In this document: piece after piece, positions 1 through 64,000 of the stretch
How the letters are laid out: every line of letters begins with the position of its first letter
How positions within the stretch are numbered: position 1 is the stretch's first letter
From: Trichocoleus desertorum ATA4-8-CV12
GTDB lineage: Bacteria; Cyanobacteriota; Cyanobacteriia; FACHB-46
NCBI GenBank assembly: GCA_019358975.1
Contig: JAHHIL010000020.1
Span: forward strand, 1-64,000
Length of the DNA: 64,000 nt
Reading direction: 5' to 3'
Position numbers and translations under genes: made by a program
The notes under the pieces: generated by a model
Seen by the model: the letters and a program-made list of their open reading frames with translations, nothing else
What the model was told of the DNA's origin: nothing
Databases searched by the model: none

Positions 1-105
1 AAAAAGTCTGTGTTGTGGAATGAAGCCTACTTCATTGCTAGCTGTGGTGGAGTAACAGTTTCCCAATTGAAGCAGTATGTACAGGGGCAAAATACTCCTG
101 ATTAG
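1..105 (+). CDS. tnpA: IS200/IS605-family TnpA transposase, C-terminal end (cut by window edge)
   Basis: The first frame reads 34 residues to a TAG stop. They include LWNEAYFIASCGG followed by a short helix ending in QGQNTPD, which matches the usual end of Y1-type (HUH) TnpA transposases of the IS200/IS605 group (L-W-x3-YF-x-A/S-S-x-GG). These single-strand transposases act on subterminal hairpins. The catalytic HUH motif and tyrosine lie upstream of the window, so intactness cannot be judged. No tnpB follows within the window. The family call rests on this short tail only. Confidence 0.75.
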   Translation, partial: KKSVLWNEAYFIASCGGVTVSQLKQYVQGQNTPD

Positions 106-501
106 CGATTCCGTTTCACTCCATCACCGGACTCCCTATCCCGACGTTCACACTGGCGGGTAGAACGCGGGGCTTCCGTCCCTAGCTAAATAAAAAGTTT
201 CTCGCACCGAGAAGCCGTATGCTAGCTGAGATGAAAACTTAACCACAAGGCACACGTGGGGGTAGGGGCAATACAAATTTTGCCATTCAACGGTAGTTTA
301 CTTTAAATATTCTTAAGTTTCTCAGTCGAACTTTGCAGATGGGGCAAGAGGCGGTTATTTTTAGCGGGTATCTAGGGTAAGATAGCTCCCGTTTTTATCG
401 CTTGTTTTTTATCGCTGATTGGTGGGCTGTGTGGAGCGCCAGCGATCGCTAAATTCAACTACTGCCTTTCACCCAGTGTGGTCAAGAGGAGATTTGTGAG
501 T
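106..501. other. Intergenic region: IS right end and leader of the beta-helix/SPOR gene
   Basis: No credible coding frame was seen. The left half is probably the right end of the insertion sequence. The right half is AT-rich around 290-400 and presumably carries the promoter of the next gene. A HIP1 site lies near 443. Confidence 0.5.
197..215 (+). repeat. Small hairpin, possible subterminal structure of the IS right end
   Basis: A seven-pair stem with one wobble (197-203 with 209-215, five-base loop GCACC) lies about 90 bases after the transposase stop. IS200/IS605 elements carry an imperfect hairpin near their right end that TnpA binds. The exact element boundary cannot be placed without another copy. 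Confidence 0.35.
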
Positions 502-3396
502 ATGACCCCCGACAACTATCAATCCTTGATACAGCCCCCCAGCGCTCGTGTTGGCTGGTATGCAAGTAACCGTTTTTCCCACAGCTTGATGGGCGTAGGT
601 CTGACCATTGCGGCTTGGGCAGGTTGGTCCACAGAGCCCGCGATCGCTCAGTTTGATGGGTCTGATGGGTCAATGCAGCTAGCCCAGGTGCCCGCTAGAG
701 CTAGGGCCATGTCTAGCCTAAACTTGCTCTACGTTAATCCAGTCGCAGGCGATGACGCAGTGGGCAATGGCGGTGAGCGGGCTCCCTTCAAAACCATTAC
801 GCAAGCTCTCAAAGCAGCCCAGCCCAACACGGTGATTGTGTTGATTCAGGGCACCTACAGCGCCGAAACTGGCGAGGTCTTTCCGCTGAAGCTGAAACCC
901 GGAGTCACGATTCAAGGGGATACTCGCAATCGCGGTAAAGATATTGTGATTCAGGGCGGTGCTCCTTATCTCAGCCCCACCTTCGCCAGCCAAAACATCA
1001 CAATTCTGGGAGTCCATCAGGCAGGGTTAGCAGGCGTTACGGTCACAAATCCAAATCCGCGTGGGTATGGTCTCTGGATTGAATCAGCCAGCCCTGTGAT
1101 TTTGGAAAATACCTTTACGGGTAACAGGCATGATGGCATCTCTGTAGTGGGGAGTAGTGCACCTGTGGTGCGGGGCAACTATTTCTATGCCAACGGAGCT
1201 AATGGCATCACGATTTACGGCAACTCCAAGCCAGAGGTGCGCGAGAATTTATTCATTAAAACTGGCTTTGGCATTAACATTGCTCAGGATGCCGCGCCGA
1301 CGATTATTGGCAACCGGATTGTACAAAACCAAGACGGCATTGTGGCTCAAGCCAACGCCCAGCCGATTATCCGGGGTAATCTGATCGAGCAAAACCTGCG
1401 GGATGGTGTAGTGGCGATCGCGCAAGCTCGTCCTGATCTCGGCAGTGCTAACGACCCCGGCGCTAATATCTTCAGCAACAACGGTCGCTTTGGCATTAAC
1501 AGCAGTGCTTCTAGTCAAGCGATTTCCGCTTTTGGCAATGAAATAGGCAGCGATCGGATCAGCGGACGCATCGATTTAGCGGGTTCAGCCAATGCTGTCA
1601 GCGTTGCCCCCTCGCCTTCTCCTGCTAGCATGGCTACCAACTCAGCCACTGGTTCTGAGCAAGCCTATTTTGAGCAAACCCGTTCTGAGCAAACCCGGAC
1701 AATCAGACCGCTGGAAGTGCAGAGACCTCAGCAAACCAAAACAATCAGACCCTTGGAAGTGCGGGTTCAGCCTTTTCAACCGATCTCGACAACTCAGGCG
1801 ATCGCTACGGCTCCGACGACCCCAGCCTTACCAACTGTCAGACCCGACTTTCCAGCGCTAGGAATAGTCCCTAAAGCTGCACCGCCAGCGGAGCCAACCG
1901 TTTCTGCCAAACCAGCAACTGCTACCGCACCAGTCGCCACTTCAGCCGTCCCAGTAACCACAATCCAGGCAGCCACAGTCCAGGCACCCGCAGTCCAGGT
2001 AACCACAGTCCAGGCACCCGCAGTCCCAGTACCCAGAAGACAGGTTTCAATCCAAGTTCCAGTCCAGGTTCCAGTCCAAATAACTCCTGCGGCTCCAGCA
2101 CCAACTCCAGGTCCAGTTCCAAGTGTGCCAGCGGTGTCAGAGCAGCCAACCACTCCTACAACTAGCACTGCTATCGCAACTCCTTTCTCTCCTCCGGCAG
2201 TGGTAGCCGCTAACCCAAGCCCAGCCGCCACGATTCAGCTTGTCACCCCTGAGCCTGCTGCCATCCCAATTGACGTGCCGCCGCCAGAAGTTGCTACCCC
2301 TCAGCTAGCCGCCACTCCGATTGAGGTGCCCCGTCCAGAAGTCGTTACTCCGGTGGTACAGCCAGCTCAGAAACCTGCCACCAGCAACGCCATCGCCATT
2401 GAGGTGCCACCACCCGAAACAGTTTCGGCGATCGCCACAGCTCCACCTAAAATACCAGCAGCCACTGCGATCGCTACTGCCTCCCCTACACCACCAGCCG
2501 CTACCAGTAGCCTGACTGCCGCAGCCTTTCCAGTGCCTACAGAATTGAAGCAACCTAGCAAGAAGGCCCAAACACCCTCACCGCAGGCAACAAGGCAGCC
2601 CTCATCGGCATTGCGATCGCAGCCCATCTCCGCCTACTCGTTCCGGACGCGACCCTCTGCCCAGCCAGCCGCCAGTGTTGCCCCCCGCTCTACTAGCTCA
2701 AAACGGGGGCAACCCGCTCAGCAGATCATGTTGCCACCCATCCCCAAATCTGGGGCCACAGCGATCGCGATTCCGGTGCCACCGCCAGAGACAACGCGTA
2801 CTACGCCACCTGCTAGAGTGGCGGCTCGGCCTAGCCGTAGTCTGCAACTGCCCAGCTTGCCGCCCAAAACTGTTCCAGCCCAAGCAACTGCCGCTGTTGT
2901 CGCACCCACTGTCGCACCTACTGCCCAGCCAACCAGTATCGAGATTCCAGTGCCTGCGCCTGAAACTAGTGTGGTTGTTCCAACGGGGTCTCCAGTCGAT
3001 ACTTCAGCACCAGCGATCGCGGCTATCCCTCAAACCAGTAGTCCTTCTGCTAGTGGTGAGGTCTTGCCAGTACCAGGGCCAGACATTCCAGTCGGTTACG
3101 GGGGAGGAGATTTGCCCAGCGTGTTGGTGGCGCGTAATCCCCTCGATCGCACCAATAGCCTTCCCTCACCTAATCAAACTGCGGCTTTAGGGTCACGCTA
3201 CCGAGTGATAGTACAGGTTGAGAGCGAAGGTGAGCAAGCAGAAGTTGCCGCGATCGCTCCCAGCGCTTTCCGCACGCTATCAAATGGTCGCATGGTGATG
3301 CAGGTTGGCTCCTTCAGTAACCGCGACAACGCAAGCAAAATGATGCAAACCTTATCCAGTCAAGGATTAAAGGCTGCGATCGAACCCCTAAATTAA
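502..3396 (+). CDS. Secreted beta-helix (DUF1565-like) protein with long Pro/Ala-rich linker and C-terminal SPOR-like domain
   Basis: The ATG at 502 is chosen because the purine-rich AAGAGGAG lies ten bases upstream; the frame also has GTG codons at 478 and 496. The product is about 964 residues. An N-terminal hydrophobic stretch ending near AIA looks like a signal peptide. About residues 75-340 form a right-handed parallel beta-helix of the DUF1565 type, with repeated GI/NxF turns and an opening like [14 protein letters not shown]. About 350-880 is Pro/Ala/Thr-rich and low complexity, with several degenerate copies of an I-x-V-P-P-P-E peptide. The last 65 or so residues ([20 protein letters not shown]) resemble a SPOR domain, which binds denuded peptidoglycan. 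It probably sits in the periplasm or at the outer surface; the ligand is unknown. Its stop overlaps the convergent dapF end by nine bases. Confidence 0.8.
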
Positions 3397-4254
3397 GGCT
3401 TGGCCTGCAAACACCTGCTCAGCAGGCCCCGTCATATAAACCCGTTGATCTAGCTCTGACCACTCTATTTGTAGAGGGCCACCGGGAAGCTCAATCGTGG
3501 CGCGGCGATCGCATTTGCCGTTCAGCACTCCTGCAACCAGCACTGCACAAGCACCCGTCCCGCAAGCCAATGTGATCCCCGCACCACGCTCCCAAACTCG
3601 CATCTTTAAGTAGTCGGGTCGTACCACTTCAATAAATTCAGTATTGATGCGTTGCGGAAAGACAGCATGATGCTCGAATTTGGGGCCGATGGTTTCCAGG
3701 GCGATCGCAGCTACATTTTCGACAAACGTGATGCAGTGCGGATTGCCCATACTGACGCAAGTCACATCCCAAGTTTGGCCCGCCACTTCTAGCGGTTGAG
3801 CAATCACTTTTTGGTCTGCCGTTGTCAAGGTAGTTGGGATTTCTGCCGCCAATAACCGGGGTTGACCCATATCGACTGTTACTTGGCCGCTCGCCTCAAT
3901 TTTGGGCGTCATCACGCCTGCTAGGGTGTGAATTTTGTAGGATCGAGGCAATAAAGAGGCTGAACTCACGTTGGCATCAGCCGCTTCCAAATCTACTAAG
4001 AACTTGGCCAAGCAACGAATACCATTGCCACACATTTCTGGCTCAGAACCATCCGAATTAAAAATCCGCATTGTGTAGTCGTGACCATCCTGACCAGGCA
4101 AAGCAAAAATCACCCCATCAGCCCCAATTCCAAAGTGGCGATCGCACCATTTCACGGCTTGTTCTGGCGTTAGGCGAGGTTCTGCCGAAGCACGATTATC
4201 AATCAAGATAAAATCGTTGCCTAAACCGTGATACTTGGTGAACTCAATTCCCAT
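3388..4254 (-). CDS. dapF: Diaminopimelate epimerase
   Basis: DapF converts LL-diaminopimelate to the meso form for lysine and peptidoglycan synthesis in the cytoplasm. The two catalytic cysteines sit in the expected motifs, MCGNGIRC in the first half and ACGTGAC in the second, and the N-terminus has GLGNDF. The frame opens nine codons earlier, but the ATG at 4254 is preceded by an AAGGAGGAG ribosome-binding site, which fixes the start. The product is about 288 residues, normal for the family. It is divergent from hfq, with a short shared promoter gap; dapF-hfq neighbourhood is common in cyanobacteria. Confidence 0.96.
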
Positions 4255-4342
4255 AAACTCCTCCTTCAAGGTCGCAAGCACTGTAAGCTGAACTGGGCAA
4301 TCTAATGTTTAGCAATTTTCCCACAGCAAAGGATCTGAAGTT

Positions 4343-4558
4343 ATGAGCAGTGAACTAGAAACAGGACTGCCGAGCATTCGCCAATTCCAAAACTTCATTC
4401 GAGACGGTAAAGAAGTAGAGCTAAAGCTGCTAACCGGGGATTTGCTCACAGGCAAAATTCGTTGGCAAGATCAACACTGCTTTTGCTTGAGCGATCAGTA
4501 CGATCAGCCCACGATTATTTGGCGGCAAGCGATCGCATTCATCAAACCCAAAATGTAA
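4343..4558 (+). CDS. hfq: Cyanobacterial-type Hfq (Sm-like protein)
   Basis: This is a 71-residue Sm-fold protein beginning MSSELETGLPSIRQFQNFIRD and ending with a C-terminal strand containing WRQAIAFIKP. It matches the diverged cyanobacterial Hfq family. The Sm1 strand pattern (VELKLLTGDLLTGKIRW) is clear, while the proteobacterial KH/YKHAI RNA-binding signature is replaced by WRQAIAFI. Cyanobacterial Hfq has been linked to type IV pilus function through the pilus ATPase rather than to classic sRNA matchmaking. An AGGA lies upstream of the ATG. The gene is divergent from dapF. Confidence 0.9.
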   Translation: MSSELETGLPSIRQFQNFIRDGKEVELKLLTGDLLTGKIRWQDQHCFCLSDQYDQPTIIWRQAIAFIKPKM

Positions 4559-4604
4559 TTAACTCGAACTCTTGGCGGGAAGCATCCTGTTACTGCTCCC
4601 CATG

Positions 4605-6947
4605 CTAAAGCTCACGGAGACTATCGGGTGGCAGGAACTCCTGTAAGGTTTCGCTAGCATTCACTTTGATCACAGGAATTTGAAGCAGCGGTAGTTGTAA
4701 AGGTGGTGCGATCCACTGGCGTACCTGCACGAGTGTTTCTCGGTTGCCGCACAACAGCAGGCGATCGCCCCCCAATACATCAGTGTCACCGTTGGGAAAG
4801 CGGATAAATCTACCTTCGCGGCGGATGGCTTGCACCTGCACATCGTACTGCCGCCGCAAATCTAGTTCAGCTAATGTTTGACCTGCCACCGGACTGTCTA
4901 CGGGCACCATTAGCCATTGGCAAGAAGAACTTTCTTTAGGAACTGCCGCTTCTCCCCTAGCCAGTTCATCAAACGCGGCCACCTCGTCGGGTTGTCCCAC
5001 AATTAAGAGGCGATCGCCCTGCTCTAGAATTGTCTGCGCGTCTGGATAATCCACTTCGTTGCCACCTGCGCGGCGAATTGCCATCAAACTGACACCTGTA
5101 AGGCGGCGCAAATCTGTTTCTTCCAAGGTCATTCCCAGCAGTGGGGAATGTTCTGGCAAGCCATACCACTTGCTGTTCATATCCTGAGCGGCCACTCGCA
5201 GTTCCCGCGCAATTTGGTTGGCTGTCTGCTCCGGGCGCAGTTCATAGTAATGGCTGTTCCGAATTTGCTGCACCTCCAACTGAATGCTAGAGAGAGGAGC
5301 GCCCATACTCGTGAGCAAGTGAGTCGAGAGTTCTAGGCTGGCTTCAAATTCTGGTTGCACGACTTCACGGGCACCCAGTTGGTAGAGCAATTCAATATCT
5401 TTATCTTTATTTGCTCGCACCACCACATCCAAATCGGGCGCAATTTCTAGAGAGCGTTTGAGGGATAACCGAGTACTCATGGGGTCGGGTAGCGCGATCG
5501 CCATGCCCTGCGCTTTATCCACGCCTGCCTTTTCCAGCACATGCAAACTGCCCGCATTGCCATAGACATAGGGAATATCAGCGTCTCGGAGTTGCTGGAT
5601 TCTTTGCTCCGACTGCTCAATCACCAGCACTGGATATTGGTGCTCCTGCAACAGCTTCACAATGTTGCGTCCCACTCGGCCATAGCCACAGACCACCACA
5701 TGATTTTGCAGAGGCACCTCTTCGGAAGCAGCTAATGGTAAATCAGTGCGATCGAGATATCGCTTGAGCCAAGGCCAAGATTCAGCCCAAATAAATAATT
5801 GCGGTACCAACCGCAATAAGAAGGGAGTCACTACCAGGGTGACTGCTGTAGTCCCCAGAATCAGCAAGTAAACGCGCCGAGACACTAGCCCCAAGGCTTG
5901 CCCTTCACTCGCCAGTACGAAAGAAAACTCGCCAATTTGCGCCAAGCCAAACCCAGCAATCAAGGCTGTCTTCAGTGGGTAGCGAAATAGAGTCACTAAG
6001 GGCGTGATGATCAGGAACTTACCGACCAAAACCAATGCGACCAAGCCCAGAATCAGTTCCCAATTGTTCCAAAGAAACACGGGGTCGATTAGCATGCCGA
6101 TCGCGGCAAAAAACAAGCTAGCAAAAATATCGCGCAGCGGTTCTACATAGGTCAGCGTCTGGTCAGCGTACTCCACCTCCGAAATCATCAGCCCCGCTAC
6201 AAAGGCTCCCATTTCAATCGAAAGCCCCAAATGCTCCGTCAGCAGGGCAATTCCTAAGCAAAGTGCCACCACACCCAGCAAGAACAACTCACGGCTCTCG
6301 GTGCGGGCTAGCAACCGCAATAGAGGCGGAATAATCCAGATACCAACCGCCACTGCTCCTGCCGCAAATAAACCAATTCGTAGTAAGGCCCAGCCGACGG
6401 CAATTCCGATCGCTTCGGCAGGCTGATCGAGAGCAGGTAACACGGCTAGCATCAAACCTAGTGCTAAGTCCTGAACCACCAAAATCCCCAGCATTACTTT
6501 GCCATGAGGGGTTTCAGTTTCGTTGCGCTCCATCAAACACTTGAGCACCACCGCCGTAGACGACAAAGACAGGATGGCTCCCAAGAAGACGCCTTGAGCG
6601 GGGGAAGTCACCCAACCCATCGTGACCGAGGCGATCGCTGTCACCAAAATCGTCAGGGCAATTTGCAACCCGCCACCGCCCAAACTGATCGCTTGGACTT
6701 TCTTTAGCTCAGAAAATGAGAACTCGACCCCTAGGGCAAATAGTAAAAAGGCCACCCCAAACTGGGCCAAAGTTTCCACTTGTACGAGTTCCTTAATCAG
6801 TCCTAAACCTGCGGGCCCGATGATCACTCCACCCATTAGGTAGCCCAGCAATGGAGGCTGCCGGAGTAAAGCGGCAATCAGCCCTCCTGAGGCAGCCGCA
6901 GCCAAAACAGTTACCAGATCGACGATCAGCCTAAAGTCTTCTTGCAC
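4605..6947 (-). CDS. KefB-type monovalent cation:proton antiporter (CPA2) with TrkA-N and two TrkA-C domains
   Basis: This 780-residue inner-membrane protein has about 12 hydrophobic segments in residues 1-390 with the CPA2 fold (GYLMGGVIIGPAGLG early; SLSSTAVVLKCL in the core). A Rossmann RCK domain follows (VVVCGYGRVGRNIV, GxGxxG, about 418-530), then two RCK-C/TrkA-C ligand domains at about 580-660 and 675-745. This layout is typical of glutathione- or nucleotide-gated K+/H+ or Na+/H+ antiporters. The start is a GTG at 6947 without a clear ribosome-binding site. Ion specificity cannot be read from sequence. It stands alone between hfq and the M23 peptidase gene. Confidence 0.88.
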   Translation of the reverse strand: MQEDFRLIVDLVTVLAAAASGGLIAALLRQPPLLGYLMGGVIIGPAGLGLIKELVQVETLAQFGVAFLLFALGVEFSFSELKKVQAISLGGGGLQIALTILVTAIASVTMGWVTSPAQGVFLGAILSLSSTAVVLKCLMERNETETPHGKVMLGILVVQDLALGLMLAVLPALDQPAEAIGIAVGWALLRIGLFAAGAVAVGIWIIPPLLRLLARTESRELFLLGVVALCLGIALLTEHLGLSIEMGAFVAGLMISEVEYADQTLTYVEPLRDIFASLFFAAIGMLIDPVFLWNNWELILGLVALVLVGKFLIITPLVTLFRYPLKTALIAGFGLAQIGEFSFVLASEGQALGLVSRRVYLLILGTTAVTLVVTPFLLRLVPQLFIWAESWPWLKRYLDRTDLPLAASEEVPLQNHVVVCGYGRVGRNIVKLLQEHQYPVLVIEQSEQRIQQLRDADIPYVYGNAGSLHVLEKAGVDKAQGMAIALPDPMSTRLSLKRSLEIAPDLDVVVRANKDKDIELLYQLGAREVVQPEFEASLELSTHLLTSMGAPLSSIQLEVQQIRNSHYYELRPEQTANQIARELRVAAQDMNSKWYGLPEHSPLLGMTLEETDLRRLTGVSLMAIRRAGGNEVDYPDAQTILEQGDRLLIVGQPDEVAAFDELARGEAAVPKESSSCQWLMVPVDSPVAGQTLAELDLRRQYDVQVQAIRREGRFIRFPNGDTDVLGGDRLLLCGNRETLVQVRQWIAPPLQLPLLQIPVIKVNASETLQEFLPPDSLREL

Positions 6948-7162
6948 AGGTTTTTAAATAATGAGAGAAATATTAAGGTATACAAACTTCAGAATAAGAG
7001 GTTTTTACGACTCTGGGGAGAGTACAGCTTAAGTTGGGCTAGGAAAGCGCCGCGATCGCACTGTTAATTTACTTCCACCAACCTTCTTCCACATGAACCT
7101 GAGAGTGATTGACGCTGAGGAAGTTACTCCTCTAAAATTTTTCCCGAAATGGCTGGGCAGAC

Positions 7163-8125
7163 TTGGAAACAGATACAAGAGATGATGAGTCTAAGTCTGA
7201 CAGTCGTCGTGAAGGACATCTTGAGATCGTGATCGCTTCCTCTCCCTCCCGCTGCTTTGGCAATTGGTTACTTAAGCTCGTACTAGCACCGCTCGGTGTG
7301 GCAACTGGAGCGATCGCCTCGATTACTCCAGCGCAAGCTCTACAAGTACAAATTACACCTACATCACCGCAGCTAGGCGACACAATTTCTGTGGTAGTGC
7401 GGCAAGATAATCCTGCTGTGAGTAGCAGCCCTAGAGTGACTTTAGGGAACCAAACCTTTGACACTTACTTGATCGGCCCCAATCGATTTCGGGCTTTATT
7501 GCCAACGACTCCACTGAACAAATCTGGCACCCTAAACATTCAGGTTGCAGGAGAGGGGCAGGTGAAAAATTTGGCTGTCCGGTTGCGCGATCGCGCTTTC
7601 CCCACTCAAAGAATCTGGTTACCACCCGGTAAAGACGAGGACATTAGCGATGCCGAATTTAATCGAGTGGATGCCTTTAAGCAATTAGTCACACCCCAGA
7701 AATTCTGGAACGGCCCTTTTTTGCGGCCTAATCAAGGAGAAATTACGACCATTTACGGCATTCGGCGCTACTACAACGGAGTATTTGCCAACGATTATTA
7801 CCATTCAGGGGTAGATTATGCGGGCACAACAGGTTCTCCTGTCGTTGCAGCAGCAGCGGGACGAGTGGCTCTGGTAGGTCGTGAGTCTCAAGGGTTTAAG
7901 ATTAATGGCAATGTGGTAGGACTAGACCACGGCCAAGGAGTACAAACGATTTACTTACACCTCAGCCGCATTAACGTGAAAGAGGGTGATATGGTCCGGG
8001 CAGGACAAGTAATTGGGGCAGTTGGTTCTAGTGGAGCTTCAACCGGGCCACATTTGCACTGGGGCTTGTATGTGCAAGGAAAGGCTGTGGACCCAGTACC
8101 TTGGCGTTATCAAGGACTGGAATAA
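7163..8125 (+). CDS. M23-family (LytM-type) peptidoglycan metallopeptidase
   Basis: The zinc-binding set of M23 endopeptidases is present: HSGVD (His214, Asp218), His266 in LHLS, and HLH (His297-His299) within TGPHLHWGLY. An N-terminal hydrophobic stretch (about residues 37-60, ending AQA) looks like an export signal, and a beta-rich domain precedes the peptidase. It probably cleaves peptide cross-links in the periplasm. The start is uncertain. The frame opens with TTG at 7163, and a GTG at 7229 would give a shorter, more ordinary signal peptide. It is divergent from the antiporter gene, with a 215-base gap. Confidence 0.88.
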   Translation: METDTRDDESKSDSRREGHLEIVIASSPSRCFGNWLLKLVLAPLGVATGAIASITPAQALQVQITPTSPQLGDTISVVVRQDNPAVSSSPRVTLGNQTFDTYLIGPNRFRALLPTTPLNKSGTLNIQVAGEGQVKNLAVRLRDRAFPTQRIWLPPGKDEDISDAEFNRVDAFKQLVTPQKFWNGPFLRPNQGEITTIYGIRRYYNGVFANDYYHSGVDYAGTTGSPVVAAAAGRVALVGRESQGFKINGNVVGLDHGQGVQTIYLHLSRINVKEGDMVRAGQVIGAVGSSGASTGPHLHWGLYVQGKAVDPVPWRYQGLE

Positions 8126-8243
8126 TCTTAGGGAAGAGTTTCGGTAAATTTCGTCTAACAGTACGATTCTGGGGCAAACTAAAGCAAGATGCTTGCAGCA
8201 AGGTTGCCCATTTATAAAATGGTGGCGGGGAACAAAGAGGCGT

Positions 8244-8792
8244 ATGAGTATTGAGAAAATTGTAGAGCAGGCCTTGCAGGACGGTTACCTCACACCAGCC
8301 ATGGAAGCTGAGGTGGGGCGCATCTGTGACACGGCTTCCGAGTTATCGATTGAGGAATATATGGCCCTCGATCGCTTAATGGGGGCGTTACTCACGGGTG
8401 AAGTTGTGGCTGTACCCCGAAAGCAGTTCATTAACGTGATGGAAGAGTTGGTGCTGACGGAAGCGATCGCTCGGGTCGCCGAAATTGAAGCGACCAGTGA
8501 TTGCACGCTAGATTTGGGTGATATTGCCGCCTACGCCTTAAACCGCCTACCACCCCTTTACGCCACCACCGAAGAAGGAGCCAACTATCAACGGAGTCGA
8601 GCCAAAGAAGAACTGCATGGTTTGATTGCGCAACAGGTGAGTGAAGCGATCGCCCGAAACCTAGACCGACCAGAATTCTTCCCTGAACGACAAGCGATCG
8701 GTAAAAACTCTGGCGATGAAGTGTTAACCCAAGTCAGCACGCTACTACAGGTTTACGCACCCAAGTTTGAGCCCCATCCTTCGGATAGTTAA
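8244..8792 (+). CDS. ComFB-family protein (putative cyclic dinucleotide receptor)
   Basis: The product is 182 residues from the ATG at 8244, preceded by AAAGAGG. The frame opens 17 codons earlier, but those residues look untranslated. The second half has the ComFB signature: an Asn-Glu helix (FINVMEELVLTEAIARV) followed by DIAAYALNRLPPLYATTEEGA. Cyanobacterial ComFB-type proteins (CdgR in Anabaena, Slr1970 in Synechocystis) bind c-di-GMP and/or c-di-AMP and influence cell size or competence. The N-terminal 50 residues form an additional helical region. A PAS-GGDEF-EAL protein is encoded about 750 bases downstream on the other strand, which makes a c-di-GMP link plausible but unproven. Confidence 0.82.
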   Translation: MSIEKIVEQALQDGYLTPAMEAEVGRICDTASELSIEEYMALDRLMGALLTGEVVAVPRKQFINVMEELVLTEAIARVAEIEATSDCTLDLGDIAAYALNRLPPLYATTEEGANYQRSRAKEELHGLIAQQVSEAIARNLDRPEFFPERQAIGKNSGDEVLTQVSTLLQVYAPKFEPHPSDS

Positions 8793-8817
8793 GGTCTACC
8801 TTAAGGCTGCACTAGGC

Positions 8818-9399
8818 TTAAAGCTTCACTATGACTGGCGTTCCTTCTGCAACTTGTTGGTAGAGCGCCACAATATCTTGATTCCGCATGCGCACACAGC
8901 CGTGAGAGACCGCCTGACCAATTAACTCTTCCTGATTCGTACCGTGGAAGCCAATTTGGTTGTAGCCATCAGACCAAAAACCGATCCAGCGCAGTCCCAA
9001 AGGGCTATCAGGCCCGGCGGTGATGAGCTGATCGGTAATTGGGTGCTGCCAAACTGGATTAGTTTGCATCTGGGTAATTTCAAAAGTGCCTGTGGGTGTT
9101 TCCCAGCCTGATTGACCAATTGCAACTGGGTAACTCACTTGCAACTTTTGGCTGCGGTAAATAGAAACTTTGCGATCGCTCAAGTCTACGACGAGGCGAG
9201 TTTGAGCTTGGGCTGGCGTCATCGGTTTGGGCTTCGCGGATGCAGAAGCACTCTTAACGGGCTGAAGCGGTAGCCTAATGGCAGGTTGCTGTGGTGTGAC
9301 AGAAGCGGCCTTAGTTTGCGATCGCACTACCAACGTTAAAAAAGCTGCTCCCAAGCACAGCAGCATGAAACTACGGGTAATGGATTCATTTCTAACCAT
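8818..9399 (-). CDS. L,D-transpeptidase (YkuD family)
   Basis: This 193-residue exported protein has an N-terminal hydrophobic anchor or signal (residues 9-25), a basic Pro-rich linker, and a YkuD domain from about residue 66. The catalytic motif is complete: HGTN (His152) then SHGCVRM (His166, Cys168, Arg170). The family forms 3-3 peptidoglycan cross-links or attaches proteins to peptidoglycan. The ATG at 9399 begins MVRNESITRS. The gene is convergent with the ComFB-like gene, separated by only 25 bases. Confidence 0.92.
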   Translation of the reverse strand: MVRNESITRSFMLLCLGAAFLTLVVRSQTKAASVTPQQPAIRLPLQPVKSASASAKPKPMTPAQAQTRLVVDLSDRKVSIYRSQKLQVSYPVAIGQSGWETPTGTFEITQMQTNPVWQHPITDQLITAGPDSPLGLRWIGFWSDGYNQIGFHGTNQEELIGQAVSHGCVRMRNQDIVALYQQVAEGTPVIVKL

Positions 9400-9549
9400 A
9401 ACTACGTCGCTTCATCCCTGCGCTAAAAGCCCTACTCTTACATTTATTCTCCACAGCCTAAAAGACTGTATCTATCATCCAGGTGGTTTTTACCCATCAC
9501 CTTGTCAAGGTTAGCCCAGGGGCTTGCCAGAATTGGCATTGATTTAGCG

Positions 9550-11403
9550 TTAATTGACTGCGATGATTCCAGTCGCAATCAAAGCGGTTGCAGCTTCACA
9601 ATTTAGAGGTCTGGCAAAGAAATAGCCTTGGGCATACTCACACTTCAAGGCTTTAAGTTGAGCTAATTGTTTGGCTGTTTCCACACCTTCCGCAATCACA
9701 TCCATCCCTAAATTCCAGGCCAAGGTAACGATGGTACGGACAATTTCTAGGTGCTCACCATCAATATCGATACGGTTGATAAAGGAGCGGTCAATCTTCA
9801 ACGTATCAATCGGAAAGCGGTACAAATAGCTCAGCGAAGAATAGCCAGTGCCAAAATCATCAATTGCGAGTTGAATGCCTAAACTTTTTAGCTGCTGTAG
9901 CATCGTTGTAGCCACCTCAGCATTTTCCATGACCACACTTTCAGTAATTTCTAGTTTCAGGTAACGGGGATTTAAATGGGTTTCTTGCAGAATCTGGCTG
10001 ACTTGATTGACTAAATCTGGCTGAGTAAATTGGCGGCTCGAAAGGTTGACGCTGACCATGAGCGGCCAAGGTAATGACGTCAGTTGCTGCCAAGTGTAGA
10101 GTTGATGGCAAGCTTGTCGCAAAACCCACTGACCAATCGGCATAATCAAGCCAGTTTCTTCCGCCAAGGGAATAAAATCGGCAGGAGGGATTAAGCCCCG
10201 CTCTGGGTGCTGCCACCGAATTAAGGCTTCGAAACCCATGAGCCGATTAGTTTTGAGCGACACAATCGGTTGGTACTGCAACCATAGTTCTTGGGATTCT
10301 GGTTCTAGGGAATCCATTTGAGCTTTAGCGATCGCCCGACGTAAATCATGCTCCAGTTGCAGGTGAGCCAGATTACCCCGCTGCATGGAAGCATCAAAAA
10401 TTTCGTAGCGGTTGCGGCCTGCGGCTTTCGCTTGGTACAGCGCTAAATCAGCGTCCCACAGGATGTCTTCAGGTTGGTGATGGTCGTGAGAGCTGAGGCC
10501 AATGCCAATACTCGCCGTAGTCAAAATTTCGCGACCACTCAGGTAAAAAGGCAGTTGTAACTCTCGCTGTAGTCTTTCGGCGACGCGGATTGCATCTTGA
10601 ACATCTTTAGTGTCTTCTAGCAGCACGGTAAATTCATCACCGCCAAATCGGGCTACGGTGTCACCGATTCGCAAGCAAGACTCTAAACGGCGAGCGATCG
10701 CAACTAGCAATTGATCACCCACTAAATGCCCCAAAGTATCATTCAAGGTTTTGAAGTAATCTAGGTCTACAAAGAGCAGAGCAAATGAGAGAGAGCGCCG
10801 CTTCACCTGTTCCATCGCTCGACCTAAGCGAGCCATAAACAAGGCGCGGTTGGGTAGCCCCGTAAGAACGTCATGGAAGGCATCGTGCCGCAATCGCTCT
10901 TCAATCCGTTTGCGCTCGGTGATGTCAAACTGAATGGCTAAGTATTGGAAGGGCTGCCCTTGCTCATCCAGGTAAGAAACGATAGTGGTGTCTACCCAAT
11001 AGTAGGAACCATCTTTGGCTTTATTGCGAATTTCGCCTTGCCAAACTTTGCCTTGGCTGATGGTTGACCAGAGAGCCTGAAAAAACTCTGGCGGGTGGTA
11101 GCCAGAATTGATCATGCGATAATTTTGCTGTAGCAGTTCTTCCTGGGAATATTGCGAAAGCCGACAGAACTTGCCGTTCACATACCGAATGACACCCATC
11201 GTATCTGTCAAGACGACAATAGCGGCTTCATCAAGCGCTAACTTGATGTTGGACAGTTCTTGTTGGGTGTCTTTGAGCTGGGTCTGCAACTGCTGACATT
11301 CAGTCTGCTGGAGGGCGATCGCTTCTGAATGTAAGCGTTCTTCTAAAATTGGCGGCTGCTCGGTTGGCTCCTGGCTTTGGATGTCCCGCTGCTTGGCGTC
11401 CAT
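9550..11403 (-). CDS. PAS-GGDEF-EAL protein (c-di-GMP synthesis/hydrolysis)
   Basis: This 617-residue cytoplasmic signalling protein starts with a coiled-coil-like Gln/Glu-rich segment (20-55). A PAS/PAC sensor follows at about 55-170, ending DITERKRIEERL. The GGDEF domain has an intact GGDEF motif (254-258) and an intact RxxD inhibitory site five residues before it (RIGD, 245-248). The EAL domain has FEALIRW (EAL 392-394), DDFGTGYSS and EGVET, so both catalytic halves look competent. Net activity cannot be predicted. No membrane segment is seen. The gene is divergent from the DUF1350 gene. Confidence 0.93.
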   Translation of the reverse strand: MDAKQRDIQSQEPTEQPPILEERLHSEAIALQQTECQQLQTQLKDTQQELSNIKLALDEAAIVVLTDTMGVIRYVNGKFCRLSQYSQEELLQQNYRMINSGYHPPEFFQALWSTISQGKVWQGEIRNKAKDGSYYWVDTTIVSYLDEQGQPFQYLAIQFDITERKRIEERLRHDAFHDVLTGLPNRALFMARLGRAMEQVKRRSLSFALLFVDLDYFKTLNDTLGHLVGDQLLVAIARRLESCLRIGDTVARFGGDEFTVLLEDTKDVQDAIRVAERLQRELQLPFYLSGREILTTASIGIGLSSHDHHQPEDILWDADLALYQAKAAGRNRYEIFDASMQRGNLAHLQLEHDLRRAIAKAQMDSLEPESQELWLQYQPIVSLKTNRLMGFEALIRWQHPERGLIPPADFIPLAEETGLIMPIGQWVLRQACHQLYTWQQLTSLPWPLMVSVNLSSRQFTQPDLVNQVSQILQETHLNPRYLKLEITESVVMENAEVATTMLQQLKSLGIQLAIDDFGTGYSSLSYLYRFPIDTLKIDRSFINRIDIDGEHLEIVRTIVTLAWNLGMDVIAEGVETAKQLAQLKALKCEYAQGYFFARPLNCEAATALIATGIIAVN

Positions 11404-11506
11404 ATCTTTTCTCGGATGGGTCTCCAGCTAAATCCATAGTTCCCTTCTGGTAGTGGAAAACAAAGTTTAGGATGAAGACAGAAAGGTAACGTATTGTTTA
11501 CATTTT

Positions 11507-12280
11507 GTGGACATGGACTGGCTGGAAGTTTCGGGTAATTGGGTTTTAATTCCGCCGCGACCGATCGCGATCATTCATTTCTTAGGAGGAGCCTTTGTCG
11601 CCACTGCTCCTCATGTGACTTACCGTTGGTTGCTAGAACATCTCAGCCGCCAAGGTTACGTGATTATCGCTACTCCTTTTGTCAATACGATGGATCATGG
11701 CGCGATCGCTCATCAGGTACTACGGAATTTTGAGCGAGCCTTTGCACAACTCCAGACTAGAGGACTACTGCAAAAGCGCTACCTACCAATCTATGGCTTG
11801 GGACACAGTATGGGTTGTAAGCTGCATTTACTCATTGGCAGTTCGTTTCCGGTGGAGCGAGCGGGAAATATCTTAATTTCCTTCAATAACTATGCGGCCC
11901 GTGATGCCATTCCTTTGATGGATCAGCTTTCGCCTAGCTTTGCGGTTGAGTTCACACCCTCCCCTCTAGAAACGATGGCTTTGGTGGGTGAGCGGTATCA
12001 AGTGCGGCGAAATTTGCTAATTAAATTTACCAACGATACTCTGGACCAAACCATAACCATGAGTCAAGTTTTGCAGGAGCGCTTTCCTGATATGGTGACG
12101 CTGCAAAAGCTACCGGGTAGCCATACCACTCCTCTGGGCCAAGATGTCGCCTGGAAAAGTGGCTCGGTTTTTACGCCGCTAGATGCGATCGCCCAATGGA
12201 TGAAGCAAGAAGTGTATCGAGAACTCAATCAACTCAAGCAATCGATTTTGCTCTGGCTCGATCCATTTATGTCACTTTGA
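11507..12280 (+). CDS. DUF1350 family alpha/beta-hydrolase-like protein
   Basis: The 257-residue product matches the cyanobacterial and plastid DUF1350 family: an opening WLEVSGNWVLIPPRP, then IHFLGGAFVATAPHVTYRWLLE, and a nucleophile-elbow-like GHSMGC. The fold resembles alpha/beta hydrolases but the family has no established substrate. The start is GTG at 11507 or ATG at 11513; no clear ribosome-binding site separates them. The metallophosphoesterase gene follows 20 bases downstream, so the two may be cotranscribed. Confidence 0.85.
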   Translation: MDMDWLEVSGNWVLIPPRPIAIIHFLGGAFVATAPHVTYRWLLEHLSRQGYVIIATPFVNTMDHGAIAHQVLRNFERAFAQLQTRGLLQKRYLPIYGLGHSMGCKLHLLIGSSFPVERAGNILISFNNYAARDAIPLMDQLSPSFAVEFTPSPLETMALVGERYQVRRNLLIKFTNDTLDQTITMSQVLQERFPDMVTLQKLPGSHTTPLGQDVAWKSGSVFTPLDAIAQWMKQEVYRELNQLKQSILLWLDPFMSL

Positions 12281-12299
12281 CAGACCGGGGGATAGGCGA

Positions 12300-14189
12300 T
12301 TGAGAAAATTAGGTATGCTTCAACGCTGGAATCGAGGGTCGCTATCCCTCGTAGTCCTTGGCTTGGCGATCGCTATCCTAGCTACGCTTCTACCTGCCCT
12401 CAATTCCACTTCTGTGTTTATGGCTGCGACTCCTCGGTTATTGACTGATCCGTTTTTGCAACTGCCTACCCCTACTTCCGTACGAGTGGTCTGGTTCACC
12501 GAGTTTCCTGGCTCTCGACATTTTGTCACCTATGGCCCCGGATTAACGACACCTGCTCAAAAGGATCGTGACACCGCCACCGCAACCAGCACCCAGCTCA
12601 GTCGCACCCGTGAAGATCAAAAATCGCAGGTTAGCTCTCCAATTGCTGAAACTCTAATTGATGACAAACCCCAACGGCGACAGATTTGGCGGCATGAAGC
12701 AGAAGTTAGCGGTCTAACGCCAGGACTGCGGGTGCCTTACCAGGTGACGAGTGTGCAGGAAAATGGGCAAGTGATTACGAGCCGAGTTTTTAGCTTGACG
12801 GCTCAGCCTACCCCGCAAGCTGCTCTCAAAATTCTGCTCACCTCCGACCACCAGCTCAAGCCTTTAGTATCAGCGAACCTGCAAAAAGTGGTTGAGACGG
12901 TCGGCACAGTAGATGCGGTGTTTGTGGCTGGAGACCTGGTTAACATTCCCGATCGCGCCTCCGAGTGGTTTGATGACAATCGCGGCGGAGCTTTCTTCCC
13001 AGCTCTGCAAGGTCGAGCTGCCTACAAACTGGAGAAACAAGGCCAGGAAACCATTTACCGAGGAGGCGAAATTATTCAGCATGCACCTCTGTTTACCACG
13101 ATTGGCAATCATGAGGTAATGGGACGCTTCTCAATGGAGAACTCCTTAAATAGCCAAGTTGAGGATGCCATTCCTCACGCGATCGCCTCAGCACGTTATG
13201 CAGAACAGGCCCAATCCAGCCAACCAGCAGATGATGCCACAGCTCGCGCTGCTTGGATTAAAGCTCAATCCTTCAACACAGATACCTACGAAGAACTCTT
13301 TACGCTGCCCACTAGTGAGACAGGTGGCAAAACTTACTACGCGGTCACGTTTGGCGACATCCGCTTAGTGGTGCTATACGCCACCAATGTATGGCGGGTC
13401 CCGGAAACTGGCTCGACAATTCGGGGCAAGTATAGTGACCCAGTACCGCAGGGGAGTCAGCAGGCTAAAGAGTTATCTCAGCTCAACCAAGATGCCTGGG
13501 GCTATGGGCAACACATTTTTGAGCCGATCGCTCAAGGAAGCACCCAGTACCAGTGGTTGCAGCAGGAACTAGACAGCCCAGAGTTTCAACAAGCCCAGTA
13601 CAAAGTGGTGATGTTGCACCATCCACCTCATTCCTTAGGTGGCAATATTGTCCCCCCTTACACCGACCCTGTAACTGTGGGCGATCGCGCTCCGAATGGC
13701 ACCATCCAAGCGGTGCGGTATGAGTACCCGCCAGAGAACGACTACTTGATCCGAGATGTGATGCCACTCCTAGAGTCCGCAGGCGTGCAGTTAGTGCTCT
13801 ACGGTCACTGTCATCTGTGGAACCGCTTTGTGAGTCCCAGCGGCATGCATTTTCTCGAAACTTCTAATGTCGGCAACTCCTACGGCGCGTATGTAGAGCA
13901 GCCCAGGCGAGCAGTTCCCAGTTCTGACTCAGCGAGTTATACCGCAATCGGCAACCCTAACGGTTTAGCTCCTGTGGTTCCAACAATTGCCCCCCTCAAA
14001 GATGAAAACGGGCGATCGCTGCCTTATTTGTCGAGCAATGATCTCACCGCGTTCAGCATCTTTAACACAGCCGATGGCACGGTTAGTAGTTATTACTTCG
14101 ATACTCGCCAGCCGCAATCAGCTGTAATTAAGTTTGATCAGTTTCAGCTCTTTCAAACTTCACTGGCTAAACCAGCAACGCAGAGTTAG
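12300..14189 (+). CDS. Exported metallophosphoesterase with N-terminal fibronectin-III-like domain
   Basis: An N-terminal hydrophobic segment (about residues 14-35) is followed by a beta domain of the purple-acid-phosphatase type (about 45-170). A calcineurin-like catalytic domain then shows the metal-binding blocks in order: SDHQ (in place of the usual D-x-H), GDLV, GNHE, LHHPPHS and GHCHLWNR. It is therefore likely a periplasmic phosphatase or phosphodiesterase. The SDHQ block keeps both Asp and His but spaced D-H rather than D-x-H. The start is TTG at 12300, or ATG at 12315. The 3' end overlaps the convergent histidine kinase gene by 23 bases. Confidence 0.85.
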
Positions 14190-15939
14190 CCAATGGAGCT
14201 AGTTTTTGAGCTTTAACTGGAATTTCAATCCGAAATTCTGTGCCTTGTCCGGGGGCTGAGTGACAAGTGAGTTCACCGCCATGCTTCTCAGCCACAATTT
14301 GATAGCTGATTGATAAGCCCAGCCCAGTGCCCTTGCCTACAGGTTTGGTGGTGAAGAAGGGGTCAAATAACTTTTGTCGGACGGACTCTGTTATGCCGAT
14401 GCCGTTATCAGCAACCCGGATCACGACTCGATCGGAGTCAATCACTGCTGTCTCAATGCGAATAAAGGTTGACTGATACGATTGGTCCGTGTCGCTTTGG
14501 TGCAACTCATCTACGGCATCGATCGCATTAGCCAGAAGATTCATAAATACTTGGTTGAGCTGCCCTGCATAGCACTCTACCATTGGTAACTGGCCATATT
14601 CTCTAATCACTTGAACGCCAAACCGCCCCACTCGTTCTTTCAGTCGATGTTGTAGCAGCAGTAAGGTGTTGTCTAAACCTTCATGAATATCCACAGGTTT
14701 CATCTCTGCTTCTTCTAAGCGAGAAAAGTTGCGGAGAGACAGAACAATTTGTCGGATACGCTCCGCTCCTACCTTCATAGAAGACAAAATTTTAGGTAAA
14801 TCTTCAGTTAAGAATTCAAGATCAATCTCTTCACCTTTAACTTGGATTGGTGTGGCAGGAGCGGGATAGTTTTGTCGATACAGTTCGAGTAAACGTAGTA
14901 AGTCTTGAGTATATTCGTTGGTATGACTTAAGTTGCCATAAATAAAGTTAATTGGATTATTAATTTCATGAGCAACACCAGCCACTAACTGCCCTAAAGC
15001 AGACATTTTTCCGGTATGAATTAGTTGGGATTGAGTCTTTTGTAGTTCTTTGAGGGTTTGTTCTAGCTGTTGGGTGCGTTGACGTAGGCACTCTTCGGAT
15101 TCACGTAGAACGGCATCTGCCTGTTGTCGCTCCGTAATATCTTCATATATCCCTAGAATGCCGACGACTTGACCCTCAACATTATGCAGAGGAACTTTAC
15201 TCGTATCTAACCAAGTTTGCTTACCGTCTGCTCGCAGTTGTGACTCAATGATGTGAGCTTCCGGCTGATCTGTATCCATTACCAGGCGATCGCAACTTTG
15301 AAAAAACTCGGCTTCCTCTGGTTTCCAAGCTAACTCATAATCTGTGCGACCCACGATTGACTCTGGTGCCGCCAAACCCGCATCCAGAGCAAAGCTACGA
15401 TTACAGCCCAAGTAAACCGACTTATGGTTCTTCCAGAAAATCGCTTGTGGAATTGTGTCGATCACCAACCTCAACATTTGTTGGGACTCACGCAAAGCGA
15501 TTTCCATCCGTTGGCGTTCTACAATCTCATCTTCCAGCTTTTGATTGGCGGCTTCGAGTTGCGCTGAACTGGGTAACGACAAAGCTTGAGGAATCAGAGA
15601 TCTTAGCTCCAGAGCAGTGTAGAAAGAAACCGCTGCTGTAATGGCTTTGAGCAAACCCGATATCCAATAATGGGGGTGCCAAAGCGTCCAGATATCCATC
15701 AAGTGGGTGGTACCACAAGCAACAATAAAAATACCAAATAAAATAAAAATCCCATTAAAAGGAATGTCCCGCCGCTTGTGGACAAAGTAGACCAACATCA
15801 ACGGGATCGAATAGTAGGCTAGGGCAATGATTGAGTTAGAAGCAATATGTAGCCAAACTAGTCCAGGTTGCCAAAGATAACAATGTCCATGCGGAATAAA
15901 TTGACTTGAATCTAACAATATGTTCAAGAATTCCGGCAT
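14167..15939 (-). CDS. Membrane histidine kinase with ethylene-receptor-like N-terminal domain
   Basis: This 590-residue sensor kinase has three membrane helices in residues 27-110 resembling the plant ETR1 ethylene-binding domain: [12 protein letters not shown], then [13 protein letters not shown]. Cys75 and His79 correspond to the copper ligands Cys65 and His69 of ETR1, and Tyr42 and Pro46 to Tyr32 and Pro36. ETR1 Asp25 is replaced by Asn35. A coiled coil, a PAS/PAC domain (about 145-275), a second coiled coil, a HisKA domain (VAHEINNP) and an HATPase domain ([15 protein letters not shown]) follow. No response regulator is adjacent. Ethylene or copper binding is inferred from homology only. 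Confidence 0.9.
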
Positions 15940-16477
15940 GAATCTACCTCAATCTCAATAATTAAAATTAGTAGTGCTCTATCGTCAAAGTCTCTAATTC
16001 AATGCTGAGACGATCGCTTCCTAGCTTTTCTTAAGCTTCTATCCAGTAATACCCCATCTGCTCTAGAATCCAACTGATAATTATTCGGTATTGGCAGGAT
16101 TAGTTTTCAGCAATCGGTCGGTAATGACACTGAATTAACCGCAATGTTTTTTAGCTCAGCCAAAGATTTCTTATTACTAAGACCTCAACTTTTACAGTCC
16201 GAATTAGCAGTCATATTAACTCTTTAGCAGAGAATTCTTTGGCTGGCCCATCTAATTGGCGCTGCTTTTGGCTGGCCTAGAACCAGCCTAGTCATGGTAC
16301 GAAAAAACTAAAGGAGCGGAGTATATTAGTTGAGGGCGGATCCTACAAGTGTCAGGCAAGTGTCAGGCAAGCGTCAGAAGGCATCGCCTTAAGCGATCGC
16401 TTTTGATCATCCATCGAGCCACCGACCACTGGACAGAGTTCCGCTTTTGATATGGTTTCACTCTATTTATCACTGCT
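15940..16477. other. Intergenic region between divergent histidine kinase and lepB genes
   Basis: This 538-base stretch is AT-rich with no convincing gene. It holds the promoters of both neighbours and a three-copy 11-base tandem repeat described separately. A HIP1 site occurs near 16394. Confidence 0.6.
16346..16378 (+). repeat. Three tandem copies of an 11-base unit upstream of lepB
   Basis: The unit CAAGTGTCAGG occurs at 16346-16356 and 16357-16367, with a diverged third copy at 16368-16378. The period matches one helical turn, as in direct-repeat operators of OmpR/PhoB-type regulators. It ends about 100 bases before the lepB start. No known consensus is matched. Confidence 0.6.
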
Positions 16478-17050
16478 ATGACATCTGAGAAACAGGATTT
16501 GGCAGATTCTTCCTGGTGGTCCCGGTTCTGGAAATCCCAACGAGAAAATTTTCAGATTCTAGCGATCGCTTTAACTCTGGCCCTCTTCATTCGCGCCTTT
16601 GTGGCAGAGCCTCGCTTTATTCCATCCGACTCAATGGTGCCAACCTTACTCGTCGGCGATCGCTTAGTGGTGGAAAAGCTATCTTACCGTTGGCAATCCC
16701 CACACAGAGGCGATATTGTCGTCTTCGATCCACCACTGCAACTACAAACTCAGGGTTATAGCAAAGAGCAAGCTTTTATCAAGCGCATCATTGGCTTACC
16801 GGGTCAAACTGTGCAGGTGCGAGAAGGCAAGGTTTATGTAGATCAACAACCCCTGACAGAATCTTATATTGCCGAGCCGCCAGCCTACGAGTGGGGACCC
16901 AGGCAGGTGCCGGAGGGGCAGTTTTTTGTGATGGGCGACAACCGCAACAACAGCAACGACTCCCACATTTGGGGCTTCTTACCCAAGCAGAATATTATTG
17001 GTCGAGCTTGGTGGCGCTTTTGGCCGTCCCCCCGCATCGGACAGTTCTAG
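16478..17050 (+). CDS. lepB: Signal peptidase I
   Basis: This 190-residue membrane-anchored serine protease removes signal peptides from exported proteins. One N-terminal transmembrane helix (about 26-42) is followed by the catalytic motifs: PSDSMVPTL with Ser52, KRIIGLPGQ with the general-base Lys102, and the MGDNRNNSNDSH box. The length is typical of cyanobacterial LepB proteins. The gene is monocistronic by position and convergent with the helix-hairpin-helix gene. Confidence 0.95.
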   Translation: MTSEKQDLADSSWWSRFWKSQRENFQILAIALTLALFIRAFVAEPRFIPSDSMVPTLLVGDRLVVEKLSYRWQSPHRGDIVVFDPPLQLQTQGYSKEQAFIKRIIGLPGQTVQVREGKVYVDQQPLTESYIAEPPAYEWGPRQVPEGQFFVMGDNRNNSNDSHIWGFLPKQNIIGRAWWRFWPSPRIGQF

Positions 17051-17058
17051 AGCTGCTC

Positions 17059-17094
17059 AGAAACGCAACTAGAAACGCAACTAGAAGCGCAGGT
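17059..17094 (+). repeat. 12-base tandem repeat, three copies, at the lepB 3' side
   Basis: AGAAACGCAACT occurs twice exactly (17059-17070, 17071-17082), followed by a diverged copy (17083-17094) that lies inside the last codons of the convergent helix-hairpin-helix gene. This suggests local slippage starting from coding sequence. Confidence 0.7.
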
Positions 17095-17641
17095 AGTGCA
17101 TCAAGTCAGTAGTTACAGCGCTAGGAAGAGCAAGTCGGCGCTGCAAATCTGCCAAGCTGCGATAGGGGCCGACAACTAAGCGATTTTGCACGATCGCTCT
17201 CGCCAAAAACAAATCAATCGGTGGCACCTTGAGCAAAGCTTCTACAGAGGCTGTATTGGGATTAACCTGCTCAACCGTGACCAAACTGGCCGCATCGTAA
17301 TAACAAAACCTGAGAATCGGCGCAAACGGTTGGAGCCGGGAGACAGACACCCCTAAAACAGCGGCCACATCCTCTAAAGAACAAAACTGCACCCCTGATT
17401 GAGTTAGCTCTGCCAGCGATCGCGCTTGATGAATCGAAATCCCTGGCAGACGCAGCCAATCGTCTACAGTGGCTTGATTGGCATCAATCTTAATTCCCAA
17501 AGAGACAGCTAATTGCACTTCTTCTAGCGATTGCAGACGGTAATACGGATCGTTGATCAATCGCGATCGCAGCGTTGTAGAGGAGGCCGCGAGCGGGGAA
17601 CGAGTCCGAGCTACAGAAGTTAGCCAATCTAAAAATGCCAT
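17081..17641 (-). CDS. Helix-hairpin-helix (ComEA-like) domain protein
   Basis: This roughly 186-residue protein contains two or more helix-hairpin-helix units: one near VDDWLRLPGISIHQARSLAEL and another near NPNTASVEALLKVPPIDLFLARAIV. These motifs bind DNA backbones non-specifically, as in ComEA. No signal peptide or membrane anchor is apparent, unlike true ComEA, so the role in DNA uptake is uncertain. The ATG at 17641 is preferred over an upstream TTG at 17653. It lies eight bases after the stop of the TM2/SHOCT gene, so the two are likely cotranscribed. Confidence 0.75.
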   Translation of the reverse strand: MAFLDWLTSVARTRSPLAASSTTLRSRLINDPYYRLQSLEEVQLAVSLGIKIDANQATVDDWLRLPGISIHQARSLAELTQSGVQFCSLEDVAAVLGVSVSRLQPFAPILRFCYYDAASLVTVEQVNPNTASVEALLKVPPIDLFLARAIVQNRLVVGPYRSLADLQRRLALPSAVTTDLMHYLRF

Positions 17642-17649
17642 CTCAAGTT

Positions 17650-18063
17650 TCAAGTCACGCTGTCTAATAACTGTCGGCGCTTTTGCTCAAATTCATACTC
17701 TGAAATCAAACCATCTTGGCGCAGTTGGTCTAGTTGGCGGACTGCCGTAGCGATCGCGCTAATTCTTGCCGGATCAACTGTTGGCCCCGGAGAGTAGTTG
17801 GCTCTGGGACTAGCTTCTACGTCGCTACTTCCCAAACTATGATTAAACTTGCGATCGAACTGCTCCCCATCTTGAGTCAAATACCAAACTCCCTCAATCG
17901 CACTGGCAATTTTAGGAATAGGTGTGGCTAGAGACAGCAGTAGATATAGCACACCCCAACGATATTGACCTAGATAAAACTTGTGTAGTCCCGCGATCGG
18001 TACAATAACCCCAGCAAAAGCTAGAGCTGCGGCTATTTGACGATTTTTAGGCTTGGTCAGCAT
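17650..18063 (-). CDS. TM2-domain membrane protein with C-terminal SHOCT domain
   Basis: The ATG at 18063 is chosen because AGGAAG lies six bases upstream; the frame also has an ATG at 18105 without such a site. The product is 137 residues. It starts with two membrane segments of the TM2 type (AGLHKFYLGQYRWGVLYLLLS, with the G-x-H-x-F-Y-L-G motif). A linker follows, then a SHOCT-like module (QLDQLRQDGLISEYEFEQKRRQLL). SHOCT domains are short oligomerisation or adaptor segments. Function is unknown. Confidence 0.8.
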   Translation of the reverse strand: MLTKPKNRQIAAALAFAGVIVPIAGLHKFYLGQYRWGVLYLLLSLATPIPKIASAIEGVWYLTQDGEQFDRKFNHSLGSSDVEASPRANYSPGPTVDPARISAIATAVRQLDQLRQDGLISEYEFEQKRRQLLDSVT

Positions 18064-18622
18064 ACTGCACTTCCTGGTTGCCCTAGATGCATCACAGTCG
18101 ATCATACGGATCTAAAGGTAACAGAAGCAGTCTGACTAGCAATAGATCTCAGTTTGCAAAGCATGACTTAAACACTGAGTGTATTAGCCGTGATTTAAGT
18201 TACTGACACTTACCAAGGATCACCCACGTGCCTGATGTCGAGTTCTAGCAAACAGAGTACAGTAATAAAAGAGTTTTATCAGCAAAGGGTGCTGAAACCA
18301 ACTTGTGAAAATCGTTGCAAAAGCTGCAAGCAACCAAGCTCAGCGGTCTGAGTAGCCTCTAGCTCTGCTCTCAGCTTAGTTAACTCGTAACCTTAGATGC
18401 ACTCCAAGGCGAGCACCCTAGTTAACATCTACCTATCCTTGATTTTGCTGCCATTGCTAAAGCTTCTGAGCAATAACACTTAGAATAACTTGGCAGTCTG
18501 GTACCCAGCAGAAACCAGTGACTAAATTGCCTGAAACGGGTGATTCAAAAGTAGCAACTGTTCCTTTAATCTGCTGGGACTCGTTGATTTTATTATTGAA
18601 AAATTTTTAAGGCCGCTGAGCA
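18064..18622. other. Intergenic region upstream of the J-domain gene
   Basis: About 560 bases separate the divergent TM2 and J-domain/TPR genes. No convincing coding frame or strong hairpin was seen. It is long enough to hold a small RNA or two promoters, but nothing in it can be assigned. Confidence 0.5.
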
Positions 18623-19528
18623 ATGCCACAGACTTCTTTTTCAGCAGACTGGCTCCAGAAATTTTCCGATCCCTACGCCATTATCGGGATTTCTGTAGCA
18701 GCTGATGATAGTCGAGTCCTGAAGCGCTATCGCAATATTGCTAAAGTTTTACATCCTGATAGCTTTGGGCCTGCTGAAAGTGAGACCAAGCAGTTAGCTA
18801 GCCAAGTTTTTGCCCGTTTGGTCAATCCGGCTTATCAGAAACTAAAGCAGGAAAAAGATCGCACTGAATCTTTAGCGCTACTACGGTTTCAGGTGCGTCG
18901 TCTAAAGCGAGAAGGAGCGATCGCGCCTAAAACCAAACTAGCTCAACAGCTCAGCCAGCTCAACTTAAAAGATGCTGAGGTGTTTTATGAACAGGCAGTT
19001 GCAGAATTGGGAACTGCCCAGTATCAATCCTTGGATCAATTCGCCCCTGTTACCCAACAACTGCTGGAACTCAACCTAGTGTATTTGCAGTTGAAAATGG
19101 ATGACGTAATTCTGCGAGAGAAGCGCACTGGGCTTGTCTCCAGCACATCTGCCCAACCCATCGAGTTTACTCCAGCCAGCCAGCAAGAAGCCCCTGCAAC
19201 AGACTATGCATATCTACATGCCAAGCGGGCCAAAGAGTATTTAAAGAAAGAAAACTTGGCTCAGGCAGTGCAGGAATTACGAGATGCCATCAAAATTGAC
19301 CCCAATCAAGGCGAATACCATGCTTTGCTAGCACTTGCCTATCTCAAGCAGAATCTCCCAGGGATGGCTACCGTTCATTTTCGCCAAGCCCTCAAGCTCA
19401 ATCCCCAAGAACCTTTAGCGCTGCACTATGCGGCTAAACTCAATATCAAGTTAGAAGATAAAGTGCAGCCTACTCAAACTGCCAAAAAAAGTGGTCTCTT
19501 TGGCCTATTTGGAGCCAAAAAATCTTGA
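18623..19528 (+). CDS. J-domain protein with C-terminal TPR repeats
   Basis: This 301-residue cytoplasmic protein has an N-terminal J-domain (about 15-75) with the HPD motif (VLHPDSFGP) needed to stimulate DnaK. The central part is helical. About residues 195-275 hold two TPR units (YLHAKRAKEYLKKENLAQAV; YHALLALAYLKQNLPGMA). The end is Lys-rich (SGLFGLFGAKKS). It is probably a DnaK co-chaperone recruiting particular clients. No Gly/Phe or zinc-finger region is present, so it is a type III J-protein. Confidence 0.87.
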   Translation: MPQTSFSADWLQKFSDPYAIIGISVAADDSRVLKRYRNIAKVLHPDSFGPAESETKQLASQVFARLVNPAYQKLKQEKDRTESLALLRFQVRRLKREGAIAPKTKLAQQLSQLNLKDAEVFYEQAVAELGTAQYQSLDQFAPVTQQLLELNLVYLQLKMDDVILREKRTGLVSSTSAQPIEFTPASQQEAPATDYAYLHAKRAKEYLKKENLAQAVQELRDAIKIDPNQGEYHALLALAYLKQNLPGMATVHFRQALKLNPQEPLALHYAAKLNIKLEDKVQPTQTAKKSGLFGLFGAKKS

Positions 19529-19658
19529 CCGAACCACTGAGGTACGGATTCGCGCAACTATTCGGCTGTCAAGTGCTGCACTAAAATTGAGATAAGCAAT
19601 GTGAAGCCTATCGTCGCTTCTCATTGAGTGAGCACGGTAGTTGACCCAAGAAACAGCA

Positions 19659-19982
19659 ATGGGATTTTTTGACTCAGAAATTGTTCAGCAAGAAGCCAAG
19701 CAGTTGTTCGAAGATTATCAATCCCTAGTGCAACTGGGAAGCGGCTACGGCAAATTTGACCGCGAAGGTAAAAAGCTCTTCATTGAGCAAATGGAATCTA
19801 TGATGGAGCGCTATCGTATTTTCATGAAGCGCTTTGAGTTGTCAGAAGATTTCATGGCTCAAATGACCGTTCAGCAGCTGCAAACTCAGTTAGGCCAGTT
19901 TGGCATGACACCTCAACAAATGTTCGATCAAATGCACCTCACCTTGGAGCGGATGAAGGCTGAGGTCGAAAAACCATCTTAA
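19659..19982 (+). CDS. DUF1825 family protein
   Basis: This all-helical protein of about 107 residues starts MGFFDSEIVQQEAKQLFEDYQ, which is characteristic of DUF1825, a family nearly universal in cyanobacteria and without known function. The ATG at 19659 fits the family start better than the TTG six codons earlier. It follows the J-domain gene by 130 bases on the same strand and converges on the FHA-PBP gene with a 24-base gap. Confidence 0.85.
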   Translation: MGFFDSEIVQQEAKQLFEDYQSLVQLGSGYGKFDREGKKLFIEQMESMMERYRIFMKRFELSEDFMAQMTVQQLQTQLGQFGMTPQQMFDQMHLTLERMKAEVEKPS

Positions 19983-20006
19983 GAGTTTCGGTACACGAAA
20001 CCTAGA

Positions 20007-22262
20007 TTAACGAACAACCTGGCCCATGTACTCACCCCATAACTGAGCGGCCTGTCCACTACTGCCTGTGGTGGGATCATTGTTGTCATTGCCCAACCAA
20101 ATCCCCGTGACTAGAGAGCGGTTGGGAATATAGCCCACAAACCAGAGATCAACGTTATCGTTGGTGGTTCCTGTTTTTCCAGCTTCTCCTAACCCTAAAG
20201 CAGCGCTGCGTCCCGTGCCGCCTTGGATAACCCCTTGTAACAGCCCTGTCATGGTATCTGCGACTTCTGGCGGCAACACCGAGACATTGGCTTCTGAATC
20301 TTGGTCGTAGGAATAAATTACTCGACAGGTTTGCAAGTTATTGCGATCCTGACAATCGCTGCTATCTAAAATGCGCTGAATGGCATGGGGACGATGGCGC
20401 ACTCCGCGATCGGCCAACACGCTAAAAGCACCTGTCATTTCCAACGGTGTGACTTCACTTTGGCCCAGGATTAACCCTGGCACAGGATTGAGGTTGGCCT
20501 GAATTCCCATGCGTCGGGCGGTTTGTACAACCTTGTCAAGGCCAGCATCCTGAGCAATTCTAAGGGCGATTGGGTTTTCGGAGCCAGCAAGACCGCTATA
20601 CATGTCCAAACTGCCACCCCCAGCCACGCACCCATTAAACGATTGGCCACCCCAATCTAGAGGTGCACAGGAATAAGGCTTTCCCGGCGAAATTCCTTGC
20701 TCTAGAGCTGAGGTGTAGGCAAAAATTTTGAAGGTCGAGCCAGGTTGGCGTAGTGCTTGGGTGGCGCGATTGAATTGGCTTTGCTGATAATCGATGCCAC
20801 CGACTAAAGCCAAGATAGAGCCATTCGTAGAGTCTAGGGTGACGATCGCCCCTTGAGAGAAGTTGTAGGTTGCGCCTGCGTTAGCTACTGAGTTTCGCAG
20901 AGCGGTTTCTGCTAGGGTCTGCATTTGCAGATCTAGGTTGGTTTCAACAATAAAATTGCCTTCTTCTGCTAGTTGCTGCCCCAGCAAAGTTTGTAACTCA
21001 TCAAACACGTAGCTGTAGAAGTAAGGAGCCCGAATGCTCTCTAGAATTTCTCTAGCCCTAGGATTAATTTCTATTCGCGATCGCCTTGCTCGTTGAGCCT
21101 CCTCTAAGCTCACCATCCCCATTGCCGCCATCCGGTTAATCACGCGATCGCGGTACTCCACTGCCGCTTGGTAATCGCGGATCGGGTTAAAGCTATTGGG
21201 GGCAGGCAAAATACCTGCTAAGGTTGCCGCTTCTGAGAGAGTTAAATCTTTAGCCGACTTGCCAAAGTAGAACTGAGCCGCATCCTCGAAGCCAAAGTTA
21301 CCGTTACCCAAATACACCCGATTCAAGTAAGTCTTCAGCACCGCGTCCTTGCTGTAGAACATTTCCAGCTTGAACGCTACGATCGCTTCTCGGAGTTTGC
21401 GCCCAGCGGAGTCTTGAGTGCCCACATAGTCTCGGAACAAGCTACGAGACACCTGCTGCGTAATGGTGCTAGCTCCTTCCCGAATTCCTCCGCCTCGAAT
21501 ATTGGTTAATAAAGCTCGTAGGATTCCAATCGGATCAACGCCTAAATGCCAATAAAATCGGCTATCTTCCGAGGCAATCACAGCCTTGGGCAAATAAGGA
21601 GAAAAATCTGAAAGCCTTTTCAGCTCTAAGTGAGCATTGTTGCGGGGAGGGCTCAGCGGAGTCTCACGATCGCGGGCATAGACGATGACTGGCCCTTGAA
21701 TAGAGTTGGGCAAAGGACGCACCGAAAACTTAGTCCACTCAACGCCAACAAATAAGGCTGTAATCGCTGTCAGACCACTCACCCCATAGAGGCCATAACG
21801 AAACGCTTTGACATACCACGGGGGTGGGTTGTGATATTGAATACGAACGGCTGCTGCCAACTCCGGCGGCCCTAGCGTCAAGACATCACCGTGATACAGC
21901 GTGGAAGTGGTGACGCGGCGCTTGCCTCGATAAACGCCGTTGGTTGAGTTCTCATCCTTGATCACAAAAGGAGTTTGCTGCTGGCGATCGCGAATCAGAG
22001 AGAGATGAATCTGACTCACTACTGGATTGCGCACCACGATGTCACAGGACTTAGAACTCCGTCCCAACAGGTAGCGATCGCCCAATAGCGGGTAAGTTTC
22101 TGCCTTATCTGCTCCCGCATCTTGAACCCAAAGCTCTGGCACCCTCGCATTCGGATTTAATGCCAGCTTCGAGAAGTCAATTTTGGCTTGAATGGTCTGC
22201 ACTGCTTGGGTTAAGTTACCCAACAGAGTTTTAGATTGGCGAGGCGGCTGGGGAGGAGTCAT
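20007..22262 (-). CDS. FHA-domain class A penicillin-binding protein (transglycosylase/transpeptidase)
   Basis: This 751-residue bifunctional wall synthase carries an N-terminal FHA domain (about 55-135; LLGDRYLLGRSSKSCDIVVRNPVVSQIHLSL) before its single membrane helix (about 152-172). The GT51 transglycosylase region has EDSRFYWHLGVD and EGASTITQQVSR. The transpeptidase region has the SxxK box (PGSTFK), a SEN triad and KTGTTND. FHA domains bind phosphothreonine, so the cytoplasmic N-terminus may tie polymerisation to a Ser/Thr kinase. It lies downstream of lspA and bioY on the same strand, 125 bases after lspA. Confidence 0.93.
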   Translation of the reverse strand: MTPPQPPRQSKTLLGNLTQAVQTIQAKIDFSKLALNPNARVPELWVQDAGADKAETYPLLGDRYLLGRSSKSCDIVVRNPVVSQIHLSLIRDRQQQTPFVIKDENSTNGVYRGKRRVTTSTLYHGDVLTLGPPELAAAVRIQYHNPPPWYVKAFRYGLYGVSGLTAITALFVGVEWTKFSVRPLPNSIQGPVIVYARDRETPLSPPRNNAHLELKRLSDFSPYLPKAVIASEDSRFYWHLGVDPIGILRALLTNIRGGGIREGASTITQQVSRSLFRDYVGTQDSAGRKLREAIVAFKLEMFYSKDAVLKTYLNRVYLGNGNFGFEDAAQFYFGKSAKDLTLSEAATLAGILPAPNSFNPIRDYQAAVEYRDRVINRMAAMGMVSLEEAQRARRSRIEINPRAREILESIRAPYFYSYVFDELQTLLGQQLAEEGNFIVETNLDLQMQTLAETALRNSVANAGATYNFSQGAIVTLDSTNGSILALVGGIDYQQSQFNRATQALRQPGSTFKIFAYTSALEQGISPGKPYSCAPLDWGGQSFNGCVAGGGSLDMYSGLAGSENPIALRIAQDAGLDKVVQTARRMGIQANLNPVPGLILGQSEVTPLEMTGAFSVLADRGVRHRPHAIQRILDSSDCQDRNNLQTCRVIYSYDQDSEANVSVLPPEVADTMTGLLQGVIQGGTGRSAALGLGEAGKTGTTNDNVDLWFVGYIPNRSLVTGIWLGNDNNDPTTGSSGQAAQLWGEYMGQVVR

Positions 22263-22387
22263 TCACTATCAACAAAATTCGGCTAGAACAACTGAGTAAC
22301 GGTATCAATCAGTCTTGACTGGAGTTAGGCCAATCAGGTTGCCGTTAACCGTTCCAATCACGCAAAGCAAACATAACAGCATCCTAA

Positions 22388-22888
22388 CTATTTTCGGGAA
22401 GAATCAGGATGAGAATCTGGCTGGGAGGAATCTTGTCTAAAAGTAGCAATCAACAAACAAACAATTCCAACATTAATAAACACGTCGGCTATATTGAAGA
22501 CCGGAAAATTAATTAAACGAAAATCCAAAAAATCCACGACTCGACCGTTCAGAAATCGATCAATGCCGTTGCCAGCCGCACCCCCTAAAATACAGCCATA
22601 GCCAGCCTGCTCCCACCGATTCATCTTAGGCCCAAACAAACCCAGCGCCACCAAAACCAGGCTAACACCCAGAGACAACCAGCGTAGCCAGTCGCCTCCC
22701 TGACTAAATAGGCTGAAAGCAGCACCCGTGTTGGTTACATAGGTAAAGTGAAAGACATTAGGCCATAGTGGCCAAGACTCCGGCGGTATCGTGAGGTCAA
22801 ACTGAGTCACAACCCAATATTTAGTGACGCGGTCTAACACTAAGCTGATGAGAGCCGTGAGCCAAAACAAACGATTCTTCCAATTCAT
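22388..22888 (-). CDS. lspA: Lipoprotein signal peptidase (signal peptidase II)
   Basis: LspA cleaves diacylglyceryl-modified prolipoproteins in the inner membrane. Four membrane segments are visible. The two catalytic aspartates sit in GNGIDRF and FNIADVFI, and the VTNTGAAFS motif is present. The ATG at 22888 gives 166 residues, the usual family length; the frame extends 21 codons upstream with no membrane-protein-like start. The gene follows bioY on the same strand, a common cyanobacterial arrangement. Confidence 0.93.
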   Translation of the reverse strand: MNWKNRLFWLTALISLVLDRVTKYWVVTQFDLTIPPESWPLWPNVFHFTYVTNTGAAFSLFSQGGDWLRWLSLGVSLVLVALGLFGPKMNRWEQAGYGCILGGAAGNGIDRFLNGRVVDFLDFRLINFPVFNIADVFINVGIVCLLIATFRQDSSQPDSHPDSSRK

Positions 22889-22979
22889 GGCAACTGGGTC
22901 AGAGAATTTAAAACCAACAGGGTAACCACCGAGCAATGCCAGAGCATACACAACAAAAGCTGGCTTGATTCAGGCTGCC

Positions 22980-23603
22980 TCAATAAAACATCAAATGCCG
23001 AATGGCAAAGGCTACAACTGTGACAGCACAGGTGAGAGCCAATTGCTCGGGGAGAAAATTATAGGAGTACGTTCGCACTGCTTCTAGGAACGGAACACTA
23101 GTATTCACCCAGCTAAAGAGATAGCCAAAAATCAAATAGACTAAACCCACTAAGTGGACGGTTAGCAGGCCACAAAGACAACTAAACGTCAACGACTCTA
23201 AACGTGGGGGAGCCTTAAAGGCGAGTAGGCCACAGATCCAAGCTCCTGGGACAAAACCCAGCAAGTACCCAAACATAGGCTCACGAATATAGCCAATGCC
23301 GCCGCCTTGGGTAAAAACCGGAAATCCTGCCAAGCCCAATGCTAAGTAAGCAATTTGAGAAAGAACTCCAGCATTTTTACCCCCCAAACAACTAGCCAGT
23401 AACACCGCTCCAATTTGGCAAGAAACTCCCAATGGGTAAGCTTGAATGCCAGAGGTATCCCAACTCCAAGGTGGACTGGTAATCGATGCCTCTACAAGGG
23501 TTCCACCAATTGTTAGGATTAGGCCAATGAAGGCCCACAGCAGTTCAATGGGAGCGGCCACTATTGGTTCAAGAATACAAAGCGAGGGGGGCTGGAGTAA
23601 CAA
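22980..23603 (-). CDS. bioY: BioY-type biotin uptake (ECF S component) protein
   Basis: This 207-residue integral membrane protein has six hydrophobic segments and the BioY signature around GLAGFPVFTQGGGIGYIREPMFGYLLGF. BioY captures biotin alone or with an ECF transporter module, whose genes are not in this window. The start is TTG at 23603, supported by GAGAGG about six bases upstream. lspA follows closely. Confidence 0.88.
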   Translation of the reverse strand: MLLQPPSLCILEPIVAAPIELLWAFIGLILTIGGTLVEASITSPPWSWDTSGIQAYPLGVSCQIGAVLLASCLGGKNAGVLSQIAYLALGLAGFPVFTQGGGIGYIREPMFGYLLGFVPGAWICGLLAFKAPPRLESLTFSCLCGLLTVHLVGLVYLIFGYLFSWVNTSVPFLEAVRTYSYNFLPEQLALTCAVTVVAFAIRHLMFY

Positions 23604-23851
23604 AACTATCCTCTCTTAAGCTAGAGGTTTAGCTACCTCAAAGATCTAAAGCGCTGATATCAATTAAGCCTGTAAAAGCCTATTTACAGCGCTTGAGAAC
23701 CAACTAGCATCAGAAGCAACATCAATTGATTTGCCTTTAGTGTTGGCATTGTATCACTGGAGTGGAAATACCTATCCTTCTGGATCGAAAGTAAGGCATT
23801 GGGCATCCCAGCAATTTCAGGTATGCAGCAGGTAGTCGCACCCAAATTGCC

Positions 23852-25666
23852 TTAATCTGTCAAAACTGGTTCTACTGCAGCTGGCTGAGTCACAGTTTTC
23901 TTAGGATTAAAGTAAGCTTCTAGAACTTGCCGTACCATCGGAGCAGCAAAAGAGCCACCACCGCCACCAGAGTTTTCTCCAAAGGCCACAACTAGCACTT
24001 TTGGTTTATCCAGAGGAGCATAAGCCCCAAACCAAGTATGAGATTCTCGGCCAAAATCCTCGGCAGTGCCACTCTTGCCAGCTGTGGGCGGCAGCGTTGT
24101 GACATTGAGAGCTTCGCCCGTACCACCGTCCACCACCTCTCGTAACCCTGCTTGCAAAATCTCGATAGTTTCAGGTTTCAGATTTAGAGATTCGCGCCAG
24201 TTGCGAGCAGCCTCATTGTCTTTCAAGAGGTGAGGCTTGACCTTATAGCCACCGTTAGCAGGCACCGCAAACATCACCGCTACTTGCAAAGGCGTAGATT
24301 GCAGAAAGCCCTGACCGATCGACATATTGACTGTGTCTCCCAGATACCAGCCTTCCCTTAATTCTTTGCGTTTCCAAGCATCGTCTGGCACCAGACCCGC
24401 CGCCTCTTCGGGTAGCTCAATGCCTGTTTTCTGGCCGAATCCGTAGCGTCGAGTCCAGGGAATGAGAATTTGGTCGCCAATCCCCATCGCAATTTGGTAG
24501 AAGAATGTATCACTACTCCATTTCAAAGCGCCTGCAAAGCCTAAAACGCCAAATCCAGCTCGGTTCCAGTCACCAAATTCAATCCCCCCAACGGTGATGG
24601 AAGGATAGGTATTGAGGACTGTATCAGGAGAATATTTACCCGACTCGATCGCGGCTGTGGTCGTCACAATTTTGAAGGTGCTCGCCGGGGGATACCCTTG
24701 CACCGCTCGATTCACAAATGGGTGGTCTTCGCTCTGTAAGCGTTGCCACTGAGCATCTGTAATTCGGGTCGAGAAGAGATTGGGATCGAAGGCAGGACGG
24801 CTGACCATTGCCAAAACTGCACCATTACTCGGGTCCATTGCCACGATCGCCCCTTTGCGATCGCCCAATGCTGTTTCTGCCGCTTTTTGCAACTTCAAAT
24901 CCAACGTTAGGCGCACATCCTTACCAGCCTGGGTTTGCTTCTCACCCAAAATACGGACGACTTGGCCCATGCCATCAACTTCGACTTGCTGACCGCCCCA
25001 TTCTCCCCGTAGTTGTTTTTCATAGGCGGCTTCTACCCCCATTTGGCCAATTACATCGCCAAGACGGTACCCTTCATCCTTGCGCTTGTCCAGTTCCTCA
25101 TCGCTCATCTCCCCCGTATAGCCCAACACATGAGCGGCCAAGTCACCATGAGGGTAGTAGCGCACAGCTTCAGCATCCACTTCTACTCCCTCCATCTCAC
25201 TGGAATACTCCGCCAAAGCGGTGACTTGGGCAGGACTCACACCTCTCGCAATCCGCACCAGGTAGGGAGAGGTATAACCTGCTTGTTCCAAGCGCTTTTG
25301 GATCTCAGCTTCGGGAATTTGCAAAATCTGAGAAAGTCGCTGCAAAGTGCTAGGCCACTCAGACTGCTTACGCGCTAACGGCCATAGAAAAACCGAATGC
25401 GATAGGCGACTACCTGCCAAGATGTTGCCTTGTCGGTCCAAAACTTTGCCGCGTTCTGGTTGCTTAGGGATTAACCGAATGCGATTATTTTCTGCCAACT
25501 GGCGATTACGGTCCCCCTCAACCAATTGCAAATAAGCCAAGCGACCGCCAATTCCACCCAACATGAATAAACTGACAACCAGCATGAAACCTAGGGATTG
25601 GTATTTTCGGCCAACGGTACGCGAAGCGGGTTGTTGAATGACGGGATGAGATTGTGTCAGAGTCAT
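23852..25666 (-). CDS. mrdA: Penicillin-binding protein 2 (class B transpeptidase)
   Basis: This 604-residue monofunctional transpeptidase of the elongasome has one N-terminal membrane helix (about 26-46), a dimerisation domain, and a transpeptidase domain with PPASTFK (SxxK), SSDTFFYQ and KSGTAED. The SSDTFFYQ block is characteristic of PBP2 rather than the septal FtsI. It crosslinks peptidoglycan during lateral growth with RodA. It stands upstream of bioY on the same strand with a 248-base gap. rodZ at 41.6 kb and murJ at 59.6 kb serve the same process. Confidence 0.93.
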   Translation of the reverse strand: MTLTQSHPVIQQPASRTVGRKYQSLGFMLVVSLFMLGGIGGRLAYLQLVEGDRNRQLAENNRIRLIPKQPERGKVLDRQGNILAGSRLSHSVFLWPLARKQSEWPSTLQRLSQILQIPEAEIQKRLEQAGYTSPYLVRIARGVSPAQVTALAEYSSEMEGVEVDAEAVRYYPHGDLAAHVLGYTGEMSDEELDKRKDEGYRLGDVIGQMGVEAAYEKQLRGEWGGQQVEVDGMGQVVRILGEKQTQAGKDVRLTLDLKLQKAAETALGDRKGAIVAMDPSNGAVLAMVSRPAFDPNLFSTRITDAQWQRLQSEDHPFVNRAVQGYPPASTFKIVTTTAAIESGKYSPDTVLNTYPSITVGGIEFGDWNRAGFGVLGFAGALKWSSDTFFYQIAMGIGDQILIPWTRRYGFGQKTGIELPEEAAGLVPDDAWKRKELREGWYLGDTVNMSIGQGFLQSTPLQVAVMFAVPANGGYKVKPHLLKDNEAARNWRESLNLKPETIEILQAGLREVVDGGTGEALNVTTLPPTAGKSGTAEDFGRESHTWFGAYAPLDKPKVLVVAFGENSGGGGGSFAAPMVRQVLEAYFNPKKTVTQPAAVEPVLTD

Positions 25667-25992
25667 AGGGTCCGAAAAATTAGGTCTGGGGAGAGCCGTC
25701 GCAGTGAGTTTTTACCTAGTCTACAGCGAGTCTCTCTGACGGGATCGGAATCTTGATTGAGTGAAGAATTATTGCACATCTGCTGAGTTAACTGTTTAAA
25801 GTTATTTGCTAACAGTGTTCAACTTTCGATCGGGAAAGCTAGTTTGGGCAAGTTATAAGGTAGAACAGTCCAATTTCGCAACCTAGGTTAGACGGAATAA
25901 AATAAACCAAAGTCAGATTTAAACTCGCCCGAAAGGCAGGAATCGAGTCTGGTCTTGGATTCGTGGGGAAATCAGCGCAGGAAATCGCCGCT
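25667..25992. other. Divergent promoter region of PBP2 and the polyamine operon
   Basis: This 326-base AT-rich stretch shows no gene. It must carry promoters for both directions. No regulator site could be assigned. Confidence 0.5.
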
Positions 25993-27120
25993 ATGTCTCA
26001 GACTGCTGTGCAGCGTCAGGATACTACCAGTACCGACACCGAGTTTGATGTTGAACTTCGCAAGGTGTTTAAGGTCTTTAATGGTGAGGCAGTCGTTCGA
26101 GGTATTGATCTCAGTATTCACAAAGGTGAATTCTTTAGCATCCTAGGGCCTTCTGGCTGCGGCAAAACTACGACGCTACGCTTAATTGCGGGCTTTGAAG
26201 CTGCGACTGCGGGGGAAGTACTGATTCGGCGTCAAATCATGAATCAGATTCCGCCTTATCGCCGCCCTGTCAATACAGTCTTTCAAAGTTACGCCTTATT
26301 CAATCATTTGACGGTCTGGGACAACATTGCTTTTGGCTTACGGATTAAACGTCAAAGTCGAGCCGAAATTCGAGACCGAGTGGGTGAAGCCTTGAAGCTG
26401 GTTAAGATGGAGTCTTATACCCAGAGGTTTCCAGCTCAGTTATCGGGGGGACAGCAACAAAGGGTGGCTTTGGCGAGGGCTTTAGTCAATCGTCCGGCTG
26501 TGGTTTTGCTTGATGAACCTTTAGGCGCTCTAGACCTGAAGCTGCGCAAAGAAATGCAGGTGGAGCTTTCCAATTTACATCAAGAGTTGGGTATCACTTT
26601 TGTGATGGTGACTCACGACCAAGAGGAAGCCCTCAGCTTGTCAGACCGAATTGCAGTGATGCATGAAGGCAAAATTGAGCAAATTGGCTCTCCGAATCAG
26701 ATTTACGAACAGCCCCGCACTCCTTTTGTGGCTGATTTTATTGGGGATACCAATCTTTTTAGAGGACGGCTGGTAGGAGCAGATACAGAGGCCGTCCAGG
26801 TAGAGACAGAAACTGGACTTAAAGTGATCGCCAAACTGGCAGAGGTTGAGACTTCAACGGTTACTGGACCTGTGGTTCTGAGTATTCGACCTGAAAAGGT
26901 GCAGGTGAGCTTGTATACGCCTAGTGTGTCCCATAATTGTTTTGAGGGGCGGCTGAAGCATGTGATGTATTTGGGGACGCATGTTCACTATGTAGTGGAA
27001 CTGCTTTCGGGCGATCGCGTCACTGTCATGCAGCCGAATACCGTAGGTGCCCTTCCCGACTCTGAAACTCCAATTTACGTTTACTGGGCGGCTACAGATT
27101 GTCTAGCTTTGACAACCTAA
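25993..27120 (+). CDS. potA: Polyamine (spermidine/putrescine) ABC transporter ATPase
   Basis: The ATG at 25993 follows AGGAAA; an in-frame start ten codons upstream lacks support. The 375-residue ATPase has Walker A (GPSGCGKTT), the signature LSGGQQQRVALARAL, Walker B (VVLLDEPLGALD), the H-loop THDQEEA and a C-terminal TOBE domain. It powers import with the next three genes (potD, potB, potC), which lie on the same strand with short gaps. Substrate assignment rests on the PotD, PotB and PotC neighbours. Confidence 0.93.
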   Translation: MSQTAVQRQDTTSTDTEFDVELRKVFKVFNGEAVVRGIDLSIHKGEFFSILGPSGCGKTTTLRLIAGFEAATAGEVLIRRQIMNQIPPYRRPVNTVFQSYALFNHLTVWDNIAFGLRIKRQSRAEIRDRVGEALKLVKMESYTQRFPAQLSGGQQQRVALARALVNRPAVVLLDEPLGALDLKLRKEMQVELSNLHQELGITFVMVTHDQEEALSLSDRIAVMHEGKIEQIGSPNQIYEQPRTPFVADFIGDTNLFRGRLVGADTEAVQVETETGLKVIAKLAEVETSTVTGPVVLSIRPEKVQVSLYTPSVSHNCFEGRLKHVMYLGTHVHYVVELLSGDRVTVMQPNTVGALPDSETPIYVYWAATDCLALTT

Positions 27121-27147
27121 GCAGCACAACCACCTCTTCTAGACAGC

Positions 27148-28236
27148 ATGGCAACGAGACGACAATTTCTTAACTCTACGGCATCCGCTGTTTCTGGGCT
27201 GGCTCTTTCTAGTTGTGGCTGGACCCTAGCCCAAGTCAGGCAATCAGCAGCTCCGCCTAGCGCCTCCAATAAGCTCTATATTTATACTTGGTCTAACTAC
27301 ACAGACGCAGATCTGCTCAAGAGCTTTAGGGAGCAAACTGGCATTGAAGTGATTGCCAATGTCTTTGACTCCAATGAGGCGATGCTGGCTAAAATCCGAG
27401 CAGGGGGTGGTTCGGAGTACAGCATTATTTCACCCTCTGACTACATGGTGCGGCAGATGAGCGAAGTGGGTCTTTTGAGCGAGCTAGACCACAACCGCTT
27501 AGATGGGCTTAACAATCTTTTGCCCCGATTCCAAAATCCGATCTATGACCCTGGTAATCAGCATAGTATTCCAATTAGCTGGGGCACGACTGGACTGATT
27601 TACAACACGCAAAAGCTGAAAGCAGCACCTACAGACTGGAATTATCTTTGGGACAATCAGGAGCAATTAAGCCAGCGCATCACCTTGATTAATGACGTGC
27701 GGGAGGTGATGGGAGCAACGTTACGGATGCTGGGACACTCCTACAACGCCACTCAACCGGAGCAGTTGCAGCAAGCCTATGAACAATTAGTGGCTTTGAA
27801 ACCCGCGATCGCCACCTTTACTTCCGATGCATGGCGCGATCAACTAGTAGCGGGAGACCTATGGCTAGCAATGGGGTACTCAGCAGATGCCATTATGACG
27901 GCCCAAGAGAATCCCAATCTTAGATACGTGATTCCTAGCAGTGGGACTTCCTTGTGGACTGATACGATGGTGATTCCTAAATCAGCTCCTAATCCCGATG
28001 CGGCTTATGCTTGGCTAAACTTCATTTTGCAGCCATCTATCATGGCTCAAGTATGTTACCGCCTTAAGTTCGCGACGCCTAATCAAGCTGCCATCAAGTT
28101 GCTACCCCCTGATGTTCGCAACAACACCAATTTGTTTCCACCAGATTCAATCCTGGCTAAATGTGAACAAATTGCTCCGATCGGTCAATTCAGTGAAGTC
28201 TACGAGCGCTACTGGACGCAGCTAACCAGCAGTTAA
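27148..28236 (+). CDS. potD: Polyamine-binding periplasmic lipoprotein
   Basis: The 362-residue solute-binding protein has a Tat-like twin-arginine motif (TRRQFLN) and a lipobox (LSSC, Cys23), so it is likely exported folded and lipid-anchored. The mature part matches the PotD/PotF family: LYIYTWSNYTDADLLKSFREQTG, then SPSDYMVRQM and WGTTGLIYN. It captures spermidine or putrescine for PotABC. It sits 27 bases after potA. Confidence 0.9.
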   Translation: MATRRQFLNSTASAVSGLALSSCGWTLAQVRQSAAPPSASNKLYIYTWSNYTDADLLKSFREQTGIEVIANVFDSNEAMLAKIRAGGGSEYSIISPSDYMVRQMSEVGLLSELDHNRLDGLNNLLPRFQNPIYDPGNQHSIPISWGTTGLIYNTQKLKAAPTDWNYLWDNQEQLSQRITLINDVREVMGATLRMLGHSYNATQPEQLQQAYEQLVALKPAIATFTSDAWRDQLVAGDLWLAMGYSADAIMTAQENPNLRYVIPSSGTSLWTDTMVIPKSAPNPDAAYAWLNFILQPSIMAQVCYRLKFATPNQAAIKLLPPDVRNNTNLFPPDSILAKCEQIAPIGQFSEVYERYWTQLTSS

Positions 28237-28275
28237 GCCAATAGTCGTCTCAATCTCTCCATCTAGGTTCTCCGC

Positions 28276-29169
28276 ATGACGCTTGCTTCCAAACATACTC
28301 CGTCTGCACCGGATATCGGTCGTCCGGAATCCAAGTGGCTAGGGCCATTAGTCTTGCTAGGGCCATCTGGCATTTGGCTAGCGCTCTTACTGGTGCTGCC
28401 AACGCTAGTGATTTTGGAGTTGAGTTTCGTTCCGGGAATCCGACCGGGGGATGTCGTCAACCCATCAGGTTTACAGAATTACACTCAGATTTTTCAGCCG
28501 ATTTATTTGCAGGTGATCGCGCGATCGCTCTTCTTCGCCATCAACACCACCCTCATCTGTCTGCTACTCGGCTTTCCAGTCGCTTATTGGATTGCGCTGA
28601 TAGCACCAAGTCGCTGGCGCAATCTGTTGTTGCTCTGTTTTGTGCTGCCCCTCTGGACCTCGTCTCTGCTGCGTTCCTACGCCTGGATCACGATCTTGAG
28701 ACCCACGGGAGTTTTGAATACCTTGCTCACCAGCATTGGCTTGCCACCTTTGAATTTACTCAATAGCGGTTCTGCGGTGTTAATCGGCATGAGCTATAGC
28801 TTATTGCCTTACATGGTTCTGATTCTGTATGCCTCTTTAGAGAAACTTGACCGACGGTTGCTAGAAGCTGCTGCTGACTTAGGGGCTCCCCCCAGTGAAG
28901 CTTTTTGGAAGGTGACGGTACCGCAAACACTACCGGGTATTGCGGCGGGTTCTCTACTGGTTTTTATTACAGGGTTGGGCGATTTTGTCGATCCCGAACT
29001 GCTGGGTGGTGCGTCTAGCATGACTGCGGCGCGGCTGATCTACAACCAATTTCTAGGGGCAACTCAAAATTGGGGTTTTGGGTCAGCCTTGAGTATGCTG
29101 TTAATTTTGGCGGTCAGTCTTGCGATCGCTTTGTTAATCAAGTATGGCGATTCTACGGCCCAACGCTAG
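28276..29169 (+). CDS. potB: Polyamine ABC transporter permease PotB
   Basis: This 297-residue permease has six membrane helices and the EAA-type loop (EAAADLGAPPSEAFWKVTVPQTLPGI) that contacts PotA. Its place in the operon and the pattern of its N-terminal half (PSGIWLALLLVLPTLVILELSF) fit PotB. Potential cotranscription with potA and potD is supported by a 39-base gap. Confidence 0.9.
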   Translation: MTLASKHTPSAPDIGRPESKWLGPLVLLGPSGIWLALLLVLPTLVILELSFVPGIRPGDVVNPSGLQNYTQIFQPIYLQVIARSLFFAINTTLICLLLGFPVAYWIALIAPSRWRNLLLLCFVLPLWTSSLLRSYAWITILRPTGVLNTLLTSIGLPPLNLLNSGSAVLIGMSYSLLPYMVLILYASLEKLDRRLLEAAADLGAPPSEAFWKVTVPQTLPGIAAGSLLVFITGLGDFVDPELLGGASSMTAARLIYNQFLGATQNWGFGSALSMLLILAVSLAIALLIKYGDSTAQR

Positions 29170-29259
29170 TTTTAGGGCTAGTTCGGGGCGATCGCTGAGT
29201 TATCTGGGTGCAATCATCGATGATTACGGGTCACTATCGCTGGAAGGATTCATATCTCT

Positions 29260-30069
29260 GTGACTGGATTGCAAGCCAAAACCAAACCTCGTGCTTCCTG
29301 GCAGGCGTGGTTCTCCCTGCTCATGTTTGGTTTCATGTATTTGCCCATCCTCGTGCTGGCGTTTTATAGCTTTAATCAGTCAGCCTACAGTGCCAGTTGG
29401 GCAGGATTTACTTTAGCTTGGTATCGCAAGTTTTTTGCCGACGAACGCATTTTGTCAGCTTTGCAAACCAGCTTGATGGTGGCGCTGTTGGCGGTGGCGA
29501 TCGCAGCAGTGCTCGGAACGCTGATGACGGTTGGGTTAGCTCGCTATCACTTTCCGGGCAAAGGGCTTTATCGGGGTGTTGCGTATCTACCCTTAATTAT
29601 TCCGGATATCGCGATCGCGGTTGCGACTCTAGTTTTCTTGGCAGTAGTGGCAATCCCACTCAGTTTATGGACAATTGTCGCCGCTCATGTCGTGTTCTGT
29701 TTGGCTTACGTCGCGATCGTGGTATCTACCCGTTTAACTGGGCTGGATTCCCACCTAGAAGAGGCGGCCCTTGATTTAGGAGCCACCCCAGCTCAGGCAT
29801 TTATTCAGGTTCTGCTTCCAGAGTTGATGCCAGCCATTGTCTCTGGTTGCTTGTTGGCCTTTGTGCTAAGCATGGATGATTTTCTCATCGCTAGTTTTAC
29901 GGCTGGAGGTGGCGTAACTACATTGCCGATGGAAATTTTTAGCCGCATTCGGACTGGGGTGAAGCCCGATATTAATGCGCTCAGCGTCGTTTTAATCTTG
30001 GCCTCTGGTTTTGTCGCGTTCGTCGCTGAATCAATTCGCTATCAGGGCACCCAAAAACGGTTGAAGTAG
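29260..30069 (+). CDS. potC: Polyamine ABC transporter permease PotC
   Basis: This 269-residue six-helix permease has the PotC features: FMYLPILVLAFYSFNQS near the start and an EAA loop (EEAALDLGATPAQAFIQVLLPELMP). The start is GTG at 29260 with GGAAGGA about eleven bases upstream. With PotB it forms the membrane channel. It ends the operon; the next gene is on the other strand. Confidence 0.9.
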   Translation: MTGLQAKTKPRASWQAWFSLLMFGFMYLPILVLAFYSFNQSAYSASWAGFTLAWYRKFFADERILSALQTSLMVALLAVAIAAVLGTLMTVGLARYHFPGKGLYRGVAYLPLIIPDIAIAVATLVFLAVVAIPLSLWTIVAAHVVFCLAYVAIVVSTRLTGLDSHLEEAALDLGATPAQAFIQVLLPELMPAIVSGCLLAFVLSMDDFLIASFTAGGGVTTLPMEIFSRIRTGVKPDINALSVVLILASGFVAFVAESIRYQGTQKRLK

Positions 30070-30139
30070 CTGCGGCGGTCAACCCATTCAACTCATTTCA
30101 GCTCATTTCACTCATCACAGCAAATTGACTCATGTGGGT

Positions 30140-30541
30140 CTAGCGATCGCCATGAACCCAGCGCCACAGTGGATGGCTCGGTCCTTGTTGGCGAATCCGA
30201 TATGCTTGGCGCTCTAGCCGCTCTTTTTCTAGAGCAGGCAGGCCGAAGAGAATATTGCGGCTTTGCCAAACCAAGGTAGCCACGGTTAAACCAATACACA
30301 AAGCCAGCCCAAACGTGGGAATTGGGTTATAAGCAAACCCATAGCGTACTGCGGCCCAAGTAAAGTACTGCCTCCACAGGGCAATCTCCCCTCGCAATCC
30401 CCACAGACTGAGCAGCCCAACAGTCAGCCACAGGCAAACCACAACTAACCAGCGGCCCCAAACAGTCACCTGATGCAATCTCATCAATTCTGGTGAAAGA
30501 TTGGGGTTGTAGCTCAGTTCTGTGTTGTCAGACTGCTCCAT
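30140..30541 (-). CDS. Conserved small membrane protein of unknown function
   Basis: This 133-residue protein has two clear membrane segments (about 30-48 and 78-92), an acidic N-terminus and a basic C-terminal tail rich in Arg, Gln and Trp (RLERQAYRIRQQG). I do not recognise a family with certainty. It follows secF by 45 bases on the same strand and may be cotranscribed with pdhB-secD-secF. The location after secF hints at an envelope role but does not prove it. Confidence 0.7.
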   Translation of the reverse strand: MEQSDNTELSYNPNLSPELMRLHQVTVWGRWLVVVCLWLTVGLLSLWGLRGEIALWRQYFTWAAVRYGFAYNPIPTFGLALCIGLTVATLVWQSRNILFGLPALEKERLERQAYRIRQQGPSHPLWRWVHGDR

Positions 30542-30586
30542 AATTGCTAGCTAACCCGAAGCAAAAATTGCTACGGCAACAAGAAG

Positions 30587-31576
30587 TTAAGCATCCTCGG
30601 AACTCACAGAGGCATCCAGCGCTGGTGAACCTGCTGCCATTGCTGGGATGGCTTGACCATTACGCTTTCGCCACCAAGCGAGTAGGGTACTAGCAATAAA
30701 AATGCTGGAGTAGGCACCCATTGTAAAACCAATAATCAAGGCTAGGGCAAAGTTTTTAAGGGTTTCTCCGCCAAAGAAGAAGATAGAAGACAACGTGAGC
30801 AAAACAGTCAGCGTAGTGTTGATGGAGCGAGTTAAGGTCTGGTTGACGGCCTCTTCTACAACATCATCAATATGTCGCTCAGGATTGAGGGTAATGGTTT
30901 CTCGGATGCGATCGTAAATCACGACTGTGTCGTTGACCGAAAAGCCCACAATCGTCAGGAGGGCCACAATAAACAAGCTATCAACTTCGGTGCCAAAAAC
31001 TAGGCCCAAAATTGAGAACATGCCAACTGTTACTAAAACATCGTGGAACAAAGCAACGATCGCCATAAAAGCGTAGTCAAACTGAAACCGGAAGCTCAGA
31101 TAGACAATAATCCCTGCAAAAGAGACGATCAGGGCCAACATACCAGAGGTAAATAACTGACGGCCAATGCTTGGGCCAACAGTATCAATTTGGGTGGTTG
31201 TAGGGTCGAATTTACCGATCGCTTCACTCAAAGAGGCTTGTAGCTTGGTGCGTTCATCCACATTCAAGGTTTTGGTACGGATGGAAACTGCCCGCTGATC
31301 TTGCCCTACGACCTGAATACTGCTGCCAGCAAGACCTTGTTGATCCAGCAATTCTCGAACATTGCCAACATTAATTGGCTTGTCACAGTTGTTGGGTTGC
31401 GTGCAATCCAGTTCAAACTGGATGCGAGTTCCACCCACGAAGTCTAAGCTAGGCCGCAAAGGCGCTTTGATATCAGGGCGAGTCCAGGAGATGGCCATTG
31501 CCACTAATCCACTCAAAATAATCAGTAGTGAAATGCTCCACCACAGCGATCGCCGCTTCATCACATTGAGTTTCAT
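30587..31576 (-). CDS. secF: Protein translocase subunit SecF
   Basis: SecF pairs with SecD to drive late stages of export using the proton gradient. The 329-residue protein has six membrane segments and family motifs such as [11 protein letters not shown] near the start and [17 protein letters not shown] in the core. Its ATG overlaps the secD stop by four bases (ATGA), which indicates translational coupling. Confidence 0.95.
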
Positions 31577-32997
31577 GGCGTCACCTCTGCCTTCGATTGA
31601 TTAGACGCTGGCACCTGAGGACAAAAGAATTCGGGTTTACGGAGAGCTGGAAAACTTAATGCCAGCAACATCAAAGTTCGACTACAGGTAATGGCCGTAA
31701 ACATACTAACTACTACCCCTAAACCGAGCGTGAGGGCAAAACCTCGGACTAAGCCCGCCCCTAACCAGAACAAGGCAGCACAAGCAATTACCGTTGTGAC
31801 ATTACTATCCAAAATGCTAGAGAAGGCCCGATAGAAGCCAGACTCGACGGATCGATACAAGGTTTTGCCAGCCCGCAACTCTTCACGGGTACGCTCAAAA
31901 ATCAAAACGTTGGCATCAACTGCCATCCCGATACTGAGAATAAATCCAGCAATTCCTGGCAAAGTTAAAGTCACACCCAGCAGGGTAAAGCTGGCAAACG
32001 TCAGCAGCGAGTAAATCACTAGGGACAAGTCAGCGATCGCTCCAGGTAAGCGGTAATAAACCACCATAAAGATCAACACCAAAAACAGACCACCCAAGCC
32101 AGCATAGATGCTGCGTTGGACGCTATCTCTGCCTAAGGTCGCTCCCACAGTGCGGTTTTCGACAATTTCAACCGGGACAGGCAAAGCGCCACCCCGCAAC
32201 TGTACCGCTAAGTCGTTTGCTTCTTCAGCGGTAAAGCGGCCTTCGATGACAGCGCCACCACCCGTAATACCAGTTTGGGCAAACTGTACCCCAACCGTAG
32301 GAGCACTAATCAAGCGATCATCTAGCAGAATGCCAATGCTGCGTCCAGTTCCAGCCAAACTCTTGGTTAACTCTGCAAACAGCGTTGCCCCTTTAGGATC
32401 AAATCTTAGAGAGACATTCCAGCTATTGCCACTCGCTGAAGCAGGCTCAGCCGAAGCATCCTGAAGATTTTCTCCAGTCAAACCAGTCCGCTCAAAGAGT
32501 TCCGCGATCGCAGCATTACTCCGCTTAATCGCCGCTTGGTTTTCCGCCAGTGCAGCCTCATTGCCAGCACCTGGCTTTTGCAGTTCTGCCTGCTTAGCCA
32601 GCAATTCTTGCCGCACTTGAAACTCGACCGCCAGTTGAGCTTCTGACCCTGGTTTTTGCTGACGGAAATCTAGCTGGGCTGTACCCCCCAAGACCCGCTC
32701 CGCCTGTTCAGGATCGCTCACGCCGGGAAGTTGAACCAAGAGTTGGTCTTCTCCCACCGTCTGAACCACCGATTCAGACACACCTAATCCATTGATCCGT
32801 CCTTCCACGACTCGCTGTACGGCTTCCATCACCCGTGGTGTGATTTCTTTCACAGTCTCGGATGGTTTCACCTGCAATGTCAGTTGGGAGCCGCCCTGCA
32901 AGTCGAGTCCTAGTCGTGTAGGAACCTGCACGATGGTAAAGATCGCCCCAATGACGAGGACGAGAATTAAAGCTAATAATGAACGCTGTCTTTGCAT
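31573..32997 (-). CDS. secD: Protein translocase subunit SecD
   Basis: The 474-residue product starts at the ATG at 32997 ([17 protein letters not shown]); a longer frame from 33045 adds 16 unlikely residues. It has a first membrane helix, a large periplasmic P1 domain with [15 protein letters not shown], and five more helices containing [18 protein letters not shown]. It lies 79 bases after pdhB on the same strand. Confidence 0.95.
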
Positions 32998-33076
32998 AAG
33001 TTCTGAGTTTGGAATTTTGAGTGTTGAGCTGGAATAAACATCCAAGTTGCAACCTCAACACTCAAACCTATCTTAG

Positions 33077-34060
33077 CTACACCCGTAAGGCCACCATTTT
33101 TTGCACAGCTTCAACAATCTGTTGGGGCTGCACAATGGTTAGGTTTTCTAGGGTGCCGTTGTAAGGGGTGGGAATGTCTTGCGAAGAGAGGCGCAAAACA
33201 GGAGCATCAAGTTCGTCAAACAAGCGATCGTTGATCGAGGCAATCAGCTCTGCGGCAATCCCCCCGGTTCTCATACATTCTTCGACAATGATTACCCGGT
33301 GAGTTTTGCGAATGGAAGCGCCAATGGTATCAAAGTCCAGAGGTTTGAGCGAAATAAGATCAATTACCTCTGGGTCATAACCATCTTTTTCCAAGGTTTT
33401 AACTGCTTGGAGAACATGGTGACGCATTCGAGAATAGGTCAGAATCGTGACATCTTTGCCTTGCCGCACCACTTCTGCTTTATCTAGAGGCAGCGTGTAC
33501 TCAGCTTCTGGTAGATTTTCCTTCAAGTTGTACAGCAGCACATGCTCAAAGAATAAAACTGGGTTGTTGTCACGGATGGCAGACTTCAATAAACCCTTGG
33601 CGTTGTAAGGAGTTGAGCAGGCCACAATTTTGAGGCCAGGAACTGCTTGGAAGTAAGCTTCTAGACGCTGGGAGTGTTCTGCCCCTAGTTGTCGGCCTAC
33701 CCCACCAGGCCCGCGAATCACCATCGGGATTTTGTAGTTCCCACCCGACGTATAGCGCAGCATCCCGGCGTTGTTGGCAATTTGGTTGAAGGCCAAGAGC
33801 AAAAAGCCCATATTCATGCCTTCAATGATGGGACGCAACCCAGTCATTGCCGCGCCTACTGCCATGCCTGTAAAACTGTTTTCGGCAATGGGCGTATCTA
33901 AAATCCGCAGCTCACCGTATTTTTTGTACAGATCTTTCGTGACTTTGTAAGAGCCGCCGTAGTGGCCTACATCTTCCCCCATCACGAGCACGGAGGGGTC
34001 GCGGGCCATTTCTTCGTCAATGGCCTCACGTAGGGCGTTAAACAAGAAAGTCTCTGCCAT
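33077..34060 (-). CDS. pdhB: Pyruvate dehydrogenase E1 component, beta subunit
   Basis: The 327-residue E1-beta works with PdhA to decarboxylate pyruvate using thiamine diphosphate. Motifs include [48 protein letters not shown] and [12 protein letters not shown]. pdhA lies upstream on the same strand, separated by about 260 bases that include a terminator-like hairpin. The two subunits are therefore probably separate or only partly linked transcripts. Confidence 0.95.
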
Positions 34061-34273
34061 CGATACCTCTGAGTTGCGGCAACAGTCTAATGATCGAAAC
34101 TAATGGTCGAAATTACTTTGGTGATCCAAGTTAATCATCATAGCTGTTGAGGGCAGCCATGATTATATCGGACGTGGATTAGATTTGGCCTTACAGACAA
34201 GGCACAGGCAGCGCGATCGCCCGCCCTACAATCACCCCGACAAACAATCACCCCGACAAAAGACAGCATACAA

Positions 34274-34304
34274 AAATCGGACAAGCTACTCACCTGTCCG
34301 ATTT
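34274..34304 (-). terminator. Rho-independent terminator after pdhA
   Basis: A ten-pair perfect stem (34274-34283 with 34295-34304) with an eleven-base loop is followed on the minus strand by a run of T. It lies about 20 bases after the pdhA stop and before pdhB. Confidence 0.8.
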
Positions 34305-34324
34305 CAGCTACAAGGGTGACTAGA

Positions 34325-35359
34325 TTATTCGTCCTCGGCAAACACAAATCGATACAGTTCGCTAGCGTCAGGTTCAGGACTTGACAGCGCAAACTCAACC
34401 CCTTCATCAACGGTGGCTTGAATTTTACGCTCAATTCCCTTGAGTTCTTCTGGATTGACCAAGTTTTGCTCAATCAGGTAAGCCGCAAACTTCTTAATGG
34501 GGTCACGAGCCAACCAAGCTTCTTTTTCATCCTTGGTACGCAGTTCGTCGGGGTCAGCTAGAGAATGACCTCGGAAGCGATAAGTCAGCGCCTCAATCAA
34601 AGTAGGCCCTTCACCCGCCCGCGCTCGTGCTACTGCTTCTTGAGCCACAGACCGCACGGCCATCACATCCATGCCATCCACTTCTACACCGGGCATCCCA
34701 AAGACGCTGGCTTTTTTGTAGATTTCTGGCTGAGAAGTCGCCCGCTCATGGGCCATCCCGATCGCCCACTTGTTGTTCTCTACCACAAATAGGATGGGGA
34801 GTTTCCACAAGGCGGCCATGTTAAGGCACTCGAAGAATTGACCATTGTTAGTGGTACCGTCTCCAAAGAAGCAAGCGGCGACTTGATCTGCCGTCTCATC
34901 TCCCAAGACTTCCCGACGGTATTTGCTCTGAAAAGCGGCCCCCAAAGCAATGGGAATTCCTTCACCAATAAAGGCAAAGCCTCCCAGCATATTGTGCTCT
35001 GCCGAAAAGAGGTGCATTGAGCCACCCCGCCCTTTGCTGCAACCTGTCGCTTTCCCAAACAGTTCTGCCATCACCTCGCGCGCCGGGACTCCAGCACTGA
35101 GGGCATGGACGTGATCGCGGTAGGTGCTGCATACATAGTCTTCACCGGGCCGCATGGATTGAATCACACCCGTTGACACAGCCTCTTGGCCGTTATAGAG
35201 GTGGACAAATCCAAACATTTTGCCCCGATAGTACATCTCCGCGCACTTATCTTCGAAGAAGCGCCCTAAGATCATGTCTTCGTAGAGCCTTAAGCCTTCT
35301 TCTTTAGTAATTTGTGCTGAAGCAGCTTGAAATACTGGTAAAGTCCGTTCCTGAACCAT
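34325..35359 (-). CDS. pdhA: Pyruvate dehydrogenase E1 component, alpha subunit
   Basis: The ATG at 35359 ([11 protein letters not shown]) is preferred over an in-frame start ten codons upstream. The 344-residue E1-alpha has the thiamine diphosphate motif [23 protein letters not shown] (GDG...NN), plus [10 protein letters not shown] and [12 protein letters not shown], whose serine is the phosphorylatable loop position in mitochondrial enzymes. It supplies acetyl-CoA together with pdhB. Confidence 0.95.
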
Positions 35360-35851
35360 TGATTTGTAGTACCCTCGCAGCAATACCAAGCTAAATTTTA
35401 TCGAGATAGTTTGACTTCCTTAAAGAAAGTCGGCTTCCTGTACCTGCCAGGTTTTCCCAGTCTACTTACAACGAAGGCATAGCGCTCTCAGTGTTTTGGC
35501 AATACCGGGCGAAGCTGCACACCGCATCTTTGAGGTGCTGAAGTGTTGACGTTTTGCCACTAGCACCTGAATCAAAATAGCGTCCTCCGGAACCAAAAAT
35601 CAAATTTTGTCACCCTTGCCTAACCTATGGGAATCAAAAAGCAGATGCTACTGACAAAGGGGCCGTTGATTGGAGTTTCCTGAGCTGACCTGTTAAAACT
35701 TATATAAAAGTTATATTACTTGGCGCAAATTTTTCCTTATCTTGGTACACTCCCCCAATGAGGGTCACGGGTTATGATTGTGGCACTATCTTGGCAACTT
35801 TATTGGTTGTCACAGATTAATACTTATTTCTTGCCGCTGGGGAAGTGAACC
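35360..35851. other. Divergent promoter region of pdhA and ftn2/arc6
   Basis: This roughly 490-base region has no coding frame of merit. An AT-rich palindromic stretch near 35698-35720 (TTATATAAAAGTTATATTA) could serve as a promoter core for the division gene. No defined operator is recognised. Confidence 0.45.
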
Positions 35852-38197
35852 GTGCGAATTCCGCTCGATTACTACCGAATTTTGGGCCTACCAATCCAGG
35901 CCACTGCTGAACAGTTGCAACAGGCTCATCGCGATCGCGCCTTGCAACTTCCTCGGCGTGAATATTCTGAGGCAGCGATCGCTGCCCGAAAGCAGCTGCT
36001 TGACGAAGCCTATGCTGTTCTCTCCGATCCGGATCAACGTCAGGCTTATGACGCTAATTTCCTCGCCAAAACCTACGAGCTTGAGCCCGATCGCCCTGGC
36101 ACCTCGTTAACTAGAACCCCAGAATCAACAGACACCAGTAGCGATCCCTACACCCCCAGCATTGATATTCACGACGATCAACTCGTCGGGGCTCTCTTGA
36201 TTTGGTTGGAGCTAGGTGAGTATGAGTTGGTGTTGAAACTGGGGCGTACCTATCTCAGCAACAACAGCAATTTAAAGAATGGCCGCTTTGGCGAACCGGA
36301 CATTGTCTTTGCCGATATCATCCTAACCGTTGCTTTAGCTTGCTTGGAACTAGGGCGAGAGCAGTGGCAACAGGGCCAATATGAAAATGCCGCAGAATCC
36401 CTTGAAGCTGGGCAGGAGTTGTTACTACGCGAAGGTTTGTTTGCAACTGTCCGGGGCGAAGTACAGACTGACTTATATAAGTTACGGCCCTATCGCGTTC
36501 TGGAGCTACTTGCTTTACCGGAAGAAAGCACAACCGAGCGCCGCCAAGGACTCCGTTTGCTCCGAGAAATGTTGCAGGAGCGTGGTGGAATCGACGGGAC
36601 TGGCACCGATCAATCTGGCCTCAACATTGACGACTTTCTGCGTTTCATTCAGCAGTTGCGCGGTTACTTGAGTGCAGCCGAGCAACAAACTCTGTTTGAA
36701 GAAGAAGCGCGTCGTCCTTCGGCGGTGGCGACCTATTTAGCGGTTTATGCTTTGCTGGCTCAAGGGTTTGCTCAACGTGAGCCAGCCCTCATCCGACGGG
36801 CAAAGTCAATGCTAGTGCGCCTGGGTAGCCGCCAAGATGTGCATTTAGAGCAAGCGGTTTGCGCCTTACTCCTCGGTCAAACTGAGGAAGCGAGCCGCGC
36901 TTTAGAGCTGAGCCACGACTACGAGCCACTCGTCTTCATCCGAGAAAACTCTCAAAGTTCGCCAGACTTGTTGCCAGGTCTTTGTCTCTACAGTGAGCGT
37001 TGGCTGCAAGAGGAAGTTTTTCCTCATTTCCGAGACTTAGCTCAGCAGCAAGTTTCCTTGAAAGACTACTTTGCCGACGAGCAAGTGCAAGCCTACTTAG
37101 AGGAGCTTCCTAACGAGTCGCCAAATCACTCTCCTACCAACGCTTCTAGCCAAAATGGCTGGGGGGCTGCCACCCAAGCTGGAAGCAATGGACAGTCTAG
37201 CCCTACGACAGCAGGTCACGCGGCTAACTGGCGTACCACGACTAGCTATCCTCCTACGCAATCTGCCGTCCATACCCGCTTGCAGCAAGCAGTAGAGACA
37301 GACCCTAGGGTTCCTCCTGCCACTCGTGCCGTTACTACGGTTTCTCCAGCAACAGGGCCAGCTGAGCCAGAGCGCATTAACCCAACGTCATCCCCCTCCA
37401 GCCGAAACCCAACAACTTCTAACCCGCCTGCCACCTCCGTAGTGGTCACAGGTGGGAGTGGTACCAATGATTCGCAACGTCCCACTTCCTTAACTCAAGC
37501 AGGACAACCGCCTAGGGAGCGATCGCGGGGTCAAGTGGCCAATGGATTCCGTGTTCCCGATCCAGAGGATCTACCACCCCGTCGTAGTGGCACAGGTGCA
37601 GCATCACCTAGCAAATTCAAGCCAGTTTTGTTATTTGTGATTGCCCTCTTGTCCCTGGGAGCGTTAGGGTATCTAACCACCAAAGCTTTCAGTAGCTTAC
37701 AGGCCGCTCGTGGCCCCAAGTTGGAAGCCAATCAACCGATGATCTCGCTCGACCAACCTTTGATTGCCGTTCCCGACCCGGAAACTGTTGCTCAGTCAGC
37801 CACAGGGCCTTTGACTAAGGAGGCAGCTCAGCAGGTGGTTCAAACTTGGTTATCGACCAAAGCAGCTGCTCTCGGTCCTAATCGCGCCACCGCTCAGTTG
37901 AACCAAATCTTGGTTGATTCTGCCTTGACTCAGTGGCAACAACAAGCCGCAGACGACAGACGCAGTGATTCCTATCGGCAGTACCAACATGCCATCCGAT
38001 CTATTGATAGCGTCGAAATGAGCGATGTTGATCCCAATCAAGCCAGAGTGGATGCCGAAGTGAGTGAGGCTGCGGCCTTCTATGTCAACGGTCAGCTCGA
38101 TCGCAGCTCGTCTTATACCAGTGACAGCATCCGAGTGCAGTACAACTTGGTACGCCGTGACGGTCGGTGGTTGATTCGCGAAATGAATGTTCTCTAG
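35852..38197 (+). CDS. ftn2: Cyanobacterial cell division protein Ftn2/ZipN (ARC6 homologue)
   Basis: This 781-residue membrane protein tethers the FtsZ ring in cyanobacteria and plastids. It has an N-terminal J-like domain (about 5-65), a long helical region, a Ser/Thr/Pro-rich linker, one membrane helix (about 590-610), and a C-terminal IMS/DUF4101 domain ending GRWLIREMNVL. The J-like domain reads HRD where chaperone J-domains have HPD, so DnaK stimulation is unlikely. The start is GTG at 35852 with GGGGAAG six bases upstream. A nine-pair hairpin overlaps the stop. Confidence 0.93.
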   Translation: MRIPLDYYRILGLPIQATAEQLQQAHRDRALQLPRREYSEAAIAARKQLLDEAYAVLSDPDQRQAYDANFLAKTYELEPDRPGTSLTRTPESTDTSSDPYTPSIDIHDDQLVGALLIWLELGEYELVLKLGRTYLSNNSNLKNGRFGEPDIVFADIILTVALACLELGREQWQQGQYENAAESLEAGQELLLREGLFATVRGEVQTDLYKLRPYRVLELLALPEESTTERRQGLRLLREMLQERGGIDGTGTDQSGLNIDDFLRFIQQLRGYLSAAEQQTLFEEEARRPSAVATYLAVYALLAQGFAQREPALIRRAKSMLVRLGSRQDVHLEQAVCALLLGQTEEASRALELSHDYEPLVFIRENSQSSPDLLPGLCLYSERWLQEEVFPHFRDLAQQQVSLKDYFADEQVQAYLEELPNESPNHSPTNASSQNGWGAATQAGSNGQSSPTTAGHAANWRTTTSYPPTQSAVHTRLQQAVETDPRVPPATRAVTTVSPATGPAEPERINPTSSPSSRNPTTSNPPATSVVVTGGSGTNDSQRPTSLTQAGQPPRERSRGQVANGFRVPDPEDLPPRRSGTGAASPSKFKPVLLFVIALLSLGALGYLTTKAFSSLQAARGPKLEANQPMISLDQPLIAVPDPETVAQSATGPLTKEAAQQVVQTWLSTKAAALGPNRATAQLNQILVDSALTQWQQQAADDRRSDSYRQYQHAIRSIDSVEMSDVDPNQARVDAEVSEAAAFYVNGQLDRSSSYTSDSIRVQYNLVRRDGRWLIREMNVL

Positions 38198-38212
38198 ATA
38201 AACTCTAGAGAA
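38190..38212 (+). terminator. Hairpin overlapping the ftn2 stop codon (weak terminator candidate)
   Basis: TTCTCTAGA (38190-38198) pairs perfectly with TCTAGAGAA (38204-38212) around a five-base loop. There is no T run after it, so termination is uncertain; it may stabilise the mRNA end. Confidence 0.4.
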
Positions 38213-38295
38213 ATATGTGATCAATATGCGATCGCTAATTGCCTAAGAGACCAGTGATAAGATCAGCCTGGGTTCCCCAAAAATAACTGCAAAAA

Positions 38296-39057
38296 ATGGC
38301 AACTATGTTATCGCTAGAAGCGGCTAGGGCACAACCTAACTTGAAATTGGGACGAGTTTTGATTGTCGAAGACGAAGAGTTGATTCGTGAGACGATTGCT
38401 CTAGCGCTAACCGAAGAAGGTTATGAGGTTCTGGTTGCGGAAGATGGGCGCAGTGTTTTAGAGCTGACTCTCAAATCCGAAACAGGCAGCGAAGCTGAAG
38501 CAACCCAGCTAGATTTAGTCATCCTCGATTTGATGCTGCCTTACATCAACGGGCTAGATCTGTGCCGATTGATTCGTCATGAAGGCAACAGCGTCCCCAT
38601 TCTCATGCTCAGTGCTAAAGGCAGCGAAACCGATCGCGTGGTGGGACTAGAAGTTGGGGCAGATGATTATCTCACCAAGCCTTTTGGCATGCGAGAACTG
38701 ATCGCTCGCTGTCGCGCCTTACTCCGTCGTCATCGTCATGCGCAGCCTCCGAGCCACGAAACAACCCTCAAGTTTCAAGACATTACCCTCTATCCTCAAG
38801 AATGTCGTGTGACGGTGAGAGGCGAAGAAATTAATCTTTCACCTAAAGAATTTCGGATTTTAGAGCTATTCATGACTCATCCCCGGCGAGTCTGGTCGCG
38901 CGAACAACTCATTGAACGAGTTTGGGGGCCTGACTTTATGGGAGATAGTAAAACCGTGGATGTGCATATCCGCTGGTTACGGGAAAAACTAGAACTTGAC
39001 CCTAGTCATCCGGAATACCTATTGACGGTACGAGGCTTTGGCTATCGGTTTGGCTAA
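38296..39057 (+). CDS. sphR: OmpR/PhoB-family response regulator, SphR-like
   Basis: The 253-residue regulator has a receiver domain with VEDEE, the phosphoacceptor Asp in LVILDLMLP, and the Lys in YLTKPFG. A winged-helix DNA-binding domain follows (SPKEFRILELFMTHPRRVWSREQLIERVWG, ending GFGYRFG). A histidine kinase follows 100 bases downstream. The pair resembles the cyanobacterial phosphate-starvation regulators SphR/SphS (PhoB/PhoR). No phosphate-transport genes are adjacent, so the specific name is tentative; the family call is firm. Confidence 0.85.
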   Translation: MATMLSLEAARAQPNLKLGRVLIVEDEELIRETIALALTEEGYEVLVAEDGRSVLELTLKSETGSEAEATQLDLVILDLMLPYINGLDLCRLIRHEGNSVPILMLSAKGSETDRVVGLEVGADDYLTKPFGMRELIARCRALLRRHRHAQPPSHETTLKFQDITLYPQECRVTVRGEEINLSPKEFRILELFMTHPRRVWSREQLIERVWGPDFMGDSKTVDVHIRWLREKLELDPSHPEYLLTVRGFGYRFG

Positions 39058-39159
39058 AGCTAGGAGCTAGAAAACGCCGATGACACTAGATTCAGCAATT
39101 TTTGGTAGAAACGCTACGCGAAGACATTACTGCCCTCTGCGATCGCAATTACCGCAACT

Positions 39160-40668
39160 GTGGAATTCCTAGGGTTTCTGTTTGGACTGGCACTGGGTTT
39201 AGCACTGCTAGGGTGGTATCGCCTCCGGCTGAACCGCAGACTGAACTTTTTGGTCCGAGAACTAGAGTCGGAGATTCTGGGATCGCCTACTTCTTTGACT
39301 TCCCGCTTAACGCTCGCGATCGCCCACCAAAAACACCTGAGTCAACAGCTCGAAAGAGAAATTGAAACCTGGAGACAGGTCGTTTTTAGCGCCCCTGTCG
39401 GCTATGTACAGGTGGATGAAGATAATCAATTAATTTGGTGTAATGCTCAAGCGCGGCAGATCCTAGGCATCCAGCAGTGGGAATCCAGCAAACCTCGCCT
39501 CTTGCTGGAATTAGTCCGCTCTTACGAACTCGATCAACTGATTGAGCAAACCCGTGATGCTCAGCAACCTTGTCATAGCGAGTGGGTATTTCACCTGAGT
39601 AGTCCCGATCCCGCCAGCATTTCCCGCCAACCAACCTGCCCCCTACGAGCCTGCGGATTACCCTTGTTAGCAGGGCAAGTCGGAGTTTTTCTAGAAAACC
39701 GTCAAGAAGCCGCAACCCTGGCACAGCAACGCGATCGCTGGACTTCAGACGTCGCCCATGAGCTAAAAACGCCTTTGACCTCCATTCGCTTAGTAGCTGA
39801 AACCCTACAAACTCGACTAGAGCCACCCCTCAGGACTTGGATCGATCGCTTACTCAACGAAGCCATTCGCCTGAGTAATTTAGTCCAAGACCTACTAGAC
39901 CTAAAACAAATTGAGCGAGGTGCGCCTTACTGCCTCAATCTCAGCAGCCTCAATCTCTCTGAGCTGATTCAGTCCGCTTGGCTCAGCTTAGAACCGCTAG
40001 CTCGCAAAAAACATTTACACCTGCTCTACCGAGGCCCTGAAGTGGTCTTGATTCAAGCCGATGGTCCTCGACTTTTCCGGGTCTTAATCAATTTGCTAGA
40101 TAACAGTATCAGATACAGCCCTCCCCAACAGGAAATCAGGGTGCAGGTGAGTGTTCAGGATGCCACTCTCAAGCCCGCAGAGCCACCTAACCAGCAGATC
40201 TGTTTGGAAGTGATTGATTCGGGGCCAGGTTTCCCTGAAAGCGCTCTACCCTACGTTTTCGACAGATTTTATCAAGTTGACCCTTCGCGATCGCGTCCTT
40301 CCGGGGCCAGTTCTGCTCCAGAAGGACAAACCGCCGTCAAACGGATCAAGGTGCCAAACTCAACTCCCCTGGGAGCCTCCAGTTCCAATAGCCAGAATAG
40401 CGATGGGGCTGCCTCTCTAGAAGCGATCGCGGCAGAAAAAAACAAGAGCCTGACAGTTTCTACCGAGCGTGGACAGATACACAACTTCACCCCCCCTGAA
40501 GCAGAAGCTCAACGGAGTGGTAGTAGTGGATTAGGGCTGGCCATTGTCCGACAGATTGTGGAGGCACATCAAGGATCGGTCAGTGCCAACAACCATCCCG
40601 AAACTGGAGGAGCGTGGTTGCAGGTTTTATTACCCTGCCAACAACCTCATCCGCTGGTAAAAGGCTGA
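39160..40668 (+). CDS. sphS: Membrane-linked histidine kinase, SphS-like, with a long insertion in the ATP-lid
   Basis: From the GTG at 39160 the product is 502 residues. An N-terminal hydrophobic segment (residues 2-20) is followed by a PAS-like region (about 70-180), a HisKA box (DVAHELKTPLTSIRL) and an HATPase domain (NLLDNSIRYSPP, IDSGPGFPESALPYVFDRFYQVD, then GLGLAIVRQI). Between the F-box and the G2 box there are about 78 Ser/Pro/Ala-rich residues (375-452) instead of the usual short lid. The N-terminal anchor and pairing with an SphR-like regulator resemble SphS. Confidence 0.82.
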   Translation: MEFLGFLFGLALGLALLGWYRLRLNRRLNFLVRELESEILGSPTSLTSRLTLAIAHQKHLSQQLEREIETWRQVVFSAPVGYVQVDEDNQLIWCNAQARQILGIQQWESSKPRLLLELVRSYELDQLIEQTRDAQQPCHSEWVFHLSSPDPASISRQPTCPLRACGLPLLAGQVGVFLENRQEAATLAQQRDRWTSDVAHELKTPLTSIRLVAETLQTRLEPPLRTWIDRLLNEAIRLSNLVQDLLDLKQIERGAPYCLNLSSLNLSELIQSAWLSLEPLARKKHLHLLYRGPEVVLIQADGPRLFRVLINLLDNSIRYSPPQQEIRVQVSVQDATLKPAEPPNQQICLEVIDSGPGFPESALPYVFDRFYQVDPSRSRPSGASSAPEGQTAVKRIKVPNSTPLGASSSNSQNSDGAASLEAIAAEKNKSLTVSTERGQIHNFTPPEAEAQRSGSSGLGLAIVRQIVEAHQGSVSANNHPETGGAWLQVLLPCQQPHPLVKG

Positions 40669-40743
40669 GCCTCGTTTCTCAGGCCGATCTTCCTGTAATA
40701 TTTGTACATATCAACGAACGCATAGTCTGCTGAGCAGTCCCCT

Positions 40744-41499
40744 ATGGAAGAACGGCTGCATAAAATTCTGGCCCAATGGGGCATTGCTTCTCGTCGTCAT
40801 GCTGAGAAGATGATTCAAGATGGGCGAGTGCGCTTAAATGGTACTGTAGCGCAACTAGGCCAGAAAGCGGATACTCAACGCGATCGCATTGAGGTGGATG
40901 GAGTCACGATCCAGCCTGCTCAGCGGCCTCAACACCTGTACCTTCTGCTCCACAAGCCTGCTGGTGTCGTCTCAACCTGTGATGACCCCTGGCAGCGCTC
41001 TACAGTGCTTGATTTACTTCCTGAAGATCTACAACAAGGGCATGGTCTGCATCCTGTTGGTCGTCTAGATTTTGACTCTACTGGGGCTTTACTGTTAACC
41101 AATGACGGTGAACTAACGTATTATCTGACTCACCCTCGTCATCAAATCCCCAAAACTTATAATGTTTGGGTGCAAGGCCGTCCTTCCGAGTCAGTTTTGC
41201 AGCAATGGCGTCAGGGAGTTGTCTTATCGAATCGCAAAACCTTACCTGCACAAGTCCGTGTAATAGAGCGGCAAATGGGGAAAACTCACTTAGAAATCGT
41301 GCTGAACGAAGGTAGAAATCGACAAATTCGCCGAGTGGCCGAACAACTCGGGCATCCAGTCCTACAACTACATCGGATAGCAATTGGACCGATTCAACTC
41401 CAACAACTCCTTCCCGGTCACTACCGAGCCCTCAGCGAGTTTGAAATCAATTTTTTACAGACGGAAACTATTAGTCCTAAACGATCTACTGGTTCCTAG
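40744..41499 (+). CDS. RsuA/RluB-family rRNA pseudouridine synthase
   Basis: This 251-residue enzyme has an N-terminal S4 RNA-binding domain ([20 protein letters not shown]) and a catalytic domain with [19 protein letters not shown], whose aspartate in RLD is the catalytic residue. It isomerises a uridine in rRNA; the exact site depends on subgroup (RluB, RluE, RluF or RsuA) and cannot be settled here. It lies 75 bases after the histidine kinase gene and just before rodZ on the same strand. Confidence 0.92.
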
Positions 41500-41566
41500 A
41501 ACCAATGGATAAACAAAACATTAAACAAAACTATAACTGTGCAGCAGACGTCAAGGAGCGTAGCGT

Positions 41567-42538
41567 ATGAAGAAGTCAGCCCTACAACAAGAGCAAGAAC
41601 GAATCGAAATACTGCAAGAGATGGGGTCTCACTTACGCCAGCTTCGCCAAAAACAGTCGATGTCGTTAGAGGAAGTTGCTGCCAAAACCAAGATCCAAAT
41701 GCGTCTCCTCAACGCCATTGAATCAGGTCAACTAGAGGAATTACCGGAACCTGTTTATATTCAGGGCTTTATTAAACAGTTTGCCGATGCTTTGGGGATC
41801 AATGGGGCAGCGTTTGCGAGTTCATTCCCCACTACACCAATTTTGCGGCCTGTCCAGCAGCCTTGGCGTCATCTACCCGCAGCTCAATTACGTCCCGTCC
41901 ATCTATACGTTGTTTACGTCTGTTTAATTGTATTTGCAGTCAATAGCTTGTCTTACCTGATGAACCGTTCTACTAGGCCGACGCTGGCCAATGTAGAGGC
42001 TTATCAACCATCGGGTAATCAACCACCAGGACAAGCAGTTAGCCCAGTGGCATCTAATCAGGTTTTTGGCCCCTTTAACCCTGCGAAAACAACCGCCACT
42101 CCTTCAGGTAAGCAAAGATCTACAACTCTAGGGCTAGCGGGTCTACTCTCTGCTCCCCCAGATGCTGACAATGTCAACAATGCTAACAAGCCCGTCAGAG
42201 TCAGCGTGATCTTAAAAGCGCAATCTTGGATTCGGGTCGTGACTGACGGCAAAACTGAATTCGAAGGCGTCTTGCCGGAAGGCACCCAGCGAGTTTGGAT
42301 GGCAGATGAACAGCTAACACTGCGGGCGGGTAATGCTGGGGGTGTCTTGGTCGGGCTAAATGAGCAACAAGCCAAGCAGCTAGGTGATCCTGGCTCGGTC
42401 GAAGAAGTCACGTTTGAAGCCAATGCGAATGCTGCTCAACTTCCCTCAAATATCGTGGATGATGCCATAGAGGGCTCTCGAAACACTGCGAATGTTGCCG
42501 TATTTTCAGCTCCATCTGACCAGGTAGCGATTCGCTAG
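41567..42538 (+). CDS. rodZ: RodZ-like protein (cytoplasmic HTH, one membrane helix, DUF4115)
   Basis: The 323-residue protein has an N-terminal helix-turn-helix of the RodZ type (LRQLRQKQSMSLEEVAAKTKI, then YIQGFIKQFADALG), one membrane segment (about 110-128), a Pro/Thr-rich linker and a C-terminal beta domain (DUF4115; SWIRVVTDGKTEFEGVLPEGTQ). RodZ links MreB to the elongasome. AAGGAG lies eight bases before the ATG. It may share a transcript with the pseudouridine synthase gene. Confidence 0.88.
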   Translation: MKKSALQQEQERIEILQEMGSHLRQLRQKQSMSLEEVAAKTKIQMRLLNAIESGQLEELPEPVYIQGFIKQFADALGINGAAFASSFPTTPILRPVQQPWRHLPAAQLRPVHLYVVYVCLIVFAVNSLSYLMNRSTRPTLANVEAYQPSGNQPPGQAVSPVASNQVFGPFNPAKTTATPSGKQRSTTLGLAGLLSAPPDADNVNNANKPVRVSVILKAQSWIRVVTDGKTEFEGVLPEGTQRVWMADEQLTLRAGNAGGVLVGLNEQQAKQLGDPGSVEEVTFEANANAAQLPSNIVDDAIEGSRNTANVAVFSAPSDQVAIR

Positions 42539-42554
42539 CTCTTAATTAGCGGAT

Positions 42555-42599
42555 CACAACGAGTTGGATACAGTTAACTAACGGGGCCAACTCATTGTG
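42555..42599. terminator. Long inverted repeat between convergent rodZ and malQ
   Basis: CACAACGAGTTGG (42555-42567) pairs with CCAACTCATTGTG (42587-42599), 12 of 13 positions. The 19-base loop separates the ends of two convergent genes, so it probably acts as a two-way terminator, although neither side has a clean T run. Confidence 0.55.
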
Positions 42600-42621
42600 G
42601 GTTCAACCTGAATTTTGGCTT

Positions 42622-44136
42622 TTAACTCTGAGTTTGAGGGGCACGACCAAACAACTCGGTCATGCTTTTGAGGCGATCGCGGACTTCTGGAGTCAAAGCA
42701 TCTGCCTCGTATCGCCATGTCCAGTTGCCTGCATTGTCGCTGGGATCATTCATGCGGCCCTCATTCCCCAAGCCCAAAACGTCTTGCAGTTGAATGATGG
42801 CTTGATTAGAGACAGAGGCTAGAGCAAGGCGAGTAAAGTCCCAATTGATCCCCTCTGGGCTCAAACAACCAACGTAGTTAATAACCATGTCGCGATCGCT
42901 GGGTGAGAGGCGATTAAACCAGCCCACAATGGTTTCGTTGTCGTGGGTGCCAGGATAAACCACGCTATTAGGCAAATATCTGAAGGGCAAAAAGTTTTTG
43001 TCCCCCATGTCACCAAAAGCGAATTGCAGAATTTTCATGCTGGGGAAACCAAAGCGATCGCGCAAGGCATCCACTTCTGGCGTGATCACACCTAAGTCTT
43101 CTGCCAGGACAGGCAGTTGGCCGAACTGCTGCTGGAGGGTCTCAAACAGAGCTTCCCCTGGCGCTTCAATCCACTCCCCATTCATCGCGGTGGTTTCACC
43201 TTGCTGCACTGCCCAATAAGCTTGGAAGCCTCGGAAGTGGTCAACCCGAACCATATCCACGTAGTCGAACAGAGCTTGGAACCGCTGCACCCACCACTTG
43301 AACCCAGTTTGCTGCAACCGCTCCCAGTTATATACGGGGTTGCCCCAAAGTTGTCCCGTTTCACTGAAGTAATCGGGTGGGACTCCCGCCATCAACGCAG
43401 GCTCTCCGGTTTCAGGGTCGAGGCAAAAGTTTTCTGGGTTACCCCAGACATCGGCGCTATCCTGAGACACGTAAATAGAAATATCACCAATTACTTTGAT
43501 CCCGCGTAAGTTAGCGTATTTCCTCAGCGCTGACCATTGCTGGAAAAACTCAAATTGCAGGAATTTGTGCAGCCAAATTTCGGCTTGGAGTTTGTCTTGC
43601 CACTGGGCGATCGCGTCTGGTTGACGTTTGGAGATCGCGGGTTCCCAAGTGGGCCAACTGGTATCTTGAAAGGCCTCTTTCAATGCCATGAACAAGGCGT
43701 AATCGTCTAGCCAGTAAGCTGTGCCTTTGCAAAACCCTTCAAATTCTTTTTGCTGTACGGCTGAAGCGTTCGTCTGAAAATTCTGCCAAGCTTTTTGCAA
43801 CAGAGGCATTTTGATCTGCCGCACTTTGCCAAAGTCTACGGATGGGGGCATCTCTGGCAGTTCGGTTAAGTCTGTTTTTGCGAGGAGTCCTTTATCCCGC
43901 AGAACTTCCAGGCTAATCAGCAGATGGTTACCTGCCATTGAAGAGTAGGACGACAGGTAAGGAGAATTCCAAGGCTCGCCCGTCGGCCCTAGGGGTAGAA
44001 TTTGCCAAAGTTGTTGGGCGCTGTCGGCTAAGAAGTCGATGAAGCGGTAGGCTTCTAGGCCTAAGTCACCAATCCCAAATCGGCTGGGAAATGAGGTGGG
44101 GTGCAGTAAGATGCCGCTAGCTCTGGGAAAGGGCAT
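42622..44136 (-). CDS. malQ: 4-alpha-glucanotransferase (first of two)
   Basis: MalQ (amylomaltase, GH77) transfers glucan chains between maltodextrins in glycogen turnover. The ATG at 44136 (MPFPRASGILLHPTS) is preferred over a TTG two codons upstream and gives 504 residues. The GH77 features are present: VRVDHFRGF with the nucleophile Asp, LAEDLGVI with the general acid Glu, and GTHDNETIVGW with the third acidic residue. A second, similar malQ lies at 48026-49528 on the same strand. The pair is separated by about 4 kb of other genes. Confidence 0.93.
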   Translation of the reverse strand: MPFPRASGILLHPTSFPSRFGIGDLGLEAYRFIDFLADSAQQLWQILPLGPTGEPWNSPYLSSYSSMAGNHLLISLEVLRDKGLLAKTDLTELPEMPPSVDFGKVRQIKMPLLQKAWQNFQTNASAVQQKEFEGFCKGTAYWLDDYALFMALKEAFQDTSWPTWEPAISKRQPDAIAQWQDKLQAEIWLHKFLQFEFFQQWSALRKYANLRGIKVIGDISIYVSQDSADVWGNPENFCLDPETGEPALMAGVPPDYFSETGQLWGNPVYNWERLQQTGFKWWVQRFQALFDYVDMVRVDHFRGFQAYWAVQQGETTAMNGEWIEAPGEALFETLQQQFGQLPVLAEDLGVITPEVDALRDRFGFPSMKILQFAFGDMGDKNFLPFRYLPNSVVYPGTHDNETIVGWFNRLSPSDRDMVINYVGCLSPEGINWDFTRLALASVSNQAIIQLQDVLGLGNEGRMNDPSDNAGNWTWRYEADALTPEVRDRLKSMTELFGRAPQTQS

Positions 44137-44745
44137 AGACAATCTGAAAAATAAACAGCAAACGTCCTGAATTTAGCACCCAGTCATTTCGGCTGCATCA
44201 ATCCTGGGTTTTGCTCTTTGGGCAATTATGTCTATCTAAGGTTGGATAGCTAGAGGGATTTTTAATTAAAGCCACATAGAAGCGATCACCCTCTCACGGC
44301 AGGAGAAAAGCGATTAACTGAGGATCACCTTTCCTCGCTAAGTTCTAAGAGATCCTGATGTCATCGTGTATGCAGGGTTATTTTATTGTAGAAAGAGCAT
44401 AACTCGTTCAGTTTGGTTGGCAAGTTGGCGGTTTGCCTGAGCACTTGAGGTAAAGCCCAACTAATGGGCCACAGTGATGAAGAAATTGCGCACTATCGAC
44501 CAACTCGCTGGCGTGTTCTGTCCTCATTGCCGCGTCTCATCCTCACAGCGAAACTCAGGCACTGTTTGCAGTAATTCGACTAAAGACATGACTCTTCCTC
44601 AACCCTATCTTTAGTTTGCTTTTTCTATATCCATATGAAGCAGTCCTGCCGCTGTCGAGAGGAGAATCACTGGGCGATCCTGAAGAGGTGGTAGCGATCG
44701 CAATATGAAGTTAGCTATCTTGGAAGCTTAAATAGGGATTACGTA
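44137..44745. other. 609-base intergenic region, possible transposase remnant
   Basis: No intact gene is seen. On the minus strand near 44589-44527 a short frame begins MSLVELLQTVPEFRCEDETRQ and stops; its first dozen residues resemble the start of ISAs1-type transposases, and readable fragments continue in other frames toward 44400. This is a weak resemblance. A HIP1 site lies near 44694, about 50 bases before the next gene. Confidence 0.35.
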
Positions 44746-44988
44746 ATGAGCAATGTCAAGCTAGGTCGATATGAACACTTTAAAGGCAAGACTTACGAGG
44801 TAATGGGAGTTGGCAAGCACTCGGAAACTGAAGAAGAACTTGTGATTTATCGACGGGTTGGTGATGATCAATTGTGGCTAAGGCCCGTAAGCATGTTTCA
44901 GGAGCATGTTCAGCATGAAGGACGCTCAGTTCCCCGCTTCGAATATGTAGAGAACCGCATGCAAGGTCGATTTGAACGTGAGAACTGA
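44746..44988 (+). CDS. DUF1653 family protein
   Basis: The 80-residue protein matches DUF1653: GRYEHFKGKTYEVMGVGKHSETEEELVIYR, then LWLRPVSMFQEHV. The family is widespread and uncharacterised and appears to be a compact beta-barrel domain. A strong terminator follows. It is isolated between a long intergenic region and the AT-rich island. Confidence 0.92.
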   Translation: MSNVKLGRYEHFKGKTYEVMGVGKHSETEEELVIYRRVGDDQLWLRPVSMFQEHVQHEGRSVPRFEYVENRMQGRFEREN

Positions 44989-45046
44989 AATCCGTTCAAA
45001 TGCTGAGCTAACTACTACTAATTAAAGCTAAAAATTTCGCAAAAAT

Positions 45047-45083
45047 AACAAAACCTCAGCGATTAACTTGCTGAGGTTTTGTT
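45047..45083. terminator. Strong rho-independent terminator after the DUF1653 gene (bidirectional)
   Basis: AACAAAACCTCAGC (45047-45060) pairs perfectly with the mirror half at 45070-45083 around a nine-base loop. The stem carries A and T runs on its outer sides, so it can act for the DUF1653 gene on the plus strand and for the small gene at 45104 on the minus strand. Confidence 0.9.
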
Positions 45084-45103
45084 TTAGTCTCTTTTGCTTA
45101 CGC

Positions 45104-45331
45104 TCAGTCTTTTTGCTTCTGATTTTTGATGAGTGCTTGAGGCAGTCGCAGATGACCTCGTCTTGCTTTTCTCCTCAACAGAAGGGCTGGGCTAGCAAGA
45201 ACAGTCCATAGATCCTGCTTCTTACTTTGCTCACGAACCTCCTTGTATATAAATGTCTCAGCACTTCCATCAGTCTTTCTACCAATTAAAATAAAGCTTC
45301 TTAGAGGAATGTCAGGTAGCTTATCAGACAT
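45104..45331 (-). CDS. Small protein of unknown function, overlapping the GAF-like gene
   Basis: This 75-residue protein starts at ATG 45331, inside the last codons of the upstream GAF-like gene (eight-base overlap, ATGTCTGA), which indicates translational coupling. The N-terminal half (LRSFILIGRKTDGSAETFIYKEV) looks like a small beta structure; a short hydrophobic patch (WTVLASPALLL) follows and the C-terminus is basic (RRKARRGHLRLPQ). I recognise no family. It is followed by the terminator at 45047-45083, so the two genes form a unit. Confidence 0.65.
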   Translation of the reverse strand: MSDKLPDIPLRSFILIGRKTDGSAETFIYKEVREQSKKQDLWTVLASPALLLRRKARRGHLRLPQALIKNQKQKD

Positions 45332-46139
45332 TGTTTTTCATTCTCCACAAGAGCCTTATAATTTTTCTTCTATCAATAATCCAACTCAAAACCAATTGAT
45401 GGACATTATTGGTTTTCATTTTTTCTAAATCTAGAATTTCATCTGTATCAACTGCGAGTAGCCCTAAAATAGAGTTTTCTTGAAATGCTGCGACTACCAT
45501 AATTGCCTTAATCCCTGTATCTATTAAGTTTTGGTTAACGGAAGATAAAGTTACGTAGGTACTAGGGAATTTAGACCTATTGGATGTATCAACAAACTCA
45601 ACGTGGTACTCACTGGCTTTAAGAAAAGTATACCCTATACCTCCTTCTTTCAAAATAAAGCTTGCTTCTAATTCTCTCTTATCAATATTTTTGGTCTTGC
45701 ATACCATTTGGAGTCTCCATCTAAGTACACCAGTTCTAACGGGTAAAAAGATAGACAATCGAACTTTGCCAGTTAGATTAAACTTTTTTGTGATCCTCGT
45801 GCCTAATTCATTCAGTTCATTTTCTATTGCTGGCACAATAATATCTTTAGTTGTTTCTGATAACTCTTCGGCTTCTTTTCTTTTGTTTAGGAAATCGAGA
45901 ATATAAGAAATTAAACTTGGAAATACAATAATAAAAACTGATATTTTCCAAGATGCATCTGGACTTAATCTAGAAAACCAATTTTTTGAAACTAGAGGAT
46001 TTGAATCTACAAAAAACGACTGCGTATCCGAAAAATTGGCAACAACTATTGCTATTAATGAAAGAATAAAGGTTAGAATCTGTAGAGGTTTTAGCTTTCG
46101 ATAGCGATAATTAATTTCATAACTTATTATTTTCCACAG
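45324..46139 (-). CDS. Membrane-anchored GAF-like domain protein with unusual start or 5' frameshift
   Basis: The frame is open from a stop at 46176-46178 down to TGA at 45324-45326. It encodes a basic N-terminus (YRYRKLKPLQ), two hydrophobic segments (LTFILSLIAIVVA; ISVFIIVFPSLISYIL) separated by a Ser-rich loop, a charged linker, and a domain of about 150 residues like a GAF fold (GIGYTFLKASE; IKAIMVVAAFQENSILGLLAVDTDE). The first standard start codon in this frame is a GTG at 45836, beyond both membrane segments. The coordinates given use a CTG at 46139. An ATG at 46143 with GAAGGG just upstream is one base out of frame (MPVENNKL then stop), so a +1 frameshift or sequencing slip there would restore a normal gene. 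The ligand and role are unknown. Confidence 0.6.
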   Translation of the reverse strand: MWKIISYEINYRYRKLKPLQILTFILSLIAIVVANFSDTQSFFVDSNPLVSKNWFSRLSPDASWKISVFIIVFPSLISYILDFLNKRKEAEELSETTKDIIVPAIENELNELGTRITKKFNLTGKVRLSIFLPVRTGVLRWRLQMVCKTKNIDKRELEASFILKEGGIGYTFLKASEYHVEFVDTSNRSKFPSTYVTLSSVNQNLIDTGIKAIMVVAAFQENSILGLLAVDTDEILDLEKMKTNNVHQLVLSWIIDRRKIIRLLWRMKNNV

Positions 46140-46244
46140 GCATATCCCTTCAATTCTTAAAGTTGAAAAAAAATGTCATAAATCCTAGTAAATACCAAAA
46201 TGTGGCTTTGCCTTAAGCCCAAGAATTCAGCGCTTTAATACTGT

Positions 46245-46463
46245 TCAAGGCATATCAACCTGACGCACCTCAAACTGCCCCCGCCCCAACTGCTCCAACA
46301 GTTCGGAGACTGACAATCCCAACCTGGCTGCTATTGCCTGTAATCCAGACCATCCAACACGTGTGACTCTCACTTTACGTCCTTGCTTGGCTTCGCCATG
46401 AATTGGTGGCCTACCCATGTGAGTCAAATTCGCCAAGCTTTTTGGATGAATTTTACGTTTCAT
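46245..46463 (-). CDS. Small conserved cyanobacterial protein, possibly DNA-binding
   Basis: This 72-residue basic protein (MKRKIHPKSLANLTHMGRPP, then VGWSGLQAIAARLGLSVSELLEQLGRGQ) resembles a common family of small cyanobacterial proteins. The second half looks like a short helix-turn-helix or ribbon-helix unit (LGLSVSELLEQLG). It could be a repressor or an antitoxin without a visible toxin partner. Function is not established. Confidence 0.65.
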   Translation of the reverse strand: MKRKIHPKSLANLTHMGRPPIHGEAKQGRKVRVTRVGWSGLQAIAARLGLSVSELLEQLGRGQFEVRQVDMP

Positions 46464-46568
46464 TATTCATCACTTCTACGTTAGGTTTTATTCTAGATAC
46501 CTTAAATAGAAATAAAGCTATAGTATTGCTTTATTTACTCTTTTAGTTACAGACAACTCTACAATCAT

Positions 46569-46584
46569 AAGGGCGATCGCCCTT
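46569..46584. repeat. Sixteen-base palindrome containing a HIP1 site
   Basis: AAGGGCGATCGCCCTT is a perfect palindrome built around GCGATCGC, about 40 bases past the end of the substrate-binding protein gene. It may act as a weak terminator hairpin; there is no T run. Confidence 0.45.
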
Positions 46585-46625
46585 GCCTAAAACGTTCAAG
46601 ACAAAAGCGATCGCCTCTACTAAAC

Positions 46626-47942
46626 CTACTCAGCAGGATTCACCTTGCCAATCGTCGTTAACGTGCCGTCATCCTTGACTGTCCAGACATCATAGCTGCT
46701 GACCACATCGCCATTCTCATCAATGTCTACATTGCCGCTAGCACCTTGGTAGTCGATTTGCTCACCCTTTTGCAGACGGGCCAAACCGTCGCAGACATCT
46801 GTTACAGGCGTTCCAGACGGGCCAGCCACTTCCCGGAGTTGGCTCTTGATTCCTTCGCCCGTGTTGTTGTCTGCCGCTTCTGCTGCCAAGACTAAAAGCG
46901 CTGCTGCATCCCAAGCATGGGGGACAAAAGCACTTATGGGTTTAGCTTGTTTTTGTTGCCAGAGCTTCGTGAAAGCGGCCAAAGCTTGACCATCTGCGCT
47001 CGGAATCGTGCCGATCGCCCCTGCCAGGATATATTTACCATCCTGGGTTTTACCGACCTGTTCGGCAAAGTCCTCGGAATAGCCACCATCGGTTAGCATA
47101 ATCTGCACCCCTTGGCTCAGCCCTTGTTGGTAAGCGGCTTTGAGGAACAAGCTGCCTGTCTCACCGTAGATAAATGCCGCAACAGCATCCGGTTTATTAC
47201 CAAAGGCGATCGCGGCTTCTGATTCAAAAGTTGTTGCTTTGGGGTCATAGCGAGCAGGTTTGTCTTCACCAGCCACCGTGCCACCCTGCTGCTTAAAAGC
47301 TTGCGTAAACTCTCGCTCCAACCCCACGCCGTAATCATCGTTGATCACAATCGTCGAAACTCGCTGGTATTTCCGTTGCTGGGCCAATTTAGCTAGAGCC
47401 TGAGCCTGATAGGTATCGGGTGGAGCAGTCCGCGCCCAAAAGCCCTGAAAATCGCCTTTTTTAGCTCGTTCCGTAAACGTTGGGCTAGTGCTAGCGGGAG
47501 AAATTAGCATGACTCGGTTGCGGACTGCCACATCCACCGCTGCACTCGAAACGCTACTAGGGAAAGAACCCACCACCCCCGCAACTCGATCCACTTCCAC
47601 CAGCTTGGCCATTGCTTCCGCACCAGCCGCAGGTTCAGTCTGGTCATCTTCCGACACCAAACTCACAGGAGCCTGATTCACTCCACCGCATTGATTCACG
47701 GTTTGCACTAATAACGAAACAGAATCCAGAAGTGGTGGCCCCACCGCAGACAGATCACCTGTGGCAGGTAGTAAGGCTCCCAGCTTCAGCCCTTTGGCAT
47801 TGGCAGTATCAGTAGCAGCAGGAGATTGATTAGCACCGTCAGGATTGTTAGAGCTTTGGCAAGATGCGATCGCCAAACCAACCACACAAGCAACCGCTAC
47901 CGAACCACACCTCAACTGCTTCAGCAAAGCAAATCTGTTCAT
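46626..47942 (-). CDS. ABC transporter substrate-binding lipoprotein (branched-chain amino acid type)
   Basis: The ATG at 47942 (MNRFALLKQLRCGSVAVACV) starts a typical lipoprotein signal with lipobox IASC; the frame extends 57 codons further into the malQ coding region but those codons are not signal-like. The 438-residue product is of the type I periplasmic-binding (LivJ) fold: LGALLPATGDLSAVGPPLLDSVSLLVQTVN, then VVGSFPSSVSSAAVDVA, SPASTSPTF and NDDYGVGL. It likely binds an amino acid or amide. No permease or ATPase gene is adjacent, so it is an orphan binding protein here. It lies 83 bases after the second malQ on the same strand. Confidence 0.87.
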   Translation of the reverse strand: MNRFALLKQLRCGSVAVACVVGLAIASCQSSNNPDGANQSPAATDTANAKGLKLGALLPATGDLSAVGPPLLDSVSLLVQTVNQCGGVNQAPVSLVSEDDQTEPAAGAEAMAKLVEVDRVAGVVGSFPSSVSSAAVDVAVRNRVMLISPASTSPTFTERAKKGDFQGFWARTAPPDTYQAQALAKLAQQRKYQRVSTIVINDDYGVGLEREFTQAFKQQGGTVAGEDKPARYDPKATTFESEAAIAFGNKPDAVAAFIYGETGSLFLKAAYQQGLSQGVQIMLTDGGYSEDFAEQVGKTQDGKYILAGAIGTIPSADGQALAAFTKLWQQKQAKPISAFVPHAWDAAALLVLAAEAADNNTGEGIKSQLREVAGPSGTPVTDVCDGLARLQKGEQIDYQGASGNVDIDENGDVVSSYDVWTVKDDGTLTTIGKVNPAE

Positions 47943-48025
47943 AACGGGGCCATACCGGATAGGTGAAGAAGCTGACACGATGGAAGCTTTGGTATTTATG
48001 CCAGAGGCGATCGCTCCTAATGGCC

Positions 48026-49528
48026 CTAATCTCCTTGACGACCATAGATGTAAACCAGCTCTTTGAGGCGGTTGCTGTAGTCTTCCGTGAGTGCCTCGCC
48101 TCGGAAGCGCCAAGCCCAGTTATTTTCTGCGGTACCAGGAGCATTCATCCGAGCATCAGTCCCTAAGCTGAATACGTCCTGAATCGGAATAATCGCTTGA
48201 TTCGCCACCGAACTCATCGTCAAACGAATCATGTCCCAGGCAATTCCATCAGGCCCAGTACAGCCCAAGTAGCGGTGCAGGCGATCGCGTTCATAATCTG
48301 GAGCTTGCTGATACCAACCCACAGTCGTATCGTTATCATGGGTGCCCGTATAGATGACGCTATTAGCTTCTACATTGAACGGCAGATAGGTATTCTTGGC
48401 ATCACTGCCAAAGGCAAAGTGCAGGATCTTCATGCCAGGGAAGCCAAAATGGTCTCTGAGGTCCAACACAGCCTGATCGATCGAGCCTAAGTCCTCAGCG
48501 ATGATGGGCAAGCTGCCCAACTGATCCCGAATCGTTTCGAACAGCTTATAGCCCGGAGCCTTAATCCACTCCCCGTTAATTGCCGTCTCTTCACCCGCAG
48601 GCACTGACCAGTAAGCTTCCAAGCCCCGGAAGTGGTCAATCCGAATCATATCTACATGGGCCAGATTTTCCCGGACTCGCTCCACCCACCAAGCAAAGTT
48701 AGTGGATTCCAGATGGCTCCAGTTGTAGAGCGGATTGCCCCAAAGCTGTCCCGTTTCCGAAAAATAATCCGGTGGTACGCCTGCAACTTCTGTCGGCTGT
48801 CCAGTTTCTGAGTCTAGTTGAAATACTTCTGGATTGCCCCAAACGTCCGAGCTATTGTGGGCGACATAAATGGGGATATCCCCAATAATCCGGATGTTTT
48901 GAGCATTACTGTAAGTTTTTAGCTCTCGCCACTGCCGGAAGAACTCGAACTGCAAGAATTTTTGGAAGTAGACTTCATCGGCTAGCTTGTCTCGCCATAG
49001 ATCCAAAGCTTCTGGCTTCCGCAACCGCAGTTCTTCGGGCCATTCCACCCAGCTCCCGCCTTCCTGAGCGTCCAGCAGCGCCATAAATAAGGCGTAGTCT
49101 TCTAGCCAACTGGCTTTGCCGCGACAAAATCCTTCAAATTCTGTTTGCTGAATCGGGCTGGCTTTCTGCTTGAAATTCTCGCAAGCTTGCCGCAGCAAAG
49201 GCATCTTCCAGGCAATCACTCGATCAAAGTCAATCTTGTCTAGCGGGAAATCGGGGACATCGCGCAGATCTTCTTCGCTGAGGAAACCATTGTCTCTCAA
49301 GATGTCAGGGCTAATCAGCAACGGATTCCCTGCCATCGTGGAGAAGCTCATGTAGGGAGAGTTGCCATAACCCGTAGAGCCAAGGGGCAGTATTTGCCAC
49401 AGCCGTTGTTCACTATGAGCTAGAAAATCAATAAACTGATGCGCTTCCAGCCCTAGATCACCAATGCCATAACGACCGGGTAGACTCGTTGGATGTAACA
49501 GGATACCACTGGCACGGGGAAAGGGCAT
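48026..49528 (-). CDS. malQ: 4-alpha-glucanotransferase (second of two)
   Basis: The 500-residue GH77 enzyme starts at ATG 49528 (MPFPRASGILLHPTSLPGRYG) and has IRIDHFRGLEAYW with the nucleophile Asp, IAEDLGSI with the acid/base Glu, and GTHDNDTTVGW. It is clearly paralogous to the gene at 42622-44136, with aligned motifs throughout, but diverged. Both copies look intact and catalytic. Confidence 0.93.
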   Translation of the reverse strand: MPFPRASGILLHPTSLPGRYGIGDLGLEAHQFIDFLAHSEQRLWQILPLGSTGYGNSPYMSFSTMAGNPLLISPDILRDNGFLSEEDLRDVPDFPLDKIDFDRVIAWKMPLLRQACENFKQKASPIQQTEFEGFCRGKASWLEDYALFMALLDAQEGGSWVEWPEELRLRKPEALDLWRDKLADEVYFQKFLQFEFFRQWRELKTYSNAQNIRIIGDIPIYVAHNSSDVWGNPEVFQLDSETGQPTEVAGVPPDYFSETGQLWGNPLYNWSHLESTNFAWWVERVRENLAHVDMIRIDHFRGLEAYWSVPAGEETAINGEWIKAPGYKLFETIRDQLGSLPIIAEDLGSIDQAVLDLRDHFGFPGMKILHFAFGSDAKNTYLPFNVEANSVIYTGTHDNDTTVGWYQQAPDYERDRLHRYLGCTGPDGIAWDMIRLTMSSVANQAIIPIQDVFSLGTDARMNAPGTAENNWAWRFRGEALTEDYSNRLKELVYIYGRQGD

Positions 49529-49634
49529 AGAAGTTTGCCTCCAAAAAATACTCTGTCAGTGTAGCCACCCCTCATCTTAGTGGAATCTTCCCTTGGTAGA
49601 ATCACTTCTGCCTCCCTTTTAGGAGTTGAAACCT

Positions 49635-50066
49635 GTGACCTACCGTAATCCAATTCCCACGGTTGACATCATTATTGAGATGAGCGATCGCCCTCATCGC
49701 CCGATTGTGCTGATTGAGCGGCTGAATGAGCCTTATGGTTGGGCCATTCCAGGGGGGTTTGTGGACTATGGGGAGCCTGTGGAGGTAGCTGCCCGACGGG
49801 AAGCCCAGGAGGAAACGGGTTTAGCGGTTGAGTTGATTGAGCAGTTTCAGGTGTATTCGGACCCTAACCGCGATCCTCGTAAACATACGCTGAGTGTGGT
49901 GTTTATTGCGGTGGCGAAGGGAGAGCCGCAGGCGGGGGATGATGCGAAGGGGATTGCGCTATTTGAGCCTTGGCGGGTGCCTGAGAATTTGTGTTTTGAT
50001 CACGATCGGATTTTGCGGGATTATTGGCGGTATCGGCATTATGGGATGCGGCCTCGTTTGGGTTAG
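49635..50066 (+). CDS. Nudix hydrolase
   Basis: The GTG at 49635 is chosen since AGGAG lies nine bases upstream; a TTG at 49626 abuts that site and is unlikely. The 143-residue protein has a complete Nudix box ([23 protein letters not shown]; pattern G-x5-E-x7-RE-x2-EE-x-G), which binds Mg2+ and cleaves nucleoside-diphosphate-linked compounds. The opening [13 protein letters not shown] resembles ADP-ribose or NADH pyrophosphatase-type members. The substrate is unknown. Confidence 0.9.
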
Positions 50067-50124
50067 TGGGGCTTGAGAAGGGGTTGATTTGTGGGTGTTT
50101 GGGTTTTGACTAAAATCCGAGCCT

Positions 50125-50190
50125 TGAGAGCACCTGCCCTCAAACTCCCGCTGAGGGACGGCTGCGTCCCCCAGACCCCCTCCAGACGAG
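50125..50190. repeat. Palindromic interspersed repeat
   Basis: CCCTCA (50137-50142) pairs with TGAGGG (50152-50157), and GGGACG (50155-50160) pairs with CGTCCC (50165-50170), followed by a CCCCCAGACCCCCT-like tail. Similar sequences occur as dispersed repeats in many cyanobacterial genomes. Confidence 0.55.
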
Positions 50191-50255
50191 GTTGAGTGTG
50201 GGTGTTTCGATACTGGGACAAATTTACGTACTTCTTCCTTCTGGCTTCCAGCTCC

Positions 50256-50385
50256 TGTTTTCTCCCCTTTCATCCTTCATCCTTCATCCCTCCTCCTTCA
50301 TCCCTTCCCCTCTGTCCTGCCCTTTCATCCCTCCTCCTTCCTCCTTCATCCCTTCCCCTCTCTCCTCACCCCTCTCTCCTCACTT
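50256..50385 (+). repeat. C/T-only heptad-based tract upstream of ridA
   Basis: About 130 bases are almost entirely pyrimidine on the plus strand. The clearest unit is the heptad CATCCTT/CATCCCT (tandem at 50272-50292), with looser CTCCTT units after it. It recalls the short tandemly repeated heptanucleotides known from filamentous cyanobacteria. The same heptads recur at 50861-50881. Confidence 0.75.
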
Positions 50386-50426
50386 ATGAGAAAATGCCTT
50401 GGTTTCGTAATGATGGCTAAACGGAT

Positions 50427-50816
50427 ATGACGCGCAAGGTAATTCGGACAGAGCAGGCTCCCGCTCCGGTGGGGCCATATAATCAGGCGATCGCGGCGAG
50501 TGGTCAGATGGTGTTTGTGGCGGGTCAAATCGCGCTTGATCCTCAAACGGGGGCGATCGTGGGTGAGGGTGATGTGGTGCGGCAGACGGAACAGGTGATG
50601 GCGAATTTAGAGGCTATCCTGAAGGCAGCGGGGGCAACGTTTGCAGATGTGGTCAGAACTACAGTATTTCTGGCTGACATGAATGACTTTGCAGCGGTTA
50701 ATGGCATCTACGCTCGCCATTTTGACGAAGCTACTGCACCAGCCCGGGCCTGTGTTCAAGTCGCTCGCCTTCCTAAGGATGTTCGAGTCGAAATTGACTG
50801 CATCGCAGTTATTTAA
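50427..50816 (+). CDS. ridA: RidA family enamine/imine deaminase
   Basis: This 129-residue protein has the RidA signature (APAPVGPYNQAI near the start; ARACVQVARLPKDVRVEID near the end, with the conserved Arg and Glu). It forms trimers that hydrolyse reactive 2-aminoacrylate. The ATG at 50427 is the standard start. Confidence 0.94.
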   Translation: MTRKVIRTEQAPAPVGPYNQAIAASGQMVFVAGQIALDPQTGAIVGEGDVVRQTEQVMANLEAILKAAGATFADVVRTTVFLADMNDFAAVNGIYARHFDEATAPARACVQVARLPKDVRVEIDCIAVI

Positions 50817-50857
50817 CCTTTTTGCCCCTTATCACCTAGTTCTCTGCATTTTTCAGC

Positions 50858-50893
50858 CTTCATCCCTCATCCCTCATCCTTCCTCCTTGCCCC
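50858..50893 (+). repeat. C/T-rich heptad repeat directly before menD
   Basis: CATCCCT, CATCCCT and CATCCTT (50861-50881) run in tandem and are followed by CCTCCTTGCCCC up to the menD ATG, leaving no purine-rich ribosome-binding site on the mRNA. Confidence 0.7.
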
Positions 50894-52702
50894 ATGTCGA
50901 TTGATTTCAGTAATACAAATTCTGTTTGGGCTTCGATCCTGGCAGAAACGTTGGCTCGTCTAGGTTTGAGGAGGGCGGTGGTTTGTCCAGGGTCTCGGTC
51001 TACGCCATTGGCGATCGCGTTTGCTCAGCACCCTGAGGTTGAAGCAATTCCAGTGTTGGATGAGCGATCGGCGGCGTTTTTTGCTTTAGGCTTGGCGCGG
51101 CAGTCGGGGTTGCCTGTGGTGTTGGTTTGTACGTCGGGGACGGCGGGGGCAAATTTTTATCCGGCGGTGATTGAGGCACGGCAGAGTCGGGTGCCGTTGT
51201 TGGTGCTAACGGCGGATCGGCCCCCAGAGTTGCGCGATTGCAATGCAGGGCAAGCGATCGATCAGCAAAAGTTATTTGGGAACTTTCCCAATTGGTATGC
51301 GGAGTTAGCGATCCCTGCTTTAGATGGGGGTTTGCTTCGGTATCTGCGTCAAACGATGGTTTATGCCTGGGAACGATCGCTTTGGCCTATGGCGGGTCCG
51401 GTGCATCTCAATCTGCCTTTGCGTGACCCGTTGGCTCCGATTGCTGATCCGGCGGTGGAGGGGGGGCGATCGCAGTTTGACTCGGCTCAGTTTTTTGCAG
51501 CAGTGCAGCCTATGACGGAGGTTGATACGGCTGGGGTGAGCAATATTCAGTTGCCGCTGACGACTTGGCAAGCTTGCGAACGGGGTGTGATTGTTGCTGG
51601 CCCTGCTCAACCGCGATCGCCTGTGGAGTACTGTACAGCGGTGGCACAACTGTCGGCGGCGTTGGGTTGGCCTGTGCTGACGGAAGGCTTGTCGCCGCTG
51701 AGAAACTACGCGGATCTCAATCACAATCTGATTTCTACCTACGATTTGCTGTTGCGGAATCGGCGCTTAGCAGCGAAACTCGCGCCTGAGATGGTGATCC
51801 GGATTGGAGAAATGCCGACGAGTAAAGAGTTGCGGCTCTGGCTAGAAAGGGTACAGCCGCAGCAGTGGATTGTTGATCCGAGCGATCGCAATTTAGATCC
51901 GCTGCATGGTCACACCACTCATTTACGGCTGGCGATCGAGCAGTTGGCTCCGCTGTTGCCGCCTGGATATAGTCAAACCTCTCCCCCATCCCCTCTCCTA
52001 CAGGAGAGGGGTGCCATAGGCGGGGTGAGGTCTACCAATAGTTACCTCAAGGATTGGTGTAGTGCTGAGGCGCAGGTGCGGCAAAAGCTAGACCAAACGA
52101 TGTCAGATACAGAAGCGTGGTTTGAGGGCAAAGTCGCTTGGTTGTTGTCCCAGCATTTGGCCCCTGGTGCGCCTTTGTTTATTGCCAACAGCATGCCTGT
52201 CCGGGATGTAGAGTTTTTCTGGAAACCAGGCAATACAGCGATCAAGCCTTACTTCAACCGGGGGGCAAACGGTATTGATGGCACGTTGTCTACCGCTTTA
52301 GGGGTGGCGCATGGTAATCAAAGCAGTGTTCTGTTGACAGGAGACTTAGCGCTGCTCCACGATACCAATGGATTTTTGCTCAGAAACAAGCTGGTAGGGC
52401 ATTTGACCATTATTGTAGTCAACAACAATGGCGGTGGTATTTTCGAGATGCTGCCGATCGCTCAGTTTGAGCAGGTGTTTGAAGAATTCTTTGCGACCCC
52501 TCAAGCAGTTGACTTCGCGCCACTCTGCCAAACCTACGGGGTGGAGTATGAACTAATTCAAACCTGGCCCCAGTTAGTGGATCGTTTGAACCCCCTCCCT
52601 CAAAGCGGCATCCGAGTGCTGGAGGTGCGGACCGATCGCAAGGCAGACAGTGCTTGGCGGCGGACTCACTTAGCAAAATTTGCCTCTAATTGCCAAAATT
52701 GA
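50894..52702 (+). CDS. menD: MenD, 2-succinyl-5-enolpyruvyl-6-hydroxy-3-cyclohexene-1-carboxylate synthase
   Basis: MenD is a thiamine diphosphate enzyme that joins 2-oxoglutarate and isochorismate in menaquinone/phylloquinone synthesis. Motifs: VCPGSRSTPLAIAF, CTSGTAGANFYPAVIEA and a ThDP site GDLALLHD...VVNNNGGGIFEML. The 602 residues exceed the usual 550-590 partly because of an in-frame palindromic repeat (about residues 361-380, SPPSPLLQERGAIGGVR). The ATG lies right behind a pyrimidine tract without a ribosome-binding site. A TerB-like gene and menB follow on the same strand. Confidence 0.95.
   Translation: MSIDFSNTNSVWASILAETLARLGLRRAVVCPGSRSTPLAIAFAQHPEVEAIPVLDERSAAFFALGLARQSGLPVVLVCTSGTAGANFYPAVIEARQSRVPLLVLTADRPPELRDCNAGQAIDQQKLFGNFPNWYAELAIPALDGGLLRYLRQTMVYAWERSLWPMAGPVHLNLPLRDPLAPIADPAVEGGRSQFDSAQFFAAVQPMTEVDTAGVSNIQLPLTTWQACERGVIVAGPAQPRSPVEYCTAVAQLSAALGWPVLTEGLSPLRNYADLNHNLISTYDLLLRNRRLAAKLAPEMVIRIGEMPTSKELRLWLERVQPQQWIVDPSDRNLDPLHGHTTHLRLAIEQLAPLLPPGYSQTSPPSPLLQERGAIGGVRSTNSYLKDWCSAEAQVRQKLDQTMSDTEAWFEGKVAWLLSQHLAPGAPLFIANSMPVRDVEFFWKPGNTAIKPYFNRGANGIDGTLSTALGVAHGNQSSVLLTGDLALLHDTNGFLLRNKLVGHLTIIVVNNNGGGIFEMLPIAQFEQVFEEFFATPQAVDFAPLCQTYGVEYELIQTWPQLVDRLNPLPQSGIRVLEVRTDRKADSAWRRTHLAKFASNCQN
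51976..52034 (+). repeat. In-frame palindromic repeat inside menD
   Basis: A perfect ten-pair stem CCCCTCTCCT/AGGAGAGGGG (51990-51999 and 52002-52011) with a two-base loop is flanked by imperfect arms (ACCTC near 51977 and GAGGT near 52028). It inserts about 20 codons without breaking the frame, as palindromic coding repeats do in some other bacteria. Confidence 0.8.
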
Positions 52703-52754
52703 CAAAACTAAGCACCCCAGCTTTACTCTTGAAGGCGAACAACGGTTCTCAGGC

Positions 52755-53345
52755 ATGGATCAATCACAAATCAGCGCGGAAACCCTAGAGCTTCTCTGCC
52801 GCATCACGGGCCAAGAGTTGCAGCAGGACAAGTTAAATCCCCTGCTAGTGTTTCTGGCGGCTTTGGTCACGGTACTCCTAGGCGTCATGCTAGTAGATCG
52901 GGCGATCGCAGATGCCGAGAAGCAAGAGTTGCAGCAGACGCTTAACTCGTTTCTGACGTTGGATGACCAAACCCGTGAGCTGGCACAACAACTGGTCACT
53001 GGAGTGCAGCGGCATCAGATTTACATCATTCCGAATGAGCTGCTCAAGCTCACAGTACTCCTTTCTAAGTCAGAAAAGGTATTGCTCATTGGCTTAGGCT
53101 ACAAAATGGCCGCAGCGGATGGTGAAGTAGATCTGCGGGAGAGTATGTATTTACAGGCGATCGCCAGCCGTTTGTCGCTATCTACTTCTGAGGTGGCGGT
53201 TTTAGCGAATGGTTATTCGTCAGAACCTGACGACCTAGAAGCCTCAAACACTATTAAAGATTTTCTGCTGCCAGAACAATTTCAGCTGCCGCTCTTAGTT
53301 GATATTGCCAACCAATTTTCTACTAGCCTATCGGTATCTTCGTAG
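52755..53345 (+). CDS. TerB-like domain membrane-associated protein
   Basis: The ATG at 52755 starts a 196-residue protein; the frame extends 25 codons upstream into the menD end. A membrane segment (LLVFLAALVTVLLGVMLV, about 30-47) precedes a TerB/DjlA-like helical domain (VLLIGLGYKMAAADGEVDLRESMYLQAIASRL) with the paired acidic residues typical of the family. Its role is unknown. It lies between menD and menB without obvious linkage to quinone synthesis. Confidence 0.78.
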   Translation: MDQSQISAETLELLCRITGQELQQDKLNPLLVFLAALVTVLLGVMLVDRAIADAEKQELQQTLNSFLTLDDQTRELAQQLVTGVQRHQIYIIPNELLKLTVLLSKSEKVLLIGLGYKMAAADGEVDLRESMYLQAIASRLSLSTSEVAVLANGYSSEPDDLEASNTIKDFLLPEQFQLPLLVDIANQFSTSLSVSS

Positions 53346-53479
53346 GCCTGACTGGTCAGAGTCCGTTGGTGAAATTGCTCTAAAATGGCACCACTGAGCC
53401 TAGGCCATTTCTTGATCTCAGGGTAGAACTTCAACGCCGGATAAGAGATGGCCTAATTGTTTACACTCACGCACAGACT

Positions 53480-54313
53480 ATGCAAGTTGAATGGCAAGTT
53501 GCCAAAACCTACGAAGACATCCTGTATCACAAAGCGGATGGCATCGCCAAAATTACCATTAACCGCCCCCACAAACGCAACGCCTTTCGTCCCAAAACGG
53601 TGTTTGAGCTTTATGATGCCTTTGCCAATGCCCGTGAAGATAGCCGGATTGGAGTCGTTCTCTTCACTGGGGCAGGACCGCATACAGATGGTAAATATGC
53701 CTTCTGCGCCGGGGGTGACCAAAGTGTGCGGGGTCAAGGCGGTTACGTAGATGATGAAGGGGTACCGCGACTCAACGTCCTCGACTTGCAACGTTTGATT
53801 CGCTCCATGCCCAAGGTAGTGATTGCTTTGGTAGCAGGTTACGCGATCGGTGGTGGGCATGTTCTCCACATTCTTTGCGATTTAACGATCGCCGCAGATA
53901 ATGCCATTTTTGGGCAGACGGGGCCGAAGGTAGGCAGCTTCGATGGTGGGTTTGGAGCCAGCTACTTAGCTCGGTTAGTAGGACAAAAAAAAGCCCGCGA
54001 AATTTGGTATCTCTGCCGTCAGTACGACGCGGCCCAAGCGCTAGAAATGGGTTTGGTGAATTGTGTGGTGCCTGTGGAACAGTTAGAAGCGGAGGGCATC
54101 CAATGGGCACAGGAAATTCTAGAGAAAAGTCCGATCGCGATTCGCTGCCTCAAATCGGCTTTTAATGCAGACTGTGACGGCCAAGCAGGCTTACAAGAAT
54201 TAGCTGGGAATGCGACTTTGCTCTACTACATGACGGAAGAAGGAGCTGAAGGAAAAGAAGCGTTCTTAGAAAAGCGTCAACCTAACTTCCGCCAATACCC
54301 CTGGTTACCTTAA
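53480..54313 (+). CDS. menB: 1,4-dihydroxy-2-naphthoyl-CoA synthase
   Basis: MenB closes the naphthoate ring in phylloquinone synthesis. The 277-residue crotonase-fold enzyme has [62 protein letters not shown] and [15 protein letters not shown], all diagnostic. A terminator follows at 54348-54382. menD lies 2 kb upstream on the same strand. Confidence 0.96.
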
Positions 54314-54347
54314 GCTGCATTGCCTCAATTCTAAAATTTAAGGACTT

Positions 54348-54382
54348 AAAAACCGCGCTTTCTGTACAGGAGCGCGGTTTTT
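54348..54382 (+). terminator. Rho-independent terminator of menB
   Basis: AAAAACCGCGCT (54348-54359) pairs perfectly with AGCGCGGTTTTT (54371-54382) around an eleven-base loop, followed by more T (TTAATTTTT). Confidence 0.9.
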
Positions 54383-54602
54383 AATTTTTATTTGACTGGA
54401 ATCGAATGCTTGAGTGCAATTGCCAATTTGAATCGTCACGCTATGGCAAATTTGAGCTTAAGTTTCTTATGTCGCTGTTGTAGCCGCTTCATTCAAGCTT
54501 CAATCACAAATTAACCAATAAGGATTGCTTGAAATCCAAATTTAATCTGAAAACGAGATTGGTTCAGTATTTTTACGGGTCAAGTATTGAACAGAAAATG
54601 AA

Positions 54603-54890
54603 TCATTTGGTTAGCGATCGCACCGCCAAATCATCTTTTCTTTCAGAAAAATTAATTGGAGAACAATCCAATGAGATCACATCTCCTAGGATTAACGTAC
54701 TTTCTGACCAATTCATAATCTCTTCAGAATTCTCCCAAGAGGGCGCAAACGGGGGGATCGCCAAGGAACAAGCCTTCCAAGCGCCTCGAACAGGTACATT
54801 TAGCTGCTGACAAGAGCCGCCGCGTCGCCCTTCGGGGGTGTAGTACCGACAGTGGCGACATGCTGATGTTTCGAGGTTTATGGTTCTCAT
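54603..54890 (-). CDS. Small four-cysteine protein, conserved in cyanobacteria
   Basis: This 95-residue protein begins MRTINLETSACRHCRYYTPEGRRGG and continues CQQLNVPVRGAWKACSLAIPPFAPSWE. Four cysteines (CxxC, then C near 27 and C near 41) suggest a small zinc or iron-sulfur site. The same core is common among cyanobacterial hypothetical proteins, which supports this strand over the overlapping plus-strand frame. The C-terminal half is less structured. Function unknown. Confidence 0.72.
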   Translation of the reverse strand: MRTINLETSACRHCRYYTPEGRRGGSCQQLNVPVRGAWKACSLAIPPFAPSWENSEEIMNWSESTLILGDVISLDCSPINFSERKDDLAVRSLTK

Positions 54891-55387
54891 AGAAGGATTT
54901 TTTAGGGAGGTAACCTGTTGTCTTTAATTTTTAAGCCAGAGTTTTTTTGAGGGCGTTGATTCGGACACCTGCGATCGCTTTTCCATCTGGTTTTCAGCGA
55001 TCCATGATAAAAAACGCCTTTTAGATTATCTTTATAATCTTGTTAAAACCAGATAAATTTACAGCTTTTTGGCCCTGAACAAATCGAGCTGATTTCCCTC
55101 AAAAATAGTTGGGGATCAAGGGAAAGGATAACCAATCGAATTTAAACAGCTCCAATATTCGAGTAAAGTCAGGGGTCGTCAGTCACTTTTTGAGCTTAAA
55201 AAGTCAACCATTTGACAGGTGCAACGTACCTTAAGGCAATCTACAACCTGGGCTATTCCAAGTCCCGAATCAGGCCAAAAGCTATGAAATGAGTGGTTCG
55301 CCCATACTTAGTGATACCCAGATGCAGGGCTCAATTCACTAGCTACACGATTCATCAGTTGGATTCACCCATTGCAAGAGTGACGAG
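54891..55387. other. Intergenic region without a recognised gene
   Basis: About 500 bases between two minus-strand genes. It is AT-rich, has a seven-pair hairpin (AGATTAT/ATAATCT, 55023-55040) and one HIP1 site near 54972. It presumably contains the promoter of the four-cysteine gene. Confidence 0.5.
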
Positions 55388-55960
55388 TTACCCCCGCCAT
55401 TGTTGCGCGGCGCAGAGGGCACAAACAGACCAGCGCTGCAACTCGCCGGGTGGGGTCGGACAGTGGCAACGGGGGCAAGCGGGTAAATGTTGCGATCGCT
55501 GTTGCACTAACGCCGACCAAGCCTGAAACGCGGTTTGAGGGTCTTTTGGCGCTGCTACCTGTGGCAGTGATGGATTGAGCGCCTGAGGGCTAGCTACATG
55601 GCTAGGATGGTCTTGCCAAGGGTTGGCTTCTGACTCAGGGGCAGCAGCAGAATTTTCTCTCCGGCTACTGTGCCATTGAGCGGTAGAAAAACGAATGTCA
55701 GTGAGTTCGATGGTTAGCCGAGTATTGAGCTTTTCTAGGATTCGTTGCCGCTCAAAAATCAAGTTTTGGGCCCAGGCAGGGCTAGAAGTGGCTACTTTTA
55801 ACACGCCCCGCTGAATTGCCACTGGTTTTGTCTGGCTGGCAACCGCTAGCCCTACGACTTCTGGCCAATAAGCCAACAAGCGCTTGAACTGCTGTCGCTC
55901 TTGCCATCCCCCTTGATTTTCGAAGCTGCCTAAAACATGATGAAGGGATTCAAAAGCCAT
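55388..55960 (-). CDS. DUF721/DciA-like protein with C-terminal zinc ribbon
   Basis: Residues 1-90 fit DUF721/DciA (LLAYWPEVVGLAVASQTKPVAI, then LKVATSSPAWAQNLIFERQRIL), a family of helicase loaders in bacteria lacking DnaC or DnaI. A variable Ser/Pro/Gln linker precedes a C-terminal CPRC...CALC zinc ribbon (about 162-185). It may help load DnaB at the origin; this role is inferred from the family. Confidence 0.82.
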   Translation of the reverse strand: MAFESLHHVLGSFENQGGWQERQQFKRLLAYWPEVVGLAVASQTKPVAIQRGVLKVATSSPAWAQNLIFERQRILEKLNTRLTIELTDIRFSTAQWHSSRRENSAAAPESEANPWQDHPSHVASPQALNPSLPQVAAPKDPQTAFQAWSALVQQRSQHLPACPRCHCPTPPGELQRWSVCALCAAQQWRG

Positions 55961-56268
55961 GCTGCCAATCTCGGTAAGAAATCGTATACCCTTTTTCTAA
56001 AGGTTCTCTACTTTAGGATCGAAATCAACAGCAGTACTATACGATGCATCTACTAATTCACCCTGACACCTAAGCTAGTTGTGTGTGATTTAGTGGTGAT
56101 CGATAGGGCTAGCTAGAGCTAGCTTGCGTCTGAGACAAGATTAGAGCTAGGCTTTGACCAAACCAGTCCAGGGTGGATTGCACAGGTTTATGAATGCAAT
56201 GAATGTCATGAGTTGAGGGACGCCCCCTTGAAAAATTTGCGGTTAGTCAAGATGGTAGGAATCCTGTA
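55961..56268. other. Divergent promoter region between the DciA-like and SPOR genes
   Basis: About 308 bases, no gene. The palindromic GCTAGCT/AGCTAGC motif near 56110-56125 is the only structure noticed. Confidence 0.45.
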
Positions 56269-57744
56269 ATGAGTCAACGCCCCTCGGTTGAATCCCCAAA
56301 TCAATCCCAGCAAAACAAATCCTTACATTCTGTGTTGCAAACGGCCTTAGGCAGTTTAGATGTGCACCTAGAAGAGGAGTTGGTGCGCTATCGGCGTCAG
56401 CGAACAGGTCGCTCTGTACCGCCGCCTCGGGGTCTAGGTCGCCAGCAAGCTCGAAAGACCTTGGACTTGATTTCTGTGGGCGCGGTAGGGGGTAGAACTC
56501 AGCCTCAGCCGATGAATTCGGGAGTTTCCACCAGTACTGATACCGCTACTGCTAACCCATCTACTACAACACCCATTGCACCACCTGTTGAACCTACCTG
56601 GTCACCTAGTCAGGAACCACGCTCGGAATCATCTTTTACTTCTGCTCGTACCCATCCTGCTTCCCAGCTAGCAGTTCTACCTCGTGTCCAAGAACCAGAA
56701 GCACCAGCAGTACCTCCTTCGGAAACCCACAACTCTGAAGCTAACCCCTTGATCAGCTTGGCTAGCACTCGAATGCCGCCAGATGATTACTTGGAGTCTT
56801 CAGAAGAACTGTTACGCAGTTTAGCCGAAGAAGAAGCCGTCGCCAGAGTTGAGCGGGGCTTTATGCAAAACCTACTCACTCCACTAGGTTTGGGCTTAAT
56901 GCTGCTACTTTTACTATCTAGCGCGACCTTAGGCTATCTGTTGATGAATCCTTTGGGGCCACGCCAAGGGGCAGGGCGATCGCCTAATACTGCACCATCC
57001 ACTACAACTACTAATTCTACGAGTGGCAACTCCAATCGCTCAGAAGCAGTGGGTCTGCCAAATTCACCGAACTTAGCCTCTAAAGAATTTGTCGATTTGA
57101 ACCTGGGTAGCTTGAGCACGCTTAAGGCTAATTCGGGTACAGGCAAGACTACAGCCACTCCTGGTAAATCTGTAGCGGTGCCTAAGGTGACAGCGGTACC
57201 GAACACCAGTAAGGCGGTAAGTGGGGCTAGAGCCACGACAACTGCTCCTCAAACAAATTCATCTCGTGCTGCGGCTCCCTATGTCGTGCAGCCTGTAGCA
57301 CCGCCTCTGTCGATCGCACCTGCACCCCCTCCCGCCGCAATCTACAACCAACCTGCTTATAACCCACCTGCCGCTGAGCCACCCGTTGAACGATATAGGC
57401 CTGAGCCTGCACCTGCTCCAGAACCTCCTAGAGTAGAACCTGCCCCTGTAGTGGCCGCCCCAGAGCCGCCTGCACCTCACTCACGAGCCGCTGAACCAGA
57501 AGCCGAAAGTGCTGCTAACCCCGCTCCAGCAGCTAATAGCGCCTACGACTACAAGGTGGTGACTGAGTACAGTGGGGATGCCACGCTAGAAGAAGCTCAG
57601 AAGGCAATTCCGGATGCTTATGTACGAAACTTCTCGGATGGTGCCCGCATTCAGTTAGGAGCCTTTGATGAAGCTGGCAAAGCAGAAGCCTTAGCAGAAG
57701 AACTAGAAAAACAAGGAATTCCTGCCAAGGTCGAACAGCACTAA
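56269..57744 (+). CDS. Membrane protein with Pro/Ala-rich region and C-terminal SPOR-like domain
   Basis: The 491-residue protein has a cytoplasmic N-terminus with Arg-rich motif (VRYRRQRTGRSVPPPRGLGR), one membrane helix (about 205-228, LGLMLLLLLSSATLGYLL), a Thr/Ser/Pro-rich periplasmic stretch and a SPOR-like end (GARIQLGAFDEAGKAEALAEELEKQGI). This is the second SPOR-type protein in the window. Such proteins usually gather at division septa by binding denuded glycan. AGGA precedes the ATG. Confidence 0.8.
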   Translation: MSQRPSVESPNQSQQNKSLHSVLQTALGSLDVHLEEELVRYRRQRTGRSVPPPRGLGRQQARKTLDLISVGAVGGRTQPQPMNSGVSTSTDTATANPSTTTPIAPPVEPTWSPSQEPRSESSFTSARTHPASQLAVLPRVQEPEAPAVPPSETHNSEANPLISLASTRMPPDDYLESSEELLRSLAEEEAVARVERGFMQNLLTPLGLGLMLLLLLSSATLGYLLMNPLGPRQGAGRSPNTAPSTTTTNSTSGNSNRSEAVGLPNSPNLASKEFVDLNLGSLSTLKANSGTGKTTATPGKSVAVPKVTAVPNTSKAVSGARATTTAPQTNSSRAAAPYVVQPVAPPLSIAPAPPPAAIYNQPAYNPPAAEPPVERYRPEPAPAPEPPRVEPAPVVAAPEPPAPHSRAAEPEAESAANPAPAANSAYDYKVVTEYSGDATLEEAQKAIPDAYVRNFSDGARIQLGAFDEAGKAEALAEELEKQGIPAKVEQH

Positions 57745-57890
57745 TTTCCTGCTTTCGGTTCGCTTAGGAACTAAAAAGGTACGATACCATTGAGGTTAAT
57801 GTTCCGCTGGAACCGTTAAAAACTGCATTTTTGTGGTTGATACATTAGCGGCCTACCAAGCTTGTTGTAGCAACGTGGACGGAGATCTGT

Positions 57891-58610
57891 ATGGGCTTAT
57901 TGGACCGCATTGGGCGGGTAATTCGAGCCAACATCAACAGCTTGGTTGGGCAAGCAGAAGATCCAGAAAAGATTCTGGAGCAAACGGTCTTGGACATGCA
58001 GGAAGACCTGATTCATCTGCGACAAGCTGTTGCTCAGGCGATCGCCACTCAGAAGCGGACGGAACGACAATGTGCCCAAGCTCAATCCACCTCTAATGAG
58101 TGGTATCAACGAGCGCAACTCGCTTTGCAAAAAGGGGACGATCACTTAGCACGGGAAGCCTTGACTCGTCGTAAGTCGTATCAAGAAACTGCTGAAGCTT
58201 TGCGATCGCAGCTAGACCAGCAAAGTGGCGTTGTCACCAAGCTAAAGCAAAATATGTTGGCCTTGGAAAGCAAGATTTCTGAGGCCAAAACCAAGAAAGA
58301 CCTGTACATTGCCCGGGCTCGCTCTGCAAAAGCGTCCCAGCAAATTAATGACATGCTCGGTCGCGTGGGAACGGGTAGCGCCATGTCTGCGTTTGAGCGC
58401 ATGGAAGAGAAAGTATTGCAACTAGAAGCACAGTCAGAGGCGATCGCGGAACTAGGCACAGATGATCTAGAAAAGAAGTTTGCTTCCCTAGAAGGGGGTG
58501 ACACGGTAGATGAAGAGTTGGCTGCAATGAAGGCACAACTGCTCAGCGGTACCGAGAACACTGCCAAACTGCCACCCTCTCAGTCCCAGTCCCAGTCATC
58601 CAGCGCTTAA
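57891..58610 (+). CDS. pspA: PspA/IM30-family membrane-stress protein, short form
   Basis: The 239-residue protein is a coiled-coil ESCRT-III-like PspA/IM30 member (MGLLDRIGRVIRANINSLVGQAEDPEKILEQTVLDMQEDL). It ends soon after VDEELAAMKAQL and lacks the extra C-terminal helix of cyanobacterial and plastid Vipp1 proteins (about 267 residues), so it is probably PspA rather than Vipp1. CGGAG lies six bases upstream. It acts at membranes under stress. Confidence 0.88.
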   Translation: MGLLDRIGRVIRANINSLVGQAEDPEKILEQTVLDMQEDLIHLRQAVAQAIATQKRTERQCAQAQSTSNEWYQRAQLALQKGDDHLAREALTRRKSYQETAEALRSQLDQQSGVVTKLKQNMLALESKISEAKTKKDLYIARARSAKASQQINDMLGRVGTGSAMSAFERMEEKVLQLEAQSEAIAELGTDDLEKKFASLEGGDTVDEELAAMKAQLLSGTENTAKLPPSQSQSQSSSA

Positions 58611-58660
58611 TCGATTACAATAGCCACTCTGACGCTTAATTACTTACTAAAGGGTTTTCT

Positions 58661-58966
58661 ATGCCGCCTCGTTGGCCTCGTCAACCAGACCGCCGCGATC
58701 CTGCCTATCGCCGTCTTGACGACCGGATGAATTTTGCAGTCCATGTGGGACTTTTTGCTGCCAGCAATTCTGGCATGTGGTTTGTCCGCACCCTAGAAGC
58801 TGAAACTTGGCCTTGGTCTAAGTGGGTCACTGGAGCTTGGGCTGTAGGACTGTTAGTACACTTAATTTATATTTCTGCGATCGCGGATTACTCTGGCTAC
58901 AATCCTCAGTTTTCTACCGGAACTGCTGAGCCTAAAAAAACGAGTGCAAAATCGACCAAACCATAG
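58661..58966 (+). CDS. 2TM domain protein
   Basis: This 101-residue protein has an Arg/Pro-rich N-terminus, two membrane helices (FAVHVGLFAASNSGMWFV and WVTGAWAVGLLVHLIYI) of the 2TM domain type, and a Lys/Thr-rich tail. AAGGG precedes the ATG. It sits 50 bases after pspA on the same strand and may be cotranscribed, which could mean a joint membrane role. Confidence 0.8.
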   Translation: MPPRWPRQPDRRDPAYRRLDDRMNFAVHVGLFAASNSGMWFVRTLEAETWPWSKWVTGAWAVGLLVHLIYISAIADYSGYNPQFSTGTAEPKKTSAKSTKP

Positions 58967-58996
58967 AGCAACGTTCTTGCAGGTTGGGTTGATTAG

Positions 58997-59043
58997 AATG
59001 GAGGCAGAATCTGGCTAAATTAGCTGGTTTAGCCTCCATTTTG
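58997..59043 (+). terminator. Hairpin terminator or attenuator before the DUF3181 gene
   Basis: AATGGAGGC (58997-59005) pairs perfectly with GCCTCCATT (59032-59040), followed by TT. It ends the pspA/2TM unit but lies only about 20 bases before the DUF3181 start, so it could also regulate that gene. Confidence 0.75.
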
Positions 59044-59062
59044 CATTTAGGAAATGACTATC

Positions 59063-59371
59063 ATGGCAAAAACCAATACAACCGAGCTTTTAGAAGCCCT
59101 TGCCGCTGATATTGGCGAAAACATCTATATGGACATCGCCAAGTGGCACCTTTACTTAGGCGATGCTCACCTCAGCACACCTCTGGCAGAGCAGCTCTAT
59201 CCCTTGCTGACCTCAAACTCAGCAGATGAAAACCGAGTGCAGCAAGTCCTTAGCAGCATGCCAGTCAAACTGGGGGGCGGTCGTCGTGAAGTACCCCTGC
59301 TAGATCTTTTGCCCATGCAGTGCCAAGTCACACTGATGGATGTCATAGAGAAGTATCAGGATCAACTGTAA
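59063..59371 (+). CDS. DUF3181 family protein
   Basis: The ATG at 59063 (MAKTNTTELLEALAADIGENIYMDIAKWHLYLGDAHLS) is preferred over 59054, since AGGAA abuts 59054 and lies nine bases before 59063. The 102-residue protein matches DUF3181, common in cyanobacteria, function unknown. Confidence 0.85.
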   Translation: MAKTNTTELLEALAADIGENIYMDIAKWHLYLGDAHLSTPLAEQLYPLLTSNSADENRVQQVLSSMPVKLGGGRREVPLLDLLPMQCQVTLMDVIEKYQDQL

Positions 59372-59398
59372 GACTAGATTCTCTACATGATGCCTAAC

Positions 59399-59516
59399 GA
59401 CTGAAGTCGCGGCTACAAGAACCAAGACCGCCTGCGCGGCTTCATTGCTTGAGTTTATAGGCTGCGGCGGCAGGCTTGGCTTTGATAGCCCCAGGCTTTA
59501 GCTTGCGGGACTTTAA
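59399..59516. repeat. Interspersed palindromic repeat common in cyanobacteria
   Basis: The stretch begins CGACTGAAGTCGCGGCTACA (CGACT/AGTCG inverted), continues with CCGCCTGCGCGG, and near its end contains a TAGCCCCAGGCTTTAGCTTG segment. This composite is typical of dispersed intergenic repeats in many cyanobacteria. Confidence 0.7.
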
Positions 59517-59537
59517 CCATTCGTGTAGGAGATTTGC

Positions 59538-59564
59538 TAAAAATAAAGGGCACCCAGCGTGCCC
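59538..59564 (-). terminator. Rho-independent terminator of murJ
   Basis: On the minus strand, GGGCAC pairs with GTGCCC (59559-59564 with 59548-59553) over a five-base loop, followed by TTTATTTTT. It lies just past the murJ stop. Confidence 0.85.
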
Positions 59565-59590
59565 TCTGTGGTTTGTTAGTATCTGGTTCG

Positions 59591-61258
59591 TTAACGTCTC
59601 AGCAGGCGCTGGCGAATGCGATCGACAAATAAATCAACTTCTGGCAACCGTAACTGAGTTGCAAATAGGCCAAATGCCGCTAAGCCAGCTGTACCCGCTA
59701 ACGCTAGTTCTAGAAGTTGAGTTAGTAGTCCTTCAGTGCCCAGAAATCGCTCGCAGACTTGCAGGGTTCCCCAAGAAGCACCTCCGGCGATCGCGCTACT
59801 CAAACCCAACCCTAAAATCGGCCAACTCAATTCCCGCCAAGGCAAACCATGTAGGCGACGATGCAGAATCACCAACAAGACAATACTGGAGGTGATGTTG
59901 ACCCCAACAGTAGCCAAAACTAGGCCAGACGCACCAAAAGGTTTGATGAGCAGGAAGTCTAAGGCTGCATTCAAAAAGATGTTGATGATGCTGATCCGGA
60001 AGGGAGTATCGCCATCCCCTAAGGCATAAAACACTCTCACCAGCACGTCTCGCGCCAAGTAGACAAACATGCCAACACTATAGGCAATCAAGAGCGATGC
60101 TGTGAGGCGGGAAGCCGATTCATCAAAGGCGTAGCGCTCATACACCACCCGTACGATCGGAAATGCCAGCGCGATCATGATGGCACTGAGAGGTAGCATC
60201 GCCACCGCAGTCAGCAACAAGCCTTGACGAATCCGCCCCTTTAATTCGGGCCAATCCGCCGGATCGGTGAGCCGCGAGAACACAGGCATCAAAGGCACCA
60301 AAATCATGTTGGAAAGAATGCCTAGAGGTGTGTTGACCAACAAACCCGCGTAACCCAAAGCCGATACTGCCGCTGCTGCTTGAGGCAAAAACGAAGCAAA
60401 GAATAAATCCGTCCAGACATTGATTTGCATCATGCCTGAGGAAAAGGTAGCTGGCCCCATAATTTTGATTATTTCTTTGACTTCAGGGCGATGGAAGTCA
60501 AAGCGCAGCCGTAAGCCGCCCATACCTGCTTGCGCTTGAGCAGGTAGCTGCACTAGCCATTGCAAAACGCCCCCCGCCAAGGTGCCCCAAGCCAATACAA
60601 TTCCTCCGATCATGGCGTACTGGGGGGTAGTAATTTGGGAACCCGCTTGGAATGCCAAGATGCCAATCCCGATCAGCACAGTCACACTAGAGAACAGAGG
60701 GCTGATGGAGGGTAACCAATATTGATCTGAGGCATTTAAGGTGCCAAAGCCAATCCCGATCAACCCAGCCAGTAAAGCCATCGGAGCCATGATCCGAAAC
60801 TGCTGGATCGCGATCGCCCTAGTTTGAGTCAATACTTGAAATTGCTCTGGAGTAACCCCTTGCGCCTGCGCCACCTCTGGGCTGATGTATAAACCGGGAG
60901 CTACCAAATGCATTAGCGGATCGGCAAACACGATCAAGCCAATGGTGACGAGTAGCAGCAACCCCCCCACTAAAGTTGTGATCGTTTCTACAATCGGAGC
61001 AACTTCGCTTTGTTTGCGCTTGGATAGCACACTGACGATCGCGCTATGGAACGGGCCATTGATGCCACCCAACAAAATCAGCAGAAACCCTGGGATCACA
61101 TAGGCAAAGTTGTAAGCTCCAGCGGCAGGACCCACCCCAAACGCAGCGGCGATCGCTTGCTGACGCACCAATCCAAACACTTTACTGATCATCGTGGCCA
61201 CAGCCACAATCCCAGCAATTCCAGCGAGGGAACGAGAAGGCTTTTTAGTTTCAGACAC
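59591..61258 (-). CDS. murJ: Lipid II flippase MurJ
   Basis: The 555-residue protein has about 14 membrane helices and MVF/MurJ motifs (MISKVFGLVRQQAIAAAFG near the start, YIPG-like VIPGFLL and the LLDFLLIKPFG region). It moves lipid II across the membrane for wall assembly. The start is GTG at 61258, without a clear ribosome-binding site. It is followed by a terminator and transcribed alone. Confidence 0.92.
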   Translation of the reverse strand: MSETKKPSRSLAGIAGIVAVATMISKVFGLVRQQAIAAAFGVGPAAGAYNFAYVIPGFLLILLGGINGPFHSAIVSVLSKRKQSEVAPIVETITTLVGGLLLLVTIGLIVFADPLMHLVAPGLYISPEVAQAQGVTPEQFQVLTQTRAIAIQQFRIMAPMALLAGLIGIGFGTLNASDQYWLPSISPLFSSVTVLIGIGILAFQAGSQITTPQYAMIGGIVLAWGTLAGGVLQWLVQLPAQAQAGMGGLRLRFDFHRPEVKEIIKIMGPATFSSGMMQINVWTDLFFASFLPQAAAAVSALGYAGLLVNTPLGILSNMILVPLMPVFSRLTDPADWPELKGRIRQGLLLTAVAMLPLSAIMIALAFPIVRVVYERYAFDESASRLTASLLIAYSVGMFVYLARDVLVRVFYALGDGDTPFRISIINIFLNAALDFLLIKPFGASGLVLATVGVNITSSIVLLVILHRRLHGLPWRELSWPILGLGLSSAIAGGASWGTLQVCERFLGTEGLLTQLLELALAGTAGLAAFGLFATQLRLPEVDLFVDRIRQRLLRR

Positions 61259-61640
61259 GAATAGTTACAGATAACGAACGTGCATCCCCTATTTAATCGC
61301 GAATCGGCCAGTTCCGCCCGGATCAATCTTGTGGAACGCCGCCATTCCTACTACCGTCCTCATTAGTATGGTTGCAGTGAATGGTTCTAATAAATGGTTT
61401 GTAGGCTACTCAGCGATTTTGCGTAGTAAGTTAGGCCAAAGACCAGTACAAGAACTAATAAAACAAAGTCATACTGAATTCATCTACAGGTCTAGCGATC
61501 GCATCTCCAAACTTGCAGGCGAACCAAAAGAGTCTAACAACTCAGTTCCCTCAAGCTTTGGAGATGTTGAACTGTTGCAAGCAGTTCTTTAGGGTGCTTA
61601 AGTCATGCCACTAGTACGGAAATTAAGGCAGAGTTAGCCT
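61259..61640. other. Divergent promoter region of murJ and the DUF3095 gene
   Basis: About 380 bases. A plus-strand open frame at 61329-61592 (87 residues, GTG start) is present but resembles no family and has no convincing start; I treat it as non-coding. Confidence 0.5.
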
Positions 61641-62990
61641 ATGAGCACCGAGCAGTTTTATGCCAAGCTCCGCCGCCTCAAGCAGTTTATTGAGATTACC
61701 CAGCCTCACAATTTTGTAGATTTGCCCTACGACTGGCATGTGGTAATTACAGATATTGTGGGTTCTACCCAGGCCATAGAAGCAGGCCGTTATAAAGATG
61801 TCAATCTGTTGGGTGCTTGCTCAATTGTGGCTGTGCTCAACGTTGCTAAATCTGCCGAGATTCCCTTTGTTTTTGGGGGCGATGGAGCTTCTATTTTGAT
61901 TCCCCCAGCTTTGCTGAGTCAAGCGAAGCAAGCCCTGCTAGCGACGCAACAGGCTGCCAAGACAAGATTTGGCTTAGACCTCCGAGTAGGGCTGGTTCCA
62001 GTAGTTGATGTTTTAGCAGCTGGCTTTGAAATTAAAGTGGCCAAGTTGCAAGTTTCAGAAAACTACAATCAAGGAATATTTACAGGTGGGGGCCTGACTT
62101 ATGCCACTGAGATGGTAAAGCAGGATATCCCTAATAATCCTTATCAGCTGAAACCCGCAACTCAACCCCTACAACCTGATTTTTCAGGGCTGGAGTGTCG
62201 TTGGCAAGATATTCCTAACCAACGTGGCGAAGTGCTCAGCATTTTAGTGCTGGCAATGGGTTCTAAAGGAGAGCAAGAGCATACGTATCAGACAGTCATT
62301 CAGAAAATTCAAGAAATTTTTGGTGAAGATACGGATTTTCACCCTATAGGCACTGATAATCTTCAGCTTTCATTTCGGAATCAAAACTTGTTACCGGAAG
62401 CAAAGGCGCGATCGCTATCCCAGTCCTGGCTATACCAACAAATCTATTTGCTCAAGGAAAAGCTGGAGAATTTTCTTGGCTGGTTCTTCATGAAGTTTCG
62501 GATCAAGCTGGGAGACGTGGACTGGGGAACCTATAAGCAAATTGTGACCGCAGCGACGGACTACCGCAAATTTGATGACATGCTGCGGATGGTAATTGCG
62601 GGCACCGCCGATCAGCGGGAGCAACTGAATTGTTATTTGGAGGCTGAATATAAAGCGGGCAAGTTGGTGCACGGAGTCCATCTGTCCGATCGCGCCCTTA
62701 TGACCTGTTTAGTATTTGAGCGCAATGGGCAACAGGTGCATTTTATTGATGGCGCAGATGGCGGCTATGCTCTGGCGGCGAAAGCCATGAAGGCCCGACT
62801 CCAGCGGAAAGCAGCAAACTGGTCAGTCTATGTCAAGATGGTGAAGTTGCGAAAAGTGAACCAGCGTCAAAGCTCTAGTTCACTCGAATTTCATACCGAT
62901 GACCGCTTTAATCTACCAGTACCCGACACTCTACCCAGGCATTCTCCTCAAGCGTTACAAACGCTTCTTCGCGGACATCGAGTTAGCTAG
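61641..62990 (+). CDS. DUF3095 family, class III cyclase-like protein
   Basis: The 449-residue protein belongs to DUF3095. Its N-terminal part resembles class III nucleotidyl cyclases: VVITDIVGSTQAI (Asp38) and FVFGGDGASI (Asp81) are at the positions of the two metal-binding aspartates. The remaining cyclase residues cannot be verified here. The C-terminal third is helical and basic. The last 31 codons overlap the sfsA start in another frame. It may make or sense a nucleotide signal, unproven. Confidence 0.85.
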   Translation: MSTEQFYAKLRRLKQFIEITQPHNFVDLPYDWHVVITDIVGSTQAIEAGRYKDVNLLGACSIVAVLNVAKSAEIPFVFGGDGASILIPPALLSQAKQALLATQQAAKTRFGLDLRVGLVPVVDVLAAGFEIKVAKLQVSENYNQGIFTGGGLTYATEMVKQDIPNNPYQLKPATQPLQPDFSGLECRWQDIPNQRGEVLSILVLAMGSKGEQEHTYQTVIQKIQEIFGEDTDFHPIGTDNLQLSFRNQNLLPEAKARSLSQSWLYQQIYLLKEKLENFLGWFFMKFRIKLGDVDWGTYKQIVTAATDYRKFDDMLRMVIAGTADQREQLNCYLEAEYKAGKLVHGVHLSDRALMTCLVFERNGQQVHFIDGADGGYALAAKAMKARLQRKAANWSVYVKMVKLRKVNQRQSSSSLEFHTDDRFNLPVPDTLPRHSPQALQTLLRGHRVS

Positions 62991-63624
62991 CGGTGAAGTC
63001 ATTACCGCTCATTGCCCCAACACGGGTCCGATGAGTTGCATCTCTAAACCGGGTAGCTCAGTGTATGTATCGCGCAGTGATAGCCCCACCCGGAAGCTAC
63101 CTTACACCTGGGAACTGATTGAGGTGTATGAGCATGAGCCAACTTGGGTAGGAGTCAATACTGCCATGCCCAATCGTATTGTCAAGCTGGTTCTAGAAAA
63201 TAAACTGATTCCTGAACTGGGAGACTATAGCGACATCCGGTTGGAGGTGGCTTACGGTCAAGAAAAAAGTCGGGTAGATTTTCTGCTCACGGGTGAGAAG
63301 CTAGAACGTCCCATTTACTTGGAAGTGAAAAGTACCACTTGGTGCGAGGGCGAGCGCTTGGTCCGCTTCCCAGATACGGTGACAACACGGGGCCAAAAAC
63401 ATATCCGTGAGTTGGCTGCTCTGCTCCCAGAAATAAGGCCAGTCATGCTCTATTTCATCAATCGAGGAGACTGCACACATTTTGCCTCAGGGGACGATCG
63501 CGATCCGACCTATGGCAAACTGCTACGCGAAGCGGTTACTAAAGGGCTAGAAGTCTTGCCTTGTCGCTTCAAGATTACTCCCGAAGGCATTTACTACCTG
63601 GGTTTGGCTGAACTGGTACTGTGA
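62899..63624 (+). CDS. sfsA: Sugar fermentation stimulation protein A (SfsA, nuclease-like)
   Basis: This 241-residue protein matches SfsA: YKRFFADIELASGEVITAHCPNTGPM at the N-terminus, EVKSTTW in the nuclease-like core, and ALLPEIRPVMLYFINRGDC. The ATG at 62899 starts MTALIYQYPTLYPGILLKRY, like other cyanobacterial SfsA starts, so the 92-base overlap with the DUF3095 gene is real. The family has an OB-like DNA-binding part and a PD-(D/E)XK-type nuclease fold; its cellular role is unclear. Confidence 0.9.
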   Translation: MTALIYQYPTLYPGILLKRYKRFFADIELASGEVITAHCPNTGPMSCISKPGSSVYVSRSDSPTRKLPYTWELIEVYEHEPTWVGVNTAMPNRIVKLVLENKLIPELGDYSDIRLEVAYGQEKSRVDFLLTGEKLERPIYLEVKSTTWCEGERLVRFPDTVTTRGQKHIRELAALLPEIRPVMLYFINRGDCTHFASGDDRDPTYGKLLREAVTKGLEVLPCRFKITPEGIYYLGLAELVL

Positions 63625-63752
63625 CCAGTAGATCTCTGAACGAATAGCGATCGCTTGTCCTAGCAATCCCTTACTAATTAACCAGCCTCATCCTTTCCGT
63701 AATTCGTAGCAACACCCGTGTAGTTAGGCAGACCCCCCTTTCGGGTGAATTT

Positions 63753-64000
63753 ATGAACTATTTCTCGGTGCTGATTACGCTGTTGCGCGATCGCAAAGAT
63801 TTTATTGATGAGGTGCGCCAAGGAATTCGCCTTAATAGCAAAATTACCTCTTTATTAATTTCTAGTTCTATTCTGTTTGCTATTTATGGAGCGGTGATTG
63901 GAGCATTTGCTGGGCCTTTGCAAGCGCTATCCTCTGCGGTAAAACTACCAGCACTCTATCTAATCACTCTGATTATTTGTCTACCAACCCTATATTTCTT
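63753..64000 (+). CDS. Membrane protein, 5' part (cut by window edge)
   Basis: From the ATG at 63753 the frame is open to the edge (82 codons). It begins MNYFSVLITLLRDRKDFIDEVRQG and then shows two long hydrophobic helices (LISSSILFAIYGAVIGAFAG; LYLITLIICLPTLYF). It resembles a group of cyanobacterial membrane proteins sometimes annotated as actin-binding WH2-domain proteins, a label without clear support here. No ribosome-binding site is evident. Confidence 0.65.
   Translation, partial: MNYFSVLITLLRDRKDFIDEVRQGIRLNSKITSLLISSSILFAIYGAVIGAFAGPLQALSSAVKLPALYLITLIICLPTLYF

Follow-up and report, generated by a model that had tools for sequence, protein, structure and literature searches.

A probable horizontally acquired and decaying copy of an apparently unnamed cyanobacterial cassette encoding a membrane GAF protein and a small hairpin protein

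The described systems closest to the locus analysed here include the GAF domains (PF01590), as solved in type II free methionine-R-sulfoxide reductase (fRMsr; 4mmn), NreA, the cAMP-GAF of Lcd1 and the GAF of PDE6, and the membrane protein Csx23, whose cytosolic domain has a novel fold of its own for binding cA4 and acts together with a type III CRISPR system (PMC11014256). In the papers searched we found no described unit of GAF domain, membrane segment and small protein that fits this locus, and no mention of DUF2584 (PF10763), the family represented upstream in most of the related loci. In this report we focused on a gene that seems to lack a start codon, in a 64,000-nt stretch of Trichocoleus desertorum ATA4-8-CV12 DNA that we call the window (Table 1). 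A gene of this kind can be explained by comparing its flanking DNA, since the loss of the directly upstream gene took the start codon along, and the comparison yields a small cyanobacterial cassette, apparently unnamed, whose sensor-partner pair is open to testing. We consider it probable that the window holds a horizontally acquired copy of this cassette with an eroded upstream end, where a DUF2584 remnant is left and the GAF start has been lost, most likely in early decay.

Table 1. Coordinates of the cassette features and their surroundings in the window
Feature	Position	Strand	Remarks
Acquired segment	44179..46616	(.)	stands in place of the GNAT gene of two genus-mates
Strong hairpin, 14-bp stem	45047..45083	(.)	separates the small gene from the convergent DUF1653 gene; probable terminator
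Small 75-aa partner gene	45104..45331	(-)	conserved DGSA-T--Y core, predicted beta-hairpin, basic tail; 8-nt overlap with GAF gene
2TM-GAF open frame	45324..46175	(-)	283 codons between stops; a start at CTG 46139 would give 271 aa
Eroded GAF start region	46108..46165	(-)	relative's ATG lies in a stretch apparently deleted or altered in the window; ATT 46154 and CTG 46139 are in-frame near-cognate candidates
Out-of-frame ATG	46141..46143	(-)	matching ATG out of frame within the L011 coding sequence (TTATGCCTC)
DUF2584 remnant, 3' third	46166..46239	(-)	truncated, several indels; DNA alignment to L011:7904-7986, shuffles p <=0.004
RHH-like ORF, 72 aa	46245..46463	(-)	weak Pfam matches; abuts the truncated DUF2584 remnant

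The frame in question encodes two membrane helices, a long helix and a GAF domain. Re-reading the sequence, we agree with an earlier sequence-only reading that it stays open with no ATG, GTG or TTG before GTG 45836, and that its stop overlaps the start of the small gene; the chance of so many open codons at the frame's own base composition is about 4e-11. The two hydrophobic helices that this reading had placed before the GAF part appear as two peaks of hydrophobicity, both N-terminal to it. The GAF assignment also stands: in the AlphaFold2 model (mean pLDDT 77) the GAF part lies mostly at 79-93 and the membrane part is low, and the top Foldseek matches are GAF-containing proteins (probability 1.00, E down to 6e-5), though the Pfam GAF models all fall below cut-off, the best score, which belongs to a relative, being 13.2 bits against 22.4, with no match for the window protein. 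Among the 26 GAF-region positions that are invariant in six other aligned proteins, 24 are kept and the other two show conservative changes.

Relatives of the GAF protein occur at ten other cyanobacterial loci, with 31-46% identity to the window, a count that leaves out the window itself, comprises nine loci with a full-length GAF gene and includes three near-identical copies sharing one context. Four further carriers are found among 390 genomes of the window's class, three of them Pseudanabaena, Snowella and FACHB-502 (GTDB contig scan); the contig scan added relatives in Tolypothrix campylonemoides and Nostoc sp. FACHB-110, and the family search added the three near-identical copies, all in one genus, and one internally deleted copy in another. 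No relative was found in two genus-mates of the window's organism, no homologue in plasmids, phages or viral contigs, and a sequence search of solved structures gave no match. The alignment of the relatives reveals a GD..SFF motif between the two helices, only one nearly invariant cysteine (C159 of the frame) and a C-terminal WRMKNN tail, which persists in the internally deleted copy too. In that copy (L078:1501-1821, G404), TM2 and nearly the whole GAF domain are missing in frame and TM1, the loop and the tail are left; DUF2584 and the small gene are intact. After the window copy, this in-frame loss is the second indication of a cassette prone to erosion.

As defined here, the DUF2584-2TM/GAF-small cassette has a 2TM-GAF gene with an adjacent small DGSA gene, both present in the window, and an intact DUF2584 gene directly upstream. 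At nine of the ten other loci, a small gene with the DGSA-T--Y core adjoins the GAF gene, a conserved pairing that bears out the proposal of an apparently undescribed unit of these two genes. The exception is FACHB-502, where the small gene's place is taken by a NACHT NTPase gene (L014:8800-10542) that overlaps the GAF gene's end. At this NACHT-carrying locus, XisH/XisI-like genes lie divergently upstream. Directly upstream of the GAF gene, a small DUF2584 gene is found in eight of the ten loci, the spacing ranging between an 11-nt overlap and a 7-nt gap, so that the native form in most loci is a three-gene cassette and not the two-gene unit originally proposed; the window has no intact DUF2584 gene there, just an indel-ridden remnant. 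The usual order is DUF2584, the 2TM-GAF protein and the small hairpin protein, mostly separated by gaps or overlaps of a few bases. Against the Pfam model PF10763, one upstream gene that we tested scored above the cut-off and another just below. Of 340 genomes, 47 have DUF2584; both genus-mates are among them, the window's genome is not, and DUF2584 thus often occurs without the cassette; among the few neighbourhoods that could be read, it was not seen as the first gene of a wider modular system. Neither the window GAF protein nor the small protein has a family in Pfam, NCBIfam, PHROGs or PADLOC, and the cassette family, which is real, apparently has no name so far.

The model of the small protein is weak overall (pTM 0.31) but confident for a beta-hairpin at residues 12-32, whose turn holds the DGSA. 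Four confident matches to it were found in 390 genomes, all adjoining a GAF gene. Downstream, the DNA hairpin folds at -24.1 kcal/mol (z -4.6), in keeping with the view that a strong terminator closes the unit; it lies between convergent genes and may therefore terminate both, and a simple terminator scan missed it because of its 9-nt loop. The convergent gene (DUF1653, 44746-44988), with which the cassette has this hairpin in common, is itself within the acquired segment.

The segment replaces what the genus-mates carry at this place. Homologous flanks end at 44178 and 46617, between which both genus-mates have a GNAT gene and the window has about 2.4 kb instead, and the GC content of the GAF gene is 0.30-0.36 versus about 0.52 in the flanks. 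Inside the segment, a short repeat at 44549-44650 has an 86% identical copy elsewhere in the genome (C81), is partly matched in a genus-mate (C37), and is possibly a small mobile repeat. Two paralogous 4-alpha-glucanotransferase (MalQ-like) genes (42622-44142 and 48026-49528) flank the region, as in the genus-mates.

As for what an intact cassette might do, the two N-terminal helices would anchor the GAF protein in the membrane and the long helix would mediate its pairing, the cytosolic GAF domain would bind a small ligand, and a signal would pass via the WRMKNN tail to the small protein. We infer a sensor-and-effector role of the pair, with 2TM-GAF as a membrane-anchored ligand sensor that would act through the small protein. 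Alternatively, the intact cassette might be an anti-phage membrane effector and not a physiological sensor, a tentative reading that we hold to be possible but not favoured. Its layout of membrane helices and a ligand-binding domain is that of Csx23, it is patchily distributed and horizontally spread, and in addition to the relative with the NACHT NTPase gene, others adjoin type I restriction, nSTAND1-WD40, integrase, OLD-like or toxin-antitoxin-like genes. However, such neighbours are plentiful in cyanobacteria generally, three copies lie directly behind an aconitase-like gene, and PADLOC has no match for the window GAF or small protein, its one hit being a chance-level match to the small protein of a relative. 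We think it unlikely that the intact cassette represents a new kind of ligand-gated membrane module, for defence or stress, whose GAF domain would gate the two helices and whose control partner would be the hairpin protein or, in one relative, the NACHT NTPase.

The missing start codon is another matter, on which the DNA upstream of the frame proved informative. Window positions 46239-46108 align continuously at the DNA level with 7904-8059 of L011, one of the related loci, from the final third of DUF2584 over the junction into the opening codons of the GAF gene. For the part upstream of the GAF frame alone, the alignment to L011 has p 0.004 (500 shuffles); in a narrower test of this part none of 1000 shuffles reached the score, nor did any of 1000 for the score summed over six cassette relatives. 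Two relatives without DUF2584 gave no alignment signal to the window's upstream DNA, and with a long upstream query and relatives tested singly, none but L011 was significant. Translated searches for the remnant failed because of its frameshifts (tblastn gave nothing usable, an HMM 0.7 bits), and the DNA alignment alone revealed it. The first reading had missed this remnant, which ends beside the unrelated RHH-like ORF, and likewise the three-gene organisation of most homologues. That ORF has several divergent relatives in the window's own and other cyanobacterial genomes.

This comparison points to erosion from the upstream side, in which DUF2584 has been cut down to a 3' remnant full of indels and the GAF start codon, which lay in that stretch as well, has gone too; the GAF body and the small gene are still intact. 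In the N-terminal half of the gene, second codon positions change least, a pattern of protein-level constraint, and the faster decay that we looked for in this half was not seen, its divergence not being unusual. An intact GAF body and this N-terminal constraint imply that the erosion is recent relative to the divergence of the family. What exactly became of the start codon differs with the alignment chosen, as the first dozen residues vary among relatives. Even so, early decay rather than an exotic start is the most likely explanation, and among the earlier suggestions it is that of a recently broken gene which fits best. The out-of-frame ATG 46143 does have GAAGGG 2 nt upstream, as had been observed, but its counterpart is an out-of-frame ATG inside the L011 coding sequence (TTATGCCTC vs ATATGCCTG), and it is hence incidental and falls as a candidate original start.

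It could be that the remaining frame, being intact, is translated even now. That the gene is live and uses a non-standard start, either CTG 46139 with GAAGGG or ATT 46154, seems to us rather unlikely, in spite of an intact frame with its conserved residues kept. CTG 46139 is in frame, and the Shine-Dalgarno-like GAAGGG lies at a workable spacing with a pairing of -5.4 kcal/mol, but roughly one random site in four pairs nearly as well, all relatives use ATG, and both candidate codons lie within the eroded stretch. At best, these two codons would support weak translation of the window copy. A small 5' sequencing or assembly error hiding an ordinary start is very unlikely: the assembly is a draft of 90 contigs and a T8 homopolymer (46173-46166) follows closely on ATG 46179, itself not in the GAF frame, but several separate indels distinguish the window from L011, and DUF2584 codons account for both this ATG and the T tract. 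The same correspondence speaks against the idea of a gene that is phase variable at the T8 tract. Least probable of all is a 170-aa soluble GAF protein starting at GTG 45836, which is the first standard in-frame start but has weak upstream pairing (-1.0 kcal/mol) and would leave the constraint on the N-terminal half unexplained, and homologues that begin there without membrane segments, which would have spoken for it, are not what we found: in all relatives an ATG precedes both helices, which every complete relative includes (the internally deleted copy keeps the first), so that the helices are part of the protein and this GTG is not the ancestral start.

The presumably decaying copy in the window and its intact relatives can be set against known systems. 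At eight related loci, the gene upstream is a member of DUF2584 or is similar to it; DUF2584 genes are often solitary, and the window keeps a fragment of one. The cassette GAF shares its predicted fold with the GAF domains named above; it differs from them in that the window protein lies below the Pfam cut-off and that two membrane helices, joined by a conserved loop, carry the domain. It also lacks the set of conserved catalytic cysteines of free methionine-R-sulfoxide reductase, its single nearly invariant cysteine giving no sign of a multi-cysteine fRMsr site. With Csx23 it has in common N-terminal membrane helices followed by a cytosolic C-terminal domain, which binds a ligand in Csx23 and is predicted to do so here, but the cA4-binding domain of Csx23 has a novel fold and that of the cassette a GAF fold, so that the likeness is one of layout only (PMC11014256).
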